A DNA stretch of 64,000 nucleotides from Tannerella forsythia (lineage in GTDB: Bacteria > Bacteroidota > Bacteroidia > Bacteroidales > Tannerellaceae): positions 1 to 64,000 of the forward strand of contig NZ_RQYN01000003.1 in NCBI RefSeq assembly GCF_003860135.1, read 5' to 3'. The notes below the pieces were generated by a model. The model saw nothing but the letters and a program-made list of their open reading frames with translations, made no database searches and was not told the origin of the DNA. This document shows, piece after piece, positions 1-64,000 of this stretch. The position numbers and the translations under genes are program-made. The stretch's first letter is position 1. Each line of letters starts with the position of its first letter.

Positions 1-345
1 ACAGCCATCCGCGTTATATATTCTTCACAATGCGTTTGTAAAACTGTCGACCGCGTTAACAAAACAGCCGTCCGCGTTATATATTCTTCACAATGCGTTT
101 GTAAAACTGTCGACCGCGTTAACAAAACAGCCATCCGCGTTATATATTCTTCACAATGCGTTTGTAAAACTGTCGACCGCGTTAACAAAACAGCCGACCG
201 CGTTATATATTCTTCACAATGCGTTTATAAAACTGTCGACCGCGTTAACAAAACAGCCGACCGCGTTATATATTCTTCATAGGATGTTGGTAAAACAGTC
301 GACCGCATTAACAAAACGGCCGACCGTGCAATAAATTATTTGCTT
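1..345. repeat. 63-bp tandem repeat array, cut by the window edge
   Basis: Five units of 63 bp begin at 1, 64, 127, 190 and 253, followed by a decayed sixth from 316. The first four are almost identical; the fifth and sixth diverge. Each unit splits into three 21-bp modules. Modules one and three share a clear core (CGACCGCGTTA) and module two matches weakly, so this looks like a higher-order repeat built on 21 bp. Because 63 is a multiple of three, several frames stay open through the array, but none has a convincing start or a non-repeat domain. The array continues beyond the left edge. I see no gene between 346 and 606. Confidence 0.9.
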
Positions 346-606
346 TCTTGTTCCGATAAAAGCATCCGCATAAAAGAAACAAAGCTGTTCGATAAAAAAA
401 CATGCTTCCGTGTCAAAGAAATATGAAGCGAAGCGCAAGCTAAAGTTAAAGGCGCGTTAAATAAACACAAATCCTACGAAAACATCGTAGTTTGTTGATA
501 TTAAAACTATATTTGCAAAATAATTTATATAAAACAAGCAGATACCGTATACGAATACAATATAGATTCTATACAACTCTTGTATGAAAGATTTAAATTC
601 TACCGT

Positions 607-1713
607 ATGAAAAATATAAGGCACATACAACATCTTGCCGTTTTTTGCATGACAGCATGGGGAATAAGCGTGTTTTTCACCGCGTGCAACGCTGACAAGC
701 AGGCTAAAACAGAAGAAAACGTCCGTCAGCTTCTTCCCGACGCCCCCGCCGAAGTAACCGTAATCCCTCTGAAAACAGTCGACTTCGAGCATGAGCTTGT
801 CAGTAACGGTAAAATATCGGCACGCACCGTTGCCGAAGTAAAATTTCAAACCTCCGAAATCATTGCAGACGTCTTTGTAGCCAATGGCGACCGTGTAACC
901 AAAGGACAACGCATTGCCGCGCTTGAAACGTATGCCTTAAACAATAAACTGGAGCAGGCCAAAGACGCGCTCGAGCGCAGTAAGCTTGAGATGCACGATG
1001 TGCTAATCGGACAGGGCTACAAATTAGATAATCTCTCGGCCGTTCCCGACGAAGTAATGCGGTTGGCCAAAATCAAAAGCGGCTTTAACAATGCGCAAAC
1101 GAACTATTCCATGGCCGACTACGATCTGAAACAAGCTACCCTCGTAGCTCCCGTCAACGGCATCGTGGCTAACCTTTTTGCCAAGCCCAAAACGCTTTCG
1201 AAGCCCTCCGAAGTATTTTGTAACATCATTGACACGCAAAGTCTCGAAGTCGTGTTTACCGTGCTCGAGAACGAATTGGGTTTCGTCCGGAAAGGCGACA
1301 ATGTAAAAGTCGTCCCCTACTCCATGCCCGACGTTGAAATCAGAGGACGCGTCTCTGAGATCAATCCGTGGGTCAACGAAAACGGCATGGTGCAGATCAA
1401 AGCGACTGTTAGCTATCACCCGCGACTTGTCGAGGGCATGAACGTTCGTGTCAGCGCCTTCCGCTCCGTAGGTAAGCAGTGGGTCGTACCCAAGACGGCC
1501 GTTGTATTACGTACCGGTAAACAAGTCGTTTTTACTGTAGTCGATGGCAAAGCGGTCTGGAACTACGTTCAAACAGGACTGGAAAACGCGACGGAATATA
1601 CCGTTACCGGCGAAACATTAAAAGAGGGTGATCTCGTTATCGTGACCGGTAACATCAATCTCGCCCACGAATCGCCCGTAAAAGTCATTCAAGACGAAAA
1701 GAATAAAGAGTAA
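607..1713 (+). CDS. RND efflux periplasmic adaptor (HlyD/AcrA family lipoprotein)
   Basis: This is the membrane-fusion subunit of a tripartite RND pump, linking the inner-membrane permease to the outer-membrane channel. I start at the Met at 607 because it opens a lipoprotein signal (MKNIRHIQH, hydrophobic stretch, FTAC lipobox); the frame is open nine codons further upstream. After the Cys come a lipoyl-like half (about residues 45-90), a short alpha-helical hairpin (about 90-165), the second lipoyl half with the usual APVNGIV motif, then beta-barrel and membrane-proximal domains. Length (368 aa) is normal. The permease and channel genes lie downstream at 3613-11433, separated by two unrelated genes and a repeat array. 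The substrate cannot be read from sequence. Confidence 0.9.
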   Translation: MKNIRHIQHLAVFCMTAWGISVFFTACNADKQAKTEENVRQLLPDAPAEVTVIPLKTVDFEHELVSNGKISARTVAEVKFQTSEIIADVFVANGDRVTKGQRIAALETYALNNKLEQAKDALERSKLEMHDVLIGQGYKLDNLSAVPDEVMRLAKIKSGFNNAQTNYSMADYDLKQATLVAPVNGIVANLFAKPKTLSKPSEVFCNIIDTQSLEVVFTVLENELGFVRKGDNVKVVPYSMPDVEIRGRVSEINPWVNENGMVQIKATVSYHPRLVEGMNVRVSAFRSVGKQWVVPKTAVVLRTGKQVVFTVVDGKAVWNYVQTGLENATEYTVTGETLKEGDLVIVTGNINLAHESPVKVIQDEKNKE

Positions 1714-1758
1714 AACAACGAAATAAACCGGTATATAAACAAATAAAACATCAAAATC

Positions 1759-2922
1759 ATGAAAAGAATAAACGTTATTTCCGTATTTCTCTTCTCACTT
1801 TGCATATCCGCATGCACAGGAGGGAATAAACAAAAAGCGGATGATTATATTATCGTCGATGTAACAGCCAATTACCCCAAAAAAGAATTTACTCTTCAAG
1901 ACCTTATGGATGTAGAGTACATCCCTCTCGAAACAACCGATACGTTTACAACGCAGGGGGTTGTAAAAGCCATAGGAAAAAATCTTATACTGATAACAAA
2001 TCGGAACATGGATGGAGATATTTTCATCTATGAAAGAACTACGGGTAAAGGACAAAGAAAAATAAACCGTCGAGGGCAAGGACCGGAGGAATATTCGCAG
2101 GTAAACAGCATTATTTTAGATGAAGAGCATTATGAAATGTTTATAGTCGATTATCCTGCCAGAAAAATATTGGTTTATGATCTGGAAGGAAATTTTAAAC
2201 GCGATTTTATATTCGAAAATACAAGTTATTATCATGATATATCCGATTATGATATGAAATATCTCATTGCTTATAAAGGTTATTCGCCCGAAATAGAAAA
2301 TGAAGAAGCAAATCATATTCTGATTTCCAAACAAGACGGAAAAGTGGTTCGTGAACTTTCCATCTCGATTAAAACAATTAAAACACCTGTATTTATAGAA
2401 GGAGAAATGGTCATTACGCCCGGATTCTGTCAAACTCTTCCTTTGTCGGAGTATTGTATACTCATGAGAACCTCGTCAGATACAATATATAATTATTCGG
2501 ATGACAACATACGTCCGTTTATAATACGAACACCTTCTATTTATACGATGGATCCGGAAGTATTTCTTTTCGTAACAGCCGCAGATGACCGGTATTATTT
2601 TATGCAAACAATGAAAAAAGAACTTGATTTAAACACCTTCAAAGGATTTCCGACAAACGATCTCGTATATGACAGACAAGAGAAAGCATTATTTGAATGT
2701 ACCATATATAATGATGATTTCACCAATAAAAAAGAAGTATCGTTAAAACCGGCACCCGGGCGCACGAACAATCGAGAAATCGCTGCCTGCATAGCTTTAG
2801 AAGCGTCCGGTCTTATAGAAGCTTATCAGAAAAATGAACTGAAAGGACATTTAAAAGAAATCGCCTCGACATTAAACGAAGAATCCAATCCCGTCATTAT
2901 GCTGATGAAATACAGGAAATAA
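1759..2922 (+). CDS. 6-bladed beta-propeller lipoprotein
   Basis: The 387-aa product has a lipoprotein signal (MKRINVISVF..., lipobox ISAC) and then the layout typical of Bacteroidetes 6-bladed beta-propeller proteins. The early MDVEYIPLETTD stretch and the GRGQGPEEY-like segment (RRGQGPEEYSQV, about residue 100) are characteristic. These proteins are surface or periplasmic lipoproteins of unknown specific role. The gene is visibly richer in A+T than the efflux genes on both sides and breaks the spacing between adaptor and permease, so it may be an insertion. It starts 45 bp after the adaptor stop and could be co-transcribed with it. Confidence 0.8.
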   Translation: MKRINVISVFLFSLCISACTGGNKQKADDYIIVDVTANYPKKEFTLQDLMDVEYIPLETTDTFTTQGVVKAIGKNLILITNRNMDGDIFIYERTTGKGQRKINRRGQGPEEYSQVNSIILDEEHYEMFIVDYPARKILVYDLEGNFKRDFIFENTSYYHDISDYDMKYLIAYKGYSPEIENEEANHILISKQDGKVVRELSISIKTIKTPVFIEGEMVITPGFCQTLPLSEYCILMRTSSDTIYNYSDDNIRPFIIRTPSIYTMDPEVFLFVTAADDRYYFMQTMKKELDLNTFKGFPTNDLVYDRQEKALFECTIYNDDFTNKKEVSLKPAPGRTNNREIAACIALEASGLIEAYQKNELKGHLKEIASTLNEESNPVIMLMKYRK

Positions 2923-2986
2923 AAATTCTTGGCGATTAGATAATGATACGTTGTAAATAATAAAATATGAATCATAAGTAAAGAAT

Positions 2987-3355
2987 ATGAAAGAAGACAA
3001 TTTAATACAACAGAAATCTTTTGCTTTTGCGCTTCGTATCATTCATTTATATCGAAATCTTACGGAAGAGAAACATGAGTTTGTACTTTCAAAACAAGTG
3101 CTACGCTCCGGTACATCGATTGGAGCAAATATTGAAGAAGCAATCGGAGCACAAAGCAATAAGGACTTCTTGTCGAAAATCTCTATTGCATATAAAGAAA
3201 CGCGGGAGACAAAATACTGGATCAATCTTTTAAAAGCATCACAATATGTCAATGAAACATTAGCCCATTCATTATTAGGAGATATAGAAGAGTTATTAAA
3301 AATAATTGGAAGCATTCAAATAAAACTCAAATCTCGAGAAACAGGTTCCCCGTGA
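2987..3355 (+). CDS. Four-helix-bundle protein (23S rRNA intervening-sequence protein family)
   Basis: A 122-aa protein with the family pattern: an N-terminal helix (SFAFALRIIHLYRNL), the signature LRSGTSIGANIEEAIGAQS at about residues 40-58, then DFLSKISIAYKETRETKYWINLL. Members form a small all-helical bundle; some lie within 23S rRNA intervening sequences, but many, as here, are stand-alone genes with no known function. The stop codon lies at the edge of the AATTCGTAATT repeat array, and the last residues (KSRETGSP) may be read into array-flanking sequence. It sits inside the split efflux cluster. Confidence 0.85.
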   Translation: MKEDNLIQQKSFAFALRIIHLYRNLTEEKHEFVLSKQVLRSGTSIGANIEEAIGAQSNKDFLSKISIAYKETRETKYWINLLKASQYVNETLAHSLLGDIEELLKIIGSIQIKLKSRETGSP

Positions 3356-3590
3356 TTCATAATTATTATGTTGTTTCTCGTAATTCGTAATTTGAAATTC
3401 GTAATTCTCACATTGTATATCGTAATTCGTAATTTGAAACTCGTAATTGATATGTCGTAATTCGTAATTAATATGTCGTTCTTCGTAATTCGTAATTTGA
3501 AATTCGTAATTAATATGTCGTTCTTCGTAATTCGTAATTTGAAATTCGTAATTGATCTCTCGTAATTTGTAATTGATATGTCGCAATCAC
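3356..3590. repeat. Heptamer-based AATTCGTAATT repeat array
   Basis: This stretch is built from 7-bp words, mainly CGTAATT with TGAAATT, AATATGT and CGTTCTT. The recurring CGTAATTCGTAATT start is found at 3379, 3421, 3456, 3484 and 3526, with a decayed copy at 3561. The spacings are 42, 35, 28, 42 and 35 bp, all multiples of seven. Antisense frames give NYE/RITNYE-type peptides, a familiar artefact of this kind of repeat. It fills the gap between the four-helix-bundle gene and the RND permease and probably ends just before the permease ribosome-binding region. Confidence 0.9.
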
Positions 3591-3612
3591 TTCCTCCTAA
3601 CCTCTTTTCTCT

Positions 3613-6600
3613 ATGATCAAATTTCTTCTTCAACGTCCTGTTGCTGTGCTGATGGTTTTCCTCGCTTGTGCGATTATCGGCATCATTACGTACGCCACGT
3701 TGCCCGTGTCGCTCTTGCCCGACATTGCCATTCCCGAAATTACCGTGCAGGTAACCGGCGACAATATGTCCGCCCGCGAATTGGAAAACACCGCCGTCAA
3801 ACCCGTTCGCCGTCAGCTCATGCAGACCGGCAAACTCCGCGATATTCGCAGCGAGACCCGCGACGGATCCGCCATCATTCGCTTAAAGTTCGACTACGGC
3901 ACCAATACCGACCTCGCCTTTATCGAAGTAAACGAGAAAATCGACGCCGCGATGAACAACCTTCCGCGCGACTTCCGCCGCCCTCGCGTTATCAAAGCCA
4001 GTGCCACCGATATTCCCGTCTTCTATCTTAATCTTACGTTGAAGGACGACAAACCTTATACCGTGACCGACGAACAAAAGTTCCTCGATCTTTCCGAGTT
4101 CGCCGATAACGTCGTTAAGCGCCGGATTGAGCAGTTATCCGAAGTCGCGATGGCCGATATGACAGGCTTGATGTACCGTCATGTGCAGATTATTCCCGAT
4201 ATCGACAAGTTGAAATCCGCTTCTATCAACTTGAACGATATTGAAAGAACCTTGTCTGCCAATAATATCGAGCCCGGCAGCATGATCGTACGCGATGGTT
4301 ATTATGAATACAACATTAAATTCTCATCGCTGCTACGCACGCCCGATGATGTCCGCAACATTTATCTGCGTAAGGACGAACGTATTTTTCAACTCAAAGA
4401 CTTGGCTAAAATTAACGTCGTCCGTCAAGCCGAGACCGGCCTTTCGCTTACGAACGGCAAGCGCGCCGTCACCATCGGCATCATCAAGCAAGCCGACGAG
4501 ACGATGAAAAATCTTAAGAAGTCCCTCGGCGAAACCATTACCGACCTCGAGCTCAGTTATCCCGACGTAGAATTTACGATAAACCGCAACCAGACCGAAT
4601 TGCTCGACTATACGATTTCCAACCTCAAGCAAAATCTTTCGCTCGGTTTCCTGCTTGTGTTTATCGTCGCCTTGCTCTTTTTGGGCGATGCCCAGTCGCC
4701 CATTGTGATCGGGATCAGCATGGTAACAGCCCTCGTGACCTCGTTTATCTTTTTCTATCTTTTCGGAGAGTCGCTCAACATCATTTCTTTATCCGGACTT
4801 ATCCTCGCCTTGGGAATGATGATCGACAGCTCCATTATCGTGACCGATATTATCAGCCAGTACCGTATGCAAGGTTGTTCCCTCGAAGACGCTTGTATAC
4901 GCGGTACGAACGAAGTGATTACCCCTATTCTCAGTTCGACATTCACCACCATCGCCGTATTCGTTCCTCTTGTATTTATGAGCGGCATTGCGGGCGCTAT
5001 TTTCTTCGCGCAGGCTTTTGCCGTCAGCGTCGGGCTGCTTGTATCGTACTTTACGGGCATTATGCTCTTGCCGGTGCTGTATAAAATCATCTACGGCATA
5101 CGTTTTCGCAAGTTGTCGGCCGGTAATTTCTTCGTGCGCGTGCAAGAAGGCATCGACCGTTGGGCCTTTCGTTGGTACGACCGGGGGATTGAGTGGATCT
5201 TCCGTCATAAGACCGTCACTTTTCTGTTTTTACTGCTCTCCATTCCCTTTTGCGTGCTGATGTTTCGCGTTATGCCAAAGTCGACCATGCCTCATATCGA
5301 TCATACCGAAACGATGGTCATGGTAGAATGGAACGAAAACATTCACGTAGACGAAAATAACCGGAGGATTTGCGAACTGATGAAGTATGCCGATACGTTA
5401 ACGACCGAGCATGCCGGTTATGTCGGGCACCGTCAATATCTTCTCGACAAAGAAAACGATTTGTCCCCGTCCGAGTCGCGACTTTACTTCCGCACGGTCA
5501 AAGCGTCGGATATCGACAAATTAAAAGGCCACCTCGTCGAATGGATGAAAACGAACTATCCGCAATCTGTCATCACGTTTTCTCCTCCCGAAAACGTCTT
5601 CGAGAAAATATTCGACACCTCCGAAGCTGATGTCGTCGCGCAGCTTTATCCTGTCAAGCGCGATCACATTCCCGACGCCGCTGCGATCCGTTATATCGAG
5701 CAACGGCTGAAATCGGCCACCGAAGCCGAAGCCGAAAGCATTCCCTTCGAACAACAGTTCACCGTTGCCATCGACAAAGAAAAGTTGCTGCTTTATGGTG
5801 TCGATTATAACGAAGTATATCACACGTTGCGCACCGCTTTTCGCGAGAACCGGATCGCTACGCTGCGCTCCTATCAGCAATATCTCCCGATCTCGCTCGC
5901 AGGAAAGCAGCAGACCGTCGAAGAAGTCTTGCGTCAGACGCTTGTGCAGACCGTTCCGGCCGCAGGTCGCGCCTCCATGTCTATACCGTTGCAGGCATTG
6001 GTAAGTATCAGCCGCGGCGAAGACGTTAAAACTATCGTTGCCGGCAAAAATGGCGAGTACATTCCCATGAATTATTACGATGTGAAAGATCCCGAAGCCC
6101 TGATCGAAAAAGCGGACGAGGCGATTCGCGATGACGCCTCGTGGGAAGCTGTTTTCGGAGGAAGCTTTTTCTCCAATCAACAGATGTTGGGCGAATTGGT
6201 CGTGATTCTCCTCGTATCGATGCTGCTCATGTACTTTATCCTCTCCTCGCAGTTCGAAAGTTTCCTGCAACCGCTCATCGTACTGGCCGAAATTCCTATC
6301 GACATCGGTTTCGCGCTCGCTTTGCTCTGGCTTACCGGTCATACGCTCAACCTGATGAGCGCCATCGGACTGATCGTCACCAGCGGAATCATCATCAACG
6401 ACAGTATTCTGAAACTTGATATGATGAATGAATTGCGCAAACAAGGCATCCCCCTGATGGAAGCCATTCATACAGCGGGAGTCAAACGTTTGCGCGCCAT
6501 TATCATGACATCGCTGACGACCATTTTCGCCATGATCCCCCTACTCTTCTCGTTCGATCTGGGTTCTGAATTACAAAAGCCCCTCGCGATCGCCATGATC

Positions 6601-6705
6601 GGGACAATGGTCATCGGAGTGCTCGTTAGCTTGTTTATTATCCCCTTGGTTTATTGGGCTATCTATCGGAAGGCAGATCATCGGTATCACGAAATCAAAA
6701 AATAA
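3613..6705 (+). CDS. RND efflux transporter permease (first copy)
   Basis: A 1030-aa inner-membrane proton-driven pump subunit of the AcrB/CusA superfamily. It has the normal N terminus (FLLQRPVAVLMVFLACAIIG, TM1, then LPVSLLPDI), two large periplasmic loops and twelve predicted membrane helices. TM4 carries GMMIDSSIIV (401-410) with a single acidic residue at 405 instead of the Asp-Asp pair of AcrB. This resembles heavy-metal RND pumps such as CusA, though metal specificity is not shown. TM10 has Asn-Asp where AcrB has the relay Lys-Asn. It is followed after 9 bp by the TolC-type gene, so the two are very probably one transcript. Confidence 0.92.
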   Translation: MIKFLLQRPVAVLMVFLACAIIGIITYATLPVSLLPDIAIPEITVQVTGDNMSARELENTAVKPVRRQLMQTGKLRDIRSETRDGSAIIRLKFDYGTNTDLAFIEVNEKIDAAMNNLPRDFRRPRVIKASATDIPVFYLNLTLKDDKPYTVTDEQKFLDLSEFADNVVKRRIEQLSEVAMADMTGLMYRHVQIIPDIDKLKSASINLNDIERTLSANNIEPGSMIVRDGYYEYNIKFSSLLRTPDDVRNIYLRKDERIFQLKDLAKINVVRQAETGLSLTNGKRAVTIGIIKQADETMKNLKKSLGETITDLELSYPDVEFTINRNQTELLDYTISNLKQNLSLGFLLVFIVALLFLGDAQSPIVIGISMVTALVTSFIFFYLFGESLNIISLSGLILALGMMIDSSIIVTDIISQYRMQGCSLEDACIRGTNEVITPILSSTFTTIAVFVPLVFMSGIAGAIFFAQAFAVSVGLLVSYFTGIMLLPVLYKIIYGIRFRKLSAGNFFVRVQEGIDRWAFRWYDRGIEWIFRHKTVTFLFLLLSIPFCVLMFRVMPKSTMPHIDHTETMVMVEWNENIHVDENNRRICELMKYADTLTTEHAGYVGHRQYLLDKENDLSPSESRLYFRTVKASDIDKLKGHLVEWMKTNYPQSVITFSPPENVFEKIFDTSEADVVAQLYPVKRDHIPDAAAIRYIEQRLKSATEAEAESIPFEQQFTVAIDKEKLLLYGVDYNEVYHTLRTAFRENRIATLRSYQQYLPISLAGKQQTVEEVLRQTLVQTVPAAGRASMSIPLQALVSISRGEDVKTIVAGKNGEYIPMNYYDVKDPEALIEKADEAIRDDASWEAVFGGSFFSNQQMLGELVVILLVSMLLMYFILSSQFESFLQPLIVLAEIPIDIGFALALLWLTGHTLNLMSAIGLIVTSGIIINDSILKLDMMNELRKQGIPLMEAIHTAGVKRLRAIIMTSLTTIFAMIPLLFSFDLGSELQKPLAIAMIGTMVIGVLVSLFIIPLVYWAIYRKADHRYHEIKK

Positions 6706-6714
6706 AAAACGGAT

Positions 6715-8238
6715 ATGAAAACGCTAAAAAAATACGAAGATTTAATCAAAAAGTGCGGCTTTATCACATTCACGGTTCTGCTAAGTGGACTGTGCGGCCT
6801 GCGTATATCGGCGCAACAGCCCGGTACGATCACCCTTAACCTCGAAGAAACCGTACGCCTTGCCGGCGATAGCTCCCTGTCCGCTTTTCGTGCCAAGAAC
6901 ATGTACATGGCTAACTATTGGGAATATCGTTCTTTCCGTGCCGATCGCTTACCTTCCCTGACTCTCGGTATGACGCCGCTGAGCTATATACATTCTTTCA
7001 TGAACCGGTACGATTCGCAGCAGGATATCGATATCTATCGCCGGCAACAAATACTTTCTTCTCGCGGCAATTTATCCGTGATGCAAAATTTTGACCTTAC
7101 GGGAGGAACATTTTTCATCTATACGGAATTAGGATATATTCAAAACTTCGGTAAGAACGAAAAAAGCCAGTTCAACAGCATTCCTGTCAGTATCGGATAT
7201 AAACAGGAGCTGATCGGTTACAATCGTTTCCGCTGGGAAAGAAAAATTGCGCCCCTCAAGTTCGAAAAAGCACAGAAAGAATTGATTGCGCAGTTGGAAG
7301 AAACGGCCGAAGTCGCCGCAGGTTATTTCTTCGACTTGGCGATGGCGCAAGCTGAGTATGAGCTGGCCAAAGAAAATCGCAGCAATACCGAAAAACTGTA
7401 CCTTATCGGCGAAGAGAAATACAAAATCGCGTCCATCGGGCAGGCCGAATTGTTTACGTTAAAACTCGATCGCGTAAACGCGCAGAACTCGTTTCAGAAT
7501 GCCGAAATTCGTCTCAAACGTGCCATGTTCGCGCTCGCAGCTTACCTCAACCTCGACAAAAACACGAAAATTAATCTGCAATTACCCGACTACCCCAAAA
7601 CATTCGTCATCTCGACAGACGACGCGCTCATGCACGCCCGCCGAAATAACCCCCGCTATCTCGAATCGAAACGCAAACTACTCGAATCGCAACAGCAATT
7701 GGACAAAACACGAAAGGAGGCGCTGTTTAATGCGGGCTTCTCGGCTAATATTGGCTTCAACCAAGCTGCCAACACTTTCCACGATGTGTATCGTAATCCT
7801 TCGCAGCGGGAATTTGTGGAGCTTACGCTTTCCATTCCTCTCGTCGACTGGGGCGTGCGCAAGGGGCGGTACAACATGGCCAAAAGCAATCTCAATATCG
7901 AGCAGCTTACCGCGCAACAAGACGAACTTCGTCTCGAAGAAGATGTCATCATGACCGTTGGCGATTTCATCATGCAACAAAAAATGATCCGTAGCGCCGA
8001 AGAAGCCGTCGAATTGGCAAAGGTCGCCTACGAACAGACGCAGGAACGGTTTATCATCGGCAAAGCGGACATCAGCAGTCTCACTCTTTCGACGAACCGT
8101 CGGCAGGAAGCACAGCGCAACTATATCGCCGCCCTGAAAAATTATTGGCAAAGCTATTTCAAACTGCGTAAACTCACCCTCTTCGATTTTGAAAAGAACC
8201 GCGCCATCGAAATAGACTTTAACGCGATCAGAAAATGA
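6715..8238 (+). CDS. TolC-family outer-membrane efflux protein
   Basis: A 507-aa outer-membrane channel with an N-terminal signal sequence (hydrophobic segment about residues 17-35, ending RISAQQ), then two repeats of the OEP fold with long alpha-helical coiled-coil stretches (about 175-290 and 390-480). The segments LNLEETVRLA and SIPLVDWGVRKGRYNMA are typical of the family. It provides the exit duct for the flanking RND permeases. Its stop codon (8236-8238) directly abuts the start of the second permease, which indicates translational coupling. Confidence 0.9.
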   Translation: MKTLKKYEDLIKKCGFITFTVLLSGLCGLRISAQQPGTITLNLEETVRLAGDSSLSAFRAKNMYMANYWEYRSFRADRLPSLTLGMTPLSYIHSFMNRYDSQQDIDIYRRQQILSSRGNLSVMQNFDLTGGTFFIYTELGYIQNFGKNEKSQFNSIPVSIGYKQELIGYNRFRWERKIAPLKFEKAQKELIAQLEETAEVAAGYFFDLAMAQAEYELAKENRSNTEKLYLIGEEKYKIASIGQAELFTLKLDRVNAQNSFQNAEIRLKRAMFALAAYLNLDKNTKINLQLPDYPKTFVISTDDALMHARRNNPRYLESKRKLLESQQQLDKTRKEALFNAGFSANIGFNQAANTFHDVYRNPSQREFVELTLSIPLVDWGVRKGRYNMAKSNLNIEQLTAQQDELRLEEDVIMTVGDFIMQQKMIRSAEEAVELAKVAYEQTQERFIIGKADISSLTLSTNRRQEAQRNYIAALKNYWQSYFKLRKLTLFDFEKNRAIEIDFNAIRK

Positions 8239-11200
8239 ATGGATAATCCGATGTCTGCTAAGAAATCCATATCCGCTTTTACCGTTATCGTAGCGTTTCT
8301 GAGTGTGGCGCTCATGGGACTGGCGCTCGTTCCGCTTTTGCCCGTCAAACTCGCTCCTTCACGCACGTTGCCCGGCTTGACGGTCTACTTCTCGATGCCC
8401 AATAACTCCGCCCGCGTCATTGAGATGACGGCAACTTCGAAACTCGAAGCGATGCTGGCACGTATCAAAGGCGTCAAGAACATTTATTCCACATCGGGCA
8501 ACGGATGGGGGCGCGTCACCCTCGAATTGGACAAACATACGCCCATCGATGCCGCCCGCTTTGAAGCATCGACCATCGTGCGACAGACATGGCACGACTT
8601 GCCGCGCGAAGTCTCGTACCCCTATATTGCCGTGCGGCGCCCCGACGAAGATGCGTCGCGCCCCTTCATGACCTTTACGGTCAACTCCGCCGCAGTGCCT
8701 ATCGTCATCCAGCAATATGCCGAAAACCATATCAAACCTCGGCTCAACGACATTGCCGGACTTTACAAGATTGAAGTACACGGCGCCACACCGATGGAAT
8801 GGCAACTGACATACGACAATGATCGGTTGCAAGCCCTCGGTGTGACCGTCAACGACATCCGTGAAGCCGTTTCGCGCCATTACACGACCGACTTTCTGGG
8901 TATGGCCGAGACGCGCAGCGCCGACGGTACCGCGGCATGGATGCGTATCATGCTGATGTCGGGCAGTCAAAATGACGCCTTCGATGCCACCGCCATCACC
9001 GTAAAAAACTGCGACGGCGCCCTGATTCGCTTGGATCAGCTCGTCGAAGTAGTTCACACCGAGCAGGAACCGCAAAGCTATTACCGCATCAACGGCTTAA
9101 ATTCGATTTACATCTCGCTCACGGCCGAAGAAAGCGCCAACCAGCTCCGCCTCAGTGAACGCGTTCAAGAGACCATGGACGAGATCCGTCGCCTGCTTCC
9201 GCCCGGATACGAGATACACGCCAGCTACGACGCCACCGAATATATCCATGCCGAGCTGAACAAAATCTACCTGCGCAGCGGCTTGACCGTCCTTATCCTG
9301 CTACTTTTCGTCCTTCTGATTACCCGTAACGTGCGCTATCTGTTTCTTATCACCGTAAGCCTGACCATCAATCTGGCTATTGCCGTAATTTTATACTACT
9401 TCCTCGGATTGGAGATTCAACTCTATTCGCTGGCCGGAATTACCATCTCATTGAGCCTGATCATCGACAATACGATCATCATGACCGACCATCTCATGCA
9501 CCACGGCAACCGTAAAGTCTTTATGCCCGTGTTAGCGGCGACGATGACAACCGTAGGAGCCCTCTCGATCATCTTTTTCCTCGACGAAAAGATACGCCTG
9601 AACCTGCAAGATTTCGCAGCCGTCGTGATGGTCAACCTATGTGTGTCGCTCGCTGTTGCTTTGTTCTTCGTTCCCGCTATGGCCGAGAAAATCCGTCTGA
9701 AAAAACGCACCTCCCGCACGCGTTTTCTACGGAGGTTTCCTCTTCGTCCCAAACGACTGCTCGTATGGTTCAACCGTTTTTACGGTGCGATAATCCGCCT
9801 GCTCGCACGCCGCAAATGGATTCCTTTCACCGCCATCGTGCTGACTTTCGGACTGCCCGTGTTCCTGATTCCCGACAAGATTGAAAAAGAAACGAAATTC
9901 GCAAAACAATACAATCGAATTTTCGACAACGCCACCTACAAGGAAAAAGTTAAACCTATTGTCGGGAAAGCGTTAGGCGGCACGTTGCGGCTCTTCGTCG
10001 ACAAAGTGTATCAAGGCAGCTACTTCACCCGTAACGAAGAGCTGATTTTGACCATCACCGCTTCGATGCCGAACGGTACGACACTGGTGCAGATGAACGC
10101 GCTCGTCGAGAAAATGGAACATTATCTGAGCAGTTTTTCCGAAATACGACAGTTTCAGACTCATATTCCCGATCCTCGCCGCGCATCGATTCGGGTATTT
10201 TTTACCAAAGCAGCCGAACGCGGCGGTTTTCCTTACCTGCTCAAAAGTAACGTCATCACCAAAGCGTTGGAACTGGGCGGAGGCAGTTGGAGCGTCTACG
10301 GATTGCAAGATCAGGGCTTCGATAACAGCGTGAGGGAATTTGCGGGCAACTATGGCGTGAAATTCTACGGATATAATTACGATGAGTTGGCGGCATGGGC
10401 CGATACGCTCAAAAACAGGCTCCTGCTCAACCGACGCATCAAAGAGGTCACGATCAATTCGGACTTCTCGTGGTACAAAGACGACTACCGCGAGTTCTCT
10501 TTCGACCTGAAAAAAGAACGCCTTGCCGCCGACGGCTTTCTTCCGGGCGATCTGTTCGCGTCGCTGCAACCCATATTTGCAAGAGACATGTGGGCGGGGT
10601 CGCTGATTATCGAAGGCGAACGCGAAGACATCAAGTTGGCCAGTCATCAGGGGAAGCATTACGACATCTGGGCCTTGCGACACGTCGCTCATCGGATGGG
10701 AGGGCGTATGTACAAGCTGGACGAGCTGGCCGATATTTCGCAGGGGCAGGCTCCGCAGGAAGTGGCCAAGGAAAATCAGCAGTACCGTCTCACGTTGCAA
10801 TACGACTATATCGGCTCGGGAACGCAAGGGAGGAAGATGCTCGAACGTGAAGTGAAGGCGCTCAGTGAACGTCTGCCGATGGGCTACACCGTCGAACAAC
10901 GAGACACCCAATGGGGATGGGGACACAAAGACAAAAAACAATACGGACTGCTCGGGCTACTAATCATTATCATTTTCTTTACCTCGTCGGTACTGTTCAA
11001 CTCTATCAGACAGCCGCTGGCCGTCATCTTCGTGATTCCCGTCTCTTTTATCGGGGTATTTCTGACGTTTTACTGGTTTAAACTGAATTTCGATCAGGGA
11101 GGGTTCGCATCCTTTGTCCTGCTTTCGGGTATCACCGTCAATGCCAGCATTTACATCCTGAATGAGTACAATCGTGTGCGCAGGCTCCGTCCCCGCCTGA

Positions 11201-11433
11201 CACCGATACGCGCTTATCTCAAGGCATGGAACGCCAAAATCATCCCCATCTTCCTGACTGTCGTTTCTACGATGCTCGGTTTCGTCCCGTTTATGGTAGG
11301 AACGGAAAAAGAGGCCTTTTGGTTTCCGTTGGCTGCCGGCACCATCGGCGGATTAGCCATGTCGATTCTCGGTATCTGGATCTTCCTGCCGCTTATGACT
11401 ATAGGAAAAAAGAAAGCCTCGAAAAACGTATAA
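8239..11433 (+). CDS. RND efflux transporter permease (second copy)
   Basis: A second, divergent 1064-aa RND permease. The start at 8239 touches the channel stop; Met5 (8251) is an alternative. It has the RND layout of TM1, a porter domain with SFMPNNSARVIE-like sequence (about 50-65), a central helix block and a second porter domain. TM4 has SLIIDNTIIM with one Asp at 410. TM10 has GITVNASIYILNE, so Asn replaces the AcrB relay Lys. One adaptor and one channel serve two different permeases, the arrangement of heteromeric pumps such as MdtABC. Whether these two assemble together is an inference. Confidence 0.9.
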   Translation: MDNPMSAKKSISAFTVIVAFLSVALMGLALVPLLPVKLAPSRTLPGLTVYFSMPNNSARVIEMTATSKLEAMLARIKGVKNIYSTSGNGWGRVTLELDKHTPIDAARFEASTIVRQTWHDLPREVSYPYIAVRRPDEDASRPFMTFTVNSAAVPIVIQQYAENHIKPRLNDIAGLYKIEVHGATPMEWQLTYDNDRLQALGVTVNDIREAVSRHYTTDFLGMAETRSADGTAAWMRIMLMSGSQNDAFDATAITVKNCDGALIRLDQLVEVVHTEQEPQSYYRINGLNSIYISLTAEESANQLRLSERVQETMDEIRRLLPPGYEIHASYDATEYIHAELNKIYLRSGLTVLILLLFVLLITRNVRYLFLITVSLTINLAIAVILYYFLGLEIQLYSLAGITISLSLIIDNTIIMTDHLMHHGNRKVFMPVLAATMTTVGALSIIFFLDEKIRLNLQDFAAVVMVNLCVSLAVALFFVPAMAEKIRLKKRTSRTRFLRRFPLRPKRLLVWFNRFYGAIIRLLARRKWIPFTAIVLTFGLPVFLIPDKIEKETKFAKQYNRIFDNATYKEKVKPIVGKALGGTLRLFVDKVYQGSYFTRNEELILTITASMPNGTTLVQMNALVEKMEHYLSSFSEIRQFQTHIPDPRRASIRVFFTKAAERGGFPYLLKSNVITKALELGGGSWSVYGLQDQGFDNSVREFAGNYGVKFYGYNYDELAAWADTLKNRLLLNRRIKEVTINSDFSWYKDDYREFSFDLKKERLAADGFLPGDLFASLQPIFARDMWAGSLIIEGEREDIKLASHQGKHYDIWALRHVAHRMGGRMYKLDELADISQGQAPQEVAKENQQYRLTLQYDYIGSGTQGRKMLEREVKALSERLPMGYTVEQRDTQWGWGHKDKKQYGLLGLLIIIIFFTSSVLFNSIRQPLAVIFVIPVSFIGVFLTFYWFKLNFDQGGFASFVLLSGITVNASIYILNEYNRVRRLRPRLTPIRAYLKAWNAKIIPIFLTVVSTMLGFVPFMVGTEKEAFWFPLAAGTIGGLAMSILGIWIFLPLMTIGKKKASKNV

Positions 11434-11486
11434 AAAATCACTTTTAACCGGGATTCTTTAATAAAAACCCATTGCGACAAACAGAG

Positions 11487-11529
11487 TCATTTTATCCCCT
11501 CGTCGATTATTCGGAGAGTGATAAAATGA
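11487..11529. terminator. Bidirectional hairpin between convergent genes
   Basis: TCATTTTATC at 11487-11496 is perfectly complementary to GATAAAATGA at 11520-11529, and short CCTC/GAG pairs extend the stem inward. It lies between the stop of the plus-strand permease and the stop of the minus-strand rhodanese, where a shared terminator is expected. The A/T-rich stem ends would give U-runs in both directions. Confidence 0.6.
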
Positions 11530-11580
11530 ACTGTTTATAAAATATTTCTCTCGGATGATCCCGATATGTTGTGAAGCGAC

Positions 11581-11955
11581 TCACTGCAAAGAGGCGACGT
11601 GGCCCCAAGTTCCTCCGTTCAGGACGTTGGTGAAGCCGTGACGTTCCAGAATACTCTTGGCCTGACCACTTCTGTTGCCACTTCGACAAAAGACGATGAT
11701 GGTTTTCTTGTTCTTGAACTCATGAATCCGAGAGGCTATCTCATCCAATGGGATGTTCACAGCTCCGGAAGCGCTTCCGGAAGCAAATTCACCGGCAGTG
11801 CGTACATCTACCAGAAAGGCTCCGCCGCGAATGGCCTCTACAAGAGCTTCATCGTCAGGCTTTGAAAAAAGATTTTTAAATAATCCGAACATGATAAATA
11901 CAATAATTACAGATACGACAAATAATATTACTTTTTTGAAACTTTGCTTTGACAT
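11581..11955 (-). CDS. Membrane-anchored rhodanese
   Basis: A 124-aa protein with one N-terminal membrane helix (about residues 8-24) and a single rhodanese domain. The active-site loop CRSGNRS places the persulfide-forming Cys at residue 90. It should carry sulfane sulfur, probably on the periplasmic side if the helix acts as an uncleaved signal anchor. Its start overlaps the 3' end of the upstream metallo-beta-lactamase/rhodanese gene by 28 bp, so the two are co-transcribed and probably coupled in translation. Confidence 0.9.
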   Translation of the reverse strand: MSKQSFKKVILFVVSVIIVFIMFGLFKNLFSKPDDEALVEAIRGGAFLVDVRTAGEFASGSASGAVNIPLDEIASRIHEFKNKKTIIVFCRSGNRSGQAKSILERHGFTNVLNGGTWGHVASLQ

Positions 11956-13343
11956 ACGAAATCGGTTTTAGGAACATCCGTTTGGGCAATACTTGCGAAT
12001 CCGCCCTCGATATCCGTGAAATTGCGATAGCCTCGCGCGAGCAGGATGCTGGAAGCAATCATACTGCGGTATCCTCCTGCGCAATGGAGGAAGAAATGCC
12101 GATCGCGGGGGAGATCCTGAATCCAGTCATTGATATACGCAAGCGGACGGCTGTAAGCTTCTTTGATATGTTCCGCTGCATATTCACTCTCTTTGCGAAC
12201 ATCGAAGACAAGGCTCTCTTCGGGAGAAAATTGTTGGGTAAACTCGTTGGCCGAGATGCGTTTTACTTCATCCGTCTCTTTGCCGGAGGCTTTCCACGCA
12301 TCGAAACCGCCATCCAAATAACCCAGGACGTGATCAAATCCCACACGGCTTAACCTCGTAATCGCTTCTTCCTCGCGTCCCGGATCGGTAACGAGCAGCA
12401 GAGGCTGTTTCACATCTACGATCATCGTGCCGACCCAAGGTGCGAAATCGCCATCTAAGCCAATATTGATCGATCGAGGGATAAAACCTTGGGCAAATAC
12501 GCTCGGTGCTCTCGTATCAAGCACCAAGGCATCGGATGTTTCGGCCAGGGCTTCGAAATCTGCAACCGAGAGTGCTGACATTCCCCGCTCCATGACGTGT
12601 TCTATGCTGTCGTATCCCAACTTGTTCATGGCAACATTGCCTCCGAAGTAAGCCGGGGGAGGAAGCAATCCTTCCAGTACAGAGGCTACGAAAGCCTCCT
12701 TGCTCGGCTGATTAAGAGCATAATTTACCTTTTTTTGATTGCCAAGACTGTCCATCGTCTCTTTCATCATGTTTTTTCCGCAGGCCGATCCCGCGCCATG
12801 AGCCGGATATACGATGACGTCGTCCGACAAAGGAAGGATTTTAGTATAGAGACTGTCGTAGAGCAAACCGGCCAACTCTTCTTGAGTCAAATTAGCCGCT
12901 TTCTGTGCCAGGTCCGGACGCCCGACATCCCCCAAGAAAAGGGTGTCGCCGCTGAAAAGAGCCGTTTCACGCCCATCTTCGTCGATCAGGAGAAAACACG
13001 AACTCTCCATGGTATGTCCCGGTGTATGAAGCACCCGGATTTTAACCCTTCCCAATTCAAAAACCTGATTGTCTTCTGCGACAATGGCATTAAATCCCGG
13101 CCGGGCTGTAGGACCGTAAACAATCGGCGCCTCTGTGGCGCGGCTCAAGTCGAGGTGTCCGCTCACGAAATCAGCATGGAAATGAGTCTCCAAAATATAT
13201 TTAAGCTGTACCCCGTCTCGTTTGAGACGCTTGAGGTAAGGCGTGATCTCACGCAGGGGGTCGATGATGGCGGCCTCACCATGGGAGGTGATATAATATG
13301 CGCCTTGAGCTAAACAGCCCGTATAAATCTGTTCTACTTTCAT
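11928..13343 (-). CDS. Metallo-beta-lactamase fold protein with two rhodanese domains
   Basis: The 471-aa protein begins with a glyoxalase II/persulfide-dioxygenase-like MBL domain (about 1-230) with THFHADF (53-59), HTPGH ending at His110, SGDTLF (Asp133) and YPAHG (His182) as metal ligands. Two rhodanese domains follow (about 265-355 and 365-455). The second has Cys421 in HCAGGYRS; the first has Thr-Asp at the equivalent site (VTDPGREEE), so it is probably not catalytic. Related proteins oxidise glutathione persulfide or handle other sulfane sulfur; the thiol used here is unknown. It lies in a minus-strand sulfur cluster with a TauE exporter and a second rhodanese, and has the 21-bp motif 60 bp upstream of its start. 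Confidence 0.88.
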   Translation of the reverse strand: MKVEQIYTGCLAQGAYYITSHGEAAIIDPLREITPYLKRLKRDGVQLKYILETHFHADFVSGHLDLSRATEAPIVYGPTARPGFNAIVAEDNQVFELGRVKIRVLHTPGHTMESSCFLLIDEDGRETALFSGDTLFLGDVGRPDLAQKAANLTQEELAGLLYDSLYTKILPLSDDVIVYPAHGAGSACGKNMMKETMDSLGNQKKVNYALNQPSKEAFVASVLEGLLPPPAYFGGNVAMNKLGYDSIEHVMERGMSALSVADFEALAETSDALVLDTRAPSVFAQGFIPRSINIGLDGDFAPWVGTMIVDVKQPLLLVTDPGREEEAITRLSRVGFDHVLGYLDGGFDAWKASGKETDEVKRISANEFTQQFSPEESLVFDVRKESEYAAEHIKEAYSRPLAYINDWIQDLPRDRHFFLHCAGGYRSMIASSILLARGYRNFTDIEGGFASIAQTDVPKTDFVCQSKVSKK

Positions 13344-13402
13344 AGTTTATCGAATGTTTTAATGTTTATTTCACGATGCAAAGATGAATGATTTTTTTGC
13401 CC

Positions 13403-13423
13403 TGTACAGCTACTTTAGTCACA
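13403..13423 (-). promoter_or_regulatory. Candidate regulator site, copy 1
   Basis: On the minus strand this reads TGTGAC-T-AAAGTAGCTGTAC-A. The same 21 bp, with only two differences, occurs at 14290-14310. Exactly 19 nt downstream of each copy is CTTTGC, matching the TTTG part of a Bacteroidetes -7 element. The motif covers the place where a -33 TTTG would be, and no good TTTG is there, which fits an activator-dependent promoter for the MBL/rhodanese gene. The likely protein is the Crp/Fnr-type regulator at 14306-14929; this is an inference. Confidence 0.6.
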
Positions 13424-13433
13424 CAAGGCCTGT

Positions 13434-14237
13434 TTATGCGAAGATTGTTTCTTTAAGGATGATATATAGCCCCATGATGAAGACGAACCAGCCGAATGCC
13501 GGCTTAAGTTTAGCCCCGTCGATATAGCGTGAGAGCCTCATTCCGATAAATATCCCGACGACGGCCAGGCCTGTGACCGAGAGAAGGAGCAGCCAATCGA
13601 AAGCCGCCGAATTATGTTCTCCGAGAAAACCCAGAAGCGACTTGGCCGATATGATAACGAGGGAAGTGCCGATCGCCTTTTTCATCGGCAATCCTCCGAG
13701 GAGCACCAAAGCCGGAATAATCAAAAAACCTCCGCCCGCACCCACAAGTCCCGTGAGTGTTCCCACCACGATACCCTCAAGGAGAATCAACGGATAAGAA
13801 AATTTTCGACCTTCCTTTTCGTTCGTCGATTCATTCCTGTGTTTACCTGTCGGGCGGATCATGCTGACCGATGCTGTAAGCATCAACACGGCGAACAGTA
13901 CCATCAGGAGCATATTCCGATCGATCACAAAGTCTCCTGAGGAAAATACCTCGGAGGGGATAGCCGGAACGAGGTAAGCTCTGGTCAAGAAAACCGCGAC
14001 GATGGACGGCAGGCCGAAGACGATCGCCGTGCGCACGTCTACCAACGAACGCCGAAAGTATGAAACACTTCCGACCGCGCTTGTCGCTCCTACGATAAAA
14101 AGCGAATAGGCGGTACCCAGAACAGGGTCTACACCGAGCAGATACACGAGTACGGGAACGGTCAGGATACTTCCTCCGCCGCCGATAAGACCCAGTGAAA
14201 GACCGATTAAAACAGATGCCAAATAACCGATATACAT
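13434..14237 (-). CDS. TauE/SafE-family sulfite/anion exporter
   Basis: A membrane protein of about 267 aa with eight or so helices and the duplicated family motif: GLSLGLIGGGGSILTVP near the N terminus and GTLTGLVGAGGGFLIIPAL in the second half. TauE/SafE proteins move sulfite, sulfoacetate or related anions across the inner membrane; in sulfur clusters like this one they are thought to export sulfite or thiosulfate made by persulfide oxidation. I chose the Met at 14237 (14240 is equally possible) because it directly starts the first helix; an upstream GTG at 14309 would run through the candidate operator. A second copy of the 21-bp motif lies about 53 bp upstream. Confidence 0.88.
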   Translation of the reverse strand: MYIGYLASVLIGLSLGLIGGGGSILTVPVLVYLLGVDPVLGTAYSLFIVGATSAVGSVSYFRRSLVDVRTAIVFGLPSIVAVFLTRAYLVPAIPSEVFSSGDFVIDRNMLLMVLFAVLMLTASVSMIRPTGKHRNESTNEKEGRKFSYPLILLEGIVVGTLTGLVGAGGGFLIIPALVLLGGLPMKKAIGTSLVIISAKSLLGFLGEHNSAAFDWLLLLSVTGLAVVGIFIGMRLSRYIDGAKLKPAFGWFVFIMGLYIILKETIFA

Positions 14238-14289
14238 CATATTTCTACTTTTTTTTATGAGCAGGCAAAGGTCGGCATGGCTGCAAAAA

Positions 14290-14310
14290 CGTACAGCTAC
14301 TTTGGTCACA
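14290..14310 (-). promoter_or_regulatory. Candidate regulator site, copy 2
   Basis: Minus-strand sequence TGTGAC-C-AAAGTAGCTGTAC-G, 19 of 21 positions identical to the copy at 13403-13423, again followed by 19 nt and CTTTGC. It overlaps the last codons and stop of the Crp/Fnr-type gene and lies about 53 bp upstream of the TauE start. The constant motif-to-(-7) spacing in otherwise different sequence supports a functional promoter element. Confidence 0.6.
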
Positions 14311-14929
14311 TAAGCGTGATTTTATTGCGCCCCAGACGCACGACGCCCGATTCTTCGAGCTGTTTGAGTAATCTCGATACCACGGCTCTGGCTGTACCCA
14401 GCTCACCGGCAAGCTGTTCGTGTGTGATTTGCAGCGTATGACTTCCGGTCAGTTCGGCTTTTTTGTGAATGAGCGCCAATAAACGTTCGTCTACTTTTTT
14501 GAAGGCAAGTGCGTTGACCGTCTCCAGAAGTTCTTCAAACCGTTTATGGTAGGAACGGAAAATGTAATTCAGCCATTCGGGATGCTCTTTGATAAAAAGG
14601 TAGACCTTGTCGACCGGCAAGAAAAGGATTTCGGCATCGTCTTCAATCTCGACCTTCACCTTACTTGTCTCGTTGTGCAATCCGCCCAGAAAAGACATGA
14701 TACAGCTTTCACCTGCTTTGATATAGTAGAGTAAGATTTCTCTGCCGTCTTCTTCGGTACGAATCACTCGCATAATTCCTTTAACCACAATCGGAATAGA
14801 GCGAATATAGGCGTTCTCCTGAAGGATGACGCTGCCAGCCTTGTAAATCTTAAGAATACTGTGTTCATACAATTTTTCCACAAGCTTGGGCGAAGAGCGA
14901 AATTCGGAGATATCTTCTAAATGCTTCAT
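14306..14929 (-). CDS. Crp/Fnr-family transcriptional regulator
   Basis: About 207 aa: an N-terminal cyclic-nucleotide-binding-like beta-roll (GSVILQENAYIRSIPIVVKG ... GREILLYYIKAGESCIMSF) and a C-terminal winged helix (ITHEQLAGELGTARAVVSRLLKQL). A single Cys lies in GESCIMSF. It has no Fnr-type N-terminal Cys cluster. Two starts are possible, 14929 (MKHLEDIS) and 14941 (MFAFMKH). It is the first gene of the minus-strand sulfur cluster and the obvious candidate to bind the repeated 21-bp motif. Related Bacteroidetes regulators next to sulfur genes may sense persulfide or redox state, but nothing here proves the signal. Confidence 0.85.
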   Translation of the reverse strand: MKHLEDISEFRSSPKLVEKLYEHSILKIYKAGSVILQENAYIRSIPIVVKGIMRVIRTEEDGREILLYYIKAGESCIMSFLGGLHNETSKVKVEIEDDAEILFLPVDKVYLFIKEHPEWLNYIFRSYHKRFEELLETVNALAFKKVDERLLALIHKKAELTGSHTLQITHEQLAGELGTARAVVSRLLKQLEESGVVRLGRNKITLM

Positions 14930-15163
14930 AAACGCAAACATAGTAAAAATATCCGTTTAATGAAAATATTTCGTTCGCAACTCATTTTTGATGCGAGGCA
15001 ATCTGTTTTCGTAAGATATAACGGCTTTAAATCAAACCGCTTTGCGTATACAATTTAACCCAAATTACGTGATACACTGTTCGGTGTTTACCATTTTTTA
15101 ACGTTGGTTATCATACCGGATATATGATTTGGCGTGTACCATGCATAACCATTGACAATTAAA

Positions 15164-15413
15164 TTAATTCAGGCTTTCAGCCCTCCCAATTGGAATACGT
15201 CCTTTTTCCCCAACGCTTCGCATTGGGCTGAATTATTACGCCCTTTCAGGGCTCTTTCAGCAATCAGCGGAGCCAACAGATCAACGAATCAACAAATAAA
15301 CATCTCAACAATTCAACAACTCACCGCCTCTGCGGGGTTTATAAGGGCTGAAAGCCCGAATTATTTCAGCCTCGTCCCGCAAGGGTGGGATACCGAGTGA
15401 AGGCCTGAATTAA
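15164..15413. mobile_element. MITE-like palindromic repeat element
   Basis: About 250 bp bounded by perfect 11-bp terminal inverted repeats, TTAATTCAGGC at 15164-15174 and GCCTGAATTAA at 15403-15413. Inside are further inverted copies of GGCTTTCAGCCC/GGGCTGAAAGCC and small hairpins around CCCAACGCTTCGCATTGGG and CGCCCTTTCAGGGC. No coding region is credible: the open frame through it only follows the repeats. Similar pieces recur in Bacteroidetes genomes in my general recollection; copy number in this genome would settle its nature. Confidence 0.6.
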
Positions 15414-15680
15414 ATTCATTCTTATTTGTTCTATTGCGGAATCTAGGTTCAAAGAATGCGTGTGATTTTTTGCCTAGCTATGCAAAAAAACTTTTTTCAT
15501 CAACCTCTGCGGTATTTCTGCGCACCTTGCGCCTACCTTTGCATTGAATTTTTAAAAAAAAGAGTGACGAATTTATGTAAATTGAAAATGAATGAATAGA
15601 AGCTGAAAAACCGACGCGAAAATGGGAAGAAGGAGTTAAGATAAAGAGAAACAGTCCATGCGAAAAAAGTAGCGGATTTA

Positions 15681-15712
15681 TTTGTCGCGTTAAAATAAAA
15701 TCATTTACTTTG
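15681..15712 (+). promoter_or_regulatory. Candidate promoter before the long inverted repeat
   Basis: TTTG at 15681-15684 and TTACTTTG at 15705-15712 are 20 nt apart, close to the Bacteroidetes TTTG-N19-TAnnTTTG consensus with one mismatch in the -7 box. Transcription would begin near 15719 and run through the inverted repeat at 15790-15924 into the gene at 16000. Confidence 0.4.
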
Positions 15713-15789
15713 CGCGAGTGTAAAAAATGATAAAGATGCGATAATAAGACGCTGAAAATACTTTGCAAAACTTGCAGACCGATTATTAG

Positions 15790-15924
15790 ACCCGGTTAAA
15801 TCTGGAAAATTCAACAAGGGAGTCTGAGAATAATTTGTCGAAGCATGTGATGCACCCTGCATAAGGGGCATGGACTGTGCTTTTACTGATTCAGACTCCA
15901 AGGTTTTCCAGAACCGAACCGGGT
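15790..15924 (+). ncRNA. Long imperfect inverted repeat, possible structured leader RNA
   Basis: The left arm (15790-15827) and right arm (15891-15924) pair in three blocks: ACCCGGTT with AACCGGGT, TCTGGAAAA with TTTTCCAGA, and GAGTCTGA with TCAGACTC. The roughly 60-nt apical part has its own small hairpin (TGCACCCT ... AGGGGCA). The structure ends about 75 nt before the start at 16000 and follows a candidate promoter. It could be a cis-acting leader, a free small RNA or a decayed MITE; the sequence alone does not decide. Confidence 0.4.
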
Positions 15925-15999
15925 GAATGGGAAGAGCGAGGAACATGCCTCTTACTTCTTTTTCATTTGGGCACATGTCAGAACAAAACAAACAATATG

Positions 16000-16602
16000 A
16001 TGAAGAACGTACGATTTGCCCCGTGGGTAGGCAGCGCATACACGATGGGCATAGAAGGAAAAAGAATGATGGCGCTGGGTGAAAGTCATTACTGCGCCGA
16101 CCCGTGTGATGCCGAATCCGGCATGACCAACCGTATCATCCGCCTATTGTTCGAGCCTGACCACGAGCACGAAGGGTTTATGAATACTTATACGAAGTTC
16201 GAGCGGGCGCTGGCCGGAAAGCCGCTTTCGCTTGCCGAAAAAGAACAATGGTGGAACCGGATTCTCTTTTATAACTACGTGCAAAGCCCGATCTCCGGGC
16301 CGCGTAAAGAACCGACACGACAGGAATTTTCCGATTCCGAAGCGGCTTTTTTCGAAGTGCTGGAGATTTATCAACCCGATGGCGTATTGGTATGGGGCAA
16401 ACGGCTGTATGACAACCTCCCTAAACGTGGCAGACAGCACGACGACTTAATCTTGCCCGACGGCGACAGCATCGAGACATGGGCGTACGACCTCCGCGAC
16501 GGACATACCGTGCGACTGTTACCCATCACCCATCCTTCAGCCGCATTTACAACCGGATATTGGCATGTAGCCATCTCCACGTTTATCCGCGACATGAAAT
16601 AA
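16000..16602 (+). CDS. Hypothetical protein, uracil-DNA-glycosylase-like fold
   Basis: A 200-aa cytoplasmic protein starting at the second of two adjacent Mets (15997/16000); an upstream extension to 15877 would run through the inverted repeat and is not credible. It has an N-terminal FAPWVGSAY, then MMALGESHYCAD, and near the C terminus LPITHPSAAF. GESHY followed by a late HPS motif resembles the two active-site regions of the UDG superfamily, but the residues differ from classic enzymes, so DNA-glycosylase activity is not established. It stands at the left edge of the accessory island. Confidence 0.6.
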   Translation: MKNVRFAPWVGSAYTMGIEGKRMMALGESHYCADPCDAESGMTNRIIRLLFEPDHEHEGFMNTYTKFERALAGKPLSLAEKEQWWNRILFYNYVQSPISGPRKEPTRQEFSDSEAAFFEVLEIYQPDGVLVWGKRLYDNLPKRGRQHDDLILPDGDSIETWAYDLRDGHTVRLLPITHPSAAFTTGYWHVAISTFIRDMK

Positions 16603-16627
16603 CAAACGATTAATATATATATAATGT

Positions 16628-16885
16628 ATGGAAACACAGAATTTTTATTGCGAATATTGCGGAAAGCGGTATCCGAGTGTACAACAACTGACGAACGGAC
16701 TTTGCCCACGTCATCCGAACGGGGCTAACCGGGGGAAACATAAACTTTACGAAGGAGGTGAAAAGAAAAAATACACCTGCAAGCATTGCGGAAAGGAGTA
16801 TCCTACCATCGCTGCGATGGTGATCGGTCCCTGTCCCCGCCATCCTAAAGGAAGCAATCATGGCAAACACGCCCCGGCGTTGTGA
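16628..16885 (+). CDS. Small zinc-ribbon-like protein with two tandem repeats
   Basis: An 85-aa protein made of two similar halves of about 40 residues. Each has a Cys pair (CEYCGKRYPS and CKHCGKEYPT), then a CPRHP segment and a GxNxGKH ending. The two Cys-X2-Cys pairs plus Cys/His in CPRHP are suited to bind one zinc ion per repeat. No known function can be assigned. It starts 26 bp after the UDG-like gene and is followed after 38 bp by the first of two tiny paralogous proteins, so these short genes may form one transcript. Confidence 0.75.
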   Translation: METQNFYCEYCGKRYPSVQQLTNGLCPRHPNGANRGKHKLYEGGEKKKYTCKHCGKEYPTIAAMVIGPCPRHPKGSNHGKHAPAL

Positions 16886-16922
16886 GAAGGAAGAAATTAT
16901 TAATTGATTAAATAAAAATATT

Positions 16923-17063
16923 ATGGGAAAAAAATTTGAGAAAATAGGCGAATTTGCGACAAAGGGTTCTGAGTATGCCGAAAAAGGAACGGCGTTATTG
17001 CAAGCAGCGGCAGTGGTTACAGCCTTCATAGGCATGCTAGCTAAGATGCTTAGTAAAAAGTAA
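16923..17063 (+). CDS. Tiny protein, first of a homologous pair (46 aa)
   Basis: A 46-residue frame starting MGKKFEKIGEFATKGSEY, followed by AEKGTALLQAA, a hydrophobic stretch (AVVTAFIGMLAKML) and a Lys-Lys end. It shares most of its N-terminal 29 residues with the next small gene (17138-17284), although the nucleotide sequences have diverged. Conservation of the protein rather than the DNA is good evidence that both are translated. The layout, basic N terminus, amphipathic middle and hydrophobic C-terminal helix, suggests a membrane-associated peptide. No function is known to me. Confidence 0.7.
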   Translation: MGKKFEKIGEFATKGSEYAEKGTALLQAAAVVTAFIGMLAKMLSKK

Positions 17064-17137
17064 AAAGAAGTTATATTGATTAGGCTAATGGAATGAGTGT
17101 GTAAGAATAAAGTGTTAATTTATAAATAAAAAGTGTT

Positions 17138-17284
17138 ATGGGTAAAAAAATTGAGAAAATGGGACAATTTGCGACAAAAGGTTCTGAGTATGTTGAAAAG
17201 GGGGAGAAGTTGTTACAAGCAGCAACAATGCTTTTTTCCGCTGTTGGTGCATTCGCTGAGGCACTTACTAAAAACAAAAAGTAA
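17138..17284 (+). CDS. Tiny protein, second of a homologous pair (48 aa)
   Basis: A 48-residue paralogue of the preceding gene: MGKKIEKMGQFATKGSEY, then VEKGEKLLQAA, a hydrophobic stretch (TMLFSAVGAFAEAL) and a Lys-rich end. The C-terminal hydrophobic part keeps its character but not its sequence. Both genes are preceded by A-rich Bacteroidetes-type leaders without a strong Shine-Dalgarno. The gene is 74 bp from its twin and about 650 bp before the dynamin operon. It may be a membrane-active peptide, a phage-triggered effector or a small structural protein; these are guesses. Confidence 0.7.
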   Translation: MGKKIEKMGQFATKGSEYVEKGEKLLQAATMLFSAVGAFAEALTKNKK

Positions 17285-17430
17285 AAGAAGTTGTATTGGT
17301 ATTGTTAAGTTACTATAGTTTTTGAGAATATTGAAAATTTTAATACATTTATAATGAATGAGTTGTTGTTTGAATGAAATCAAAACTCTATATTAATTTA
17401 ACAATGCCGTTGTATTATGTAGAGGGTGTA

Positions 17431-17652
17431 TCAAAGCGTAATGTTTGGGCTGCAATCCTTTGGTTTAAATGAAACGATCAGATAAACGGCTAAAAACTGA
17501 AAAGCGTTTACAAGCAGATTCACTCTGGCGCAAAATGCTTTATATCCGGGTAGTTTGGGAAACCAACCGGTAAGATAATCCCGGGCAAAAGAATGGATTT
17601 CTTTTATACTGAAATATCTTTGCTCTGCGCCTGTAAAAAGATAAATGGTCAT
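17431..17652 (-). pseudogene. Truncated insertion-sequence transposase remnant
   Basis: The 73-residue frame contains FSIKEIHSFARDYLTGWFPKLPGYKAFCARVNLLV, which resembles the N-terminal helical region of IS982/IS4-type Bacteroidetes transposases (the LPSYQAF-type motif). The DDE catalytic region is absent. GAGGGTGTATCAAAG at 17422-17436 looks like an insertion-sequence end next to it. The remnant lies in the gap between the small-protein pair and the dynamin operon. I see no other gene in 17285-17939. Confidence 0.55.
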
Positions 17653-17899
17653 GATTTCTGATCTGTAAATTCGGGATTTGCATTGTTAGAGAATCGCTGA
17701 CAGGTCTCGAAAGAGTTCTTTTTCATACAAGTCGGACACGAAAAAATAGATGGAGATTAATTTTTGCTCTTTTTCCTTGTAGATCATACTTGGAATAATT
17801 AGTGGTATTTTTCTTCTAAGATGATGATTTTTAGGAAAATGAGCAAATGAAAAACAATTATTTTGCTGATTATAAACAAATTAATTTAACATTGAATTG

Positions 17900-17914
17900 A
17901 GAGTTTTCAACTCT
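17900..17914. promoter_or_regulatory. Short dyad upstream of the dynamin operon
   Basis: AGAGTT-TTC-AACTCT is a perfect 6-bp inverted repeat with a 3-nt spacer, 26 bp before the first dynamin start codon. It could be an operator or simply a small leader hairpin. No consensus -33/-7 promoter was recognised close to it. Confidence 0.25.
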
Positions 17915-17939
17915 GGATTCGCATTAGTATCATATTATC

Positions 17940-19760
17940 ATGGATAAGATTGAACAATTACGAAGCATTGCTGAATTTTTAGGTCTTAGCAATATTGCTA
18001 AGGAATTATCATTGATAGAACTGCGCTCAAAGCAGGAGAATGCAAATATCATTCTTCCTTTAGTGGGCGAGTTTAGTTCGGGTAAGACAACGCTTGTCAA
18101 TGCGTTGACAGATAGTAAAAGTCTGGAAAGTGCAACGAAGCCAACTACTGCAACCATCTATGAAGTACATTTTGGTTGTGACAGTTGTCGTGCAGAGGTG
18201 ATTGATGCAGATGGCAATCGTATAGAAGTTTCTGAGATAAGTGACTTGAAGAACGATGCGCTGGCAGATGCAAAGGTTGTAACCGTGTTCGATACATCTA
18301 CACGCGTATCTTCTTTTACTATCATTGTTGACACTCCGGGACTTTCTTCCCCTGATCCTAAGCACAGGCAAACCCTTGTGAATTTTCTTCCTAAGGCTGA
18401 TGGAATACTGCTCGTTACTGATATTAATCAGCAGATAACTCGTTCTCTGACAGATTTTATTGAGATGATTAAGTTGTCTCAACGACCTATTTATTTGGTG
18501 CTTACCAAAAGTGATACCAAATCAGAAGGAGATATCGAGTCAGCTAAGGCACACATTAGCAAGAGCTGTGAGATCCCCTTGAAACAGGTAGCTGTTGTAT
18601 CTGCTACAAAAAACTCACTTTCAGATTTATATTCTTTACTTGATACTATTCAGCATGAGAAAAAGGATATTTTGAGACGTGTCGATGAGCAACGCCTAAA
18701 AGATATTGCGAAGTTCATGGCTGATCGTATTGAGGATTTAATGTCAGCATCTTCTTCTGACAAGAATTTAGATGAAGCTATTCTGCAGAGTCAATCAGAG
18801 CTTAAGAGGATTAAGCGCAATATAGAGCGTCTTGTTGAGTCTTTGTCTGATGATATTTCAGAGCAGGAGCGTATTACTACGCGTAAGTTTGAAGATACAG
18901 TGTTCAATAAACTCAATACACTTGTAAAGGGTAAGAGTACTGATTTTGATAATGATGCGCTTATGGCAATCAATAGTACAGCATCTTTGTTAATGAATAG
19001 TTACAGAAATGGTGTGCAGAATGCTATCCGTGAGAAGGCAAACCGACAGAAAGGAACGGAAAATGAAATATCCTTGAGTTCATTGGAGAATATGGATCTT
19101 TCTAATATCCAAATGACTGGTCTGAGTTATAATATGGATTTGAATTCGATGGGACATGAATATGATCGCTGGATTAAGGTTGGTGTCATTGCTGCAGCAG
19201 CAATCGGTACTGTTGCTGTAGTTGCCTCAACTAGCGGTGTTGCTACTGTTTCCACAGCTGCAGAGGGTGCACTTGCTGGAAACAAAGCGATTGACGTTGT
19301 CGATACAGTGTCGGATGTGGGTAGTATTATTTCTAACAAAAGAACTGTTAACAGAATTGAAAAAGCAGTTGGTTTTGCTTCAAAGGCTGTTGATAAGTAC
19401 GAGACTATCGAGAATGGAGCTCAAAGGCTGTCTACAAGAGTTGGTAGTGATAAGGGGCTGATAGACTCTATGGTAGGTTTTGTTACAGATAAACTTCTCT
19501 CTAAGCCGCAGCGTATCCGTGCAATACGCAATTATATTGATTCGTCCTTGTCACCCGATTTCAAAAACAGACTGTGTGAGATTTCTCAACAACTTGTCAA
19601 TGCAGTAAGAGAATCTCTGGGCGAGGAGGCTACAGAATTGATTGGTCAGAAGACTGATGCCTTGAATCAGTTGAAGACTGAGCGTAAAGAACAGAAGGAG
19701 CAATTTGAGCAGAAAATGAGACAGTTACGTGGGTATAAAACGATGCTATTAACTTTATAA
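17940..19760 (+). CDS. Dynamin-like GTPase, first of three (606 aa)
   Basis: An N-terminal GTPase domain has G1 GEFSSGKT (43-50), a switch-I Thr in TKPTT (66-70), G3 DTPG (131-134) and G4 TKSD (189-192). Long helical segments follow. A hydrophobic patch of about 35 residues near 412-450 (VGVIAAAAIGTVAVVASTSG) is placed like the membrane-inserting paddle of bacterial dynamins, and the end is a coiled coil. Such proteins remodel or tether membranes with GTP. The gene leads an operon with a 6-bp gap to the next gene. The set resembles the LeoABC/Eleos dynamins in layout; a direct sequence relation is not shown here. Confidence 0.85.
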   Translation: MDKIEQLRSIAEFLGLSNIAKELSLIELRSKQENANIILPLVGEFSSGKTTLVNALTDSKSLESATKPTTATIYEVHFGCDSCRAEVIDADGNRIEVSEISDLKNDALADAKVVTVFDTSTRVSSFTIIVDTPGLSSPDPKHRQTLVNFLPKADGILLVTDINQQITRSLTDFIEMIKLSQRPIYLVLTKSDTKSEGDIESAKAHISKSCEIPLKQVAVVSATKNSLSDLYSLLDTIQHEKKDILRRVDEQRLKDIAKFMADRIEDLMSASSSDKNLDEAILQSQSELKRIKRNIERLVESLSDDISEQERITTRKFEDTVFNKLNTLVKGKSTDFDNDALMAINSTASLLMNSYRNGVQNAIREKANRQKGTENEISLSSLENMDLSNIQMTGLSYNMDLNSMGHEYDRWIKVGVIAAAAIGTVAVVASTSGVATVSTAAEGALAGNKAIDVVDTVSDVGSIISNKRTVNRIEKAVGFASKAVDKYETIENGAQRLSTRVGSDKGLIDSMVGFVTDKLLSKPQRIRAIRNYIDSSLSPDFKNRLCEISQQLVNAVRESLGEEATELIGQKTDALNQLKTERKEQKEQFEQKMRQLRGYKTMLLTL

Positions 19761-19766
19761 GATTAA

Positions 19767-20159
19767 ATGAAAATGATAGAATTGATTAGTGGGCTTGTCG
19801 TTGGTGGTATTGCTGGCGTAGCTCTTAAAGACAAAATTGTAGGTAATTCATCAAAGAATGATGCCAAACAGAGAGAACTGGATACGCTCTATGCTGAGAA
19901 TGAGAAGTTCCGTAAGCGTAACAAGGATGCCGAGCGGCAAATCGAAGACCTCCTCTCAGAGCTGGAAAAGGTTCGTAGAAAGGCAAAAGAGAATGATGAT
20001 GAACAAGACGACTTGGAGGATGAACTCAACAAAGCTAAACACGAGTTGAAGTCTCTCCGTCAACAGAATGATGATCTTGCACGTAAGGTCAAGGAATATA
20101 AAGATGCCTGTGAAGCCCAGGTTGCACAGATTTCTCTCATGAAGGAAAAGATGGGATAG
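19767..20159 (+). CDS. Small glycine-zipper/coiled-coil membrane protein
   Basis: A 130-aa protein with a Gly-rich hydrophobic N terminus (ELISGLVVGGIAGVALKDK, about residues 5-22) that fits a short membrane or hairpin segment, followed by a continuous charged coiled coil from about 30 to 128 (heptads in QIEDLLSELEKVRRK and later). It has no enzymatic motif. It lies between two dynamin-like genes, 6 bp after one and 1 bp before the other, so it is almost certainly translated with them. A role as scaffold or membrane tether for the GTPases is an inference. I do not know it as a standard part of bacterial dynamin operons. Confidence 0.75.
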   Translation: MKMIELISGLVVGGIAGVALKDKIVGNSSKNDAKQRELDTLYAENEKFRKRNKDAERQIEDLLSELEKVRRKAKENDDEQDDLEDELNKAKHELKSLRQQNDDLARKVKEYKDACEAQVAQISLMKEKMG

Positions 20160-20160
20160 C

Positions 20161-22059
20161 ATGGATACAACAATGCTCGTATGTGTCATTATAAATATTA
20201 TTATTGTCATCTTCCTTTGGATTTATTTTTCCAACAAGTCATCCAGCAGTAACACTTCTCAGTTAGAAATTGAAAATGAAGAACTGAAGAAAAAACTTGC
20301 AGAAACGGTTAAGAAGGTTCTTGACGACTCTGAATTGGAGGGCAAGATAGAAAAGATAGAGTCCAAATATCAGACTCTATTAAAGGAAGCCAATAACCAA
20401 TGTGAGCAACTTGATAAGCAGTTACAAAATGCTATTGATGGAAAGTTATATGATACTGTAAAGGAACAGTTAGCTCAGACTGAAAAACTGAAAAAGAAAA
20501 TCGAGGATCTTGAAAAAGAGATTGAAGACAATGAAGATGACATTTCAAACTTGAAAAAAAAGGTACGTTTGAAGGATGATGACATTGCTGAACTTCAAAA
20601 TAATCTTAGCAAGGAAAAGAAGAACGCGACAAGCCTGAGAGATGAACTCTCTTCTGTTTGTCAGTCGCTTGATGATAAGGTGGAAGAACTGAAACTCAAG
20701 ATGGGTTCTTTGGACTTCATTCAGGAAATTCTTTCGGCAAAGGAAATCAGTACGGAGGATACACGGAAACTGTATAAGCGTATTGATGCTTTTGAATCAT
20801 TTGTGAAAGGTTCATATACAGACTTAAACACCTTCCTCTTCAAGAGTTATGAAATGTCATGGAATGACTATAAAGGAGATAAAGCACTTGATGCAAAGAA
20901 GCAGTATATCATGGATAGTTGCGACCAGTGGACAGCTACAAAGCGTAAATGTTGGTTGGATGGTAAAACAACGATTGCCTTCGTGGGTGAGTTCTCTGCC
21001 GGTAAGACTTCTATAGTTAATAGAATTCTCTCCCAAGATAATCCGAATATTCCTAAACTGCCAGTAAGTACTAAGGCGACAACAGCCATTCCTACATATA
21101 TTGCAGGTGGTCTGGCTGTTTCGTATAGTTTTATTTCTGGTGATGGGAAACGTAAGGAGATTTTAGAAGGTACCTTCAAAAAAGTTTCAAAGGAGATTCT
21201 TGACCAAGTAAAGGGTGTTTCTTCTCTTATTAAGTACTTCGTGATGACTTATAAGAATCCTAATCTCAAAGGGTTAAGTATACTTGATACGCCAGGTTTT
21301 AATTCAAACGACAGTGAGGATCGTGAACGTACTATTGACATCATTAATGAGTGCGATGCGCTTTTCTGGGTGTTCGACGTGAATGCGGGTACAGTAAATC
21401 GTAGTTCTATTTCTATCATTAAGGAGAAACTCAATAAGCCGTTATATGTTGTGATTAATAAGGTAGACACTAAGTCTGAATCTGAGATACAGAAAGTGGA
21501 GAAACTTATTAAAAAGACCTTGGCAGACGAAGGACTGAAAGTGGAACAGTTTGTCAGATTTTCAGCTAAAACACCTATTGAGGATATTATGAATCCAATT
21601 CATAATGTTAAGAAGATTAAGTCTCGTGAGGCATTTATGTCTGATGTTAAAGAGGACTTAGACGAACTGTCAAGTATTTTTATAGGGCTTGTTGACGAGG
21701 GACAAAAGAAGTATAATAAATTGTATTATGATGGAGATAATCTTATTGAGGAAATTAATGAGAGTATCAATTTACTCCGCCAAAATTGTGAGCAACTCTG
21801 TGATATTCCGAGATGGGAAACCCATCTTTTTGGAAGCGATCGTTTTGAAATGTCAAAAGATGAATATAATGACTTTGTAGGCTTAATTGATCAAATATCA
21901 ATTGATAGGCTCAATGAAGTTATTCATAAAGTTAGTGACCGTATAGATAAGGCAAGTGATATTCAGCAGGAATGGTCTGATTTGTGTGATATTAAATCAG
22001 CATGGCAGAATATCAATGACTGCCTGGAACAATACAAGAAAGTAACAAAAGAATTGTAA
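20161..22059 (+). CDS. Membrane-anchored coiled-coil dynamin-like GTPase, second of three (632 aa)
   Basis: The N terminus is a membrane helix (MLVCVIINIIIVIFLWIYF, about residues 5-23), followed by a long coiled coil (about 33-185). The GTPase domain then has G1 GEFSAGKT (276-283), a Thr-rich switch (KATTAIPT, 305-312), G3 DTPG (376-379) and G4 NKVD (433-436). The C-terminal 170 residues are helical. Its topology is thus inverted compared with the first gene: anchor and stalk come before the G domain. It starts 1 bp after the coiled-coil gene. A 24-bp tandem duplication spans its stop codon. Confidence 0.85.
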   Translation: MDTTMLVCVIINIIIVIFLWIYFSNKSSSSNTSQLEIENEELKKKLAETVKKVLDDSELEGKIEKIESKYQTLLKEANNQCEQLDKQLQNAIDGKLYDTVKEQLAQTEKLKKKIEDLEKEIEDNEDDISNLKKKVRLKDDDIAELQNNLSKEKKNATSLRDELSSVCQSLDDKVEELKLKMGSLDFIQEILSAKEISTEDTRKLYKRIDAFESFVKGSYTDLNTFLFKSYEMSWNDYKGDKALDAKKQYIMDSCDQWTATKRKCWLDGKTTIAFVGEFSAGKTSIVNRILSQDNPNIPKLPVSTKATTAIPTYIAGGLAVSYSFISGDGKRKEILEGTFKKVSKEILDQVKGVSSLIKYFVMTYKNPNLKGLSILDTPGFNSNDSEDRERTIDIINECDALFWVFDVNAGTVNRSSISIIKEKLNKPLYVVINKVDTKSESEIQKVEKLIKKTLADEGLKVEQFVRFSAKTPIEDIMNPIHNVKKIKSREAFMSDVKEDLDELSSIFIGLVDEGQKKYNKLYYDGDNLIEEINESINLLRQNCEQLCDIPRWETHLFGSDRFEMSKDEYNDFVGLIDQISIDRLNEVIHKVSDRIDKASDIQQEWSDLCDIKSAWQNINDCLEQYKKVTKEL

Positions 22060-22086
22060 TATAAAGTAACAAAAGAAATGTAATAT
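22039..22086 (+). repeat. 24-bp tandem duplication across a gene junction
   Basis: 22039-22062 and 22063-22086 are the same 24-bp word with one difference (AAAGTAACAAAAGAA, then T or A, then TGTAATAT). The first copy holds the last codons and stop of the 632-aa gene; the second copy fills the spacer and ends exactly at the ATG of the 702-aa gene. Removing one copy would leave the two genes 3 bp apart. Confidence 0.9.
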
Positions 22087-24195
22087 ATGGAACACAATAT
22101 GTTTGAGGAGTTGCAAGTTAAGAAACATCAGCTCATTGAATTTGCAACGAAGGCTGTGGAATATGGATGGATTCCTGCAACAAAGGAGGCTACAGCTGGT
22201 AAAGGAATTATCTCTTTGGAAGAGATAAAAGAGAAAATAGAGAAGGATATACTGACGATTGGTGTAATCGGTCAGATGAAGTGTGGTAAGTCAACCTTCT
22301 TGAATTCCTTCGTCTTTAAGGATGACATTCTCCCTGCAGCTACTACACCTATGACCGCTGCACTTTCGGTTATCACGTATGGAGAGAAAGAGCGCATTGT
22401 TGCAGAGTTCTATACCGCAGATGAATGGGCAGAGCAGGAGATGCAAGCCTCTCGAAATGAGAGTGATGCTGTTGATACGCTTGATGCTTCAAAAATAAAG
22501 GCAGCAAAGGAATTGGTATCCAAGGCAAGCAAATTGGGCTCATCTCTGAATAGTTATCTCGGTAAAACGAAAGAGGACCGTTTTGACCAACTTATAGAGT
22601 ATGTTGGCGCTGACGGTAAGTATGTTTCCTTTACGAAATCTGTCACCATTTATTATCCTCATGAATATCTGAAGGGGGTTGAAGTGGTGGATACTCCGGG
22701 TTTCAATGATCCTATTGTTTCACGTGAAGAGCGTACCAAGGCTTTTCTTGCAAAGGCGGATGTTGTTATAATGATGCTTTATGCCGGTCGCCCGTTCGAT
22801 GCCACTGACAGGGATATTATTTTCAAGAATGTACGCCAGTGTGGTATAGGTAAAGTGCTTGTGGGTATCAATAAATATGATATTCCTTACTGTAGTGAGA
22901 CTAATCCTGAGGATGAAAACCAGATAAAAGATTATGTGAAGCAGGAGATTAGAAAGGCATGTCGCGAATGTAATGACAGTACGCTTGTTGAGATTCTTGA
23001 TGATATTGAGCCAATCCCATTGTCTGCCGAGATGGCCTTGCTGTCTGAATTGCCGATGAGTAAGATTAGTTCGATGGATAGTTTTGACTTTGCTTGGAAA
23101 CGTCATTGCTCTAACTTTGGCATCAGTACGCAGGACGAAATGTATAAGTGGAGTCATTTGGATGAGTTTATTAAAGCCGTACGGAATATGATAGACAATG
23201 AGAAGGGTAAGATTCTTTTTGCAAAGCCACTGAATGCGATTCTTGCTGCCGGAGACAAATTGAAGTCGGATAATGAGAATGCAATCAATTTGCTGTCTAA
23301 TGAGATTACACTCCTTTCTGCGCCCGATTCTGAACTTGATGAAAGAGAAGAACAGCTGGCAAAGGCTGATAGAAAAATCTCTAGGAAAATCAATTCTCTG
23401 GGAGAGGATCTTGATGCAGAAATTCGTAATCTTGTAAGAAAAGGTGGTAATGAATTGGAGGACCTTGTGGATGCTTCATGTAACCGAATGCTAAATATCG
23501 TTCAGAATGAATGGGGACGTTTAAAGAATGTTAAGAGTATACTACCAAGACTTGAAGGGGAATTGCAGAGTCTAACAACAAGGAAACTGAAGCGTGCCAC
23601 AGAGCAACTTTCCGACGAAGGTGAAAGGAAGTTGAAGCGAAGTGTTGCTGATTTCTTCTCTGATGCAGAAGAAATCTTGTTGAGGTATTTGCCTGATTTC
23701 GATTCTCGTTATTTTATAAAGTCCACTCAGAATAGAATGAACATGGAGATGGAAAAGAGTGATTTGTTCTCTTCTGAGTCTGACACAGAAGAAGAAGTTA
23801 CTTGGGGAGATGTTATTGGCGAAATCTGTGGCGGATTCCTTAATGGAGCAACATTCGGTATTTGGGAAAAAACGATGAACGTTTTCTCTCATGGCGATAA
23901 TGTAGCTCAGATTTCTGATTATATTAATTCTTTAAGCAGAGATTTTGATCCAGAACCTTATCTTAAGCATGCTTTCAAGAGCAAGGACAAAATTATAGAG
24001 TTTGTACGTAGTCGTTTTGTTAAGGAGCTAATCGAACCACTTAGAGAACAACTAACAAGAGTCCGTTCTCAAAAAGAAAATAAGGAAAAACAACTGCATA
24101 ACGCAGAGGAGAAGCGGAAAAAGCTGGAAGAGAAAAAAGCACTTATCACCGCGCAGGTACAAGAACTTGCTGGGCTGAAATTGACAGTTCTATAA
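22087..24195 (+). CDS. Dynamin-like GTPase, third of three (702 aa)
   Basis: The GTPase domain has G1 GQMKCGKS (62-69), Thr residues in AATTPMTA (85-92) as switch I, G3 DTPG (202-205) and G4 NKYD (262-265). The MKxGKST form of the P-loop is shared with CrfC/YjdA- and LeoA-type bacterial dynamins. A long helical stalk follows, with a moderately hydrophobic patch near 582-600 (GEICGGFLNGATFGIWEK) and a coiled coil at the C terminus (about 655-690). It lacks an N-terminal membrane helix. It is the last gene of the operon, 27 bp after the second GTPase because of the 24-bp duplication. Its partners suggest a hetero-oligomeric membrane-remodelling machine. Confidence 0.85.
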   Translation: MEHNMFEELQVKKHQLIEFATKAVEYGWIPATKEATAGKGIISLEEIKEKIEKDILTIGVIGQMKCGKSTFLNSFVFKDDILPAATTPMTAALSVITYGEKERIVAEFYTADEWAEQEMQASRNESDAVDTLDASKIKAAKELVSKASKLGSSLNSYLGKTKEDRFDQLIEYVGADGKYVSFTKSVTIYYPHEYLKGVEVVDTPGFNDPIVSREERTKAFLAKADVVIMMLYAGRPFDATDRDIIFKNVRQCGIGKVLVGINKYDIPYCSETNPEDENQIKDYVKQEIRKACRECNDSTLVEILDDIEPIPLSAEMALLSELPMSKISSMDSFDFAWKRHCSNFGISTQDEMYKWSHLDEFIKAVRNMIDNEKGKILFAKPLNAILAAGDKLKSDNENAINLLSNEITLLSAPDSELDEREEQLAKADRKISRKINSLGEDLDAEIRNLVRKGGNELEDLVDASCNRMLNIVQNEWGRLKNVKSILPRLEGELQSLTTRKLKRATEQLSDEGERKLKRSVADFFSDAEEILLRYLPDFDSRYFIKSTQNRMNMEMEKSDLFSSESDTEEEVTWGDVIGEICGGFLNGATFGIWEKTMNVFSHGDNVAQISDYINSLSRDFDPEPYLKHAFKSKDKIIEFVRSRFVKELIEPLREQLTRVRSQKENKEKQLHNAEEKRKKLEEKKALITAQVQELAGLKLTVL

Positions 24196-24261
24196 TGCTT
24201 TATTTACAGAGGTAATAATGTTCTGAAAGCACACACTACTTATTCTACCATACTTCTTTAA

Positions 24262-24396
24262 AGTTTAATATGTATTGTTAAAGTAGATAATATCGTCAAG
24301 CCAGCAGAGAAAATTCATCTGTTTAAGATAGCTCTTAACTTAGGATTTGACAAAGAGATTATTAAAGAAATGCTTGAAAGTTCTGATCATAAGTGA
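24262..24396 (+). pseudogene. Short gene remnant without a start
   Basis: A frame open for 44 codons ends in a plausible protein-like segment (KPAEKIHLFKIALNLGFDKE ... EMLESSDHK) but has no ATG. It lies between the dynamin operon and the FRG gene and looks like the 3' end of a lost gene. The parent family is not recognised. Confidence 0.3.
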
Positions 24397-24477
24397 TTTG
24401 ACTAAGGGCATAGAAAAGAAACAATAAAACAGAAATATTGTATTTTAAACGGTTAAATAATTAAGACAGATAAAAAA

Positions 24478-25341
24478 ATGGGAACTGAGAAAATTGATAG
24501 CGTTCAAAAGCTATTAGACATTGTAGGCAGACTTGATGTGGAAGAAGATGAAGTTCTTCTTTATCGAGGGAATAATGGAATGAAAAAAAATAAAGAAATA
24601 TTGCCTTCAATATATTATAGAGGAGAAAACGGAAAGAGTTCTATCGAAAAAGAAGATAAACTTTATTGGGAAATTCTCAGATTATTGCCTGCTGAATTCG
24701 GTGATTCTAAATCGACATTCGATAATCTTGTTAAAATGAGACATTATACTCTACCTACAAGATTGTTAGACATAACTTATAATCCACTGGTTTCACTTTA
24801 TTTTAGCTGTGGAAGAAATAATGAAGGAAATAATGGAGAATTGATTGTCTTTAAAATCAAAAAAAATGACATCAAAAATTACGATAGTGACACAGTTAGT
24901 ATATTGTCAAATTTATGTAAACGTCCATTTGATTTTACTTTGCCAGAAATATCTTCTTTTTCAGACGCTAATGATCGGAAAAAACAATTTAATGAAGATC
25001 ATTCCATAGAACTTCTTCTTCATGATATAAGATCAGAGAAGCCTCATTTTAAGGCTCTAATAGAGCCGGAAGACCTTGCTCGAGTTGTTTGTGTAAATCC
25101 AAAACTTACGAATGAGAGACTGATCCGTCAAAGCGGAGCATTCTTACTCTTTGGCATAGATAAAAAGAAAGAAGAGCCGGCAAAAATAGATAATAGCTTA
25201 GTCGCTGCTAGAATAGAAGTTGAAAAATGTAAAAAAGAAGAGATTTTAAAACAGTTGTCACAAGTAAATATAACCGAAGCGACATTATTTCCAGAATTAG
25301 AAAATGTAACCCAATATTTGTTGAAAGAATTTCTTAGATAA
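24478..25341 (+). CDS. FRG-domain protein
   Basis: A 287-aa protein with the FRG pattern: LLYRGNN near residue 28, then MRHYTLPTRLLDITYNPLV (87-105) and SLYFSC, and NERLIRQSGAFLLFG late in the protein. FRG domains are widespread in prophages and anti-phage islands, sometimes fused to other effectors; the biochemical activity is not well settled. No fused domain is seen, only a C-terminal helical extension. The gene is markedly A+T-rich compared with its surroundings, a sign of horizontal acquisition. Its separate leader (about 280 bp after the dynamins) suggests its own transcript. Confidence 0.82.
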   Translation: MGTEKIDSVQKLLDIVGRLDVEEDEVLLYRGNNGMKKNKEILPSIYYRGENGKSSIEKEDKLYWEILRLLPAEFGDSKSTFDNLVKMRHYTLPTRLLDITYNPLVSLYFSCGRNNEGNNGELIVFKIKKNDIKNYDSDTVSILSNLCKRPFDFTLPEISSFSDANDRKKQFNEDHSIELLLHDIRSEKPHFKALIEPEDLARVVCVNPKLTNERLIRQSGAFLLFGIDKKKEEPAKIDNSLVAARIEVEKCKKEEILKQLSQVNITEATLFPELENVTQYLLKEFLR

Positions 25342-25438
25342 CAAAGAATCATTCTGCCCCTCTGCGGGTTTTCTGCGTAGCTTATATGTAATTTTGCGGC
25401 ATCGATAAGGACAAAATATAATAGATAAAAGAATATAG

Positions 25439-25993
25439 ATGACTGAAAAAGAACAAATAGTTACTGCGGAGAGCCGTTCGCTGCATGAGGTCGTGGCGGA
25501 TTATAGTTATGCGTTGGACCTGTTGGATCAGTACGACTACCGTACAATCGAGGTGGAGGCCGTGAGCGGTCTCCCTCGGTTTCGCGCTACGTACGAGGGG
25601 GCGATGGAAGCCATTCGCAGCTTGAAAGAGCGGTTTGGGGGCAGCCCGCTGTTCGGCAACGAGAAAGACGGGTCGTTTCGAAGCTCTATCGGGCAGATTT
25701 ATCAGACGTTCGACGACCGGGAGCTTTACCCCTCAGCCGAAGAGAAGGCGGCCATGCTGCTCTATCTGGTAGTGAAGAACCATTCGTTCAGCGATGGCAA
25801 CAAACGCATTGCCGCGATGCTGTTTCTGTGGTTTATGCATCACAACGGCCTGCTCTACCGAACGGATGGCAGGAAGCGTATCGCGGACAATACGTTGGTG
25901 GCGCTTACGCTGATGATCGCATGCAGTCCCGCCGAGGAGAAAGACCTGATGGTGCGACTGACGGTCTGCCTGATCAACACAAACAATCAATAA
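25439..25993 (+). CDS. Fic/Doc-family protein
   Basis: The 184-aa protein has a complete Fic-type loop, HSFSDGNKRIAA starting at His115, embedded in the usual helices; the Lys in GNKR is of the Doc type. Fic enzymes attach AMP or other nucleotides to targets, while Doc phosphorylates EF-Tu. Full-length RhuM-type proteins carry a longer DNA-binding N terminus; here only the Fic half with a short helical leader exists, so this may be a natural short form or a truncation. No separate antitoxin gene is evident. A WYL regulator follows 30 bp later. Confidence 0.8.
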   Translation: MTEKEQIVTAESRSLHEVVADYSYALDLLDQYDYRTIEVEAVSGLPRFRATYEGAMEAIRSLKERFGGSPLFGNEKDGSFRSSIGQIYQTFDDRELYPSAEEKAAMLLYLVVKNHSFSDGNKRIAAMLFLWFMHHNGLLYRTDGRKRIADNTLVALTLMIACSPAEEKDLMVRLTVCLINTNNQ

Positions 25994-26023
25994 TAAGCGA
26001 TTTATCGATATAACGATCGTTCT

Positions 26024-26944
26024 ATGGCAAAGCATCAATTTCGGAAATACATCTGGATCATCGACCGGCTCTACCGTACGGGAGGTATCACGTACAAAGA
26101 GCTGGCGGAGGCGTGGAAAAACTGTTCGCTGAACGACGAAGGCCGGCCGTTGCCCAAGCGTACGTTCGACGATTACAAGCGGGCTATCGAAGAGACATTC
26201 GACCTCAATATCATCTGTAATGCGAGCAACGGCTATACCTATCGTATCGAAAATACGGACGACATCAGCAAAGATCATATCAAGAGCTGGTTGTTGAGTT
26301 CGTTTGCGGTCAACAACATCATTCAGGAGAGTCGCAAGCTCAAAGCGCGCATCCTGTTTGAGCGTATCCCTTCGGGCAATGAATCGCTGATGACTATCAT
26401 CGAGGCGATGCAGACCGATAGACGCCTGCAAATGACGTATCAAAGTTTTCATTGTGAGCGTCCCCGAACATTTCTGGCCGATCCGTACTGTGTAAAAGTG
26501 AGCCGGCAACGCTGGTATGTCGTGGTATTCGAGCCGGAGAACGGACAAATACGTACATACGCCTTAGACCGGATGAAACGGATAGAACCGACGAGGGAAT
26601 CGTTCGTCTTCCCCGACACGTTTGATGCGGAGACATATTTTGCCGATGCTTTCGGGGTGATTGTCATCCCCGAAGAGTTGGATGTGGAAACGATCCGTCT
26701 GAAAGTTTCCGAAGCGGGTAACAAACGCAAGTATTTCGATTCCTTGCCGCTGCACCCTTCGCAGAGAGAGGTGGAACGTTATCCGGAATATTCCGTCTTC
26801 GAATACCGGCTCTATCCGACGTACGACTTCTTTCAGGAAGTCCTCTCGCATGGTGCCGAAGTCGAGCTTCTCTCGCCCGAATGGGTACGAGGCGAGCTCC
26901 GTTACATGGTCGAAGAAATGCACGCACTGTACCGGAAGAAGTAG
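26024..26944 (+). CDS. WYL-domain transcriptional regulator
   Basis: A 306-aa protein with an N-terminal helix-turn-helix region (about 1-75, including GGITYKELAEAW and KRTFDDYKRAIEE) and a WYL domain (about 125-220, with FLADPYCVKVSRQRWYVV and TYALDRMKRIEPT), followed by a C-terminal extension region (FFQEVLSHGAEVELLSPEWV). WYL proteins bind nucleotide or nucleic-acid ligands and often control defence or DNA-repair genes. Its place at the right edge of the island makes it a candidate regulator of the neighbouring genes. Nothing gene-like is seen in 26945-27285. Confidence 0.88.
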   Translation: MAKHQFRKYIWIIDRLYRTGGITYKELAEAWKNCSLNDEGRPLPKRTFDDYKRAIEETFDLNIICNASNGYTYRIENTDDISKDHIKSWLLSSFAVNNIIQESRKLKARILFERIPSGNESLMTIIEAMQTDRRLQMTYQSFHCERPRTFLADPYCVKVSRQRWYVVVFEPENGQIRTYALDRMKRIEPTRESFVFPDTFDAETYFADAFGVIVIPEELDVETIRLKVSEAGNKRKYFDSLPLHPSQREVERYPEYSVFEYRLYPTYDFFQEVLSHGAEVELLSPEWVRGELRYMVEEMHALYRKK

Positions 26945-27285
26945 AGTCATATTCTGAGTTCTACGTGTAACAAAAATTTTTTGTTCCCGAATCACGATGT
27001 CTATATAAGTGATATTCTTCTAAATTCACCCCACAAACCGATTCGTAAAGCCTCCAAATCAACTAAAGACGTCAATTGGGAGGAAAATCATTTCGCTTTT
27101 TCCCTGAGGATGAATCGACTTCAAGCACCGCTATCCGGCTTATTTTATCAATAAGGAAAACAAACCGGCGATCACGCATCCCGATAGTAAGGGCGTCTTC
27201 GCAGTCGATTAGGCAAAATTAACAGGAAGAAATTAGGTGTGTTTGCCGAATATTTCCTATCTTAGGAGCCATTAATATGGGGATT

Positions 27286-28542
27286 ATGAAAACAAACGTT
27301 TTAATTCGATTTATTTTATGGGTCGCCTTCTTTGTAGCTGGCGAGGTTTCCTTGTTTGCACAGGAACTCGAGAATAATTATATTACAGTAAGCGGCGTAA
27401 TTAAGGATAAACAAACGAATAAAAAACTGGTATCGGTCAATGTATCGATTCCGCAAACAAGCGTTGGAACAGTCACTAATGCCGATGGCTATTTTTCGAT
27501 TAAAGTAAAAGATTCGTTACAGGCCAAAAATCTGGAGTTTTCGCATATCGGATATACCAATGTGCTTTACCCTGTTGGTCAGACGGATATAGATAATGCC
27601 GAGATATTCTTGCTTCCGAATACCAATATTTTGGCTGAAGTTACGGTGATGGGCGGCGATGCGCGCGGAATCGTGGAGGAGGCAATTGAAAAAATCGCAA
27701 TGAACTATCCGGCAAAAGAGAATCTACTGACCGGTTTTTATCGCGAAGTGATTCAGAAAAGGAAACGGTATATCAATATTTCGGAGGCGGTTGTCCATAT
27801 TTTTAAAACGCCTTATACCCGTGGTTTCGAACATGATCGGGTACAGGTCTTTAAAGGTCGGAAACTGCTTAGCCAAAAAGCAGGCGACACACTGGTTGTC
27901 AAGCTGGAAGGAGGCCCCAATTTGTCGCATTATATCGATTTGATCAAAAATAAAGAGTTGCTACTCGACAAAACGGAAATGGAAAATTACTCGTTCCGTT
28001 TCGGAGAGCCGGTAATGATAGACAACAGGCCTCACCATCAAGTGAACTTTCAGCCACGTTTGTTGTTGCCGTATGCCCTTTACTATGGATCTCTGTATAT
28101 CGATAAGGAAACGATGACGATTACCCGTGCAGAATTTAACCTCAGCATGGATGACCGCTCCAAAGCCACTCAAGCCATGTTACGCAAGAAGCCTTTCGGC
28201 TTACGTTTTAAGCCGGAGCAAATGACCTTTCTCGTCGCCTATAAACGGCATGACGGACGTAGCTATCTGAATTATGTGCGTAACGAAGTGCGCTTCAAAT
28301 GCGACTGGAAGCGTCGCCTTTTCTCGACATCTTATACCGTTTTTTCCGAAATGGTTGTTACCGAACGGAAAGAGGATGATTTTTCCCGAATTTCATACAA
28401 AGATTCCTTTAAGTCCGGCCATTCTTTGTCGGATAAAGTAGGAAATTTTTACGATGAAGATTTCTGGGGAGGATACAATATTATCGAGCCTACCGAATCG
28501 CTTGAAAATGCCGTTAACAAGCTAAAGAAGCAGTATAAATAA
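27286..28542 (+). CDS. Secreted protein with carboxypeptidase-like regulatory domain
   Basis: About 418 aa from the Met at 27286, which directly begins a signal peptide (MKTNVLIRF..., hydrophobic, ending SLFAQ); the Met at 27277 is less likely. A CarboxypepD_reg-like beta-sandwich (about 35-120; VSGVIKDKQTNKKLVSVNVS, GTVTNADGYFSI) is followed by a conserved Bacteroidetes C-terminal region starting near AEVTVMGGDARGIVEEAIEKI. Such proteins are periplasmic or outer-membrane associated with unknown role. The domain also opens SusC-like TonB receptors, but this protein is too short to have a barrel of that type. Confidence 0.8.
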   Translation: MKTNVLIRFILWVAFFVAGEVSLFAQELENNYITVSGVIKDKQTNKKLVSVNVSIPQTSVGTVTNADGYFSIKVKDSLQAKNLEFSHIGYTNVLYPVGQTDIDNAEIFLLPNTNILAEVTVMGGDARGIVEEAIEKIAMNYPAKENLLTGFYREVIQKRKRYINISEAVVHIFKTPYTRGFEHDRVQVFKGRKLLSQKAGDTLVVKLEGGPNLSHYIDLIKNKELLLDKTEMENYSFRFGEPVMIDNRPHHQVNFQPRLLLPYALYYGSLYIDKETMTITRAEFNLSMDDRSKATQAMLRKKPFGLRFKPEQMTFLVAYKRHDGRSYLNYVRNEVRFKCDWKRRLFSTSYTVFSEMVVTERKEDDFSRISYKDSFKSGHSLSDKVGNFYDEDFWGGYNIIEPTESLENAVNKLKKQYK

Positions 28543-28634
28543 CTTCTTGATCGCAGTCTTATCCTTGTTTCCGAAACAGCGGGTGAGCATAATCTGTTCC
28601 GATCAAAATCATCTACTTTCTTTATATCGTCCGC

Positions 28635-29648
28635 TTATCGAAACATCAAGTGGATTGCATCCAATAATGCTTCAATCGTTTGCGCCTCCGTTGTCCTTCC
28701 ATCGGGATGATGGATGACAAATCCACGGGATGATTCACCGTCTGTTTGGATATAAGTGTCGCTATCTATATGACGGTTCGCGAGAATGCCGTTGCGTTGC
28801 AAGGCTTTGCGAACCATGGCGTATCGGTTCCCATGTCCTTCGAGGCGAATCTGTGCGCGGAATACATTGTCGATACGGAAGAAGCCGGTCTCCGTGTCGT
28901 ACGTAATCCCTTTGCGCGAAAAGAAACTGCTTAGTTTGCCTTCGAGCGAAAGATCTTCGGGCGTACCGATGACGATGCCGTTGACTTTATCCATTAGCCA
29001 TATTTTATCGGCGATTTGCAAAGCCAGTTCCAAGTCGTGGGTCGACATGAAAACGGTTTTGTCAATCGTTTGCGTCAAAGTATGAAGTAACTGCATGATT
29101 TCTACCTTGCTCGGAAAATCAAGGAAAGCCGTCGGTTCGTCGAGAAAGATCACGGGTGTTTCCTGTGCCAATGCTTTTGCGATCATCACCTTTTGACGCT
29201 CTCCGTCACTCAGCGTATGCACCATGCGCCGGGCAAGTGCCTCGATATTCACCAATTCGATGGCTTCCTGTACGGCTTCCTTGTCTTTTTGTTTCAGGGT
29301 ACCCCAAAAACCGGTGTACGGACTTCGTCCGAGACCGATCAACTCTTCGGCTGTCATGTTGCGGATGTCGCATTTCTCCGTAAGGACGACGCCGATCAAC
29401 GTCGCCAGCTTTTTATCGTCGTATTGCGAAAGCGGACGACCGAGGATCTCAATATCTCCGCCAAGTGGTGCCTGAAAAGCGGAAAGGGTACGAAGCAGGG
29501 TCGATTTTCCGACACCGTTCGTCCCTAAAAGACAGGTTAGTTCGCCACTGCTAATCTGCGCATGAATATGAGATGCCACGCGCTTTGTTCCGTGTTTATC
29601 GGGATATCCGATGCTCAGATCCCGGATGTTGATCGTCATTTGTTTCAT
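28635..29648 (-). CDS. btuD: Cobalamin (corrinoid) ABC importer, ATP-binding protein
   Basis: The ATPase has Walker A GTNGVGKST (42-50), signature LSDGERQ (146-152) and Walker B VIFLDEP (166-172). Family assignment between iron-siderophore (FecE-like) and cobalamin (BtuD-like) is decided by the cobalamin riboswitch in front of the operon. At 337 aa it is about 80 residues longer than usual: a C-terminal extra part (about 255-337, with EGHGNRYAMVRKALQRNGIL) follows the nucleotide-binding domain and is unexplained. Its start overlaps the permease stop by 4 bp. Confidence 0.88.
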   Translation of the reverse strand: MKQMTINIRDLSIGYPDKHGTKRVASHIHAQISSGELTCLLGTNGVGKSTLLRTLSAFQAPLGGDIEILGRPLSQYDDKKLATLIGVVLTEKCDIRNMTAEELIGLGRSPYTGFWGTLKQKDKEAVQEAIELVNIEALARRMVHTLSDGERQKVMIAKALAQETPVIFLDEPTAFLDFPSKVEIMQLLHTLTQTIDKTVFMSTHDLELALQIADKIWLMDKVNGIVIGTPEDLSLEGKLSSFFSRKGITYDTETGFFRIDNVFRAQIRLEGHGNRYAMVRKALQRNGILANRHIDSDTYIQTDGESSRGFVIHHPDGRTTEAQTIEALLDAIHLMFR

Positions 29649-30682
29649 TCGGTCATTTCGTTTTTACGTTTGCTGAAAAGGACATACACGACGATCGGGG
29701 CACCGATAAGCGCCGTGATGGAGTTGACCGGCAACGCGCCTTCAAAGCCGGGCATGCGTGCGATCAAATTGCACAAGAGAGCCAGTGAAGAACCGGTCAA
29801 TACGGCTGCGGGCATCAATACGCGATGATCGGAGGTACGCAGCAACCCACGGCACAAATGAGGTACAGCGAGGCCAAGAAAAATCACGGGGCCGCAATAA
29901 GCCGTCACAATGGCCGTTAGGATTCCCGAACAGGAGATGACATACAACCTTGCCCGCTTGATGTTTAACCCCAAGTTTTTGGCATAGCCGTCGCCGAGGA
30001 GCAGTAGATTAAGCGTTTTAATCAGCAGGAACGACAGCGGCAGCAATACGGCCATGATGCAGATGAAAAGCGTCATCTGGTTACCCGAAACACGTGCGAA
30101 GCTACCTAACCCCCAGATAACGTATGCGCGGATGTCTTCTTCTACACTAAAATATTTGAATACACCGATAATCGCGTTTGCGACGTAACCGATCATCACT
30201 CCGATAATCAGTAAAGTCACACTACCTTTGACTTTCTGCGAGACAAACACGATCAGCGTCATCACCGACAACGCACCTGCCGTAGCCGCGATGGTCAGCG
30301 CAATCTCTCCGATGTATCCTAGTTTGCTCAATGCTACGCCGCCGATACTGCCCGAAAGCAGGATCACCGAAGCAACACCGAGACTTGCTCCCGAACTGAT
30401 TCCCAGCACTGACGGGCCTGCCAACGGGTTACGGAAGACGGTTTGCATCTGCAGGCCGCTTACGGACAGTCCCGCACCGGCCACTAATGCCGTAAGTGAC
30501 TGGGGAATCCGAGATTTCCAGACAATATTTTGCCATACGACGGGTTCATCGCTCGATCCGCAGATTATGTTCCAAACCGCTCGTAAAGGGATGTGTACCG
30601 AACCCAATACGAGGTTGAGGAAGAAAAAGAATATGATCGATACCGTGATGAAGATCAGTACGAGAGCCGTGTATCGCTTCAT
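29645..30682 (-). CDS. btuC: Cobalamin ABC importer, permease
   Basis: A 345-aa FecCD/BtuC-type permease with about ten membrane helices. Typical segments are GLQMQTVFRNPLAGPSVLGI (about 80-100), WGLGSFARVSGNQM and the C-terminal GLAVPHLCRGLLRTSDHRVL, which contacts the ATPase. It overlaps the substrate-binding protein by 4 bp upstream and the ATPase by 4 bp downstream, so the three genes form one tightly coupled operon. Confidence 0.9.
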   Translation of the reverse strand: MKRYTALVLIFITVSIIFFFFLNLVLGSVHIPLRAVWNIICGSSDEPVVWQNIVWKSRIPQSLTALVAGAGLSVSGLQMQTVFRNPLAGPSVLGISSGASLGVASVILLSGSIGGVALSKLGYIGEIALTIAATAGALSVMTLIVFVSQKVKGSVTLLIIGVMIGYVANAIIGVFKYFSVEEDIRAYVIWGLGSFARVSGNQMTLFICIMAVLLPLSFLLIKTLNLLLLGDGYAKNLGLNIKRARLYVISCSGILTAIVTAYCGPVIFLGLAVPHLCRGLLRTSDHRVLMPAAVLTGSSLALLCNLIARMPGFEGALPVNSITALIGAPIVVYVLFSKRKNEMTE

Positions 30683-31824
30683 TTCAGCAATTTATAATAT
30701 ACCGGTTCGTAATCGGGCAGCAGATCGGGGTGGAACACCCGGATCAAGTCGGCCAGTATGACTTCCGGTTGCGAAGGAGCACTTTCGTAAAACGGTTGTT
30801 TACGCAAGTTGCAGTAAATAATCCCCTTGTCGCGGAAAGCTTTGAAATCGGTGTATCGATTGTCTTCTTTGCGCAGAGCGTCGTATGAAAATTCGCCGTC
30901 GAAACTGTTCACGATACGCCAGTATTGAGCACTTTCGGCTTGACTGTAGACGGACTCGAAGTCGAGGGTAAGTCCTCCGGAATGCGTATCGTCTTTTAGA
31001 AAATAATCAGCTCCTGCATCGCGGAACTGTTGTGCGAGAAAACTTTTTCCGCCGACGGCATACCAATTACCTCCCCGCATCTCACCACTGAACACGACGG
31101 GACGCTTTCCGACATCGGCGGTCAGCGCTTTCAGTTCGTTGTATTTTCGTTCAATTTCGTCGAAACATTCGTTCGCTTCTTCTTCACAACCGGTCAGCAG
31201 TCCGATCAATCTGATCCATTCGGCCTGTCCGAGGGGAGTCAACTCTTTGTAGCCCAGATGAGGGATTAGGGGGACGCCTGTTTCTTTCAAGGCTTCATAT
31301 CCTCCCCGTTTAAACGGCGATATGAGGATAATCTCCGGATCCATCCCGATAATGATTTCGGTATCGAAATTCCCTTCAATTCCTATTTTCCGCGTTTGAC
31401 CTGTTTTCAGCTGTTCGTTCATCTTCCGGTCGAAGAGGTGGCGTGTACTGGTAATGCCCGCTACCAAATGCTGTCTGTCGAGCTTGATAAAATTCGATAG
31501 TTGCAACGAAGTCATGCAAACGACCTTCTTTACAGGGATGGGGATGGGTTCGTAACCGTCCGGAGCCGATAATCCCTCCTCGTCTTTGGGGACGAGGGCA
31601 TAATGGTACGAAGCGCCTTCTTCCTTCTGTGGGTCTTGAATATCGACGAGCCATATTTTGCCGGAAGAAGTGATGCGGAAACCTTGTGCGTGACGAGCTC
31701 GCATCACCTCCGTCCGCTCCTTATCGGCGGCATTTCCGGTACTTTGCTCTTCCTGCCGTTTACCTGTCTGCTGACACGATGCGCCAAACATGATCATGAT
31801 GCAGACGATGATTTTTTTCTTCAT
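30679..31824 (-). CDS. btuF: Cobalamin ABC importer, substrate-binding lipoprotein
   Basis: About 381 aa from the Met at 31824, which starts a lipoprotein signal (MKKKIIVCIMIMFGASC). The longer open frame to 31962 would translate the cobalamin riboswitch and is rejected. The protein is a helical-backbone type periplasmic binding protein (PF01497-like): RKIGIEGNFDTEIIIGMDPEIILIS in the first lobe and EILADLIRVFHP-type C-terminal helix. It should deliver a corrinoid to the permease encoded next. No TonB-dependent outer-membrane receptor is nearby. Confidence 0.85.
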   Translation of the reverse strand: MKKKIIVCIMIMFGASCQQTGKRQEEQSTGNAADKERTEVMRARHAQGFRITSSGKIWLVDIQDPQKEEGASYHYALVPKDEEGLSAPDGYEPIPIPVKKVVCMTSLQLSNFIKLDRQHLVAGITSTRHLFDRKMNEQLKTGQTRKIGIEGNFDTEIIIGMDPEIILISPFKRGGYEALKETGVPLIPHLGYKELTPLGQAEWIRLIGLLTGCEEEANECFDEIERKYNELKALTADVGKRPVVFSGEMRGGNWYAVGGKSFLAQQFRDAGADYFLKDDTHSGGLTLDFESVYSQAESAQYWRIVNSFDGEFSYDALRKEDNRYTDFKAFRDKGIIYCNLRKQPFYESAPSQPEVILADLIRVFHPDLLPDYEPVYYKLLK

Positions 31825-31867
31825 TTTTATTGATGTATCCATTATTGCTCTTTCACCCGAAAGCGGT

Positions 31868-32053
31868 CTGTCCCGTAATGCAAAAGGCAGGTCTTCTGAC
31901 TTGTTCCGGCAGGCACGCCTTCCCGGTTTTTTTAGACCAGTGGCGGAGGTTGTGCCTCTCATCGATGGAACTTACAGCTACGGGGATAGTTCCCGATTTT
32001 CACGGGATTCCCTTTTCATTTCGCTTCGTGCATGACGAACCGAAAAACCTTTG
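31868..32053 (-). promoter_or_regulatory. Cobalamin riboswitch
   Basis: On the minus strand the sequence shows the conserved parts of the adenosylcobalamin riboswitch in order: a GGGAA segment with GTGAAA-TC-GGGA, CCCCGTAGCTGTAA, GCCACTGG, GGGAAGGC, and the B12 box GTCAGAAGACCTGCC at 31886-31900. It ends about 45-60 nt before the substrate-binding protein start, so ligand binding probably hides the ribosome-binding region, as is usual in this phylum. This fixes the downstream transporter as corrinoid-related. Confidence 0.93.
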
Positions 32054-32059
32054 CGGAAG

Positions 32060-32090
32060 CAAAGATAATGCAAGCAAGGGCAACCGCAAA
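32060..32090 (-). promoter_or_regulatory. Promoter of the cobalamin operon
   Basis: On the minus strand TTTG (32087-32090), exactly 19 nt, then TATCTTTG (32060-32067). This is a perfect match to the Bacteroidetes primary-sigma consensus. Transcription should start near 32053, at the 5' end of the riboswitch. Confidence 0.8.
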
Positions 32091-32095
32091 AAAAA

Positions 32096-32126
32096 TTGGC
32101 TTCTTTTCCGAAAATGTCTACCTTTG
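32096..32126 (+). promoter_or_regulatory. Divergent promoter for the DUF3256 gene
   Basis: TTGG at 32096-32099, 19 nt, then a perfect TACCTTTG at 32119-32126. It is back to back with the cobalamin operon promoter, with only 5 bp between the two -33 boxes, and lies 27 bp before the start at 32153. Confidence 0.6.
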
Positions 32127-32152
32127 AAACCTATTAATAAAGACGAATAAAA

Positions 32153-32788
32153 ATGAAGCAGATGATAATGAAGGTGCTGTTGTCAGCATGCGCGATGAAC
32201 CTCGGAGCACAGGATATGGGCGAACTGTTTGTGAAGATGCCGGACGAGTATATCGTAGAACTGGAAGATGCGTGGCGGAAAGATCTGGTGGATCTCTACC
32301 AAGCAGGAAAAGATGCCAAGCTGCAAAACAAGATGCAAGGCACATCGCAGTTGATGAAACTTACGCCCGATTATCTGAAAATACAGACGACCGCGCGGAG
32401 TACGGTTGAACTGAGACGCCTCCCACTGATCAATGACACGTATATTATCTGTATGGTTACCACTGTCTCGGCTCCGGTACCGGACAGCCGTGTGGACTTT
32501 TTTACAACCGACTGGAAGCAACTTCCTGCTATCGATTTGTATACTCCCGCATCGGTCGAACAATTTGTTCGTACCGAAGTTGATACGGCCCATGTCGTTT
32601 TTCTCGATACGATGGCCGCGCTCGATATGGACTTATTTGTTTACCGTTTGAGCGAAGAGGCACAGACGTTGACGGTCGAATACACGACTCCGCAGTATCT
32701 TGACGAAGCGATGCGTGAAAAAGCCAAACGATTTTTCAAAACGGAACCCATCATCTTTACCTGGGATAAAAGACGGTTTATCAAATGA
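32153..32788 (+). CDS. DUF3256 family protein
   Basis: A 211-aa protein matching the Bacteroidales DUF3256 pattern: DMGELFVKMPDEYIVELEDA near the start, then KLTPDYLKIQTT and a C-terminal YTTPQYLDEAMREKAKRFF. A weak signal-like N terminus (MKVLLSACAMNLGAQ) suggests export. The function is unknown. It overlaps the following transglutaminase gene by 4 bp (ATGA), so the two are coupled. Confidence 0.75.
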   Translation: MKQMIMKVLLSACAMNLGAQDMGELFVKMPDEYIVELEDAWRKDLVDLYQAGKDAKLQNKMQGTSQLMKLTPDYLKIQTTARSTVELRRLPLINDTYIICMVTTVSAPVPDSRVDFFTTDWKQLPAIDLYTPASVEQFVRTEVDTAHVVFLDTMAALDMDLFVYRLSEEAQTLTVEYTTPQYLDEAMREKAKRFFKTEPIIFTWDKRRFIK

Positions 32789-34224
32789 AAAAAAACATTT
32801 CTTTCCTTTCTATTGTTCTTCTGACGTTGCTCTCTTCCTGTAATTTGCAGCAAAAAAATACAAGAGAACAGATTTACGCGCAGATTGAACAGGGGAATCA
32901 TACCCTCGCAAGAGAACTGATTGATCATGTCATGCGAAACGAATCACTTACCGAAAAAGAGCGAAAGGCTTACTTGTTTACCCGCGACTCGTTACATAGA
33001 GTGGAGCTGGATTTCCGCAAGACAAAGGCCGAGGTGGTCGATTGGATTGAAAAGAATTGCGGATTCATTCCTTCGGACTCGCTTTTGGACGCATGGGAAC
33101 AATCGAACGTGTTGGAGTATCGGACGATTGACGGAGAAAAGCGTTATTTCCGCAATGCCGCGCCCAATATTTTCAGAGTAGATCCCGCCGCGCGGGCACT
33201 CTCGAAGAATGCCGCACCCCGATCCGATACGCCTCGCGATTCGCTTCTGATCGATGCTTTTACAAACAAAACGGCAACCGATACGAAAGGAAAGTACCTG
33301 CTTCCGAAGAGAACTATTCGTCTGCGTTACACTCTCACGGTCGAACCGAACGCGGTGCACGACGGTGAAACGCTGAAAGTATGGCTTCCGTTTCCCCGAA
33401 AAGATATCGAACGGCAGACAGAGGTAACCTTGTTGTCGACGACGCAGGGAGCATACACCTTATCGGACGACCGTACCGTTCATACCAGTCTGTATATGGA
33501 ACAACAGCCAGAGAAAGACCAACCGACCGTCTTTGGTTTCGAGGCCGAAGTGACGTCGCGGGGAGAATGGTTCGATCTGTCGGAAATCACGGTGAAACCC
33601 TATCACGAAAATGAGGAACTGTTCAAGACTTATACGGCCGAACGGATTCCGCATATCCGTTTTTCGGCGGATATTCGCCGATTAACCGACAGCATCACAC
33701 GCGATGCCCGTACGCCCGTCGAGACGTTACAGGCCGTTTACGCTTACATCACGGCTCATTATCCGTGGGCGAGCGCGCTGGAATATTCGACGATTGCCGA
33801 TATACCCGCCTATGTGATCAAGAATCGTAAGGGCGATTGCGGACAGGTCGCCTTGCTGCTGATCACCATGTTGCGTTATAAAGGCATTCCGGCTCGCTGG
33901 CAGAGCGGCTGGATGACACATCCGGGAGAAGTGAATCTGCACGACTGGGCGGAAGTCTATTTCGAAGGTACGGGATGGGTACCGGTCGATGTGTCGTTCG
34001 GACGTGGCAGGCCTGTGGCGATCGCTCCCGGACGATTCTTTTTTATGAGTGGTATCGACTCGTATCGGCTGTATGTCAATTCGGACTATTCGGGTGCGTT
34101 CTATCCCCCGAAACAGTTTCCGCGAAGCGAAACGGTCGATTTTCAACGAGGCGAAGTGGAATCCCGCCACGGAAATCTTTATTTCGACCGATGGGAGTAT
34201 GATATGGAAATCACGTATCGGTAG
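32785..34224 (+). CDS. Transglutaminase-like lipoprotein
   Basis: The 479-aa protein begins with a lipoprotein signal (MKKNISFLSIVLLTLLSSC). After a helical region and a beta-rich domain (about 170-270) comes a transglutaminase-like papain-fold core with Cys352 in KGDCGQVALLL, His386 in NLHDWAEVY and Asp402 in VPVDVSFG, a complete catalytic triad. Bacterial members of this fold are usually cysteine peptidases or amidases acting on peptides or peptidoglycan. It should face the periplasm or the outer-membrane surface. It is coupled with the DUF3256 gene. Confidence 0.85.
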   Translation: MKKNISFLSIVLLTLLSSCNLQQKNTREQIYAQIEQGNHTLARELIDHVMRNESLTEKERKAYLFTRDSLHRVELDFRKTKAEVVDWIEKNCGFIPSDSLLDAWEQSNVLEYRTIDGEKRYFRNAAPNIFRVDPAARALSKNAAPRSDTPRDSLLIDAFTNKTATDTKGKYLLPKRTIRLRYTLTVEPNAVHDGETLKVWLPFPRKDIERQTEVTLLSTTQGAYTLSDDRTVHTSLYMEQQPEKDQPTVFGFEAEVTSRGEWFDLSEITVKPYHENEELFKTYTAERIPHIRFSADIRRLTDSITRDARTPVETLQAVYAYITAHYPWASALEYSTIADIPAYVIKNRKGDCGQVALLLITMLRYKGIPARWQSGWMTHPGEVNLHDWAEVYFEGTGWVPVDVSFGRGRPVAIAPGRFFFMSGIDSYRLYVNSDYSGAFYPPKQFPRSETVDFQRGEVESRHGNLYFDRWEYDMEITYR

Positions 34225-34272
34225 CTAAAAAAACGTATCTTTGCGATGTGGAATTAAAAAACAACAGGAACC

Positions 34273-35163
34273 ATGAATAAAATCGACAGAAGAACAGCCA
34301 TCAAGACAGTATTGGCAGGCGGCGCGGCCCTTGCGGCCGGCGGTGTGGAAACAATGGCGCAGACAAAGCGGAAAGATCGGACAGCGGCAAAAAAAGAACC
34401 CCTCAAAGGAAATATCCGTCACTCCGTAAGCAAATGGTGTTTCGGCGATTATCCGCTCGACGAGTTTTGCGTGATATGTAAAGACCTCGGCATCGAATCC
34501 ATCGAGTTGTTAGACCCGAAGGACTGGCCGGTCGTTCAACGTCACGGTCTGACCGTAGCCATGGCGCAGGGAGCGGGATTAGGAATCGACCGAGGATTTA
34601 ATGATCCGTCGTTGCACGACGAACTTGTGGCGAGCTACGAGAAAGTCATCCCGATGGTAGCCGACGCGGGACTGAAAAACCTGATCTGTTTCTCCGGACG
34701 GCGCAACGGCGCGACCGATCTGCAAGGATGGGAAAACTGCGCCAAAGGACTACGGCGCATCATGCCGACAGCCGAAAAGTACGGTGTGACCGTCTCGATG
34801 GAATTGCTTAACAGTGTAGGCCATAAAGATTATTTGTGCGACCATACGGTTTGGGGCGTGGAACTGTGCCGGCGTGTCGGATCGCCCAATTTCAAACTGC
34901 TTTACGATATTTATCACATGCAGATTATGGAAGGCAATATCATCGACAACATCCGCAAGTATCACGAATATATCTCCCATTTCCATACGGGAGGTAATCC
35001 GGGACGTGCCGAAATCGACGAAACGCAGGAACTTTACTATCCGGCCATTATGCGGGCGTTGTTGGAGATCGGGTACAAAGGTTTTGTCGGACAGGAGTTC
35101 GTGCCTAAACAACCGGACAAAATCGCTTCGCTCAAAAAATGTATCCGCATTTGTGATGTGTAA
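34273..35163 (+). CDS. Sugar-phosphate isomerase/epimerase (hydroxypyruvate-isomerase-like TIM barrel)
   Basis: A 296-aa protein with a Tat-like leader (DRRTAIKTVLAGGAALAAGG), then an AP-endonuclease-2-type TIM barrel. Glu and His residues in SMELLNS, LLYDIYHMQ, HFHTGGNPGRAEI and GQEFVP sit where the metal ligands of hydroxypyruvate isomerase-type enzymes lie. Export through Tat would place it in the periplasm, which suits carbohydrate or polyol turnover. A TATCTTTG -7 box at 34236-34243 precedes it, though without a clear -33 box. Confidence 0.82.
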   Translation: MNKIDRRTAIKTVLAGGAALAAGGVETMAQTKRKDRTAAKKEPLKGNIRHSVSKWCFGDYPLDEFCVICKDLGIESIELLDPKDWPVVQRHGLTVAMAQGAGLGIDRGFNDPSLHDELVASYEKVIPMVADAGLKNLICFSGRRNGATDLQGWENCAKGLRRIMPTAEKYGVTVSMELLNSVGHKDYLCDHTVWGVELCRRVGSPNFKLLYDIYHMQIMEGNIIDNIRKYHEYISHFHTGGNPGRAEIDETQELYYPAIMRALLEIGYKGFVGQEFVPKQPDKIASLKKCIRICDV

Positions 35164-35234
35164 AAAAATAGAACGTTGCGTGTATCTCCGTGCGCCGATA
35201 TAAATGAAATATACGATTTATAAACGAATGTAGC

Positions 35235-36626
35235 ATGAACTATTTTTCAATCATCGTGTCGGGCTGTTTGTTGTGGATGATGACGGCCTGCACATCGTCG
35301 CCGAAGAGCGGCGTACTGTTCGACGGTAAGGATGCCGGAGCGTGGGAGACTTCGGGCGATGTTTCCGTCGAAGAAGGAATCCTTACGTTGCGGGGTGATC
35401 AGGCGCGGGCCGTACTGAAAAACGGCCGTTATCGTGACTTCGATCTTTCGATCGAAATGCGTACCCTCTCCGGCGGTAAGGGATGGGTGAGATTTCATAC
35501 GGCTTCCGATGCCCGGAAAGGGTATGCCGTAGCGATTCATAACGACCGTAACGACAAAGTCTGGTGGCGTATGACGGGGAGCCTCATGAGCGTCCGTAAC
35601 CTTACGAAAAGTTTTGTAAAAGATGACGAATGGTTTAAGATGAACATCCGCGTGCAGGGACAATTCGTTCAGGTACGGATTAACGATGAGCCGGTAGTCG
35701 AGTACGTGGAACCGGCCATGCCTTACCGTGTGGCACCGAACGAGGAAGCGTTACTTTCGGAAGGAACATTCGCAATCGTGGGTAACGGGAGTGGCGAGAT
35801 ACAGATCCGCCATATCGCGGTAGACCTGACGGAAGCAGACCCACGCGTTTTAGAAGCGCAGGCCGCCGCCACGCTCGACGAGCAGAGCGATGAAATTATC
35901 CGCCTGCATCAGGAAGATTTTCCGGTGCTTGACTATCACGTGCATCTGAAAGGCGGTCTGACTAAAGAAGCCGCCGCGGCACAGTCGCGCCGGCTGGGGA
36001 TCAATTACGCCATCGCCCCGAACTGCGGTATCGGATTTCCGGTCAGTACGAACGAACAGATCTTTGCTTTTATCGACACGATGCGCGCTCAGCCGTTTAT
36101 CCTCGCCATGCAAGCCGAAGGACGCGAATGGCAAACGACGTTCTCGCAAGAGGCACGGGATCGGTTCGATTACGTCTTTACCGATGCGATGACGTTTACC
36201 GATGATCAGGGACGTCGGACACGCAGCTGGATCAAGGAAGAAGTCTTTATCAACGACGAAGAAAAATACATGGATATGATGCTCGACCGCATGTGTGCCG
36301 TACTGGAGGAGCCGGTCGATGTTTATGTCAACCCCTGTTACCTGCCCGATCGGATGAGCGACCGGTACGATATGTTTTGGACCGAAGAGCGCATGAACCG
36401 TTTTGTCGAAGCATTGGCAAAGAGCGGAAAAGCGCTTGAAATTAATGAGCTTTACCGGATTCCGAACAAGGCCATACTGATGAAGGCCAAGGCCGCGGGT
36501 GTGAAATTCACGTTCGGAAGTAATAACGTAACCCCCGATGTGAGTAAACTTTCTTATAGCCTGCAAATGAAAAAAGAATTGCAGCTAAGACCCGAAGACA
36601 TGTATAAACCCCGAATTAAACAATAA
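35235..36626 (+). CDS. Lipoprotein with DUF1080 domain fused to a PHP-like domain
   Basis: A 463-aa lipoprotein (signal ending MTAC). The first part (about 27-200) is a DUF1080/LamG-like beta-sandwich (GVLFDGKDAGAWETSGDVSV ... FAIVGNGSGEIQIRHIAVD), seen in 3-keto-disaccharide hydrolase-like proteins. The second part (about 225-450) begins LDYHVHLKGG, typical of a PHP metallo-domain, and ends EINELYRIPN ... FTFGSNN. The combination suggests a sugar-binding or sugar-cleaving module joined to a metal-dependent phosphoesterase or hydrolase. Its neighbour, a Tat-exported sugar isomerase, supports a carbohydrate role. The substrate is unknown. Confidence 0.75.
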   Translation: MNYFSIIVSGCLLWMMTACTSSPKSGVLFDGKDAGAWETSGDVSVEEGILTLRGDQARAVLKNGRYRDFDLSIEMRTLSGGKGWVRFHTASDARKGYAVAIHNDRNDKVWWRMTGSLMSVRNLTKSFVKDDEWFKMNIRVQGQFVQVRINDEPVVEYVEPAMPYRVAPNEEALLSEGTFAIVGNGSGEIQIRHIAVDLTEADPRVLEAQAAATLDEQSDEIIRLHQEDFPVLDYHVHLKGGLTKEAAAAQSRRLGINYAIAPNCGIGFPVSTNEQIFAFIDTMRAQPFILAMQAEGREWQTTFSQEARDRFDYVFTDAMTFTDDQGRRTRSWIKEEVFINDEEKYMDMMLDRMCAVLEEPVDVYVNPCYLPDRMSDRYDMFWTEERMNRFVEALAKSGKALEINELYRIPNKAILMKAKAAGVKFTFGSNNVTPDVSKLSYSLQMKKELQLRPEDMYKPRIKQ

Positions 36627-36634
36627 AAAAACGA

Positions 36635-36895
36635 ATGAAACCGATTACTTTATTTTATCTGGCGAACTGCCCGTTCTGCAAAAAAGCGGACGCGGCGATC
36701 AGTGAACTTCAAAAGCAAGACCGATACAAAAACATTGAAATCAACCGGATCGAAGAATCCGTACATCCCGAAATCGCCGACAAGTACGATTATTACTACG
36801 TCCCGACATTTTACATCGACGGGAAGAAAGTGCACGAAGGCGGTATTTTTCCCGATGAGGTGAAGGCGATTTTAGAAAAAGCGTTGGAGGCGTAA
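36635..36895 (+). CDS. Glutaredoxin/thioredoxin-fold protein
   Basis: An 86-aa glutaredoxin-like protein with the dithiol site CPFC near residue 12, a cis-Pro in YVPTFYIDG and a short C-terminal helix. It has no signal peptide and should be a cytoplasmic disulfide reductase of unknown client. It starts 8 bp after the DUF1080-PHP gene and may share its transcript. Confidence 0.85.
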   Translation: MKPITLFYLANCPFCKKADAAISELQKQDRYKNIEINRIEESVHPEIADKYDYYYVPTFYIDGKKVHEGGIFPDEVKAILEKALEA

Positions 36896-36926
36896 CCGCC
36901 TCCGATTTCGGGAGATGCTAACGCAC

Positions 36927-36989
36927 CGCGCCAAGCTCTCTCGGCGCGACGGAAGATTGCAAAACATCGCGCCAAGTTCTCTCGGCGCG
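36927..36989. repeat. Two tandem hairpins, 41-bp period
   Basis: Two near-identical copies of a GC-rich hairpin, with stem arms CGCGCC and GGCGCG at 36927-36932/36943-36948 and 36968-36973/36984-36989. They lie just downstream of the glutaredoxin gene. Neither has a U-run, so a simple intrinsic terminator is not clear. The remaining sequence to 37157 holds the fucosidase promoter. Confidence 0.7.
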
Positions 36990-37064
36990 ACGGGAGATTA
37001 GTCAATCACATAAAAAAACAAACGCGCTTAGACATGATTACTCTGCAAGTATATTGAATATGCG

Positions 37065-37095
37065 TTTGCTTCTATCGAAAAAACACCTACCTTTG
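37065..37095 (+). promoter_or_regulatory. Consensus promoter of the fucosidase gene
   Basis: TTTG at 37065-37068, exactly 19 nt, then TACCTTTG at 37088-37095, a perfect fit to the Bacteroidetes consensus. The expected transcription start is near 37102, giving a leader of about 55 nt before 37158. Confidence 0.8.
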
Positions 37096-37157
37096 TGAGG
37101 TCGGGTCAAAGCATCTGTGCCCGTTAATTTTTTAAGTAATCAACAAAAAACTATTCG

Positions 37158-38498
37158 ATGAAAACAAGAACATTACTTCTATGCGCAACGATGGCTCTCA
37201 CAAGCCTGACGCACGCACCGGCACAGCCCGGCTACATTCCTTCGGCAGACAATCTGAAAGCCCGGGAAACCTTTCAGGACGATAAGTTCGGCATCTTTAT
37301 CCATTGGGGCATTTATAGCATGCTGGCCGATGGCGAATGGGTCATGCACAACAAGAACCTGAATTGGGAAGAATATGCCAAACTGGCTTCGGGTTTCTAT
37401 CCGGCCAAGTTTAATGCGGCAGAATGGGTGGCTGCCATCAAGGCTTCGGGAGCGAAGTACATCACGATCACCTCGCGTCATCACGACGGTTTTTCCATGT
37501 ATGCTACCCAACAATCCGATTATAATATTGTGGATGCAACACCGTTTAAGCGTGACGTGATTCACGAATTAGCCGATGAATGCCGTAAGCAGGGCATCCG
37601 CCTGCATCTTTATTATTCCCATCTGGACTGGCGACGCGACGATTATTACCCCTTGGGACGCACAGGAAAAGGAACCGGTCGTACCACACATGGCAAATGG
37701 GAAGATTATTGTACATTCATGAACAATCAACTGACGGAATTGCTTACGAACTACGGCCCTATCGGTGCGATATGGTTCGACGGAATGTGGGACAAAGACA
37801 TCTATCCCGATGGTATGACAGCCAAAACATGGAATCTCGATGAACAATATACGCTGATACATCGTTTGCAACCGGCTTGTTTGATCGGAAATAATCATCA
37901 TATCACCCCGTTCATAGGCGAAGATATTCAAATCTTCGAACGCGACCTGCCGGGTGAAAACAAAGCCGGATTGTCGGGACAGGACATCAGTCGACTGCCG
38001 CTCGAAACATGCGAAACAATGAACGGAATGTGGGGCTACAAAATTACCGACCAAAATTATAAATCGACGAAAACATTGATTCAATACCTTGTCAAAGCCG
38101 CCGGAAAAAATGCCAACCTGCTGATGAATGTAGGCCCTCAGCCCGATGGTCTGTTACCGGCCGTGGCCGTAGAGCGCCTTCGCGAAATGGGAGAATGGAT
38201 GAAAATCTATGCCCCGACAGTGCAAGGTACACGAGGCGGAGTCGTCACACCGCGTGACTGGGGCGTAACGACTCAAAAAGGAAAAACACTCTATGTGCAT
38301 GTGCTGAATCTCGACGACAAAGCCCTGTTCCTTCCTTATGCGGGCAACAAACTGAAAAGCGCGGTAGAGTTTGAAAGCCGTCAATCCGTTCGATTTATAC
38401 AAGATAAAGACGGCATTCTGCTCAAATTTACAGACAAACCCCAGTCGCCCGACTATGTACTGGAACTGACATTTACCCATGAATTGCCTCTAAACTAA
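37158..38498 (+). CDS. Alpha-L-fucosidase, glycoside hydrolase family 29
   Basis: A 446-aa secreted enzyme with a signal peptide (MKTRTLLLCATMALTSLTHAPAQ). GH29 hallmarks are FGIFIHWGIYSM (about 44-55), YITITSRHHDGFSMY (about 110) and GAIWFDGMWD, in which Asp208 is the expected catalytic nucleophile. It releases terminal L-fucose from host or dietary glycans in the periplasm or outside. It has its own consensus promoter and is not within an obvious SusC/SusD locus in this window. A perfect 42-bp palindrome follows the stop. Confidence 0.9.
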   Translation: MKTRTLLLCATMALTSLTHAPAQPGYIPSADNLKARETFQDDKFGIFIHWGIYSMLADGEWVMHNKNLNWEEYAKLASGFYPAKFNAAEWVAAIKASGAKYITITSRHHDGFSMYATQQSDYNIVDATPFKRDVIHELADECRKQGIRLHLYYSHLDWRRDDYYPLGRTGKGTGRTTHGKWEDYCTFMNNQLTELLTNYGPIGAIWFDGMWDKDIYPDGMTAKTWNLDEQYTLIHRLQPACLIGNNHHITPFIGEDIQIFERDLPGENKAGLSGQDISRLPLETCETMNGMWGYKITDQNYKSTKTLIQYLVKAAGKNANLLMNVGPQPDGLLPAVAVERLREMGEWMKIYAPTVQGTRGGVVTPRDWGVTTQKGKTLYVHVLNLDDKALFLPYAGNKLKSAVEFESRQSVRFIQDKDGILLKFTDKPQSPDYVLELTFTHELPLN

Positions 38499-38505
38499 CA
38501 GAAAT

Positions 38506-38547
38506 ATCTTTATGAAACATCCGGTCGACCGGATGTTTCATAAAGAT
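38506..38547. repeat. Perfect 42-bp spacerless palindrome
   Basis: Two 21-nt arms, ATCTTTATGAAACATCCGGTC and its exact complement, meet at a central GTCGAC with no spacer. It begins 7 bp after the fucosidase stop. There is no U-run directly after it, but it may still stop or stabilise the transcript. I see no gene in the rest of the gap to 38746. Confidence 0.9.
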
Positions 38548-38746
38548 CAATATACCGACCTGAATCTACCTTATGAGTTGAGATAAATACGAGTAATTCC
38601 TAAGAAGTAAGGGATACCGTAACCGAAAACCGAGTGCAGATCATCTTCTATTCTTCTCCTCCTGTAAAAAAATAACACGAAAAATTGCTCATCCGAATGA
38701 AATTTGATATATTCGGCCCGTTTTTACCTGAAAAATATAGATCGAT

Positions 38747-39916
38747 ATGTTGGACTTTAATAACACGAAAATTGCTTTTGAAGCAAAAACAGACGCGGAA
38801 TTGAGAAACGCGTACATATTATTTAATACCATTAAGCATCCCTTTCTCGTCAAACTTGCGAAATGGGGGACCAACCTTGCACTGAAAATACATTTCCCTT
38901 TAGGATGGATCGTGAAGCCTACATTATATAAACAGTTTGTAGGGGGAGAAACATTGCAAGACTGCGAAAAAACAATCCATCTGTTGAAGCGTTTCGGAGT
39001 CAAATCCACACTTGATTTTTCGGCCGAGGGCGAGCAGAGCTCCGAAGGCATCAAGGCAACAATGGAAGAAACCTTACGCTCGATCGATAACGCAAAAGAT
39101 AATCCGAACATCGCTTATGCCGTATTCAAACCTTCAACCATCACGACCGACGCACTGCTGTCGAAAGCATCCGAACATCCGGATCAGCTGACAGATGCGG
39201 AAAAGAGCGATTATGACGTCTTTCAACAACGCTTTATGACGTTGTGTCGAAAAGCGTATGAGAATGAAGTACGCATTCTGGTGGATGCCGAAGATTATTG
39301 CTTTCAGGATGCGATAGACTCCCTGACCGACGAAGCGATGCGACTCTTCAATAAAGAACGTACAACCGTATTCGCTACGCTTCAGATGTATCGTCATGAC
39401 CGTCTTCCCTATCTGTATCGAATTCTTGCCGATGCCAAAGAGAAAGGATACATTGCCGGAATAAAATTTGTACGGGGAGCTTATATGGAAAGCGAGCGTG
39501 CCCGTGCCGCGGCCATGGGATACCCTGATCCGATTTTCAAAACGAAGCAGGAAACAGACAACAATTTTGATGCCGGTGTAAAGTATGTCATGGATAATCT
39601 CGAACATTTCGAGCTTTTTATGGGAACACATAACGAGAAAAGTAACTATCGGCTGGCTGAGCTGATTGAGGAAAAGGGCTTAAAGCATGACGATCAACGC
39701 ATCTTTTTCGCACAATTATTGGGCATGAGCGACAATATCTCGTTTAATCTGGCTCACGAAGGATATAATGTAACCAAATATGTACCCTACGCGAGCGTCA
39801 GAGATGTAATCCCTTATCTTATTCGCCGGGCCGAAGAAAACACTTCCGTTGTCGGACAGACCACACGTGAATTGAATATGCTTCATCTCGAAATGAAACG
39901 TCGCCATAAGAAGTAA
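38747..39916 (+). CDS. Proline dehydrogenase
   Basis: A 389-aa FAD-dependent enzyme that oxidises proline to pyrroline-5-carboxylate. Family motifs are visible in order: LDFSAEGE, TLQMYRHDRLPYL, GIKFVRGAYMESER, MGTHNEKSN, AQLLGMSDNIS and the C-terminal YLIRRAEENTSV, which binds flavin and substrate. It is the stand-alone form without the P5C dehydrogenase half of PutA. The following gene starts 1 bp after its stop, so they are co-transcribed. Confidence 0.9.
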   Translation: MLDFNNTKIAFEAKTDAELRNAYILFNTIKHPFLVKLAKWGTNLALKIHFPLGWIVKPTLYKQFVGGETLQDCEKTIHLLKRFGVKSTLDFSAEGEQSSEGIKATMEETLRSIDNAKDNPNIAYAVFKPSTITTDALLSKASEHPDQLTDAEKSDYDVFQQRFMTLCRKAYENEVRILVDAEDYCFQDAIDSLTDEAMRLFNKERTTVFATLQMYRHDRLPYLYRILADAKEKGYIAGIKFVRGAYMESERARAAAMGYPDPIFKTKQETDNNFDAGVKYVMDNLEHFELFMGTHNEKSNYRLAELIEEKGLKHDDQRIFFAQLLGMSDNISFNLAHEGYNVTKYVPYASVRDVIPYLIRRAEENTSVVGQTTRELNMLHLEMKRRHKK

Positions 39917-39917
39917 G

Positions 39918-40502
39918 ATGGAGCAGGCGATAGAAATTCATCCTTTGCCTCCTTTTGCTCCCGAAGGCGCAAAGATGTTGATGCTTGGCAGTTTTCCACC
40001 TCCCAGAACACGCTGGAAGATGGATTTCTTCTACCCGAATTTTCAGAATGATATGTGGCGGATATTCGGGATCGTATTTTTTAAGGACAAACATTATTTC
40101 CTGACGGAAGACCAAAAATCTTTTCACGAAGCGAAAATTCGCAGATTCCTGACCGAAAAAAAGATTGCGCTCTGGGATACGGCAATGGAGGTCAATCGAC
40201 AAAAAGGAAATGCCTCGGATAAGTATCTCGAGGTACTTCGTCCGATTGATTTGGAACAAATCTTGTCGCAATTGCCGGACTGCCGAACAATCGTGGCAAC
40301 CGGTCAGAAAGCATTGGATATCTTATTAATGCTGACAGGTGCTAACGAACCGAAAGTCGGTTCTTCGACCGAAACCGTCTTTTGTTCCCGTCACCTGCGA
40401 ATATACCGAATGCCTTCTTCGTCAAGAGCCTATCCGAAACCTTTGGATGAGAAAGCCGTCGTATATAAGAACATGTTTGAAGAGATTGGCATCACAACAT
40501 AA
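39918..40502 (+). CDS. Uracil-DNA glycosylase family protein
   Basis: A 194-aa protein of the UDG superfamily: an N-terminal active-site region LMLGSFPPPRTRWKMDFFYP, then NDMWRIFG, a middle IALWDTAMEV, CRTIVATGQKA, and a C-terminal RMPSSSRAYPKPL where the DNA-intercalation loop is expected. The exact base specificity cannot be read from sequence. It follows proline dehydrogenase after 1 bp without an obvious functional link. The 230 bp after it hold no gene before the tRNA promoter. Confidence 0.78.
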   Translation: MEQAIEIHPLPPFAPEGAKMLMLGSFPPPRTRWKMDFFYPNFQNDMWRIFGIVFFKDKHYFLTEDQKSFHEAKIRRFLTEKKIALWDTAMEVNRQKGNASDKYLEVLRPIDLEQILSQLPDCRTIVATGQKALDILLMLTGANEPKVGSSTETVFCSRHLRIYRMPSSSRAYPKPLDEKAVVYKNMFEEIGITT

Positions 40503-40732
40503 GCGCATTAAAATAGTGGTATAAGATCCGTTTCCTGTTTTTTTGATATAGCAAACCGTATGAAACATAAGCCCCTGCAATGCCGAATAAAAAACCAGAT
40601 GATTTTCATCTAAATATTCGTAAAAGAAACGGATATGACGTTCCTCAAGTTTTTCCAGAGCACTTAATGATAACTCCGGATCAAATATCGATTGAACTTT
40701 GGGCGTAAAACGTTTTTAAGCCAACATAAAAA

Positions 40733-40763
40733 TTTGCGGATTCAAAAAAATGACCTATCTTTG
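40733..40763 (+). promoter_or_regulatory. Consensus promoter of tRNA-Ser
   Basis: TTTG (40733-40736), exactly 19 nt, TATCTTTG (40756-40763). A perfect Bacteroidetes promoter, placing the start near 40770, about 35 nt before the mature tRNA. Confidence 0.85.
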
Positions 40764-40804
40764 CAACGCTTTTTCAGAAAGTGCTGTTCAAAAGCATATC
40801 TGAA

Positions 40805-40891
40805 GGAAGGATGGGTGAGTGGCTGAAACCAACAGTTTGCTAAACTGTCGTACGGGTAACCGTACCGGGGGTTCGAATCCCCCTCCTTCCG
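40805..40891 (+). tRNA. tRNA-Ser (GCU)
   Basis: An 87-nt class II tRNA. The acceptor arms GGAAGGA (40805-40811) and TCCTTCC (40884-40890) pair fully, the anticodon stem ACAGT/ACTGT encloses TTGCTAA with anticodon GCT (codons AGC/AGU), a long variable arm (GTACGGGTAACCGTAC) is typical of serine tRNA, and the T arm is GGGGGTTCGAATCCCCC. The discriminator is G and the CCA end is not encoded. Confidence 0.97.
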
Positions 40892-40928
40892 CCGAAATAT
40901 AAGGACTTATAAAAGTCAATCGTGGAAA

Positions 40929-40965
40929 AATCCTGTAAAATATTGATTTTACGGGATTTTTTTAT
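40929..40965 (+). terminator. Rho-independent terminator after tRNA-Ser
   Basis: The stem AATCCTGTAAAAT / ATTTTACGGGATT (one G-T pair) with a short loop is followed by a run of T. It lies 37 nt after the tRNA. The A-run on its left side would also serve the minus strand. Confidence 0.85.
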
Positions 40966-41115
40966 CTCCTGAAGGAATCATAATCCTCGCCCCCATACAT
41001 AGATAACTTGCCAGGACAATAACGAGAATATCACTTAACTTATGCTTGCAACGACCCACCACACGTGGATCTTCTACCCTAGAAAAATAATCTTGTACAG
41101 ACCTAACTATTGTAA
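40949..41115 (-). pseudogene. ISAs1-type transposase N-terminal fragment
   Basis: On the minus strand the segment VQDYFSRVEDPRVVGRCKHK, followed by LSDILVIVLASYLCMGA, resembles the DDE_Tnp_1-associated N terminus of ISAs1-family transposases (DPR ... H-L-DIL motif). The frame stops after about 55 residues, and the catalytic domain is missing. Its 5' side runs directly into the 42-bp repeat array. It marks an old insertion downstream of the tRNA gene. Confidence 0.65.
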
Positions 41116-41186
41116 TGCGGTTTCCCTGAATATATCCCCCACCCTGCTCTTTTTTTCTATACATTATAAATATATATCGCCGAAAA

Positions 41187-41712
41187 GGTGTCGGAATCTT
41201 CCGAAAGCATAAAAAAGCACTTGGGCAAGGTGTCGGAACTTTCCGAAAGTATGCCAAAGTACTTAGGGAAGGTGTCGCGAGGTTGCGAAAGCGTAAAAAA
41301 AGTACTTGGACAAGGTGTCGGAACTTTCCGAAAGTATGCAGAAGCACTTGGGGAAGGTGTCGGAATCTTCCGAAAGCATAAAAAAGTATCCGGACAAGGT
41401 GTCGCAACATTGCGAAAGTATAAAAAAGTACTTGGGCAAAGTGTCGCAACCTTGCGAAAGCATAAAAAAGTACTTGGGCAAAGTGTCGCAACCTTGCGAA
41501 AGCATAAAAAAGTACTCGGACAAGGTGTCGCAACCTTGCGAAAGTGCAAAAAAGTACTCGGACAAGGTGTCGCAACCTTGCGAAAGTGCAAAAAAGTACT
41601 CGGATAAGGTATCGCAACCTTGCGAAAGCACAAAAAAGTACTCGGACAAGGTGTCGCAACATTGCGAAAGCATAAAAAAGTACTTGGGCAGGGTGTCGCG
41701 AGGTTGCGAAAG
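41187..41712. repeat. 42-bp tandem repeat array (13 units)
   Basis: Twelve complete units and one partial, 42 bp each except the third (43 bp, one extra A). A unit begins GGTGTCGCAACCTTGCGAAAG and continues CATAAAAAAGTACTTGGGCAA. Each carries a dyad: TCGGAA..TTCCGA in units 1, 2, 4 and 5, TCGCAA..TTGCGA in units 6-12, and TCGCGA..TTGCGA in units 3 and 13. The array is open in five of six frames, as expected for a period divisible by three, so it is not counted as coding. Confidence 0.95.
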
Positions 41713-41752
41713 GCTCAACCAACTTCACCCGGAAGGTTTCGGCATGGCATAT

Positions 41753-41787
41753 ATGGCAGAGACGTCCAAATTGGACGTCTCTGCCAT
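41753..41787. repeat. 35-bp near-spacerless palindrome
   Basis: ATGGCAGAGACGTCCAA and its exact complement are separated by a single A. A smaller hairpin (GCGAACCC/GGGTTCGC) follows at about 41823-41843. Both lie beyond the stop of the minus-strand deaminase gene and may end its transcript. Confidence 0.85.
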
Positions 41788-41893
41788 CTTATACAATACA
41801 ATTATTGGGTATCGTTATTGCGGGCGAACCCACGGGTTCGCACCTACGCTCCTACCCCATGCTTGATGGCCCGATTGACATCCGTCTGTCATC

Positions 41894-43156
41894 TCAACGC
41901 TCTCTCTTCATCAGATCATACGCCAGCGCTGCGGTGCGCTCCATGATCTCGTCTTCGCCCGGCACTTTTTTGTCGCGCATCACGATGCGTCCGTCACAGA
42001 TCACCGTATCGACGCAACTGCCGTTGGCGGCATAGACGAGGTTCGACACGAAATGATGATTCGGCGAAAAGGCAGGCTGACGCAGGTCGATCAGGCACAA
42101 GTCGGCCAGACAACCTTCGGCGATGCGTCCGGCATCGATCCCGAGGATCGCCGCGCCGGCTTCGGTAGCGGCATACAGCATCCGGTCACATCGCATCGCT
42201 TCCGGATCGCCGCGCCACACTTTACCCAGCAACGAGGCCAGCTTCATCGCCTCGATCATATCCAGATTGTTCGACGACGAACAGCCGTCCGTACCCAACC
42301 CGACCGTCACGCCGGCGGCGCACATCTCTTCGTATTTGAACCGGTAGCCCGAAGCCAGTTTCATGTTCGAGGCCGGGTTATGTACCACTTTCACGCCGTG
42401 GTCGGCCAGCATTCGAATCTCCTCGTCGTCGACATACAATCCGTGCGCCATGACCAGACGCGGCGAGAGCAGCCCCAGTTTGTGCATATAACGCACCGGC
42501 GTCAGTCCGAAACGTTGGAGGCACTGCTGCGTCTCATATTCCGTTTCGGCCAGATGCGTATGGATGAGCAGGCCATGATCGGCCGCAAACGCGTCGGCCC
42601 ATTGCAGCAGCTCGCCCGAAACGGTATAGATGGCATGCGGTCCGAGGGCGTAACGTACGCGGTCGCCGTAAGGCGAGGGCGATGAGAAACGGCGCGTGAT
42701 GGTCTGTTTGTTTCGCTCGGCAACGGCCGGTTTGAAATAATCGAAGCACGCTTCGGATAGAACGGCACGCAGCCCCATCTCTTCGACGGCGCGCGCCGTG
42801 GCGTCGAGTTTGTGATACATGTCGAGAAACGCCGTCGTGCCGCTGCGCAGCATCTCCACACACGCCAACTTGGCGCCCCAATATACATCTTCCTCGGTCA
42901 GCTTGGCCTCGTTCGGCCAGATCACTTGCTCGAGCCACGGCATCAGCGGCATATCGTCGCCGTAGCCGCGAAAGAGCGTCATCGCCGCATGCGTATGCGC
43001 ATTGATCAGTCCCGGGATAACGGCCTTGCCTCGCCCGTCGATCACCGTATCGGCCCTTCGGTCGATGACGGGTGCCACCTGCGCAATCGTCTGTCCCTCG
43101 ATCAGCATATCCGTCGGACGGCCGTTCCATTCGACGGACTGAATCAGGATGCTCAT
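41894..43156 (-). CDS. Amidohydrolase, methylthioadenosine/S-adenosylhomocysteine deaminase type
   Basis: A 420-aa TIM-barrel metal hydrolase. Metal and substrate residues are seen in LINAHTHAAMTLFRG, THLAETEYE (the HxxET pattern of deaminases), MAHGLYVDDEEI and GLGTDGCSSSNNLDM. The family deaminates 5'-methylthioadenosine, S-adenosylhomocysteine or related nucleosides; TrzA/AtzB-type enzymes share the motifs, so the substrate is not certain. It overlaps the upstream dipeptidase gene by 4 bp, so the two form one operon. Confidence 0.85.
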   Translation of the reverse strand: MSILIQSVEWNGRPTDMLIEGQTIAQVAPVIDRRADTVIDGRGKAVIPGLINAHTHAAMTLFRGYGDDMPLMPWLEQVIWPNEAKLTEEDVYWGAKLACVEMLRSGTTAFLDMYHKLDATARAVEEMGLRAVLSEACFDYFKPAVAERNKQTITRRFSSPSPYGDRVRYALGPHAIYTVSGELLQWADAFAADHGLLIHTHLAETEYETQQCLQRFGLTPVRYMHKLGLLSPRLVMAHGLYVDDEEIRMLADHGVKVVHNPASNMKLASGYRFKYEEMCAAGVTVGLGTDGCSSSNNLDMIEAMKLASLLGKVWRGDPEAMRCDRMLYAATEAGAAILGIDAGRIAEGCLADLCLIDLRQPAFSPNHHFVSNLVYAANGSCVDTVICDGRIVMRDKKVPGEDEIMERTAALAYDLMKRER

Positions 43157-44511
43157 GGACGATAGTGGTTATAAAACTCCGCCACCGCCTCGATACCGGT
43201 ATAAAACATATCCAGCCCGAAGCTCTCGTTAGGCGAATGGATGGCGTTACGTTCCAGTCCGAAGCCCATCAGTACGGATTTCATGCCGAGGATTTTCTCG
43301 AAGGCGGGGATAATCGGGATGCTTCCGCCGCGACGCACCGCCAACGGCTGCTTGCCGAAGGCGATCGTAAAGCCTTTCTCGGCGGCTTTGTAGGCCGGCA
43401 GATCGATCGGACAAACGTACGCGTCGCCGTCGTGCTTATGAACGACTTTGATCTTCACGTAGCGGGGAGCGACGGACTCCAGATAATCGATCATCAGCCG
43501 CGTAATCTTGTCGGGCTGCTGGTTCGGGACGAGACGGCACGACAACTTGGCGTACGCCTTCGACGGCAGAACGGTTTTCGCACCTTCGCCCGTGTAGCCT
43601 CCCCAGATACCGCACACATCGAACGACGGACGGCAACTGTTGCGCTCAAGCGTCGAATACCCTTTCTCGCCGAACAGTTCGTCCACGTCGATGGCCTGCT
43701 TATACTTCGCTTCGCTGAACGGCACCTGCGCGAGCATGGCTTTCTCCGTGTCCGAGAGTTCTTCCACATCGTCGTAGAAGCCGGGGATCGTAATGCGTCC
43801 GTCGGCATCCGTAATATCGGCAATCAGTTTGCAGAGCACATTGATCGGGTTAGCCACCGCTCCGCCGAAATGTCCCGAGTGCAGGTCGCGGTTAGGTCCC
43901 GTCACCTCCACCTCCCAATAGGACAGTCCGCGCAAGCCGGTCGTCAGGGAAGGTGTTTCCTCGCTCACCATACTCGTATCCGAAACGAGAATCACATCGG
44001 CGGCGAGCAGTTCTTTGTGAGCCGCACAGAAATCGCCGAGGCTGATCGAGCCGATCTCCTCCTCTCCTTCGAGGATGAATTTAACGTTGCAGTTCAAAAT
44101 CCCCGTCTGCAAGGCCGTCTCAAACCCTTTGACCTGAATCATAGCCTGACCTTTATCGTCGTCGGCGCCGCGCGCGTAAACTCGTCCGTCGCGTATTTCC
44201 GGTTCGAACGGATTGCTCTTCCACAGCTCCAGCGGCTCGGGCGGCATCACATCGTAATGTCCGTACACGAGCACCGTCGGGGCCGAAGCCGAAACGATGC
44301 GCTCGGCATACACCACCGGATTGCCGGCTGTCGGCATCACTTCCGCCCGCGTCGCCCCCGAGGCGAGCAACAACTCTTTCCATCGTTCGGCACACTTCAC
44401 CATGTCCGCCTTGTGCTCGCTCTGAGAACTGACCGACGGAATACGCAACAAACTGAACCACTCATCACGAAAGCGGTCCTTGTGTTCTTCGATATACGCT
44501 TTTATTTCCAT
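43153..44511 (-). CDS. M20 family dipeptidase
   Basis: A 452-aa zinc peptidase of the M20 (CNDP/PepV-like) type. Motifs in order: VLVYGHYDVMPPEP (first metal His/Asp), YARGADDDKGQ (bridging Asp), FILEGEEEIGS (catalytic Glu pair), VSDTSM and a dimerisation domain with DLHSGHFGGAVANP, then the late His in ERNAIHSPNESF. It should cleave dipeptides in the cytoplasm, since no signal peptide is present. The nucleoside deaminase gene overlaps its stop. Confidence 0.9.
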   Translation of the reverse strand: MEIKAYIEEHKDRFRDEWFSLLRIPSVSSQSEHKADMVKCAERWKELLLASGATRAEVMPTAGNPVVYAERIVSASAPTVLVYGHYDVMPPEPLELWKSNPFEPEIRDGRVYARGADDDKGQAMIQVKGFETALQTGILNCNVKFILEGEEEIGSISLGDFCAAHKELLAADVILVSDTSMVSEETPSLTTGLRGLSYWEVEVTGPNRDLHSGHFGGAVANPINVLCKLIADITDADGRITIPGFYDDVEELSDTEKAMLAQVPFSEAKYKQAIDVDELFGEKGYSTLERNSCRPSFDVCGIWGGYTGEGAKTVLPSKAYAKLSCRLVPNQQPDKITRLMIDYLESVAPRYVKIKVVHKHDGDAYVCPIDLPAYKAAEKGFTIAFGKQPLAVRRGGSIPIIPAFEKILGMKSVLMGFGLERNAIHSPNESFGLDMFYTGIEAVAEFYNHYRP

Positions 44512-44668
44512 AACATTTTTTTGATTTCAAGCCGTAAAAATACAACTATTTCACGAATCACGAAATCGCGCCGGAGAAAAAGAATCGCGCGGAATTTTCA
44601 CCTGCCGAATAAACCTTCGACTGCCGAGCACGTCTTAATGGCAACATGAATTTATTTTTTTTGACGAT

Positions 44669-45226
44669 ATGAAAATGAACGTATTTTATGTAGCCGCGAT
44701 GAGCCTTTTGTTATGCGGCTCACAAACCTTTGCGCAAGTCAACGCCATGCACGGCGAAAAACGCTGCCCGGCCAACACGGGCGAACGTATCCAAATGAAA
44801 GCCGAACGAGTGGCCGACCGGCTCATGCTCGACGACCAGACGGCAGCCCGGTTCAAACCGATGTACGAGTCTTACCTCAAAGAGTTGCAGGAATGCCGAA
44901 CGGAATGCCCAAGGATGAAGCAGGACGGCGGAGACGTTAACCGGCCTTCGGACAAAGATCTTGAGAAGAAATTCAAAGAACATCTGAAAAACGAGCGCAA
45001 AAGACTCGACATCCGCGAAAATTACTACGCCAAGTTCTCCAAGATACTCACCCAAAAGCAGGTGATGACGATACTCTATCCGAAAGGGCACGGTCGTAAG
45101 CATAGTCATGCGACCGTGAAACAGGAGGATGACCACCGACTGATCCGGGATTTTGTCAACGAACGCCGGGAAATTCGCGAACATCACCGGATGCGCTTCG
45201 AAGCAGACGGTAAACAGGGAAAGTAA
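44669..45226 (+). CDS. Periplasmic Spy/CpxP-like helical protein
   Basis: A 185-aa exported protein (signal MKMNVFYVAAMSLLLCGSQTFAQ) rich in charged helices. RVADRLMLDDQTAARFKPMYESYLKEL and YYAKFSKILTQKQVMTILY resemble the repeated LTxxQ-type motifs of Spy/CpxP proteins, which act as periplasmic chaperones or zinc/stress sensors. It also has several Cys and many His. No sigma/anti-sigma pair, a common neighbour in Bacteroidetes, is present here. Confidence 0.7.
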   Translation: MKMNVFYVAAMSLLLCGSQTFAQVNAMHGEKRCPANTGERIQMKAERVADRLMLDDQTAARFKPMYESYLKELQECRTECPRMKQDGGDVNRPSDKDLEKKFKEHLKNERKRLDIRENYYAKFSKILTQKQVMTILYPKGHGRKHSHATVKQEDDHRLIRDFVNERREIREHHRMRFEADGKQGK

Positions 45227-45241
45227 AAACGGTCATCAGAG

Positions 45242-45280
45242 CGCCGCAATCATAAAATCATCTATCTTTGCGGCGTTTTT
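45242..45280 (+). terminator. Terminator overlapping the next gene's promoter
   Basis: Stem CGCCGCAA (45242-45249) / TTGCGGCG (45268-45275) followed by TTTTT, a good intrinsic terminator for the Spy-like gene. The -7 box TATCTTTG (45263-45270) of the next gene lies inside the loop and right arm, so one short sequence ends one transcript and starts the next. Confidence 0.7.
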
Positions 45281-45297
45281 ATGATGACTCCCTGACG

Positions 45298-46011
45298 ATG
45301 TCCAATCCATATTTCCGTTTTAAACAGTTTACCGTATGGCACGACCGTTGCGCCATGAAAGTCGGCACCGACGGCACCCTGCTCGGAGCATGGGCTGATG
45401 TACACGACCGGATGCGGATCCTCGATGTCGGGACGGGAACGGGACTGATCGCGCTGATGCTGGCGCAACGCAATGCCGAAGCACAAATCGACGGCATCGA
45501 TCTCGATGCTGATGCTTGCCTGCAAGCGCAGGAGAATGTACGGCAGTCGCCTTTCGGCACACGCATCCGGATTGCTCATACACCGTTTCAGGCTTTCGCA
45601 TCGACAGTTACCGAGCCGTACGATCTGATCGTTTCCAACCCTCCCTATTTCAAGGAGTCGATGAAATGTCCCGAAGGCAAACGCCGACTGGCCCGGCACG
45701 ACGACACCTTAACACTCACCGATCTGCTTCATACCGGAAAATCGCTCCTTACTCCCGACGGACGAATCGCCCTGATCCTGCCTTTCGCTCAACGTGACGA
45801 CCTGCTACGCACCGCCGAAAACGAAGCGTTACATACCATACGGGAGACCCGCGTCATCTCGGTCGAAGGCTCTTCCCCGAAACGCCTGCTTATAGAGCTA
45901 TCTCCTCTCAATACCGAATCGATCATAACCGACGAGTTGACTCTCGAAGACCGGATGCACCAACGCACAACCGCCTACCGGCAACTGACACAGGCCTTCT
46001 ACCTGTTTTAA
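45298..46011 (+). CDS. trmN6: tRNA1(Val) (adenine-37-N6)-methyltransferase
   Basis: From the Met at 45298 (SNPYFRFKQFTVWHDRCAMKV, the typical N terminus) the protein has 237 aa. It has a SAM-binding loop ILDVGTGTGLIALML and the catalytic IVSNPPYF (NPPY) motif, followed by the ARHDDTLTL segment seen in this family. It methylates A37 of tRNA1-Val. The open frame upstream of 45298 overlaps the terminator/promoter and is not used. Confidence 0.9.
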   Translation: MSNPYFRFKQFTVWHDRCAMKVGTDGTLLGAWADVHDRMRILDVGTGTGLIALMLAQRNAEAQIDGIDLDADACLQAQENVRQSPFGTRIRIAHTPFQAFASTVTEPYDLIVSNPPYFKESMKCPEGKRRLARHDDTLTLTDLLHTGKSLLTPDGRIALILPFAQRDDLLRTAENEALHTIRETRVISVEGSSPKRLLIELSPLNTESIITDELTLEDRMHQRTTAYRQLTQAFYLF

Positions 46012-46093
46012 AACAGCGCATCGGAAGAGAGAAGTCGCGGCTGACAATCGCCCGTTCGGGACAGAGACACGCCGTTCAATATTTTAAGTTCAA

Positions 46094-46124
46094 TTGTATA
46101 TATCTCGATTTTTTACTACTTTTG
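46094..46124 (+). promoter_or_regulatory. Candidate promoter of the sphingolipid gene
   Basis: TTGT at 46094-46097 (TTG of the -33 box), 19 nt, TACTTTTG at 46117-46124 as a perfect TAnnTTTG -7 box. It is 45 bp before the start codon at 46169. Confidence 0.6.
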
Positions 46125-46168
46125 CCGCTGATTTTTTTACAAAAGATAAAGGTAAACCTCGATAATAT

Positions 46169-47356
46169 ATGAACTTATTAAGAGAAAAACTAGCGAAATA
46201 CGACGCTCCGCAACGGGCTAAGGCTGCCGGTATCTATCCCTATTTCCGCGAAATCCAAAGTGATCAGGATACAGAAGTTTTGATCAGCGGAAAGAAAGTC
46301 CTGATGTTCGGCTCCAACTCCTATCTGGGACTGACGAATCACCCGAAAGTCAAAGAAGCGTCTATAGAAGCGGTCCGAAAATACGGTACCGGATGCGCGG
46401 GTTCGCGTTTCCTCAACGGTACACTTGATATACACGTACAGTTGGAGGAACGGCTGGCCAAGTTCGTCGGTAAAGAAGATGCTATTTCTTTCTCGACGGG
46501 CTTTCAGGTAAACGAAGGAGTGATCTCATGCATCACCGGACGCGAAGACTATCTGATCTGGGATGAGTTGAATCATGCTTCCATCATTGAAGGGATTCGT
46601 CTTTCGTTCTCGAATAAGCTCAAATACAAACACAACGACATGGAGTCGTTGGAAAAACAGCTCCGTAAATGCGAACCGGACAAGGTGAAACTGATCGTCA
46701 CCGACGGTGTCTTCAGTATGGAAGGCGATGTGGCCAATATCACCGAAATCGTACGGCTGGCCAAACAATACAATGCCAACATCATGGTCGATGAAGCCCA
46801 TGGAATCGGTGTACTCGGTAATCACGGACGCGGTACATGCGACCACTTCGGGGTCTCGAAAGATGTCGACTTGATCATGGGCACCTTCAGTAAATCATTC
46901 GCTTCCTTAGGAGGATTTATTGCAGGAGATAAAGATACGATCAACTATCTTCGTCATAACTCACGTACATATATCTTTAGCGCAAGTTGTACACCGGCCT
47001 CGGTAGCTGCTGCCAACGCCTCGTTGGACATCATGCTGAACGAACCGGAGCACATGGAGAATCTGTGGAAATTGACGCACTATGCATTGGACGGCTTCCG
47101 TCAGATGGGGTGCGAAATCGGACATACTTCGACCCCGATTATCCCGCTCTTCATCCGAGATAACGACTTGACATTCCTCATCGTGAAGGAACTCTTCGAA
47201 GAGGGAATCTTTGTCAATCCGGTCGTTTCGCCGGCTGTTGCTTCGCAAGATACGTTGATCCGGTTCTCCCTGATGGCTACACATACGCAAGCCCAACTCG
47301 ACTATGCCCTTGAAGCGATAAGGAAAATATTCAAGAAACACAACCTGATTCCCTGA
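46169..47356 (+). CDS. spt: Serine palmitoyltransferase
   Basis: A 395-aa PLP enzyme of the alpha-oxoamine synthase family. It has LMFGSNSYLGLTNHPKVKEA, GTGCAGSRFLNGTLDIHVQL, a VDEAHGIGVLG motif with Asp208 and His211, and the PLP lysine 242 in GTFSKSFASLGGF. Glycine C-acetyltransferase (Kbl) is close in sequence; the preference for Spt rests on the N-terminal region and on the fact that Bacteroidales make sphingolipids. It would condense serine with palmitoyl-CoA or a related acyl donor to 3-ketosphinganine in the cytoplasm. A candidate promoter lies just upstream. Confidence 0.82.
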   Translation: MNLLREKLAKYDAPQRAKAAGIYPYFREIQSDQDTEVLISGKKVLMFGSNSYLGLTNHPKVKEASIEAVRKYGTGCAGSRFLNGTLDIHVQLEERLAKFVGKEDAISFSTGFQVNEGVISCITGREDYLIWDELNHASIIEGIRLSFSNKLKYKHNDMESLEKQLRKCEPDKVKLIVTDGVFSMEGDVANITEIVRLAKQYNANIMVDEAHGIGVLGNHGRGTCDHFGVSKDVDLIMGTFSKSFASLGGFIAGDKDTINYLRHNSRTYIFSASCTPASVAAANASLDIMLNEPEHMENLWKLTHYALDGFRQMGCEIGHTSTPIIPLFIRDNDLTFLIVKELFEEGIFVNPVVSPAVASQDTLIRFSLMATHTQAQLDYALEAIRKIFKKHNLIP

Positions 47357-47365
47357 TAGCGCACG

Positions 47366-48724
47366 ATGGACTTCGTACAAAATATGGGAAACAGCGCGAT
47401 GGGACCCAGAGGATGTTGTAAGCATTCGAAAGGTAAACTTTCTACTTGCAACTGGCTCTGTGATATTCCCGAAGCAGAACATGCCACGGATTATGTCGAA
47501 GTGCAATTTAAAAACACCCGTAAAGGGTATTATCTGAACGAAACGAAAATCCCGCTCAACAAAGGTGATATCGTTGCCGTAGAAGCAAATCCGGGACATG
47601 ATATCGGCACGGTTACGCTCACCGGTAAACTGGTTTTGCTCCAGATGCGGAAAAACAATGTCCGTCAAGACAACACGACCGCCAAAAAGATTTATCGCAT
47701 CGCCAAACCCGGCGATCTGGACCGTTACGAAGAGGCGAAAGCTAAAGAGCATGAAACCATGATCCGCTCGCGGCAAATTGCTGCCGATCTCGGTTTGTCG
47801 ATGAAGATTGGCGATGTCGAATATCAGGGCGACGGGAACAAGGCGATCTTTTATTACATCGCCGAAGGACGAGTGGATTTCCGGCAACTGATTAAGGTAC
47901 TGGCCGAAAACTTCCATGTGCGCATCGAAATGAAGCAGATCGGCGCACGACAGGAAGCCGGACGTATCGGCGGAATCGGGCCGTGCGGGCGAGAACTTTG
48001 CTGTGCTTCGTGGATGACGAACTTCGTATCCGTTGCCACAGAGGCCGCACGCTTCCAAGACATTTCGATGAATCCGCAAAAACTGGCCGGACAATGTGCG
48101 AAACTCAAATGCTGTATCAACTACGAAGTGGATACTTATGCCGAAGTACACAAGCAATTGCCTTCACGAAAGATCGTCCTGGAAACAAAAGATCATACAT
48201 ATTACCATTTCAAAACCGATATCTTCAAGAAAGAACTCACCTACTCAACCGACAAGGTCATCGCAGCCAATATCGTGACCATCTCGTCAGACCGAGTCTT
48301 TGAAATTATCAATCTGAATCGAAAAGGAATTAAACCCGATACGCTGGAACCGGCACACGTTGCAGGGCCCCATACGAAGCAACTCGACACACATGATATT
48401 TTGGATGACAGTGTCAGTCGCTTCGACTCGGTGAAAAAGAAAAAGAAAAAACGGTCGGGAGGTAGTAGCAGAAATACCCCCGATACCAAAAAGGCCGGAG
48501 CAAGCAACAAGCCCGGCAACGAGAATCAGCGCGCGCGGGTGTCAGCAGAAAATCGTCCCGAAACAAAAGGCGGAAACGCTCCTCGTCGAAAAAACGGTAG
48601 AGAAAACTCTCCGAGAAATAACGACAATACGCCGCCTCCAAAGAAAAACAAGGGTAGTGCGCCAAAGAACGACCGCTCTGCCCCGGCAAGAAATACGTCT
48701 CAAAAAAGGCCATCGGATGAATAA
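47366..48724 (+). CDS. PSP1-domain protein, RicT (YaaT)-like
   Basis: A 452-aa protein whose core (about 40-290) is the PSP1/RicT fold: FYYIAEGRVDFRQLIKVLAE, RIEMKQIGARQEAGRIGGIG, PCGRELCCASW and GQCAKLKCCINYE. The conserved cysteines of CGRELCC and KLKCC match the Fe-S ligands of RicT in Bacillus. In Bacteroidetes this gene is usually followed by gldH, as here. The C-terminal 90 or so residues are low-complexity, rich in Lys, Arg, Asn and Pro, and may bind RNA or simply be disordered. It overlaps gldH by 8 bp. Confidence 0.85.
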   Translation: MDFVQNMGNSAMGPRGCCKHSKGKLSTCNWLCDIPEAEHATDYVEVQFKNTRKGYYLNETKIPLNKGDIVAVEANPGHDIGTVTLTGKLVLLQMRKNNVRQDNTTAKKIYRIAKPGDLDRYEEAKAKEHETMIRSRQIAADLGLSMKIGDVEYQGDGNKAIFYYIAEGRVDFRQLIKVLAENFHVRIEMKQIGARQEAGRIGGIGPCGRELCCASWMTNFVSVATEAARFQDISMNPQKLAGQCAKLKCCINYEVDTYAEVHKQLPSRKIVLETKDHTYYHFKTDIFKKELTYSTDKVIAANIVTISSDRVFEIINLNRKGIKPDTLEPAHVAGPHTKQLDTHDILDDSVSRFDSVKKKKKKRSGGSSRNTPDTKKAGASNKPGNENQRARVSAENRPETKGGNAPRRKNGRENSPRNNDNTPPPKKNKGSAPKNDRSAPARNTSQKRPSDE

Positions 48725-49184
48725 GAGTCGATTTCGACTGCTACCGGCATTATGGATATTGGGACTTCTTCTATCTTGTACCAATATTCCACATTACAAC
48801 TTGTATCAAAAGATAGAGCAGCCGTGGCAGAAAGACAAGGAGTATTATTTCACGTATGAGATCGAAGACCATACTGTCCCTTATAATATCTCGTTAGAGA
48901 TTCGAAACAACAATTTCTATCCATACCAAAATCTCTGGTTACTTTGCGCCGAAGAACGGCCTCTCGGCCCAATGGTCCGCGATACCATCGAATGTATCCT
49001 TGCCGACGATTACGGAAAATGGAAAGGCCGCGGAATCTCGATTTATCATCATACGATTCCCGTTCGTAAGCACTATTTATATCCGCACAAAGGACAATAC
49101 ACGTTCTGTATCCGGCAGGGAATGCGTGATGAGCAACTAAAAGGTATTGAAGCAATCGGACTGCGTATCGAAAAAGCGCAATGA
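48717..49184 (+). CDS. gldH: Gliding-motility-type lipoprotein GldH
   Basis: About 155 aa from the Met at 48717; a lipoprotein signal (RLLPALWILGLLLSC) follows. The body matches GldH: YNLYQKIEQPWQKDKEYYFTYEIEDHT and NNFYPYQNLWLLC. GldH is needed for gliding in flavobacteria; non-gliding Bacteroidales keep it, presumably for an envelope role related to secretion. It overlaps the RicT-like gene by 8 bp and ends 16 bp from the convergent lipB. Confidence 0.85.
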   Translation: MNKSRFRLLPALWILGLLLSCTNIPHYNLYQKIEQPWQKDKEYYFTYEIEDHTVPYNISLEIRNNNFYPYQNLWLLCAEERPLGPMVRDTIECILADDYGKWKGRGISIYHHTIPVRKHYLYPHKGQYTFCIRQGMRDEQLKGIEAIGLRIEKAQ

Positions 49185-49200
49185 TAACGGGTCGACCACG

Positions 49201-49881
49201 CTATGTCTTCCGTTGAAACATCTCCTCAAAGAGATTGGCCAAACGTTGTTTTGCTACGTTAAAATCCGGAACACTTTCGCATTCTGCGGCTAACGAAGTT
49301 ACCCCTTTATCTACAAACCCACATGGATGAATCAGGGAAAAATAAGACAAATCGGTTAAAATATTCAGGGCAAACCCGTGCATGGTCACAAAACGGCTGC
49401 TTCTGACTCCTACGGCACAAATCTTGCGGGCTTTGGGTGTATCAGCATCAAGCCACACTCCGGAAGCACCGGCCACACGCTCGCCTGTCAGTCCGTAGAG
49501 TGATAAAAAACGAATGATCGTTTCCTCCAAACGATCGATATAGGCTTTCAGTCCCAAACCGAATTGCTCCAGATCGAACACCGGATATCCGGTGATCTGC
49601 CCCGGTCCATGATACGTGATATCCCCTCCCCGATTCGTATGATAAAAGGAAATACCTCGTTGCTCGAGTCGTTCTTGAGACAGCAGCAAATTCGCTTCCC
49701 GACCATGCTTCCCGAGCGTGAACACCGGCTCGTGCTCGCAGAAAAAGAGCGTATTCTCGCCGATGCTTCCCTGCGCTTTTTTCGCAATTAAGCAATTGAA
49801 AGCATCGGTCTGGATGGCCAATGCTTCTTCGTATACGATGCGGCCTAAATCGTAAAAAGTAAACGATGGAGGGTGGTTCAT
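49201..49881 (-). CDS. lipB: Octanoyltransferase
   Basis: A 226-aa enzyme that moves octanoyl groups from acyl carrier protein to lipoyl domains. The family signature RGGDITYHGPGQITGYPV (84-101) is intact, Lys153 lies in ARKICAVGV, MHGFALN follows, and the catalytic Cys187 is in IHPCGF. It overlaps mtgA by 4 bp and is the last gene of a minus-strand row from 52.4 kb downwards. Confidence 0.95.
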   Translation of the reverse strand: MNHPPSFTFYDLGRIVYEEALAIQTDAFNCLIAKKAQGSIGENTLFFCEHEPVFTLGKHGREANLLLSQERLEQRGISFYHTNRGGDITYHGPGQITGYPVFDLEQFGLGLKAYIDRLEETIIRFLSLYGLTGERVAGASGVWLDADTPKARKICAVGVRSSRFVTMHGFALNILTDLSYFSLIHPCGFVDKGVTSLAAECESVPDFNVAKQRLANLFEEMFQRKT

Positions 49882-50723
49882 TCGGTTAATGGTCGGGGTG
49901 ACCCTGCGGACAAGGTGTCTGCAGGTTGTACGACATGTTTCTCTTCATCTCCGACAGCTACTTCATCGGACGATGACGATTGTTCCTGTATCTGTTCGGT
50001 TCTTGTTCCGTCTGGTTTCTGCGCTTCGGCTTTTATCGGGCGTCGATATCCCAACGGAACATTCTCGACTTTGCGCATCAACGACAAAATTTCGCTTTGC
50101 CGCTGTAACATATAACTAGACGGACTGCCCGGATTCCGTTTGCGCGGATTAGGCAACGAGGCGGCAATCAATGCGGCCTCAGCGCGTGTCAGTTCGATCG
50201 CCGATTTGGAGAAATATGTTCTCGAAGCCGCTTCGACTCCATAAATTCCTTTCCCCATTTCAATCGAGTTGAGATAGACCTCCATGATGCGCTCTTTTCC
50301 CCATATCAGCTCGATCAGTACCGTAAAATACGCTTCAAGCCCCTTCCGAAAATAGGTCCTGCCCGGCCACAGAAAGACATTCTTGGCGGTTTGTTGCGAA
50401 ATCGTACTCGCTCCTCGCCGACGACGTCCTTTCTCGGCTTCGTCCATAGCCTTGCGGATTTGCTCCCTGTCAAAGCCATGATGCGTCATAAAAAGGTTAT
50501 CCTCGGAAGCTACCACAGCCAATGGCATGGCTTGCGAAATTTTTTCGATCGGTACCCACTGATGTTTACGCGTGGAAACCGCCTGTTCACTCGAACGAAT
50601 AAACATCAGCGGCGTATAATAAACCGGCATCCATTTGTAGAGAACGACAATGAGGATGCTAAATAAGAACAAGAACAACAGCGCATTCCTGCCCCAAACC
50701 AGCAGGCGTTTGACAGCCTTCAT
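49878..50723 (-). CDS. mtgA: Monofunctional peptidoglycan transglycosylase
   Basis: A 281-aa inner-membrane glycosyltransferase (GT51) with an N-terminal membrane helix (about 12-32). Motif 1, VASEDNLFMTHHGFD, includes the catalytic Glu; further motifs are RRGASTISQQTAKNVFL, GKERIMEVYLNSIEMG and GVEAASRTYF. It polymerises lipid II. The tail beyond about residue 225 (EAQKPDGTRTEQIQEQSSSS) is low-complexity and hydrophilic, longer than in enterobacterial MtgA. Confidence 0.93.
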   Translation of the reverse strand: MKAVKRLLVWGRNALLFLFLFSILIVVLYKWMPVYYTPLMFIRSSEQAVSTRKHQWVPIEKISQAMPLAVVASEDNLFMTHHGFDREQIRKAMDEAEKGRRRRGASTISQQTAKNVFLWPGRTYFRKGLEAYFTVLIELIWGKERIMEVYLNSIEMGKGIYGVEAASRTYFSKSAIELTRAEAALIAASLPNPRKRNPGSPSSYMLQRQSEILSLMRKVENVPLGYRRPIKAEAQKPDGTRTEQIQEQSSSSDEVAVGDEEKHVVQPADTLSAGSPRPLTE

Positions 50724-50736
50724 CGCAGAAAGACGC

Positions 50737-51198
50737 TTACCGTAACCGATCGAGCGAACGTACCAATGCTTCGTCGGCCCCGATTTCGCGAATAGCTAAA
50801 TAATTCAGAATTAAACTTACTAAAGGAAAAGCAACAGCAATCCGCATGCTGAAATGAAAAGGTTCCGATACATCTGCGATCTTCCAAAGAGAAAAAGCAA
50901 ACAGCGCGTAAAAACCAATAATCAGCAAGGTATTGAAAACACAAAGACGGATTTGCAATATCCGTTTCTTATAAAGAAATACCGTGACCAATGCAAGCAA
51001 AGAGATGATGGCCGACAACGCCATTAAGGCCCATATCGGATAAACAAGCTCCTGAGGGACCTCGGTCGTACTCATCCCCGAAGCATCGAAAGAGTAGAAA
51101 GCCTCTCCGGATTGAATAACGGCCAACGGCAAAAAGACGACAGCCAGATTCAAAGCAGAGACAATCAGTAGATAGACGGTTTGAATACGCTGAATCAT
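50737..51198 (-). CDS. DUF4293 membrane protein
   Basis: A 153-aa protein with four predicted membrane helices, starting MIQRIQTVYLLIVSALNLAV and ending LNYLAIREIGADEALVRSLDRLR, both typical of DUF4293. The function is unknown. In Bacteroidetes it regularly follows the Rpb6/omega gene, as here, with a 1-bp overlap. Confidence 0.85.
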   Translation of the reverse strand: MIQRIQTVYLLIVSALNLAVVFLPLAVIQSGEAFYSFDASGMSTTEVPQELVYPIWALMALSAIISLLALVTVFLYKKRILQIRLCVFNTLLIIGFYALFAFSLWKIADVSEPFHFSMRIAVAFPLVSLILNYLAIREIGADEALVRSLDRLR

Positions 51199-51533
51199 CA
51201 GAAATTATTTTTTTCCTTTGCCGGATTCCTGTGATATACTTTATCTTCGGTATATTCCTGAGTCGCGATAAGCGTAGGTTTCGGCAATTTTTCGTAGTAA
51301 CGGGAGATTTCGATCTGCTCGCGATTTTCGAATACTTCTTCCAGATTGTCGTTGAACGATGCGAACTCCTGAAGCTTTTTTTCTAAGTCCTGCTTCATTT
51401 CGGCTGCAATCTGGTTCGAACGTTTTGCGATAACCATAACAGTTTCGTACACATTGTCTTCATTTCCGTGACATAATTTAATCATGTCGCGAGTGACGGT
51501 TGTCGTCGGAGCGTTTGTTTTGCGATAATCCAT
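51198..51533 (-). CDS. RNA polymerase Rpb6/omega-type subunit
   Basis: A 111-aa Bacteroidetes omega-like protein: TRDMIKLCHGNEDNVYETVMVIAKRSNQI is the conserved core that binds the beta-prime subunit. It stabilises RNA polymerase assembly. Length is normal for the phylum. It lies between bamD and the DUF4293 gene, a conserved order. Confidence 0.9.
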   Translation of the reverse strand: MDYRKTNAPTTTVTRDMIKLCHGNEDNVYETVMVIAKRSNQIAAEMKQDLEKKLQEFASFNDNLEEVFENREQIEISRYYEKLPKPTLIATQEYTEDKVYHRNPAKEKNNF

Positions 51534-51564
51534 AATTATTTAATCGTATGAAAATCTATTTAAA

Positions 51565-52371
51565 TTAATAACTTGTCGTAATTTGAGAATTAGCATTATC
51601 GAAATACTTCTGTACCTGCTTCATATACTTTCCTTCCGGAAACTCATTCTTGTAATTGTAGTATTCGTCGACCACATCGCGGTAACGGCCTTGCAGACGG
51701 TCTTCGACACTGACAACGGCCAATTCGTACTTCGATTTGATTTTAAGGAATATCAAATCCTCCCGATATTTGGAAAAAGGATAGTCACGTAAGGCATTAT
51801 CGGCGGTAATCACACATGCACGATAGTTGTTCCCCATGTATGTTCCGAGATCGTAATACAACTGTGCAGCAAGCAACTCTTTATAAGCCAGTTTTTCTTG
51901 CAACTCGAACAGAATCTCCTGCGCCTGTTTGGCACGTTCGCTCTGCGGGTAATATTCCATGTAGAGCTGTAACTGTGAGATTGCTTCATACGTCTGCGAC
52001 TGATCGAGGCGCGGATCGGGAGAGTCGAGATACAAGCCATAGCCTGAATAGAAGCGCGCTAATTCTGCAAACTCACCTTTCGGATATGTGTTGTAATACG
52101 TCTTGAAATATTCGGAAGCCGTCTGATAATCTTTCTGTCCGTAGTACGTCTGTGCCAGAAGATATAACGATTCTTCAGCATAAGTCGATCCTTTAAATAT
52201 CGGAACGACTTCCTCAAGTAGCGTTGCAGCCTTGGCGTATTTTTTTTCATTGAAGTATTTCTTGGCATACGAATACTTCAACTCATAGTCCGTACTTTTC
52301 AGCAGTTTATTGTACTCTCCGCACGAAGCGCACAACAAACCTGTTATCATTAGATAGATAATCTTTTTCAT
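51565..52371 (-). CDS. bamD: Outer-membrane assembly lipoprotein BamD
   Basis: About 268 aa from the Met at 52371 (lipoprotein signal MKKIIYLMITGLLCASC); the frame extends 7 codons further without need. Tetratricopeptide-like repeats fill the protein: YSYAKKYFNEKKYAKAATLLEE, SLYLLAQTYYGQKDYQTASEYF and LDQSQTYEAISQLQLYMEYYP. BamD works with BamA in inserting outer-membrane barrels. Confidence 0.92.
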   Translation of the reverse strand: MKKIIYLMITGLLCASCGEYNKLLKSTDYELKYSYAKKYFNEKKYAKAATLLEEVVPIFKGSTYAEESLYLLAQTYYGQKDYQTASEYFKTYYNTYPKGEFAELARFYSGYGLYLDSPDPRLDQSQTYEAISQLQLYMEYYPQSERAKQAQEILFELQEKLAYKELLAAQLYYDLGTYMGNNYRACVITADNALRDYPFSKYREDLIFLKIKSKYELAVVSVEDRLQGRYRDVVDEYYNYKNEFPEGKYMKQVQKYFDNANSQITTSY

Positions 52372-52438
52372 CTTCCTGCATTTAGCCTGCAAAGATAATG
52401 CATCTTCCCGAAACTCTCCTCTTTTCGAACGTTAATAT

Positions 52439-52864
52439 TTACAACTCGTATAAGTCGCTGACAGACGTCAGTTGCGATTTGTGTGCCATTAAGACCTCGG
52501 CACATTCTTCAAGATTATCCGGACGAATGATCACATATCCTGAAGGACCTTCCGAAAAAGCATACATGTATTCGATAAAAACTCCCGCCTGCGTAATGAC
52601 ATCCATCAGACGTCCGAGCGCACCCGGTTGATTCGGACAACGAAGTCGAAGAACATCCACCTCCGTAACCGCATACTTATGATGGCGAAGTATATCAAGC
52701 GCCCGATCCGTTTCATCGACGACCAGACGCAAAATACCGAAGTCCGCATTCTCGGAAACGGAAAATGCCGTCATATTAATTCCTTCCTGCCCCAATAATT
52801 TGGCGACTTGCGTAAAACGCCCCTGTTTATTTTCCAAAAAAACAGATAACTGTCTGATTAACAT
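52439..52864 (-). CDS. Tandem ACT-domain protein
   Basis: About 141 aa from the Met at 52864 (MLIRQLSVFLENKQGRFTQV), with two ACT domains (about 1-70 and 70-141). Such stand-alone proteins bind amino acids and regulate enzymes; in many Bacteroidetes they lie next to phenylacetate-CoA ligase, which is not present here. The longer frame to 52918 has no conserved extra sequence. Confidence 0.85.
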   Translation of the reverse strand: MLIRQLSVFLENKQGRFTQVAKLLGQEGINMTAFSVSENADFGILRLVVDETDRALDILRHHKYAVTEVDVLRLRCPNQPGALGRLMDVITQAGVFIEYMYAFSEGPSGYVIIRPDNLEECAEVLMAHKSQLTSVSDLYEL

Positions 52865-52921
52865 AATAAAATATATTTTGGTTCGACTATCATTCGTTTC
52901 ATTCTCAGAAAAAATCATTCA

Positions 52922-53458
52922 TCAAAAATTTCCGGACAAAAAAATCTCAATCCCTTTCCGTATGGATTCCAATCCGAAATCACTTGCCTTCAAATCATTT
53001 CGTGGTATCCAAAGTAACTCCGATGCATCATCGCGTGCAATCGCCACAGACGAAGAGGGCACCTCACAACGGAAGAACAGATCGGTAGTATGTACCCAAA
53101 AACCCGAATAGAGATAACGGTTGGGTAATGAAAATAAATAAGTAGTACGCATTACATGCAACCCTGTTTCTTCACGTACCTCACGGACAACGCCTCCTTC
53201 AGCGGTCTCGGAACAGTCACAAAACCCTCCTGGAAGATCGAGAGTACCGCGTGCCGGATCTTGCGCACGCCGACAAACCAACAACTCATCACGCTCATTC
53301 AGGATGATGGCCGCCGTCGATGCCGCGGAATTATAATAATACACAAAACCACAGCCTTCACAACACTTCGACTTACCATCGTGCACAACGAAGTCTGATG
53401 TCCCACATTGGGGGCAATATCGAAAATCTTCCAATGGATGAACACTCATTTCCGTCAT
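52922..53458 (-). CDS. NUDIX hydrolase with zinc ribbon
   Basis: About 178 aa from the Met at 53458 (53449 is also possible). An N-terminal zinc ribbon (RYCPQCG ... CCEGCG) precedes a Nudix domain with the box GGFCDC-X4-EGGVVREVREETG. The layout recalls NADH pyrophosphatase (NudC-like), but the NudC signature beyond the Nudix box is not obvious, so the substrate is open. It is the first gene of the minus-strand row. The 800 bp upstream (53459-54265) are very A+T-rich, and I see no gene in them. Confidence 0.85.
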   Translation of the reverse strand: MTEMSVHPLEDFRYCPQCGTSDFVVHDGKSKCCEGCGFVYYYNSAASTAAIILNERDELLVCRRAQDPARGTLDLPGGFCDCSETAEGGVVREVREETGLHVMRTTYLFSLPNRYLYSGFWVHTTDLFFRCEVPSSSVAIARDDASELLWIPRNDLKASDFGLESIRKGIEIFLSGNF

Positions 53459-54265
53459 TTTTGTCACAAACTTACGGAAATTTTCTCTCACCCGATAATT
53501 TTTACAAAGAATACAACTATGAAATTTATAAAACAAATATATATTCCCATCCTGACATCTTCTTCAACACGGTCTTCCTCAATCACACCTCCGACACAAT
53601 CACATAATAACTAAAAACTTACAAACACACAATCATCCTCAAATCCTCCAATATGTTATTTTAAGATTCTAAAAAAACGAAGCGGACGTTTATTTGAACC
53701 TAAAAAACAAACCACTCTTCTTTATGTCAATAAAGATATTAAGATTGCATAAAATTACAGATTAATACAAGACAAATTATTCCTCTCCATTCATTGCATT
53801 ATTCTAAAATTCCAAAACAAAACAACACACATTACAAACATTATAATCAATTAATTAAAATAAAAATCATACTACAATGAGGGTAATTACAAGACAAAAA
53901 ACACCCTTAATGCACATAGAAAAATAAAAAAATCAAAAAAACAAAACAAGAATCAGAAGCAATCAAAACACAAAATAAAGTTAAACAATAGGTGATACAA
54001 GCAGAATTCATAAAACAAATATTAAAAAACAAGGTAGAGAGCCGTTTTTCACGTCTTTTATTTGGCAGTACCAAGGAATCTTCCTGACATTTACGAAAAC
54101 TTTTTATAAAAACATGCGATCTAATCCACCACAAGAAAGCACTATATACACGCTTTTTATAGATAGAAGGCGTGCGGGTTTAGTAGGCTTATATTCGCGC
54201 CCCTACTCTTATGTATTAATCAATGATCTATTATAAAAAATATAAATCTAAAACCGACTAGACCA

Positions 54266-55552
54266 ATGAGAAAGTATGTATCTATCATTTGCTTTTTGTT
54301 GTGCTTTTGCCATATCAAAGCACAGGAAACAGAGAAAGACTCCAAATTCAAACTGTCTTTTTCCGGACGTGTCCGTCTGACAACCATTGACAAAGCCATT
54401 ACATTGGACAAGGACAAAGATGTCTTAACATTCACACGATGGAGGACTTACCTGGGTGCAGAATACACTCCTAATACGCATTTGGGAATGAAACTTGAAT
54501 TGGGCAATGAGGCCCGTATCTGGATGTCTCCTTCATCTAAGAAGACAACGCTGGACGAAATCTTTATCAACCAATTGTATGTTAATTATCAAAACGTAGC
54601 CAACTTACCGCTTGATATTCGCCTCGGAAGGCAGAACATCGTATTGGACGAAGGCTTTATCTGCTTCGACGGTAACCCGTTGGTTGGTTCACGTTCAAAT
54701 TATTTTAATGCACTGAAAACAGTCTATCGCTTCAATGAGCGGAATAGACTCACTGCATTTTTCACCTATAACACCAGAAAAGAAGAATTTCTTCCTATTC
54801 TTCACGAGAAAGATCCGTATCAACTTCTGGAAGAACAAACAAACAGCGGATTAGGAGTACACCACTATTCGAAAATCAAGCAACTTGACTGGTCGACTTA
54901 TTATTTCTATAAAAACTATCTCAAGTACGATGCGCTGCCAGAAGCTCATACTCATACGGTCGGTACCAGATTATCTTTGCCATTTCTGAATGGCTTCTCT
55001 TTCACCACAGAATTTGCTTACCAATTAGGGAAAGTTGATGGATTCAACAGACAGTCTTACGGAGGATATTCCCGTCTGGATTATCAATTCGGAGAATCTA
55101 TTCCTCTGCTTGACTGTATATCGGCTGGTGCATTCTATCTGAGTGGAGACGACCCCAAAACAGAGAAAATAGAAGGATGGGATCCCCTCTGGAGCCGTTG
55201 GCCGAAATGGAGTGAATCGTACGTGTATACGCTGATCACTGAAAATAAAGGAAAGGTAGCTTATTGGTCGAATATCAACGCGATCAATCTCGGCTTTTGC
55301 GCTACGCTCGCCCCGAATGTAAAGTTTAACGCCGACTATTTGCATTTATCAGCACCCAAACCTAACGAGACAGCTTTTTGTTCGGGCGGAGGAAAAACAC
55401 GAGGCAATTTATTCATCATGAAACTCAGTTACCAGATTCATAAGAATTGGACGGGACATTTCCTTTTCGAACACTTTACTCCCGGAAGTTTTTATTTCAA
55501 GGGTGCCGACCCTTATAATTGGGCGCGTTTTGAGTTGAAGTACACATTATAA
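54266..55552 (+). CDS. Alginate-export-type outer-membrane beta-barrel
   Basis: A 428-aa protein with a signal peptide (MRKYVSIICFLLCFCHIKAQ) and alternating-strand sequence of a porin-like barrel, ending with an aromatic-rich last strand (YNWARFELKYTL). The central RLGRQNIVLDEGFICFDGNP resembles the LGRQ...Y-G-R region of the alginate export family. It stands 35 bp before the LutABC-lactate permease genes. In this setting an outer-membrane entry port for lactate or another organic acid is plausible, but this is inferred from position only. Confidence 0.75.
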   Translation: MRKYVSIICFLLCFCHIKAQETEKDSKFKLSFSGRVRLTTIDKAITLDKDKDVLTFTRWRTYLGAEYTPNTHLGMKLELGNEARIWMSPSSKKTTLDEIFINQLYVNYQNVANLPLDIRLGRQNIVLDEGFICFDGNPLVGSRSNYFNALKTVYRFNERNRLTAFFTYNTRKEEFLPILHEKDPYQLLEEQTNSGLGVHHYSKIKQLDWSTYYFYKNYLKYDALPEAHTHTVGTRLSLPFLNGFSFTTEFAYQLGKVDGFNRQSYGGYSRLDYQFGESIPLLDCISAGAFYLSGDDPKTEKIEGWDPLWSRWPKWSESYVYTLITENKGKVAYWSNINAINLGFCATLAPNVKFNADYLHLSAPKPNETAFCSGGGKTRGNLFIMKLSYQIHKNWTGHFLFEHFTPGSFYFKGADPYNWARFELKYTL

Positions 55553-55592
55553 TTCAATTATTTATTTCGATAACTAAAAAAATTACGTGGTT

Positions 55593-56336
55593 ATGAAAGT
55601 AGGATTATTTATTCCCTGTTATGTCAATGCCGTCTATCCGCACGTCGGTATTGCGTGTTACAAACTGCTTACAAGTCTTGGGATAGACGTCGATTATCCT
55701 CTCGGACAAACTTGCTGCGGACAGCCGATGGCTAACGCCGGATTCGAAGGAGATTCATTAACAATCGTCAAACGCTTCGAGCAATTGTTTAAAGACTACA
55801 CCTATGTCGTAGGTCCTTCGGCCAGTTGTGTGGCTTTCGTGAAAGAAAACCACCCCCGCATTCTGTCCGAGCACGGTGAGCACGTCTGCGAAACGAGCAA
55901 ACATATCTACGATATCACGGAATTTCTCCACGATGTCGTGAAACCGGAGCGCTTCGCTTCCCATTTTCCGCATAAGGTGAGTCTGCACAACAGTTGTCAT
56001 GGCGTACGAGAGCTTCATCTCTCTTCCGCTTCGGAGCTGACCGTTCCCTATTATAATAAGATTCGCTCTCTACTCGAAAGAGTGCCGGGCATTACAGTCG
56101 TAGAACCCGAACGCGTAGACGAATGTTGTGGTTTCGGCGGGATGTTCGCAGCCGAAGAACCCGAGGTATCGGCCTGTATGGGACGCGACAAAGTAAAAGA
56201 TCACATGGCTACCGGAGCCGAATACATCACCGGCGCCGACAGTTCCTGCCTGATGCACATGAATGGCGTCATCGAACGCGAGCACTACCCGATCCGCACG
56301 ATCCATTATTTAGAAATTTTATCCGCACAGCTATGA
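55593..56336 (+). CDS. lutA: Lactate utilisation protein LutA
   Basis: About 247 aa with two CCG (DUF224) domains: TCCGQPMANAGF and HNSCHGVREL in the first half, DECCGFGGMFA and DSSCLMHMNG in the second; the cysteines hold Fe-S or heterodisulfide-reductase-type centres. I prefer the ATG at 55593 to the GTG at 55587. It forms, with LutB and LutC, the non-flavin L-lactate oxidation complex. It overlaps lutB by 4 bp (ATGA). Confidence 0.92.
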   Translation: MKVGLFIPCYVNAVYPHVGIACYKLLTSLGIDVDYPLGQTCCGQPMANAGFEGDSLTIVKRFEQLFKDYTYVVGPSASCVAFVKENHPRILSEHGEHVCETSKHIYDITEFLHDVVKPERFASHFPHKVSLHNSCHGVRELHLSSASELTVPYYNKIRSLLERVPGITVVEPERVDECCGFGGMFAAEEPEVSACMGRDKVKDHMATGAEYITGADSSCLMHMNGVIEREHYPIRTIHYLEILSAQL

Positions 56337-57724
56337 GTACTACACATTCCAAGGCAGCCAAAGCCTTTTTATCCGACAAAGTGAATGCCGAATGGCACGA
56401 CAAAACATTATACATGGTGCGTACGAAACGCGACCGCCTCTCTCATGCTATCCCCGAATGGGAAGATCTCAGACATGCCGTACGCGACATGAAGTTGTAC
56501 AGTAATTCTCATCTGCCGGAACTGATCGAAGAATTCGAAAAAAACGCAACCGCCAACGGATGTCACGTACATTACGCTAAAGATGCCGAAGAGTATCGCT
56601 CAATCATCGAGGGAATTCTGCGTGATCATGGTGCACACAAGCTGGTGAAAAGTAAATCGATGCTTTCGGAAGAATGTCATCTGAACCCATACCTGATCGA
56701 AAAAGGATACGAAGTCATCGAAAGCGATTTGGGAGAACGGATTCTTCAGCTTCTGGATGCCAACCCGAGTCATATCGTCATGCCGGCCATCCACCTGAAA
56801 CGCGAAATCGTCGGTAAATTGTTTGAAGAAAAATTAGGTAGCGAAAAAGGAAATTTCGATCCCACCTATCTGACGCATCAGGCGCGTAAAGCACTTCGTC
56901 AAGACTTCCTGAATGCCGATGCCGGTATGACGGGGGGCAATTTTGCCGTGGCCTCGACAGGTGAAGTGATCGTTTGTACGAACGAAGGAAACGCCGACAT
57001 GGGCATGTCGTGTCAAAAGCTCAATATCTGTGCTTTCGGGATTGACAAGATCATCCCCGACCTCGAATCGCTGGGTATCTTCACACGCCTGCTTGCGCGC
57101 TCCGCAACGGGACAGCCCATTACGACGTACACTTCACATTTCGGACGTCCTCATACGGGAGGTGAACAGCATTTTATCATTGTAGATAACGGACGTAGCA
57201 AGATTCTGGGGATGCCTCAACATCGCAAGAGCATGAATTGCATCCGTTGCGGGGCGTGTATGAACACTTGTCCCGTGTACCGTCGGAGCGGTGGATATTC
57301 CTATTCCTACTTTATCCCCGGCCCTATCGGGATCAATCTCGGCATGCTTCATGACCCGCAGAAACATAGCGGAAACGTCTCTGCCTGCTCGCTTTGCCTT
57401 TCATGTTCATACGTTTGCCCGGCTATGGTAGACCTCGGCGAACAGATTTATGTATGGCGTCAGAAGCTGGATGGATTCGGACAAGCCAATTCACAAAAGA
57501 AAATGATGAGCAAAGGGATGCAATTTCTGATGGAACGGCCGTCTTTGTTCCACTCGGCCTTGAAAATGGCACCCATCGCCAACAAAATGCCACGCTTCGC
57601 CGTGTACAACGGATTGAATGCTTGGGGAAAAGAAAGAGAAATGCCACGTTTTGCCAAGCAGTCGTTCGAAGCGTGGTGGAAACAGAATCATCAAAAGAAA
57701 AACACTAAACAAGAATCGAAATGA
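56333..57724 (+). CDS. lutB: Lactate utilisation iron-sulfur protein LutB
   Basis: 463 aa from the Met at 56333 (MSTTHSKAAKAFL); the frame open to 56123 overlaps lutA and is not used. The DUF162-like part (about 60-300; VKSKSMLSEECHLN, NADAGMTGGNFAVASTGEV) precedes two 4Fe-4S motifs, CIRCGACMNTCPVYR and CSLCLSCSYVCPAMV. It passes electrons in L-lactate oxidation to pyruvate. It is coupled to lutA and lutC by 4-bp overlaps. Confidence 0.93.
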   Translation: MSTTHSKAAKAFLSDKVNAEWHDKTLYMVRTKRDRLSHAIPEWEDLRHAVRDMKLYSNSHLPELIEEFEKNATANGCHVHYAKDAEEYRSIIEGILRDHGAHKLVKSKSMLSEECHLNPYLIEKGYEVIESDLGERILQLLDANPSHIVMPAIHLKREIVGKLFEEKLGSEKGNFDPTYLTHQARKALRQDFLNADAGMTGGNFAVASTGEVIVCTNEGNADMGMSCQKLNICAFGIDKIIPDLESLGIFTRLLARSATGQPITTYTSHFGRPHTGGEQHFIIVDNGRSKILGMPQHRKSMNCIRCGACMNTCPVYRRSGGYSYSYFIPGPIGINLGMLHDPQKHSGNVSACSLCLSCSYVCPAMVDLGEQIYVWRQKLDGFGQANSQKKMMSKGMQFLMERPSLFHSALKMAPIANKMPRFAVYNGLNAWGKEREMPRFAKQSFEAWWKQNHQKKNTKQESK

Positions 57725-58302
57725 ACAGCAAAGATTTTATCATTCATAGTTTGAGGGAAAATATTAAGGAGCGTTTTCCGCGTCCCGAAGTAAAAATCCC
57801 ACACGTTGTTTACCCCGATAAACTCAAACAGTTTATCGAAATATCGGCCGGAGTAGGCGGCCGTGCGGAAGTGCTCAACGAAGGCGAATCGATCGATGAT
57901 GCCGTACGGCGTCTGTTCCCTGATGCAGTACGCATCGCATGCAATCTTCCGGAAGTCACCTGCGCCACGTACAACCCCGACGATATCGACACGCCGGCCG
58001 AGTTGAACGGAACTGACCTCGTAATCTGCCGCGGAATTTTCGGGGTGTGTGAAAATGCAGCCGTATATTTTGAACAGGAATACTTGCAACGCGGTATCTA
58101 TTTCATTTCCGAATCCTTGCTGATGCTTCTTCCGAAAGATCAACTGGTCGATACCATGCACGATGCCTACCAACGTGTGCCGAACGAACATCCCGGAGAA
58201 TTCAGAGGCTTTATGTCCGGCCCCTCGAAAACGGCCGACATCGAACAGTCGCTCGTTATGGGAGCACACGGACCGCGTCAGGTTACCGTATTACTTATTT
58301 AA
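57721..58302 (+). CDS. lutC: Lactate utilisation protein LutC
   Basis: A 193-aa LutC/YkgG-type protein (DUF162): LVICRGIFGVCENAAVYFEQ, RGIYFISESLLMLLPKDQLV and FMSGPSKTADIEQSLVMGAHGPRQ are the conserved blocks. It is the third part of the lactate oxidation complex. It overlaps lutB by 4 bp and is followed 36 bp later by the lactate permease. Confidence 0.92.
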   Translation: MNSKDFIIHSLRENIKERFPRPEVKIPHVVYPDKLKQFIEISAGVGGRAEVLNEGESIDDAVRRLFPDAVRIACNLPEVTCATYNPDDIDTPAELNGTDLVICRGIFGVCENAAVYFEQEYLQRGIYFISESLLMLLPKDQLVDTMHDAYQRVPNEHPGEFRGFMSGPSKTADIEQSLVMGAHGPRQVTVLLI

Positions 58303-58338
58303 TTCGCTCATTTATAAACTCAATTAAATAAATATGTC

Positions 58339-59898
58339 ATGAACATTTTATTATCTGTTTTCCCGATTCTGCTCTTGTTCGTACTGATGCTCGGCGTGAA
58401 GATGGCCGGACACAAGAGCGCATTCCTTACCCTTGTCGCCACCTTGCTGATTGCATGGCTGGCCGCTCCCGCGCTCGGATTCGCTCCGGAAAATTATACT
58501 CAGGGCGGGGTGTTGTGGGCTTTTGTAGAAGGCATTCTGAAAGCGACTTTCCCGATCTTGATCATCATCCTGATGGCGATTTACAGCTACAACACGCTGC
58601 TCGAAAGCGGAGAGATCGAGGTCATCAAAAAACAGTTCACCTCACTCACGAACGATCGCGGAATCATCGTACTTCTGCTCGTATGGGGCTTCGGAGGGCT
58701 TTTGGAAGGAATGGCCGGATTCGGAACAGCCGTTGCAATCCCCGCTGCCATCCTGATCGGTCTGGGATTCAAACCGGGATTCAGCGCATTGGTATCGCTG
58801 ATTGCCAACAGTGTGCCGACGGGGTTCGGCGCCGTAGGTGTGCCGGTGATTACGTTGGCCAACGAAGTGGCTCCTTCGGGCAGTGCTACGCCGGAAGCTA
58901 TTTGCGACATTGCCTCGAAAGTGGTTATACAATTATCGCCTTTGATGATTCTTATTCCGTTCGTGATCCTCACGCTCACCGACAGTTCGCCCAAGAAGAT
59001 TCTCAAACACATCCTGCTTTCCGTATGGGTGGGCGGTATTTCGCTGGTAGTGCAATATATCTGCGCACGATATTTAGGCGCTGAGACGCCGGCCATCCTC
59101 GGAAGTGTGGCAGCTATTTTAGCGATTGTCATTTATGCGCGCCTTTTTTCCGGAGGAGAAAAAGCAGCCGAATCTTTGGTCGACGAGAAGCCTATTACCT
59201 TGTCGAGGGCTTTACGGGCATGGAGCGTTTACGGTTTCATTCTGTTCTTTATTGTCATCAGCGGACCTTTGGTGAAGCCGATCAATGAGTTTCTCCGTAC
59301 ACACCTTGTAAGTCATGTACATCTGCCCATCTATGCCGAAGGTAAATATTTTTCGTTCGGATGGATATCGAACGCAGGATTGATGCTTTTCCTCGGTACG
59401 TTTATCGGGGGAATGATACAAGGGGTTTCGGTAAAGAAATTGTTTGTCGTGTTAGCGCGCACCGTAAAAAACTTGAATAAGACGGTAATTACGATTATGA
59501 GCCTCGTTTCCATCGCATCGGTGATGAACTATGCGGGCATGATCGGAGTAATTGCTTCGGCGCTTGTCTCCGCTACGGGCGCTTACTATCCACTGTTCGT
59601 TCCGTTGATTGGAGCCATCGGTACGTTTGTTACGGGTAGCGACACATCGTCCAACATTCTGTTCGGCAAATTGCAAGCGAACGTAGCCTCTCAACTGTCG
59701 TATCCCGATCCCAACTGGTTAGTCAGCGCCAATACGGCAGGAGCAACAGGTGGAAAGATTATTTCGCCGCAAAGTATTGCTATCGCAACGGCTTCGTGCA
59801 ATATGCCGGGACGCGACGGTGAAATCCTCCGCAGCGCACTTCCGTATGCCATCGGCTATATTATTCTGGCCGGACTGATGGTTTATTTTGCCTGCTGA
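58339..59898 (+). CDS. lldP: L-lactate permease
   Basis: A 519-aa inner-membrane transporter of the LctP family with about 12-13 helices. Typical stretches are FGGLLEGMAGFGTAVAIPAAIL (about 117-138), SVPTGFGAVGVPV and the late GTFVTGSDTSSNILFG and NTAGATGGKIISPQSIAIA. It imports L-lactate (or glycolate) with protons. With lutABC in the same row it completes an uptake-and-oxidation unit. Confidence 0.92.
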   Translation: MNILLSVFPILLLFVLMLGVKMAGHKSAFLTLVATLLIAWLAAPALGFAPENYTQGGVLWAFVEGILKATFPILIIILMAIYSYNTLLESGEIEVIKKQFTSLTNDRGIIVLLLVWGFGGLLEGMAGFGTAVAIPAAILIGLGFKPGFSALVSLIANSVPTGFGAVGVPVITLANEVAPSGSATPEAICDIASKVVIQLSPLMILIPFVILTLTDSSPKKILKHILLSVWVGGISLVVQYICARYLGAETPAILGSVAAILAIVIYARLFSGGEKAAESLVDEKPITLSRALRAWSVYGFILFFIVISGPLVKPINEFLRTHLVSHVHLPIYAEGKYFSFGWISNAGLMLFLGTFIGGMIQGVSVKKLFVVLARTVKNLNKTVITIMSLVSIASVMNYAGMIGVIASALVSATGAYYPLFVPLIGAIGTFVTGSDTSSNILFGKLQANVASQLSYPDPNWLVSANTAGATGGKIISPQSIAIATASCNMPGRDGEILRSALPYAIGYIILAGLMVYFAC

Positions 59899-60148
59899 AC
59901 AAAAGAATTTCTCTTATTAAAGAAATTTTTCTCTAATTAGACCGTATATGTTCGAAAAAAAGTATTTACTTTGCAGCAGTATGATATGTAATATTTAATA
60001 GACTGAATAAAAAAGATTTAATAAACAATAAAAAAGAATTGGTTTTCGTTGCTTTTCATTCGAGAATGCAGCGAAAACCAATCAAATAATAAGATAAAAG
60101 AGCAAACCAATTATAAAAACGAATCTCATTCAAAAAAACCGATTAATC

Positions 60149-62056
60149 ATGAAGCAGAAACTTTTAATCAGAGACTTAACATTAAGAGACGGACAACAGT
60201 CGGCTTTTGCAACACGCATGAATCAGTCGCAGGTCGACAGAGTATTGCCTTACTACAAAGATGCCAACTTCTACGCCATGGAAGTATGGGGAGGAGCCGT
60301 GCCCGACTCTGTCATGCGATATTTGGGCGAGAACCCGTGGGAAAGACTTGAAAAAATCAAAGCTTCTGTTGGTAACGCCTCGAAGCTGACGGCCTTGTCG
60401 CGGGGACGTAACCTTTACGGCTATGCACCCTATCCCGACGAAATCATCGACGGATTCTTCCGCAACGCGGTTGCTTCCGGGTTGGACGTGATGCGTATCT
60501 TCGACGCACTGAACGACGTGGACAATGTAAAGTCGAGTGTTAAATCCATTAAAAAATATGGCGGCATGGCCGATTGCGCCGTTTGCTATACCGTAGACCC
60601 CAAGTATGACGATGAGCCGAAGGCCGAAGCAAAAAAAGGAGGCTTCTTCAGCGGTCTGTTCGGGAAGAAAGAGGAGGAAGCTCCGAAGCGTGAGTTGGTG
60701 TTCACCGATACATACTTTGTGAACAAAGCGAAAGAGATGCTCGCCCTCGGCGCCGATATGATTACGATCAAGGATATGAGCGGTCTGATCCCGCCTTCGC
60801 GCGTAGCTACGCTGATCCCGCTGTTCAAACAGCACCTGAACGTTCCGATCGATTTCCATACGCACTGTACACCCGGATTTGGCTTAGGCGCGGTTCTGAC
60901 GGCGATCTATCACGGAGTCGATATTGTGGATACGAATATCTGGAATTTTGCAGGTGGACCGGCTGCTCCCGCTATCGAGTTGATCTACATCTTCTGTAAG
61001 AAACTCGACGTCGAACTCGATGTAAACATGGAAGCCGTGGCAAAGATCAATCAGGAATTGCTGGGTATCCGCAAGGAACTCGATGCGTTCGATGCCGTAA
61101 AACAATTCCCGAAACCGTTCAACCCGCTGACCGATACGCTTCCGGCAGAAATCGACCGTGAGTTCGACAAAGCCATCGAAGCTGTGCGTCGCAACGACGA
61201 GCCGGCCTTGCTGGCAGCTTGTCATGCCATCGAGGCTTACTTCAACTTCCCGAAACCAAATAATTTGGTGAAGGATGCCGAAATCCCCGGCGGAATGTAT
61301 ACGAACATGGTGGCACAGCTCAAACAGTTCAACTCGCTCGACCTGCTCGAAGATGCGATGAAGCTGATTCCGAGCGTACGCCTCGACGCGGGTCTGCCGC
61401 CGCTCGTTACCCCCACCAGCCAGATCGTGGGCGCACAAGCCGTCGTATCGGCCTTGAACATCAAGAACGGTCGGCCGAAATATGCCAACCCGTCCAACCA
61501 GTTCATTGCGCTGGTGAAAGGCGAATACGGAAAAACGCCCGTTCCGGTCGATCCCGCATTCCGCGAACAAATCACCGGCTCTCCGGTAGAAACGCCGTAC
61601 GATACGTCGAACTATAAACGTCAGGACAATCCCGTTCTCGAAGAATTCGGAGGTGTGCAATTGGCCAAAGACGAAAAAGACAGTCTGTTGATGGAACTGT
61701 TCCCGGCCGTAGCCAGCGGATTCCTCCGCAAAAAACGTGAAGAAGAATTCAATGCTCAGGCCAAACAGGCTGCTCCTGCCGAAGAAGCGAAGTGCGAGAC
61801 CAAGCAAGAAGCGGCCGCTCCTGCAGCCGAAAAAACGGTCAAAGGCCACATCATGGAATGCCCGATGCCGGGAAGCATCATGCGAATCATGGTCAAAGAA
61901 GGAGACGTGGTGAAAAAGAACGACAGTCTGCTTGTCCTCGAATCGATGAAGATGGAGAACGATATCACTTCGGACTATAACGGAACGGTACTTCGTATCT
62001 ACGTCAAAGCGGGTGACGCCATACAGGCCGGCGCCCCCATGATCGAAATCGGATAA
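60149..62056 (+). CDS. Biotin-dependent carboxyltransferase subunit (pyruvate carboxylase B / oxaloacetate decarboxylase alpha)
   Basis: A 635-aa protein with a carboxyltransferase TIM barrel (LLIRDLTLRDGQQSAFATRM; carboxylated Lys208 in TIKDMSG; FHTHCTPGFG), the PYC_OADA helical domain and a C-terminal biotinyl domain with Lys601 in ESMKMEND. It moves CO2 between biotin and pyruvate/oxaloacetate. No biotin carboxylase or Na-pump subunit gene is in the window, so direction and partners are open. Residues about 152-182 (Lys/Glu-rich with GGFFSGLFGKKEEE) look like an insertion within the barrel. A Pro/Ala/Glu linker precedes the biotin domain. The 5' leader is long, with a near-consensus -7 box (TTACTTTG) near 59966. 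Confidence 0.87.
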   Translation: MKQKLLIRDLTLRDGQQSAFATRMNQSQVDRVLPYYKDANFYAMEVWGGAVPDSVMRYLGENPWERLEKIKASVGNASKLTALSRGRNLYGYAPYPDEIIDGFFRNAVASGLDVMRIFDALNDVDNVKSSVKSIKKYGGMADCAVCYTVDPKYDDEPKAEAKKGGFFSGLFGKKEEEAPKRELVFTDTYFVNKAKEMLALGADMITIKDMSGLIPPSRVATLIPLFKQHLNVPIDFHTHCTPGFGLGAVLTAIYHGVDIVDTNIWNFAGGPAAPAIELIYIFCKKLDVELDVNMEAVAKINQELLGIRKELDAFDAVKQFPKPFNPLTDTLPAEIDREFDKAIEAVRRNDEPALLAACHAIEAYFNFPKPNNLVKDAEIPGGMYTNMVAQLKQFNSLDLLEDAMKLIPSVRLDAGLPPLVTPTSQIVGAQAVVSALNIKNGRPKYANPSNQFIALVKGEYGKTPVPVDPAFREQITGSPVETPYDTSNYKRQDNPVLEEFGGVQLAKDEKDSLLMELFPAVASGFLRKKREEEFNAQAKQAAPAEEAKCETKQEAAAPAAEKTVKGHIMECPMPGSIMRIMVKEGDVVKKNDSLLVLESMKMENDITSDYNGTVLRIYVKAGDAIQAGAPMIEIG

Positions 62057-62095
62057 TAGAAGCAAACGTCTGCATATTATTTATCGATTCAATGC

Positions 62096-62140
62096 AAAAA
62101 GCGGGAGAGCCAATGAAATGGCTTATCCCGCTTTTTTTTC
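62096..62140 (+). terminator. Rho-independent terminator
   Basis: A stem of AAAAGCGGGA with TCCCGCTTTT and an inner GCCA/TGGC helix, followed by a T-run, 40 nt after the carboxyltransferase stop. Confidence 0.9.
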
Positions 62141-62399
62141 AAAAACGTTGCAGTCTGCCCCTTGGAAGAGGGGAAAGAGGAAACGGGAAGAATACAAGCC
62201 TGTTTGAAAATCACTGAAATCTTTTTCTCAAACAGCTTCCGTATCAGTCGGATTATCTTTTTCTTTGAGAAGGCTCTGCCGAAACGATGAACGAACTTTC
62301 GACTCGGCAGAAGAAAGGGCTAAATTGGATACTATAAGGTTATTATCGAGGAAAATGCAAACAAACTTTCACTCCACACAAAAAAATATTCAAAAACAG

Positions 62400-62430
62400 T
62401 TGTTTTTCGCTTTTTTATTCCTTATATTTG
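62400..62430 (+). promoter_or_regulatory. Candidate promoter of the helical hypothetical gene
   Basis: TTGT at 62400-62403, 19 nt, and a perfect TATATTTG at 62423-62430. The leader to 62656 would be about 220 nt and contains a strong hairpin near 62518-62554 (GCCTTTGCC pairing with GGCAAAGGC) that could control expression. No gene is seen between 62141 and 62655. Confidence 0.5.
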
Positions 62431-62655
62431 GCTGCATCATCGGTCCATAAACTCTTATACTGGTTACACAATGAAACGCGTTACGATCAAATACATTCCA
62501 CTCAAATGGCCCCAGCCCGCCTTTGCCGGCCGGCGTATCGGGTCGGCAAAGGCTTACGGCAAACATCTCTGAACGATTCTGAGAAAACAACCGTCGGCGA
62601 TACGCAACCCTAACAGAAGAAATATCGAATTGGTTAAATTAAAATCCAGATAATC

Positions 62656-63138
62656 ATGTCACAAGAAAGTAAAATTTCGATCTCGATCGACGATGCACGG
62701 CTCAAATCCGTGCGTGAAAAATTAAGACTGATTCGTGAAGAATTGTCCGATGTGCTGATCATCAACCTGACGAACGAAGAAAGAAAAAACATGCTGAAAA
62801 TGGGCGATAAAACGCTGGCTTTTGTAGGCAAGGCAATCGAATTTGCCGAACAGAATCCTTCACTCACCCCGGCCTATATGGACTTGTTCGAAGCCAAAAA
62901 GGATTACGAACTGGCCCGCAAGCTCAACGAGTTGCTGAAAGACGTAACCACGTTGCAACGCGGACTGGAAGACACGATGATGGTGGCCGGTAGCGAATCG
63001 TACGATGCAGCGCTGATTTTCTACGGCTCGGTCAAGGGAGCCAGCCGCACGAATGTATCCGGAGCACAAGCCGTTTACGACGAACTGCGCGAACGCTTTC
63101 CCGGTCGGCCGAAAAAATCGTCGGCCGAAAAGTCATAA
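62656..63138 (+). CDS. Helical hypothetical protein
   Basis: A 160-aa, mostly alpha-helical protein without signal peptide. The blocks MGDKTLAFVGKAIEFAEQNP, AYMDLFEAKKDYELARKLNE and EDTMMVAGSESYDAALIFYG with VSGAQAVYDELRERFPGRP are reminiscent of a family widespread in Bacteroidetes with no known function. A long leader with a candidate promoter lies upstream, and a 21-bp repeat array follows 90 bp after the stop. Confidence 0.7.
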   Translation: MSQESKISISIDDARLKSVREKLRLIREELSDVLIINLTNEERKNMLKMGDKTLAFVGKAIEFAEQNPSLTPAYMDLFEAKKDYELARKLNELLKDVTTLQRGLEDTMMVAGSESYDAALIFYGSVKGASRTNVSGAQAVYDELRERFPGRPKKSSAEKS

Positions 63139-63228
63139 AGAATCGTTTAATCGTTGACCGATGTTCCGGGGAAGCAGCCTTTTGCCGTTTCCCCGGATTG
63201 TTTTTATCCGCGAAGCACCCAAATCGAA

Positions 63229-63434
63229 CCTCTGAAGAACAAATTGGTACTTCCGAAGGGCAAATTAGTACCTCCGAAGTACAAATTAGTACCTCCGAAG
63301 TAGAAATTAGTACTTCCGAAGTACAAATTAGTACCTCCGAAGTAGAAATTAGTACTTCCGAAGTACAAATTAGTACCTCCGAAGAGCAAATTAGTACCTC
63401 CGAAGTAGAAATTAGTACCTCCGAAGAGCAACGT
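63229..63434. repeat. 21-bp tandem repeat array (10 units)
   Basis: Nine full units and one partial of CCTCCGAAGTACAAATTAGTA, starting at 63229 and repeating every 21 bp without length change. Variation is limited: C or T at position 2, and TAC, TAG, AGC or GGC at positions 10-12; units 3 to 7 alternate TAC and TAG. Each TAC-type unit holds an inverted repeat AAGTAC ... GTA(CTT). Open frames on both strands only follow the repeat. Confidence 0.95.
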
Positions 63435-63459
63435 CAGTCTGAAATATTCGTTTTAGCTT

Positions 63460-64000
63460 TCACTCCCCTTTCGGATAGTCCGGGTAGAGGAGGTATTTGG
63501 CGCGGGTCTGTTTGTATTCGTCGAGATCGGATTGCCATGTGGCACGGATTTCGGCTTCGGGTACTCCGGCAAGGATTTGTTTGCGCAGCGCATCCGTTCC
63601 GGCCAGCAGGTCGAACCAGCGCGGCCGGTTGAAAAACATCTTTTCGTTTCGGCCGGTACGCGTAAAGAAGTCGATCACGAACTGGAGCGAAAGCCCTCCT
63701 TCGAACGGGTAATAACGCAGGTCGTCGCCGTAGCAGGTTTTGTCTTTATAAAGCGGTGCCGTATCCATGCCCGGAATAGCCGTGGGGACGAAGGTGAACG
63801 AGCCGGTCTGCGGCAGCGTATATCCGACGATCTGGAACGGGAAATGCGTTCCCCGCCCGACACTCATGCACGTCCCTTCGAAGAAACAGAGCGAAGGATA
63901 GAGGCGAATAGCCTGATCGTTCGGGAGATTCGGAGAAGGTCGGACGGTCGGCTGGTAAGCGTCGCCATGTTGCCAGTTCAACATCTTGATAACAGTCAGT
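63460..64000 (-). CDS. DUF1343 / NamZ-type exo-beta-N-acetylmuramidase family protein, 3' part
   Basis: The last 180 or so codons of a minus-strand gene whose 5' end lies beyond the window; the frame is open through 64000 (LTVIKMLNWQHGD). Conserved blocks are LPNDQAIRLYPSLCFFEGT, SVGRGTHFPFQIVG, CYGDDLRYY and WQSDLDEYKQTRAKYLLY. NamZ releases N-acetylmuramic acid from peptidoglycan fragments, and Tannerella, a MurNAc auxotroph, carries such genes. Whether this copy has that activity cannot be judged from the part seen. Confidence 0.85.
   Translation of the reverse strand, partial: LTVIKMLNWQHGDAYQPTVRPSPNLPNDQAIRLYPSLCFFEGTCMSVGRGTHFPFQIVGYTLPQTGSFTFVPTAIPGMDTAPLYKDKTCYGDDLRYYPFEGGLSLQFVIDFFTRTGRNEKMFFNRPRWFDLLAGTDALRKQILAGVPEAEIRATWQSDLDEYKQTRAKYLLYPDYPKGE

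Follow-up and report, generated by a model that had tools for sequence, protein, structure and literature searches.

Most of the bacterial dynamins that are known come in pairs. In LeoABC, LeoC and LeoB together make up a single dynamin, and this system therefore contains two GTPases (PMC4159319), encoded as LeoA plus a split or fused LeoBC in the Eleos/LeoABC arrangement. The Campylobacter jejuni Cj-DLP1 and Cj-DLP2 proteins, encoded as a pair in one operon with an HcpA-like gene, form a 2:2 tetramer, exhibit tetramer-triggered GTPase activity and tether liposomes (PMC6104087). In the Bacillus subtilis DynA protein two dynamins are fused in one chain, and the fusion acts at the membrane to delay phage lysis (PMC8844932).

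The locus considered here lies in a 64,000-nucleotide stretch of DNA from Tannerella forsythia, a bacterium of the mouth (contig NZ_RQYN01000003.1, positions 1 to 64,000), the whole of which is referred to as the window. It contains four consecutive + strand open reading frames, D1-CC-D2-D3, lying 6, 1 and 27 bp apart and predicted to encode the following products:

17940..19760, + strand: D1, a dynamin-like GTPase of 606 residues that contains a hydrophobic paddle internally (nearest in fold to IniA, BDLP and Cj-DLP2)
19173..19229, + strand: D1 hydrophobic segment, residues 412-430, a putative membrane paddle (Kyte-Doolittle 2.06)
19767..20159, + strand: CC, 130 residues, an N-terminal Gly-rich hydrophobic helix plus a coiled coil
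19776..19826, + strand: CC hydrophobic anchor, residues 4-20, a Gly-rich helix (Kyte-Doolittle 2.07)
20161..22059, + strand: D2, a 632-residue dynamin-like GTPase with an N-terminal membrane helix and a long coil before the G domain
20173..20229, + strand: D2 N-terminal membrane helix, residues 5-23 (Kyte-Doolittle 2.95)
20260..20943, + strand: D2 helical stalk (residues 34-261), in which the longest helix predicted spans 97-192
20968..21603, + strand: D2 G domain, residues 270-481 (Dynamin_N match and structure model)
22087..24195, + strand: D3, a 702-residue dynamin-like GTPase and sequence relative of Cj-DLP1 and BDLP1

The GC content of the operon is 0.39, compared to 0.47-0.48 in its surroundings; a promoter scan of the locus gave matches at chance level, and a terminator scan was close to chance. 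The window operon encodes three complete GTPases, with CC as the sole non-GTPase subunit: D1, D2 and D3 score 66.8, 61.8 and 74.2 bits against the Pfam Dynamin_N profile (PF00350; curated cut-off 27), and their G domains carry the P-loop, DxxG and (N/T)KxD motifs of the dynamin superfamily. The P-loops of the three proteins are distinct (GEFSSGKT, GEFSAGKT and GQMKCGKS) and each is invariant within its own family in alignments of Bacteroidales sequences (eight for D1, nine each for D2 and D3), as are DTPG (residues 131-134 of D1, 376-379 of D2 and 202-205 of D3) and the TK.D/NK.D motif.

The four proteins also have different predicted topologies. The D1 hydrophobic segment is single and C-terminal to the G domain, within a low-confidence region of the structure model (residues 398-521). 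In D2, ~190 residues that are mostly predicted helix separate the G domain from the membrane helix, which was found in every Bacteroidales D2 tested (the D2 C-terminus is shorter in Bacteroides heparinolyticus). By Kyte-Doolittle analysis, D3 has no membrane helix or hydrophobic segment. Residues 28-128 of CC are heptad-periodic, with hydrophobic residues recurring every 3.5 positions as in a coiled coil, and the profile matches of this protein are to coiled-coil families only. In the D1 and D2 models helices flank the G domain on either side, as in the dynamin helical neck and trunk, and their fold searches returned BDLP, IniA, Cj-DLP2 and mitofusin at E values of ~1e-10 to 1e-13, a match which holds only at the superfamily level given the modest model confidence (mean pLDDT of 78.9 and 69.7) and TM-scores of about 0.3. 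An earlier note on this DNA had given the coordinates, strand, lengths and gaps of these genes exactly, and its description of three dynamin-like GTPases with distinct P-loops, of an internal hydrophobic segment in D1, an N-terminal helix plus stalk in D2 and no anchor in D3, and of a Gly-zipper followed by a coiled coil in the fourth protein agrees with these analyses.

The order D1-CC-D2-D3 is identical in the window and in at least eight further Bacteroidales loci, a recurrence far beyond chance. The loci came from a D2 search (3, counting the window) and from a genome-collection scan (T. forsythia ATCC 43037 and at least 5 more genomes) which relied on two peptide patterns only; further copies of the four-gene operon probably exist beyond the nine listed. 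All nine have CC between D1 and D2, and the grouping that the earlier note had proposed, and had wished to see surveyed across gene neighborhoods, is a real conserved unit. Outside Tannerella, identity to the window proteins is 43-59% for D1, 43-64% for CC, 42-63% for D2 and 55-67% for D3, and the flanking genes differ between genera. The operon is also rare: among 393 Bacteroidales genomes, 3 (the window's own included) encode full-length D2, and D3 was seen in 2 of 396 genomes of the phylum, both copies within triple operons. Relatives of D1, D2 and D3 were sought on viral contigs and none was found, and a D3 search of phage records gave no match.

The earlier note had regarded LeoABC/Eleos as the nearest known arrangement, a proposal which is not borne out. 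There is a likeness, since both have tandem dynamin GTPase genes, D1, D2 and D3 all match PADLOC models for LeoA and LeoBC (1e-9 to 5e-21), and D3 is similar to LeoBC over nearly its full length, so a divergent Eleos (LeoA plus LeoBC) that has acquired an extra gene or two was considered. However, the scores of the window proteins with the Leo models are 34-74 bits (best scores 50.5 for D1, 39.0 for D2 and 73.5 for D3), well below the 263 bits (LeoBC) and 332 bits (LeoA) reached by a control LeoBC-LeoA pair (L044) on its own models; the GTPases number three rather than two; Eleos has no coiled-coil subunit; and the D families lie apart from the control pair in a G-domain tree. Eleos membership was rejected on gene number and scores, and a divergent Eleos is a very improbable description of this operon. 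In keeping with the novelty that the earlier note had claimed, no named system that matches the four genes one to one was found.

Other described dynamins resemble parts of the operon. The D3 profile matches Cj-DLP1 at 1.7e-14 over Cj-DLP1 residues 145-707 and also matches BDLP1; a D1 orthologue matches Cj-DLP2 at 8.2e-11, whereas the profile of the window D1 itself gave no Cj-DLP2 match within E <= 0.01, and the D2 profile matches Cj-DLP2 weakly. Cj-DLP1/Cj-DLP2 is a model for heterotypic tethering, but it comprises two proteins only, without D2 or CC. DynA likewise is a multi-GTPase dynamin that acts at the membrane, but it has no anchored coil protein.

By homology, the nearest relatives of the Tannerella operon are unnamed three-dynamin operons, plasmid and chromosomal, that lack CC. 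Translated searches identified three-dynamin rows on plasmids of E. coli/E. albertii (IncF), Pseudomonas aeruginosa, Calditerrivibrio and Photobacterium, and reading of open reading frames revealed another on a Moraxella plasmid, the plasmid loci outside Bacteroidales having been chosen for comparison because they hold dynamin genes. A Bacteroidota genome of another class (L022) has the order D1-D2-TerB/beta-helix protein-525-aa protein-D3. In these operons orthologous D1, D2 and D3, one per clade, lie close together as in the window, but the order is often D1-D3-D2, other accessory genes are present, and the N-terminal membrane helix is missing from D2, as in some cases is the coil. Since CC is absent from all of these operons, the third GTPase is general, with only CC and the D2 membrane anchor special to Bacteroidales. 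The literature searched, which took in few subscription papers, contained no account of a bacterial operon with three dynamins, so an earlier description is possible.

A tree of the G domains of 13 loci, which represent three phyla, resolves one group each for D1 (support 90/87), D2 (95/91) and D3 (99/95), every group holding one member from each locus, and the sub-pairs L019+L020 and L018+L022 recur in all three groups. When the Eleos controls and other dynamins were added the three groups were retained, with D1 support down to 89/20. The simplest reading of this tree is an old trio that was inherited together, and the window operon, with one member of each clade side by side, would be one such trio. 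Rows of three dynamins in Lysinibacillus and four in Ruegeria are outside the tree. A D2-like GTPase in genome G368 (L023) was rejected as a trio member, as it is surrounded by unrelated genes. For the 525-aa protein between D2 and D3 (L022:8296-9873), a SIR2-like reading was discarded because it rested on motifs seen by eye, which Pfam, PADLOC and PDB did not back. A gene for an 829-aa CFI-box-CTERM protein (L049:12582-15071; no Pfam match) comes after the trio on the E. coli plasmid, with an overlap of a few bases, and is probably the fourth gene of that operon.

In T. forsythia the operon occupies a hot spot, the features of which are:

16896..25349, no strand: variable hot-spot segment with the dynamin cassette, an FRG gene and two small open reading frames, replaced in Tannerella G786
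24478..25341, + strand: neighboring FRG-domain protein (PADLOC PDC-S15), missing at the ATCC 43037 site
25439..25993, + strand: flanking Fic/DOC protein (PADLOC PDC-S23)
26024..26944, + strand: flanking WYL/WCX transcriptional regulator (profile matches)

In Tannerella G786 the same flanks (left to window position 16896, right from 25349) enclose a different 3.9-kb cassette of six genes (L033:5094-8938; GC 0.32), one encoding an AAA+ ATPase and the others without clear family matches; this is a candidate undescribed defense cassette. In ATCC 43037 these flanks enclose the operon but no FRG gene, and its D1 is broken by insertion of a DDE transposase gene (L009:6932-7900), so this copy is probably not fully functional. 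Third-codon identity between the window and ATCC 43037 is 94-97% for the operon genes and 82-87% for the Fic and WYL genes, so the operon moved after the flanks diverged. By these comparisons, the four-gene operon behaves as a mobile, swappable cassette.

Several small features also surround the operon. Two tandemly duplicated open reading frames upstream of it (16923-17063 and 17138-17284; 46 and 48 aa, of the MGKKFEKIGEFATKGSEY... type) share 77% nucleotide identity over 137 nt, encode a hydrophobic stretch towards the C-terminus and are absent at the same site in two other Tannerella genomes. A small protein carrying two repeats that resemble zinc fingers (16628-16885) flanks the operon, and a 47.5% identical relative is encoded near the Calditerrivibrio plasmid trio (L019:10100-10339). 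The Rfam Acido-Lenti-1 RNA model matches window positions 15209-15253 (+ strand) at 40.4 bits (gathering threshold 37).

The dynamin operons are found in mobile or defense-rich loci. In the window the company consists of the FRG, Fic and WYL genes; at other loci AbiEii or a PDC-S27 ATPase is encoded close by, a WYL gene is immediately upstream of a P. aeruginosa homologue, and a second Pseudomonas record has the homologue on one stretch with ZorA (Zorya) and restriction-modification genes. The neighboring defense genes vary and are not conserved across loci, and these surroundings are a circumstantial sign of an anti-phage role, location in a hot spot being no proof of defense. DefenseFinder-called dynamins of a Pseudomonas fluorescens element were inactive against the phages tested (PMC12595487); for the three-dynamin family, no phage experiment was found in the literature.

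What sequence comparison establishes is that there are three complete GTPases of separate, seemingly old families, together with their strict co-occurrence, gene order, predicted anchors and cassette exchange. There is a somewhat better than even chance that the four genes constitute a single cassette, moving horizontally, for a membrane-acting machine of three specialized dynamins plus an anchored coiled-coil subunit. Because the trio is shared by very different bacteria and often lies beside phage-defense genes, it is probably an undescribed membrane-based defense system, and the operon most likely encodes a machine for membrane tethering or repair that acts against phages. By analogy to Cj-DLP1/2 (PMC6104087) and DynA (PMC8844932), its product may be a hetero-oligomeric tether between membranes, as the earlier note had suggested. 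The Cj-DLP1-like D3 and the Cj-DLP2-like D1, with its paddle, would form a lipid-binding, membrane-bridging core; D2 and CC, with their N-terminal helices in the inner membrane and coils extending into the cytoplasm, would keep this core near the membrane and provide reach or regulation. Membrane damage at phage entry or lysis would then trigger GTP-driven assembly, which would patch or tether the membrane and, as has been reported for Bacillus DynA, delay or limit phage release; suicidal membrane action is an alternative output. The more specific proposal of an undescribed anti-phage class, in which three non-interchangeable dynamins form a hetero-oligomeric tether or repair machine on a Bacteroidales scaffold of the D2 coil and CC at the inner membrane, is tentative and falls a little short of an even chance.

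Functions other than tethering or repair during infection were weighed against the same data. An envelope maintenance or vesicle machine, which would serve to repair membranes, tolerate antibiotics or release outer-membrane vesicles and have no specific part in phage resistance, would be in line with the ties of LeoABC to vesicle secretion (PMC4159319) and of DynA to membrane surveillance (PMC8844932), and the anchor-plus-coil layouts of D2 and CC have weak matches to EzrA and ZapG. The patchy distribution, cassette swapping and recent exchange, plasmid and defense-gene settings, and the transposase gene that breaks D1 in ATCC 43037 are instead suited to an accessory trait, and a machine of this kind is considered unlikely, at roughly one chance in five.

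An abortive system would sense infection and disrupt the inner membrane, killing the infected cell. Partners of abortive systems often vary, as do the accessory genes of the triple operons (for example, the TerB/beta-helix and 525-aa proteins of L022 or the 829-aa protein of E. coli). However, no pore-forming or enzymatic effector domain was recognized in the window operon by Pfam and PADLOC profile searches, leaving CC as its only non-GTPase component, and such suicidal action is judged more doubtful still.

The operon is a new variant among multi-dynamin systems. It may represent a new membrane-level phage defense, one which annotation tools could mislabel as Eleos. In addition, a trio that is kept across three phyla, together with an anchored subunit in Bacteroidales, offers a direct route to the division of labor in hetero-oligomeric dynamins.
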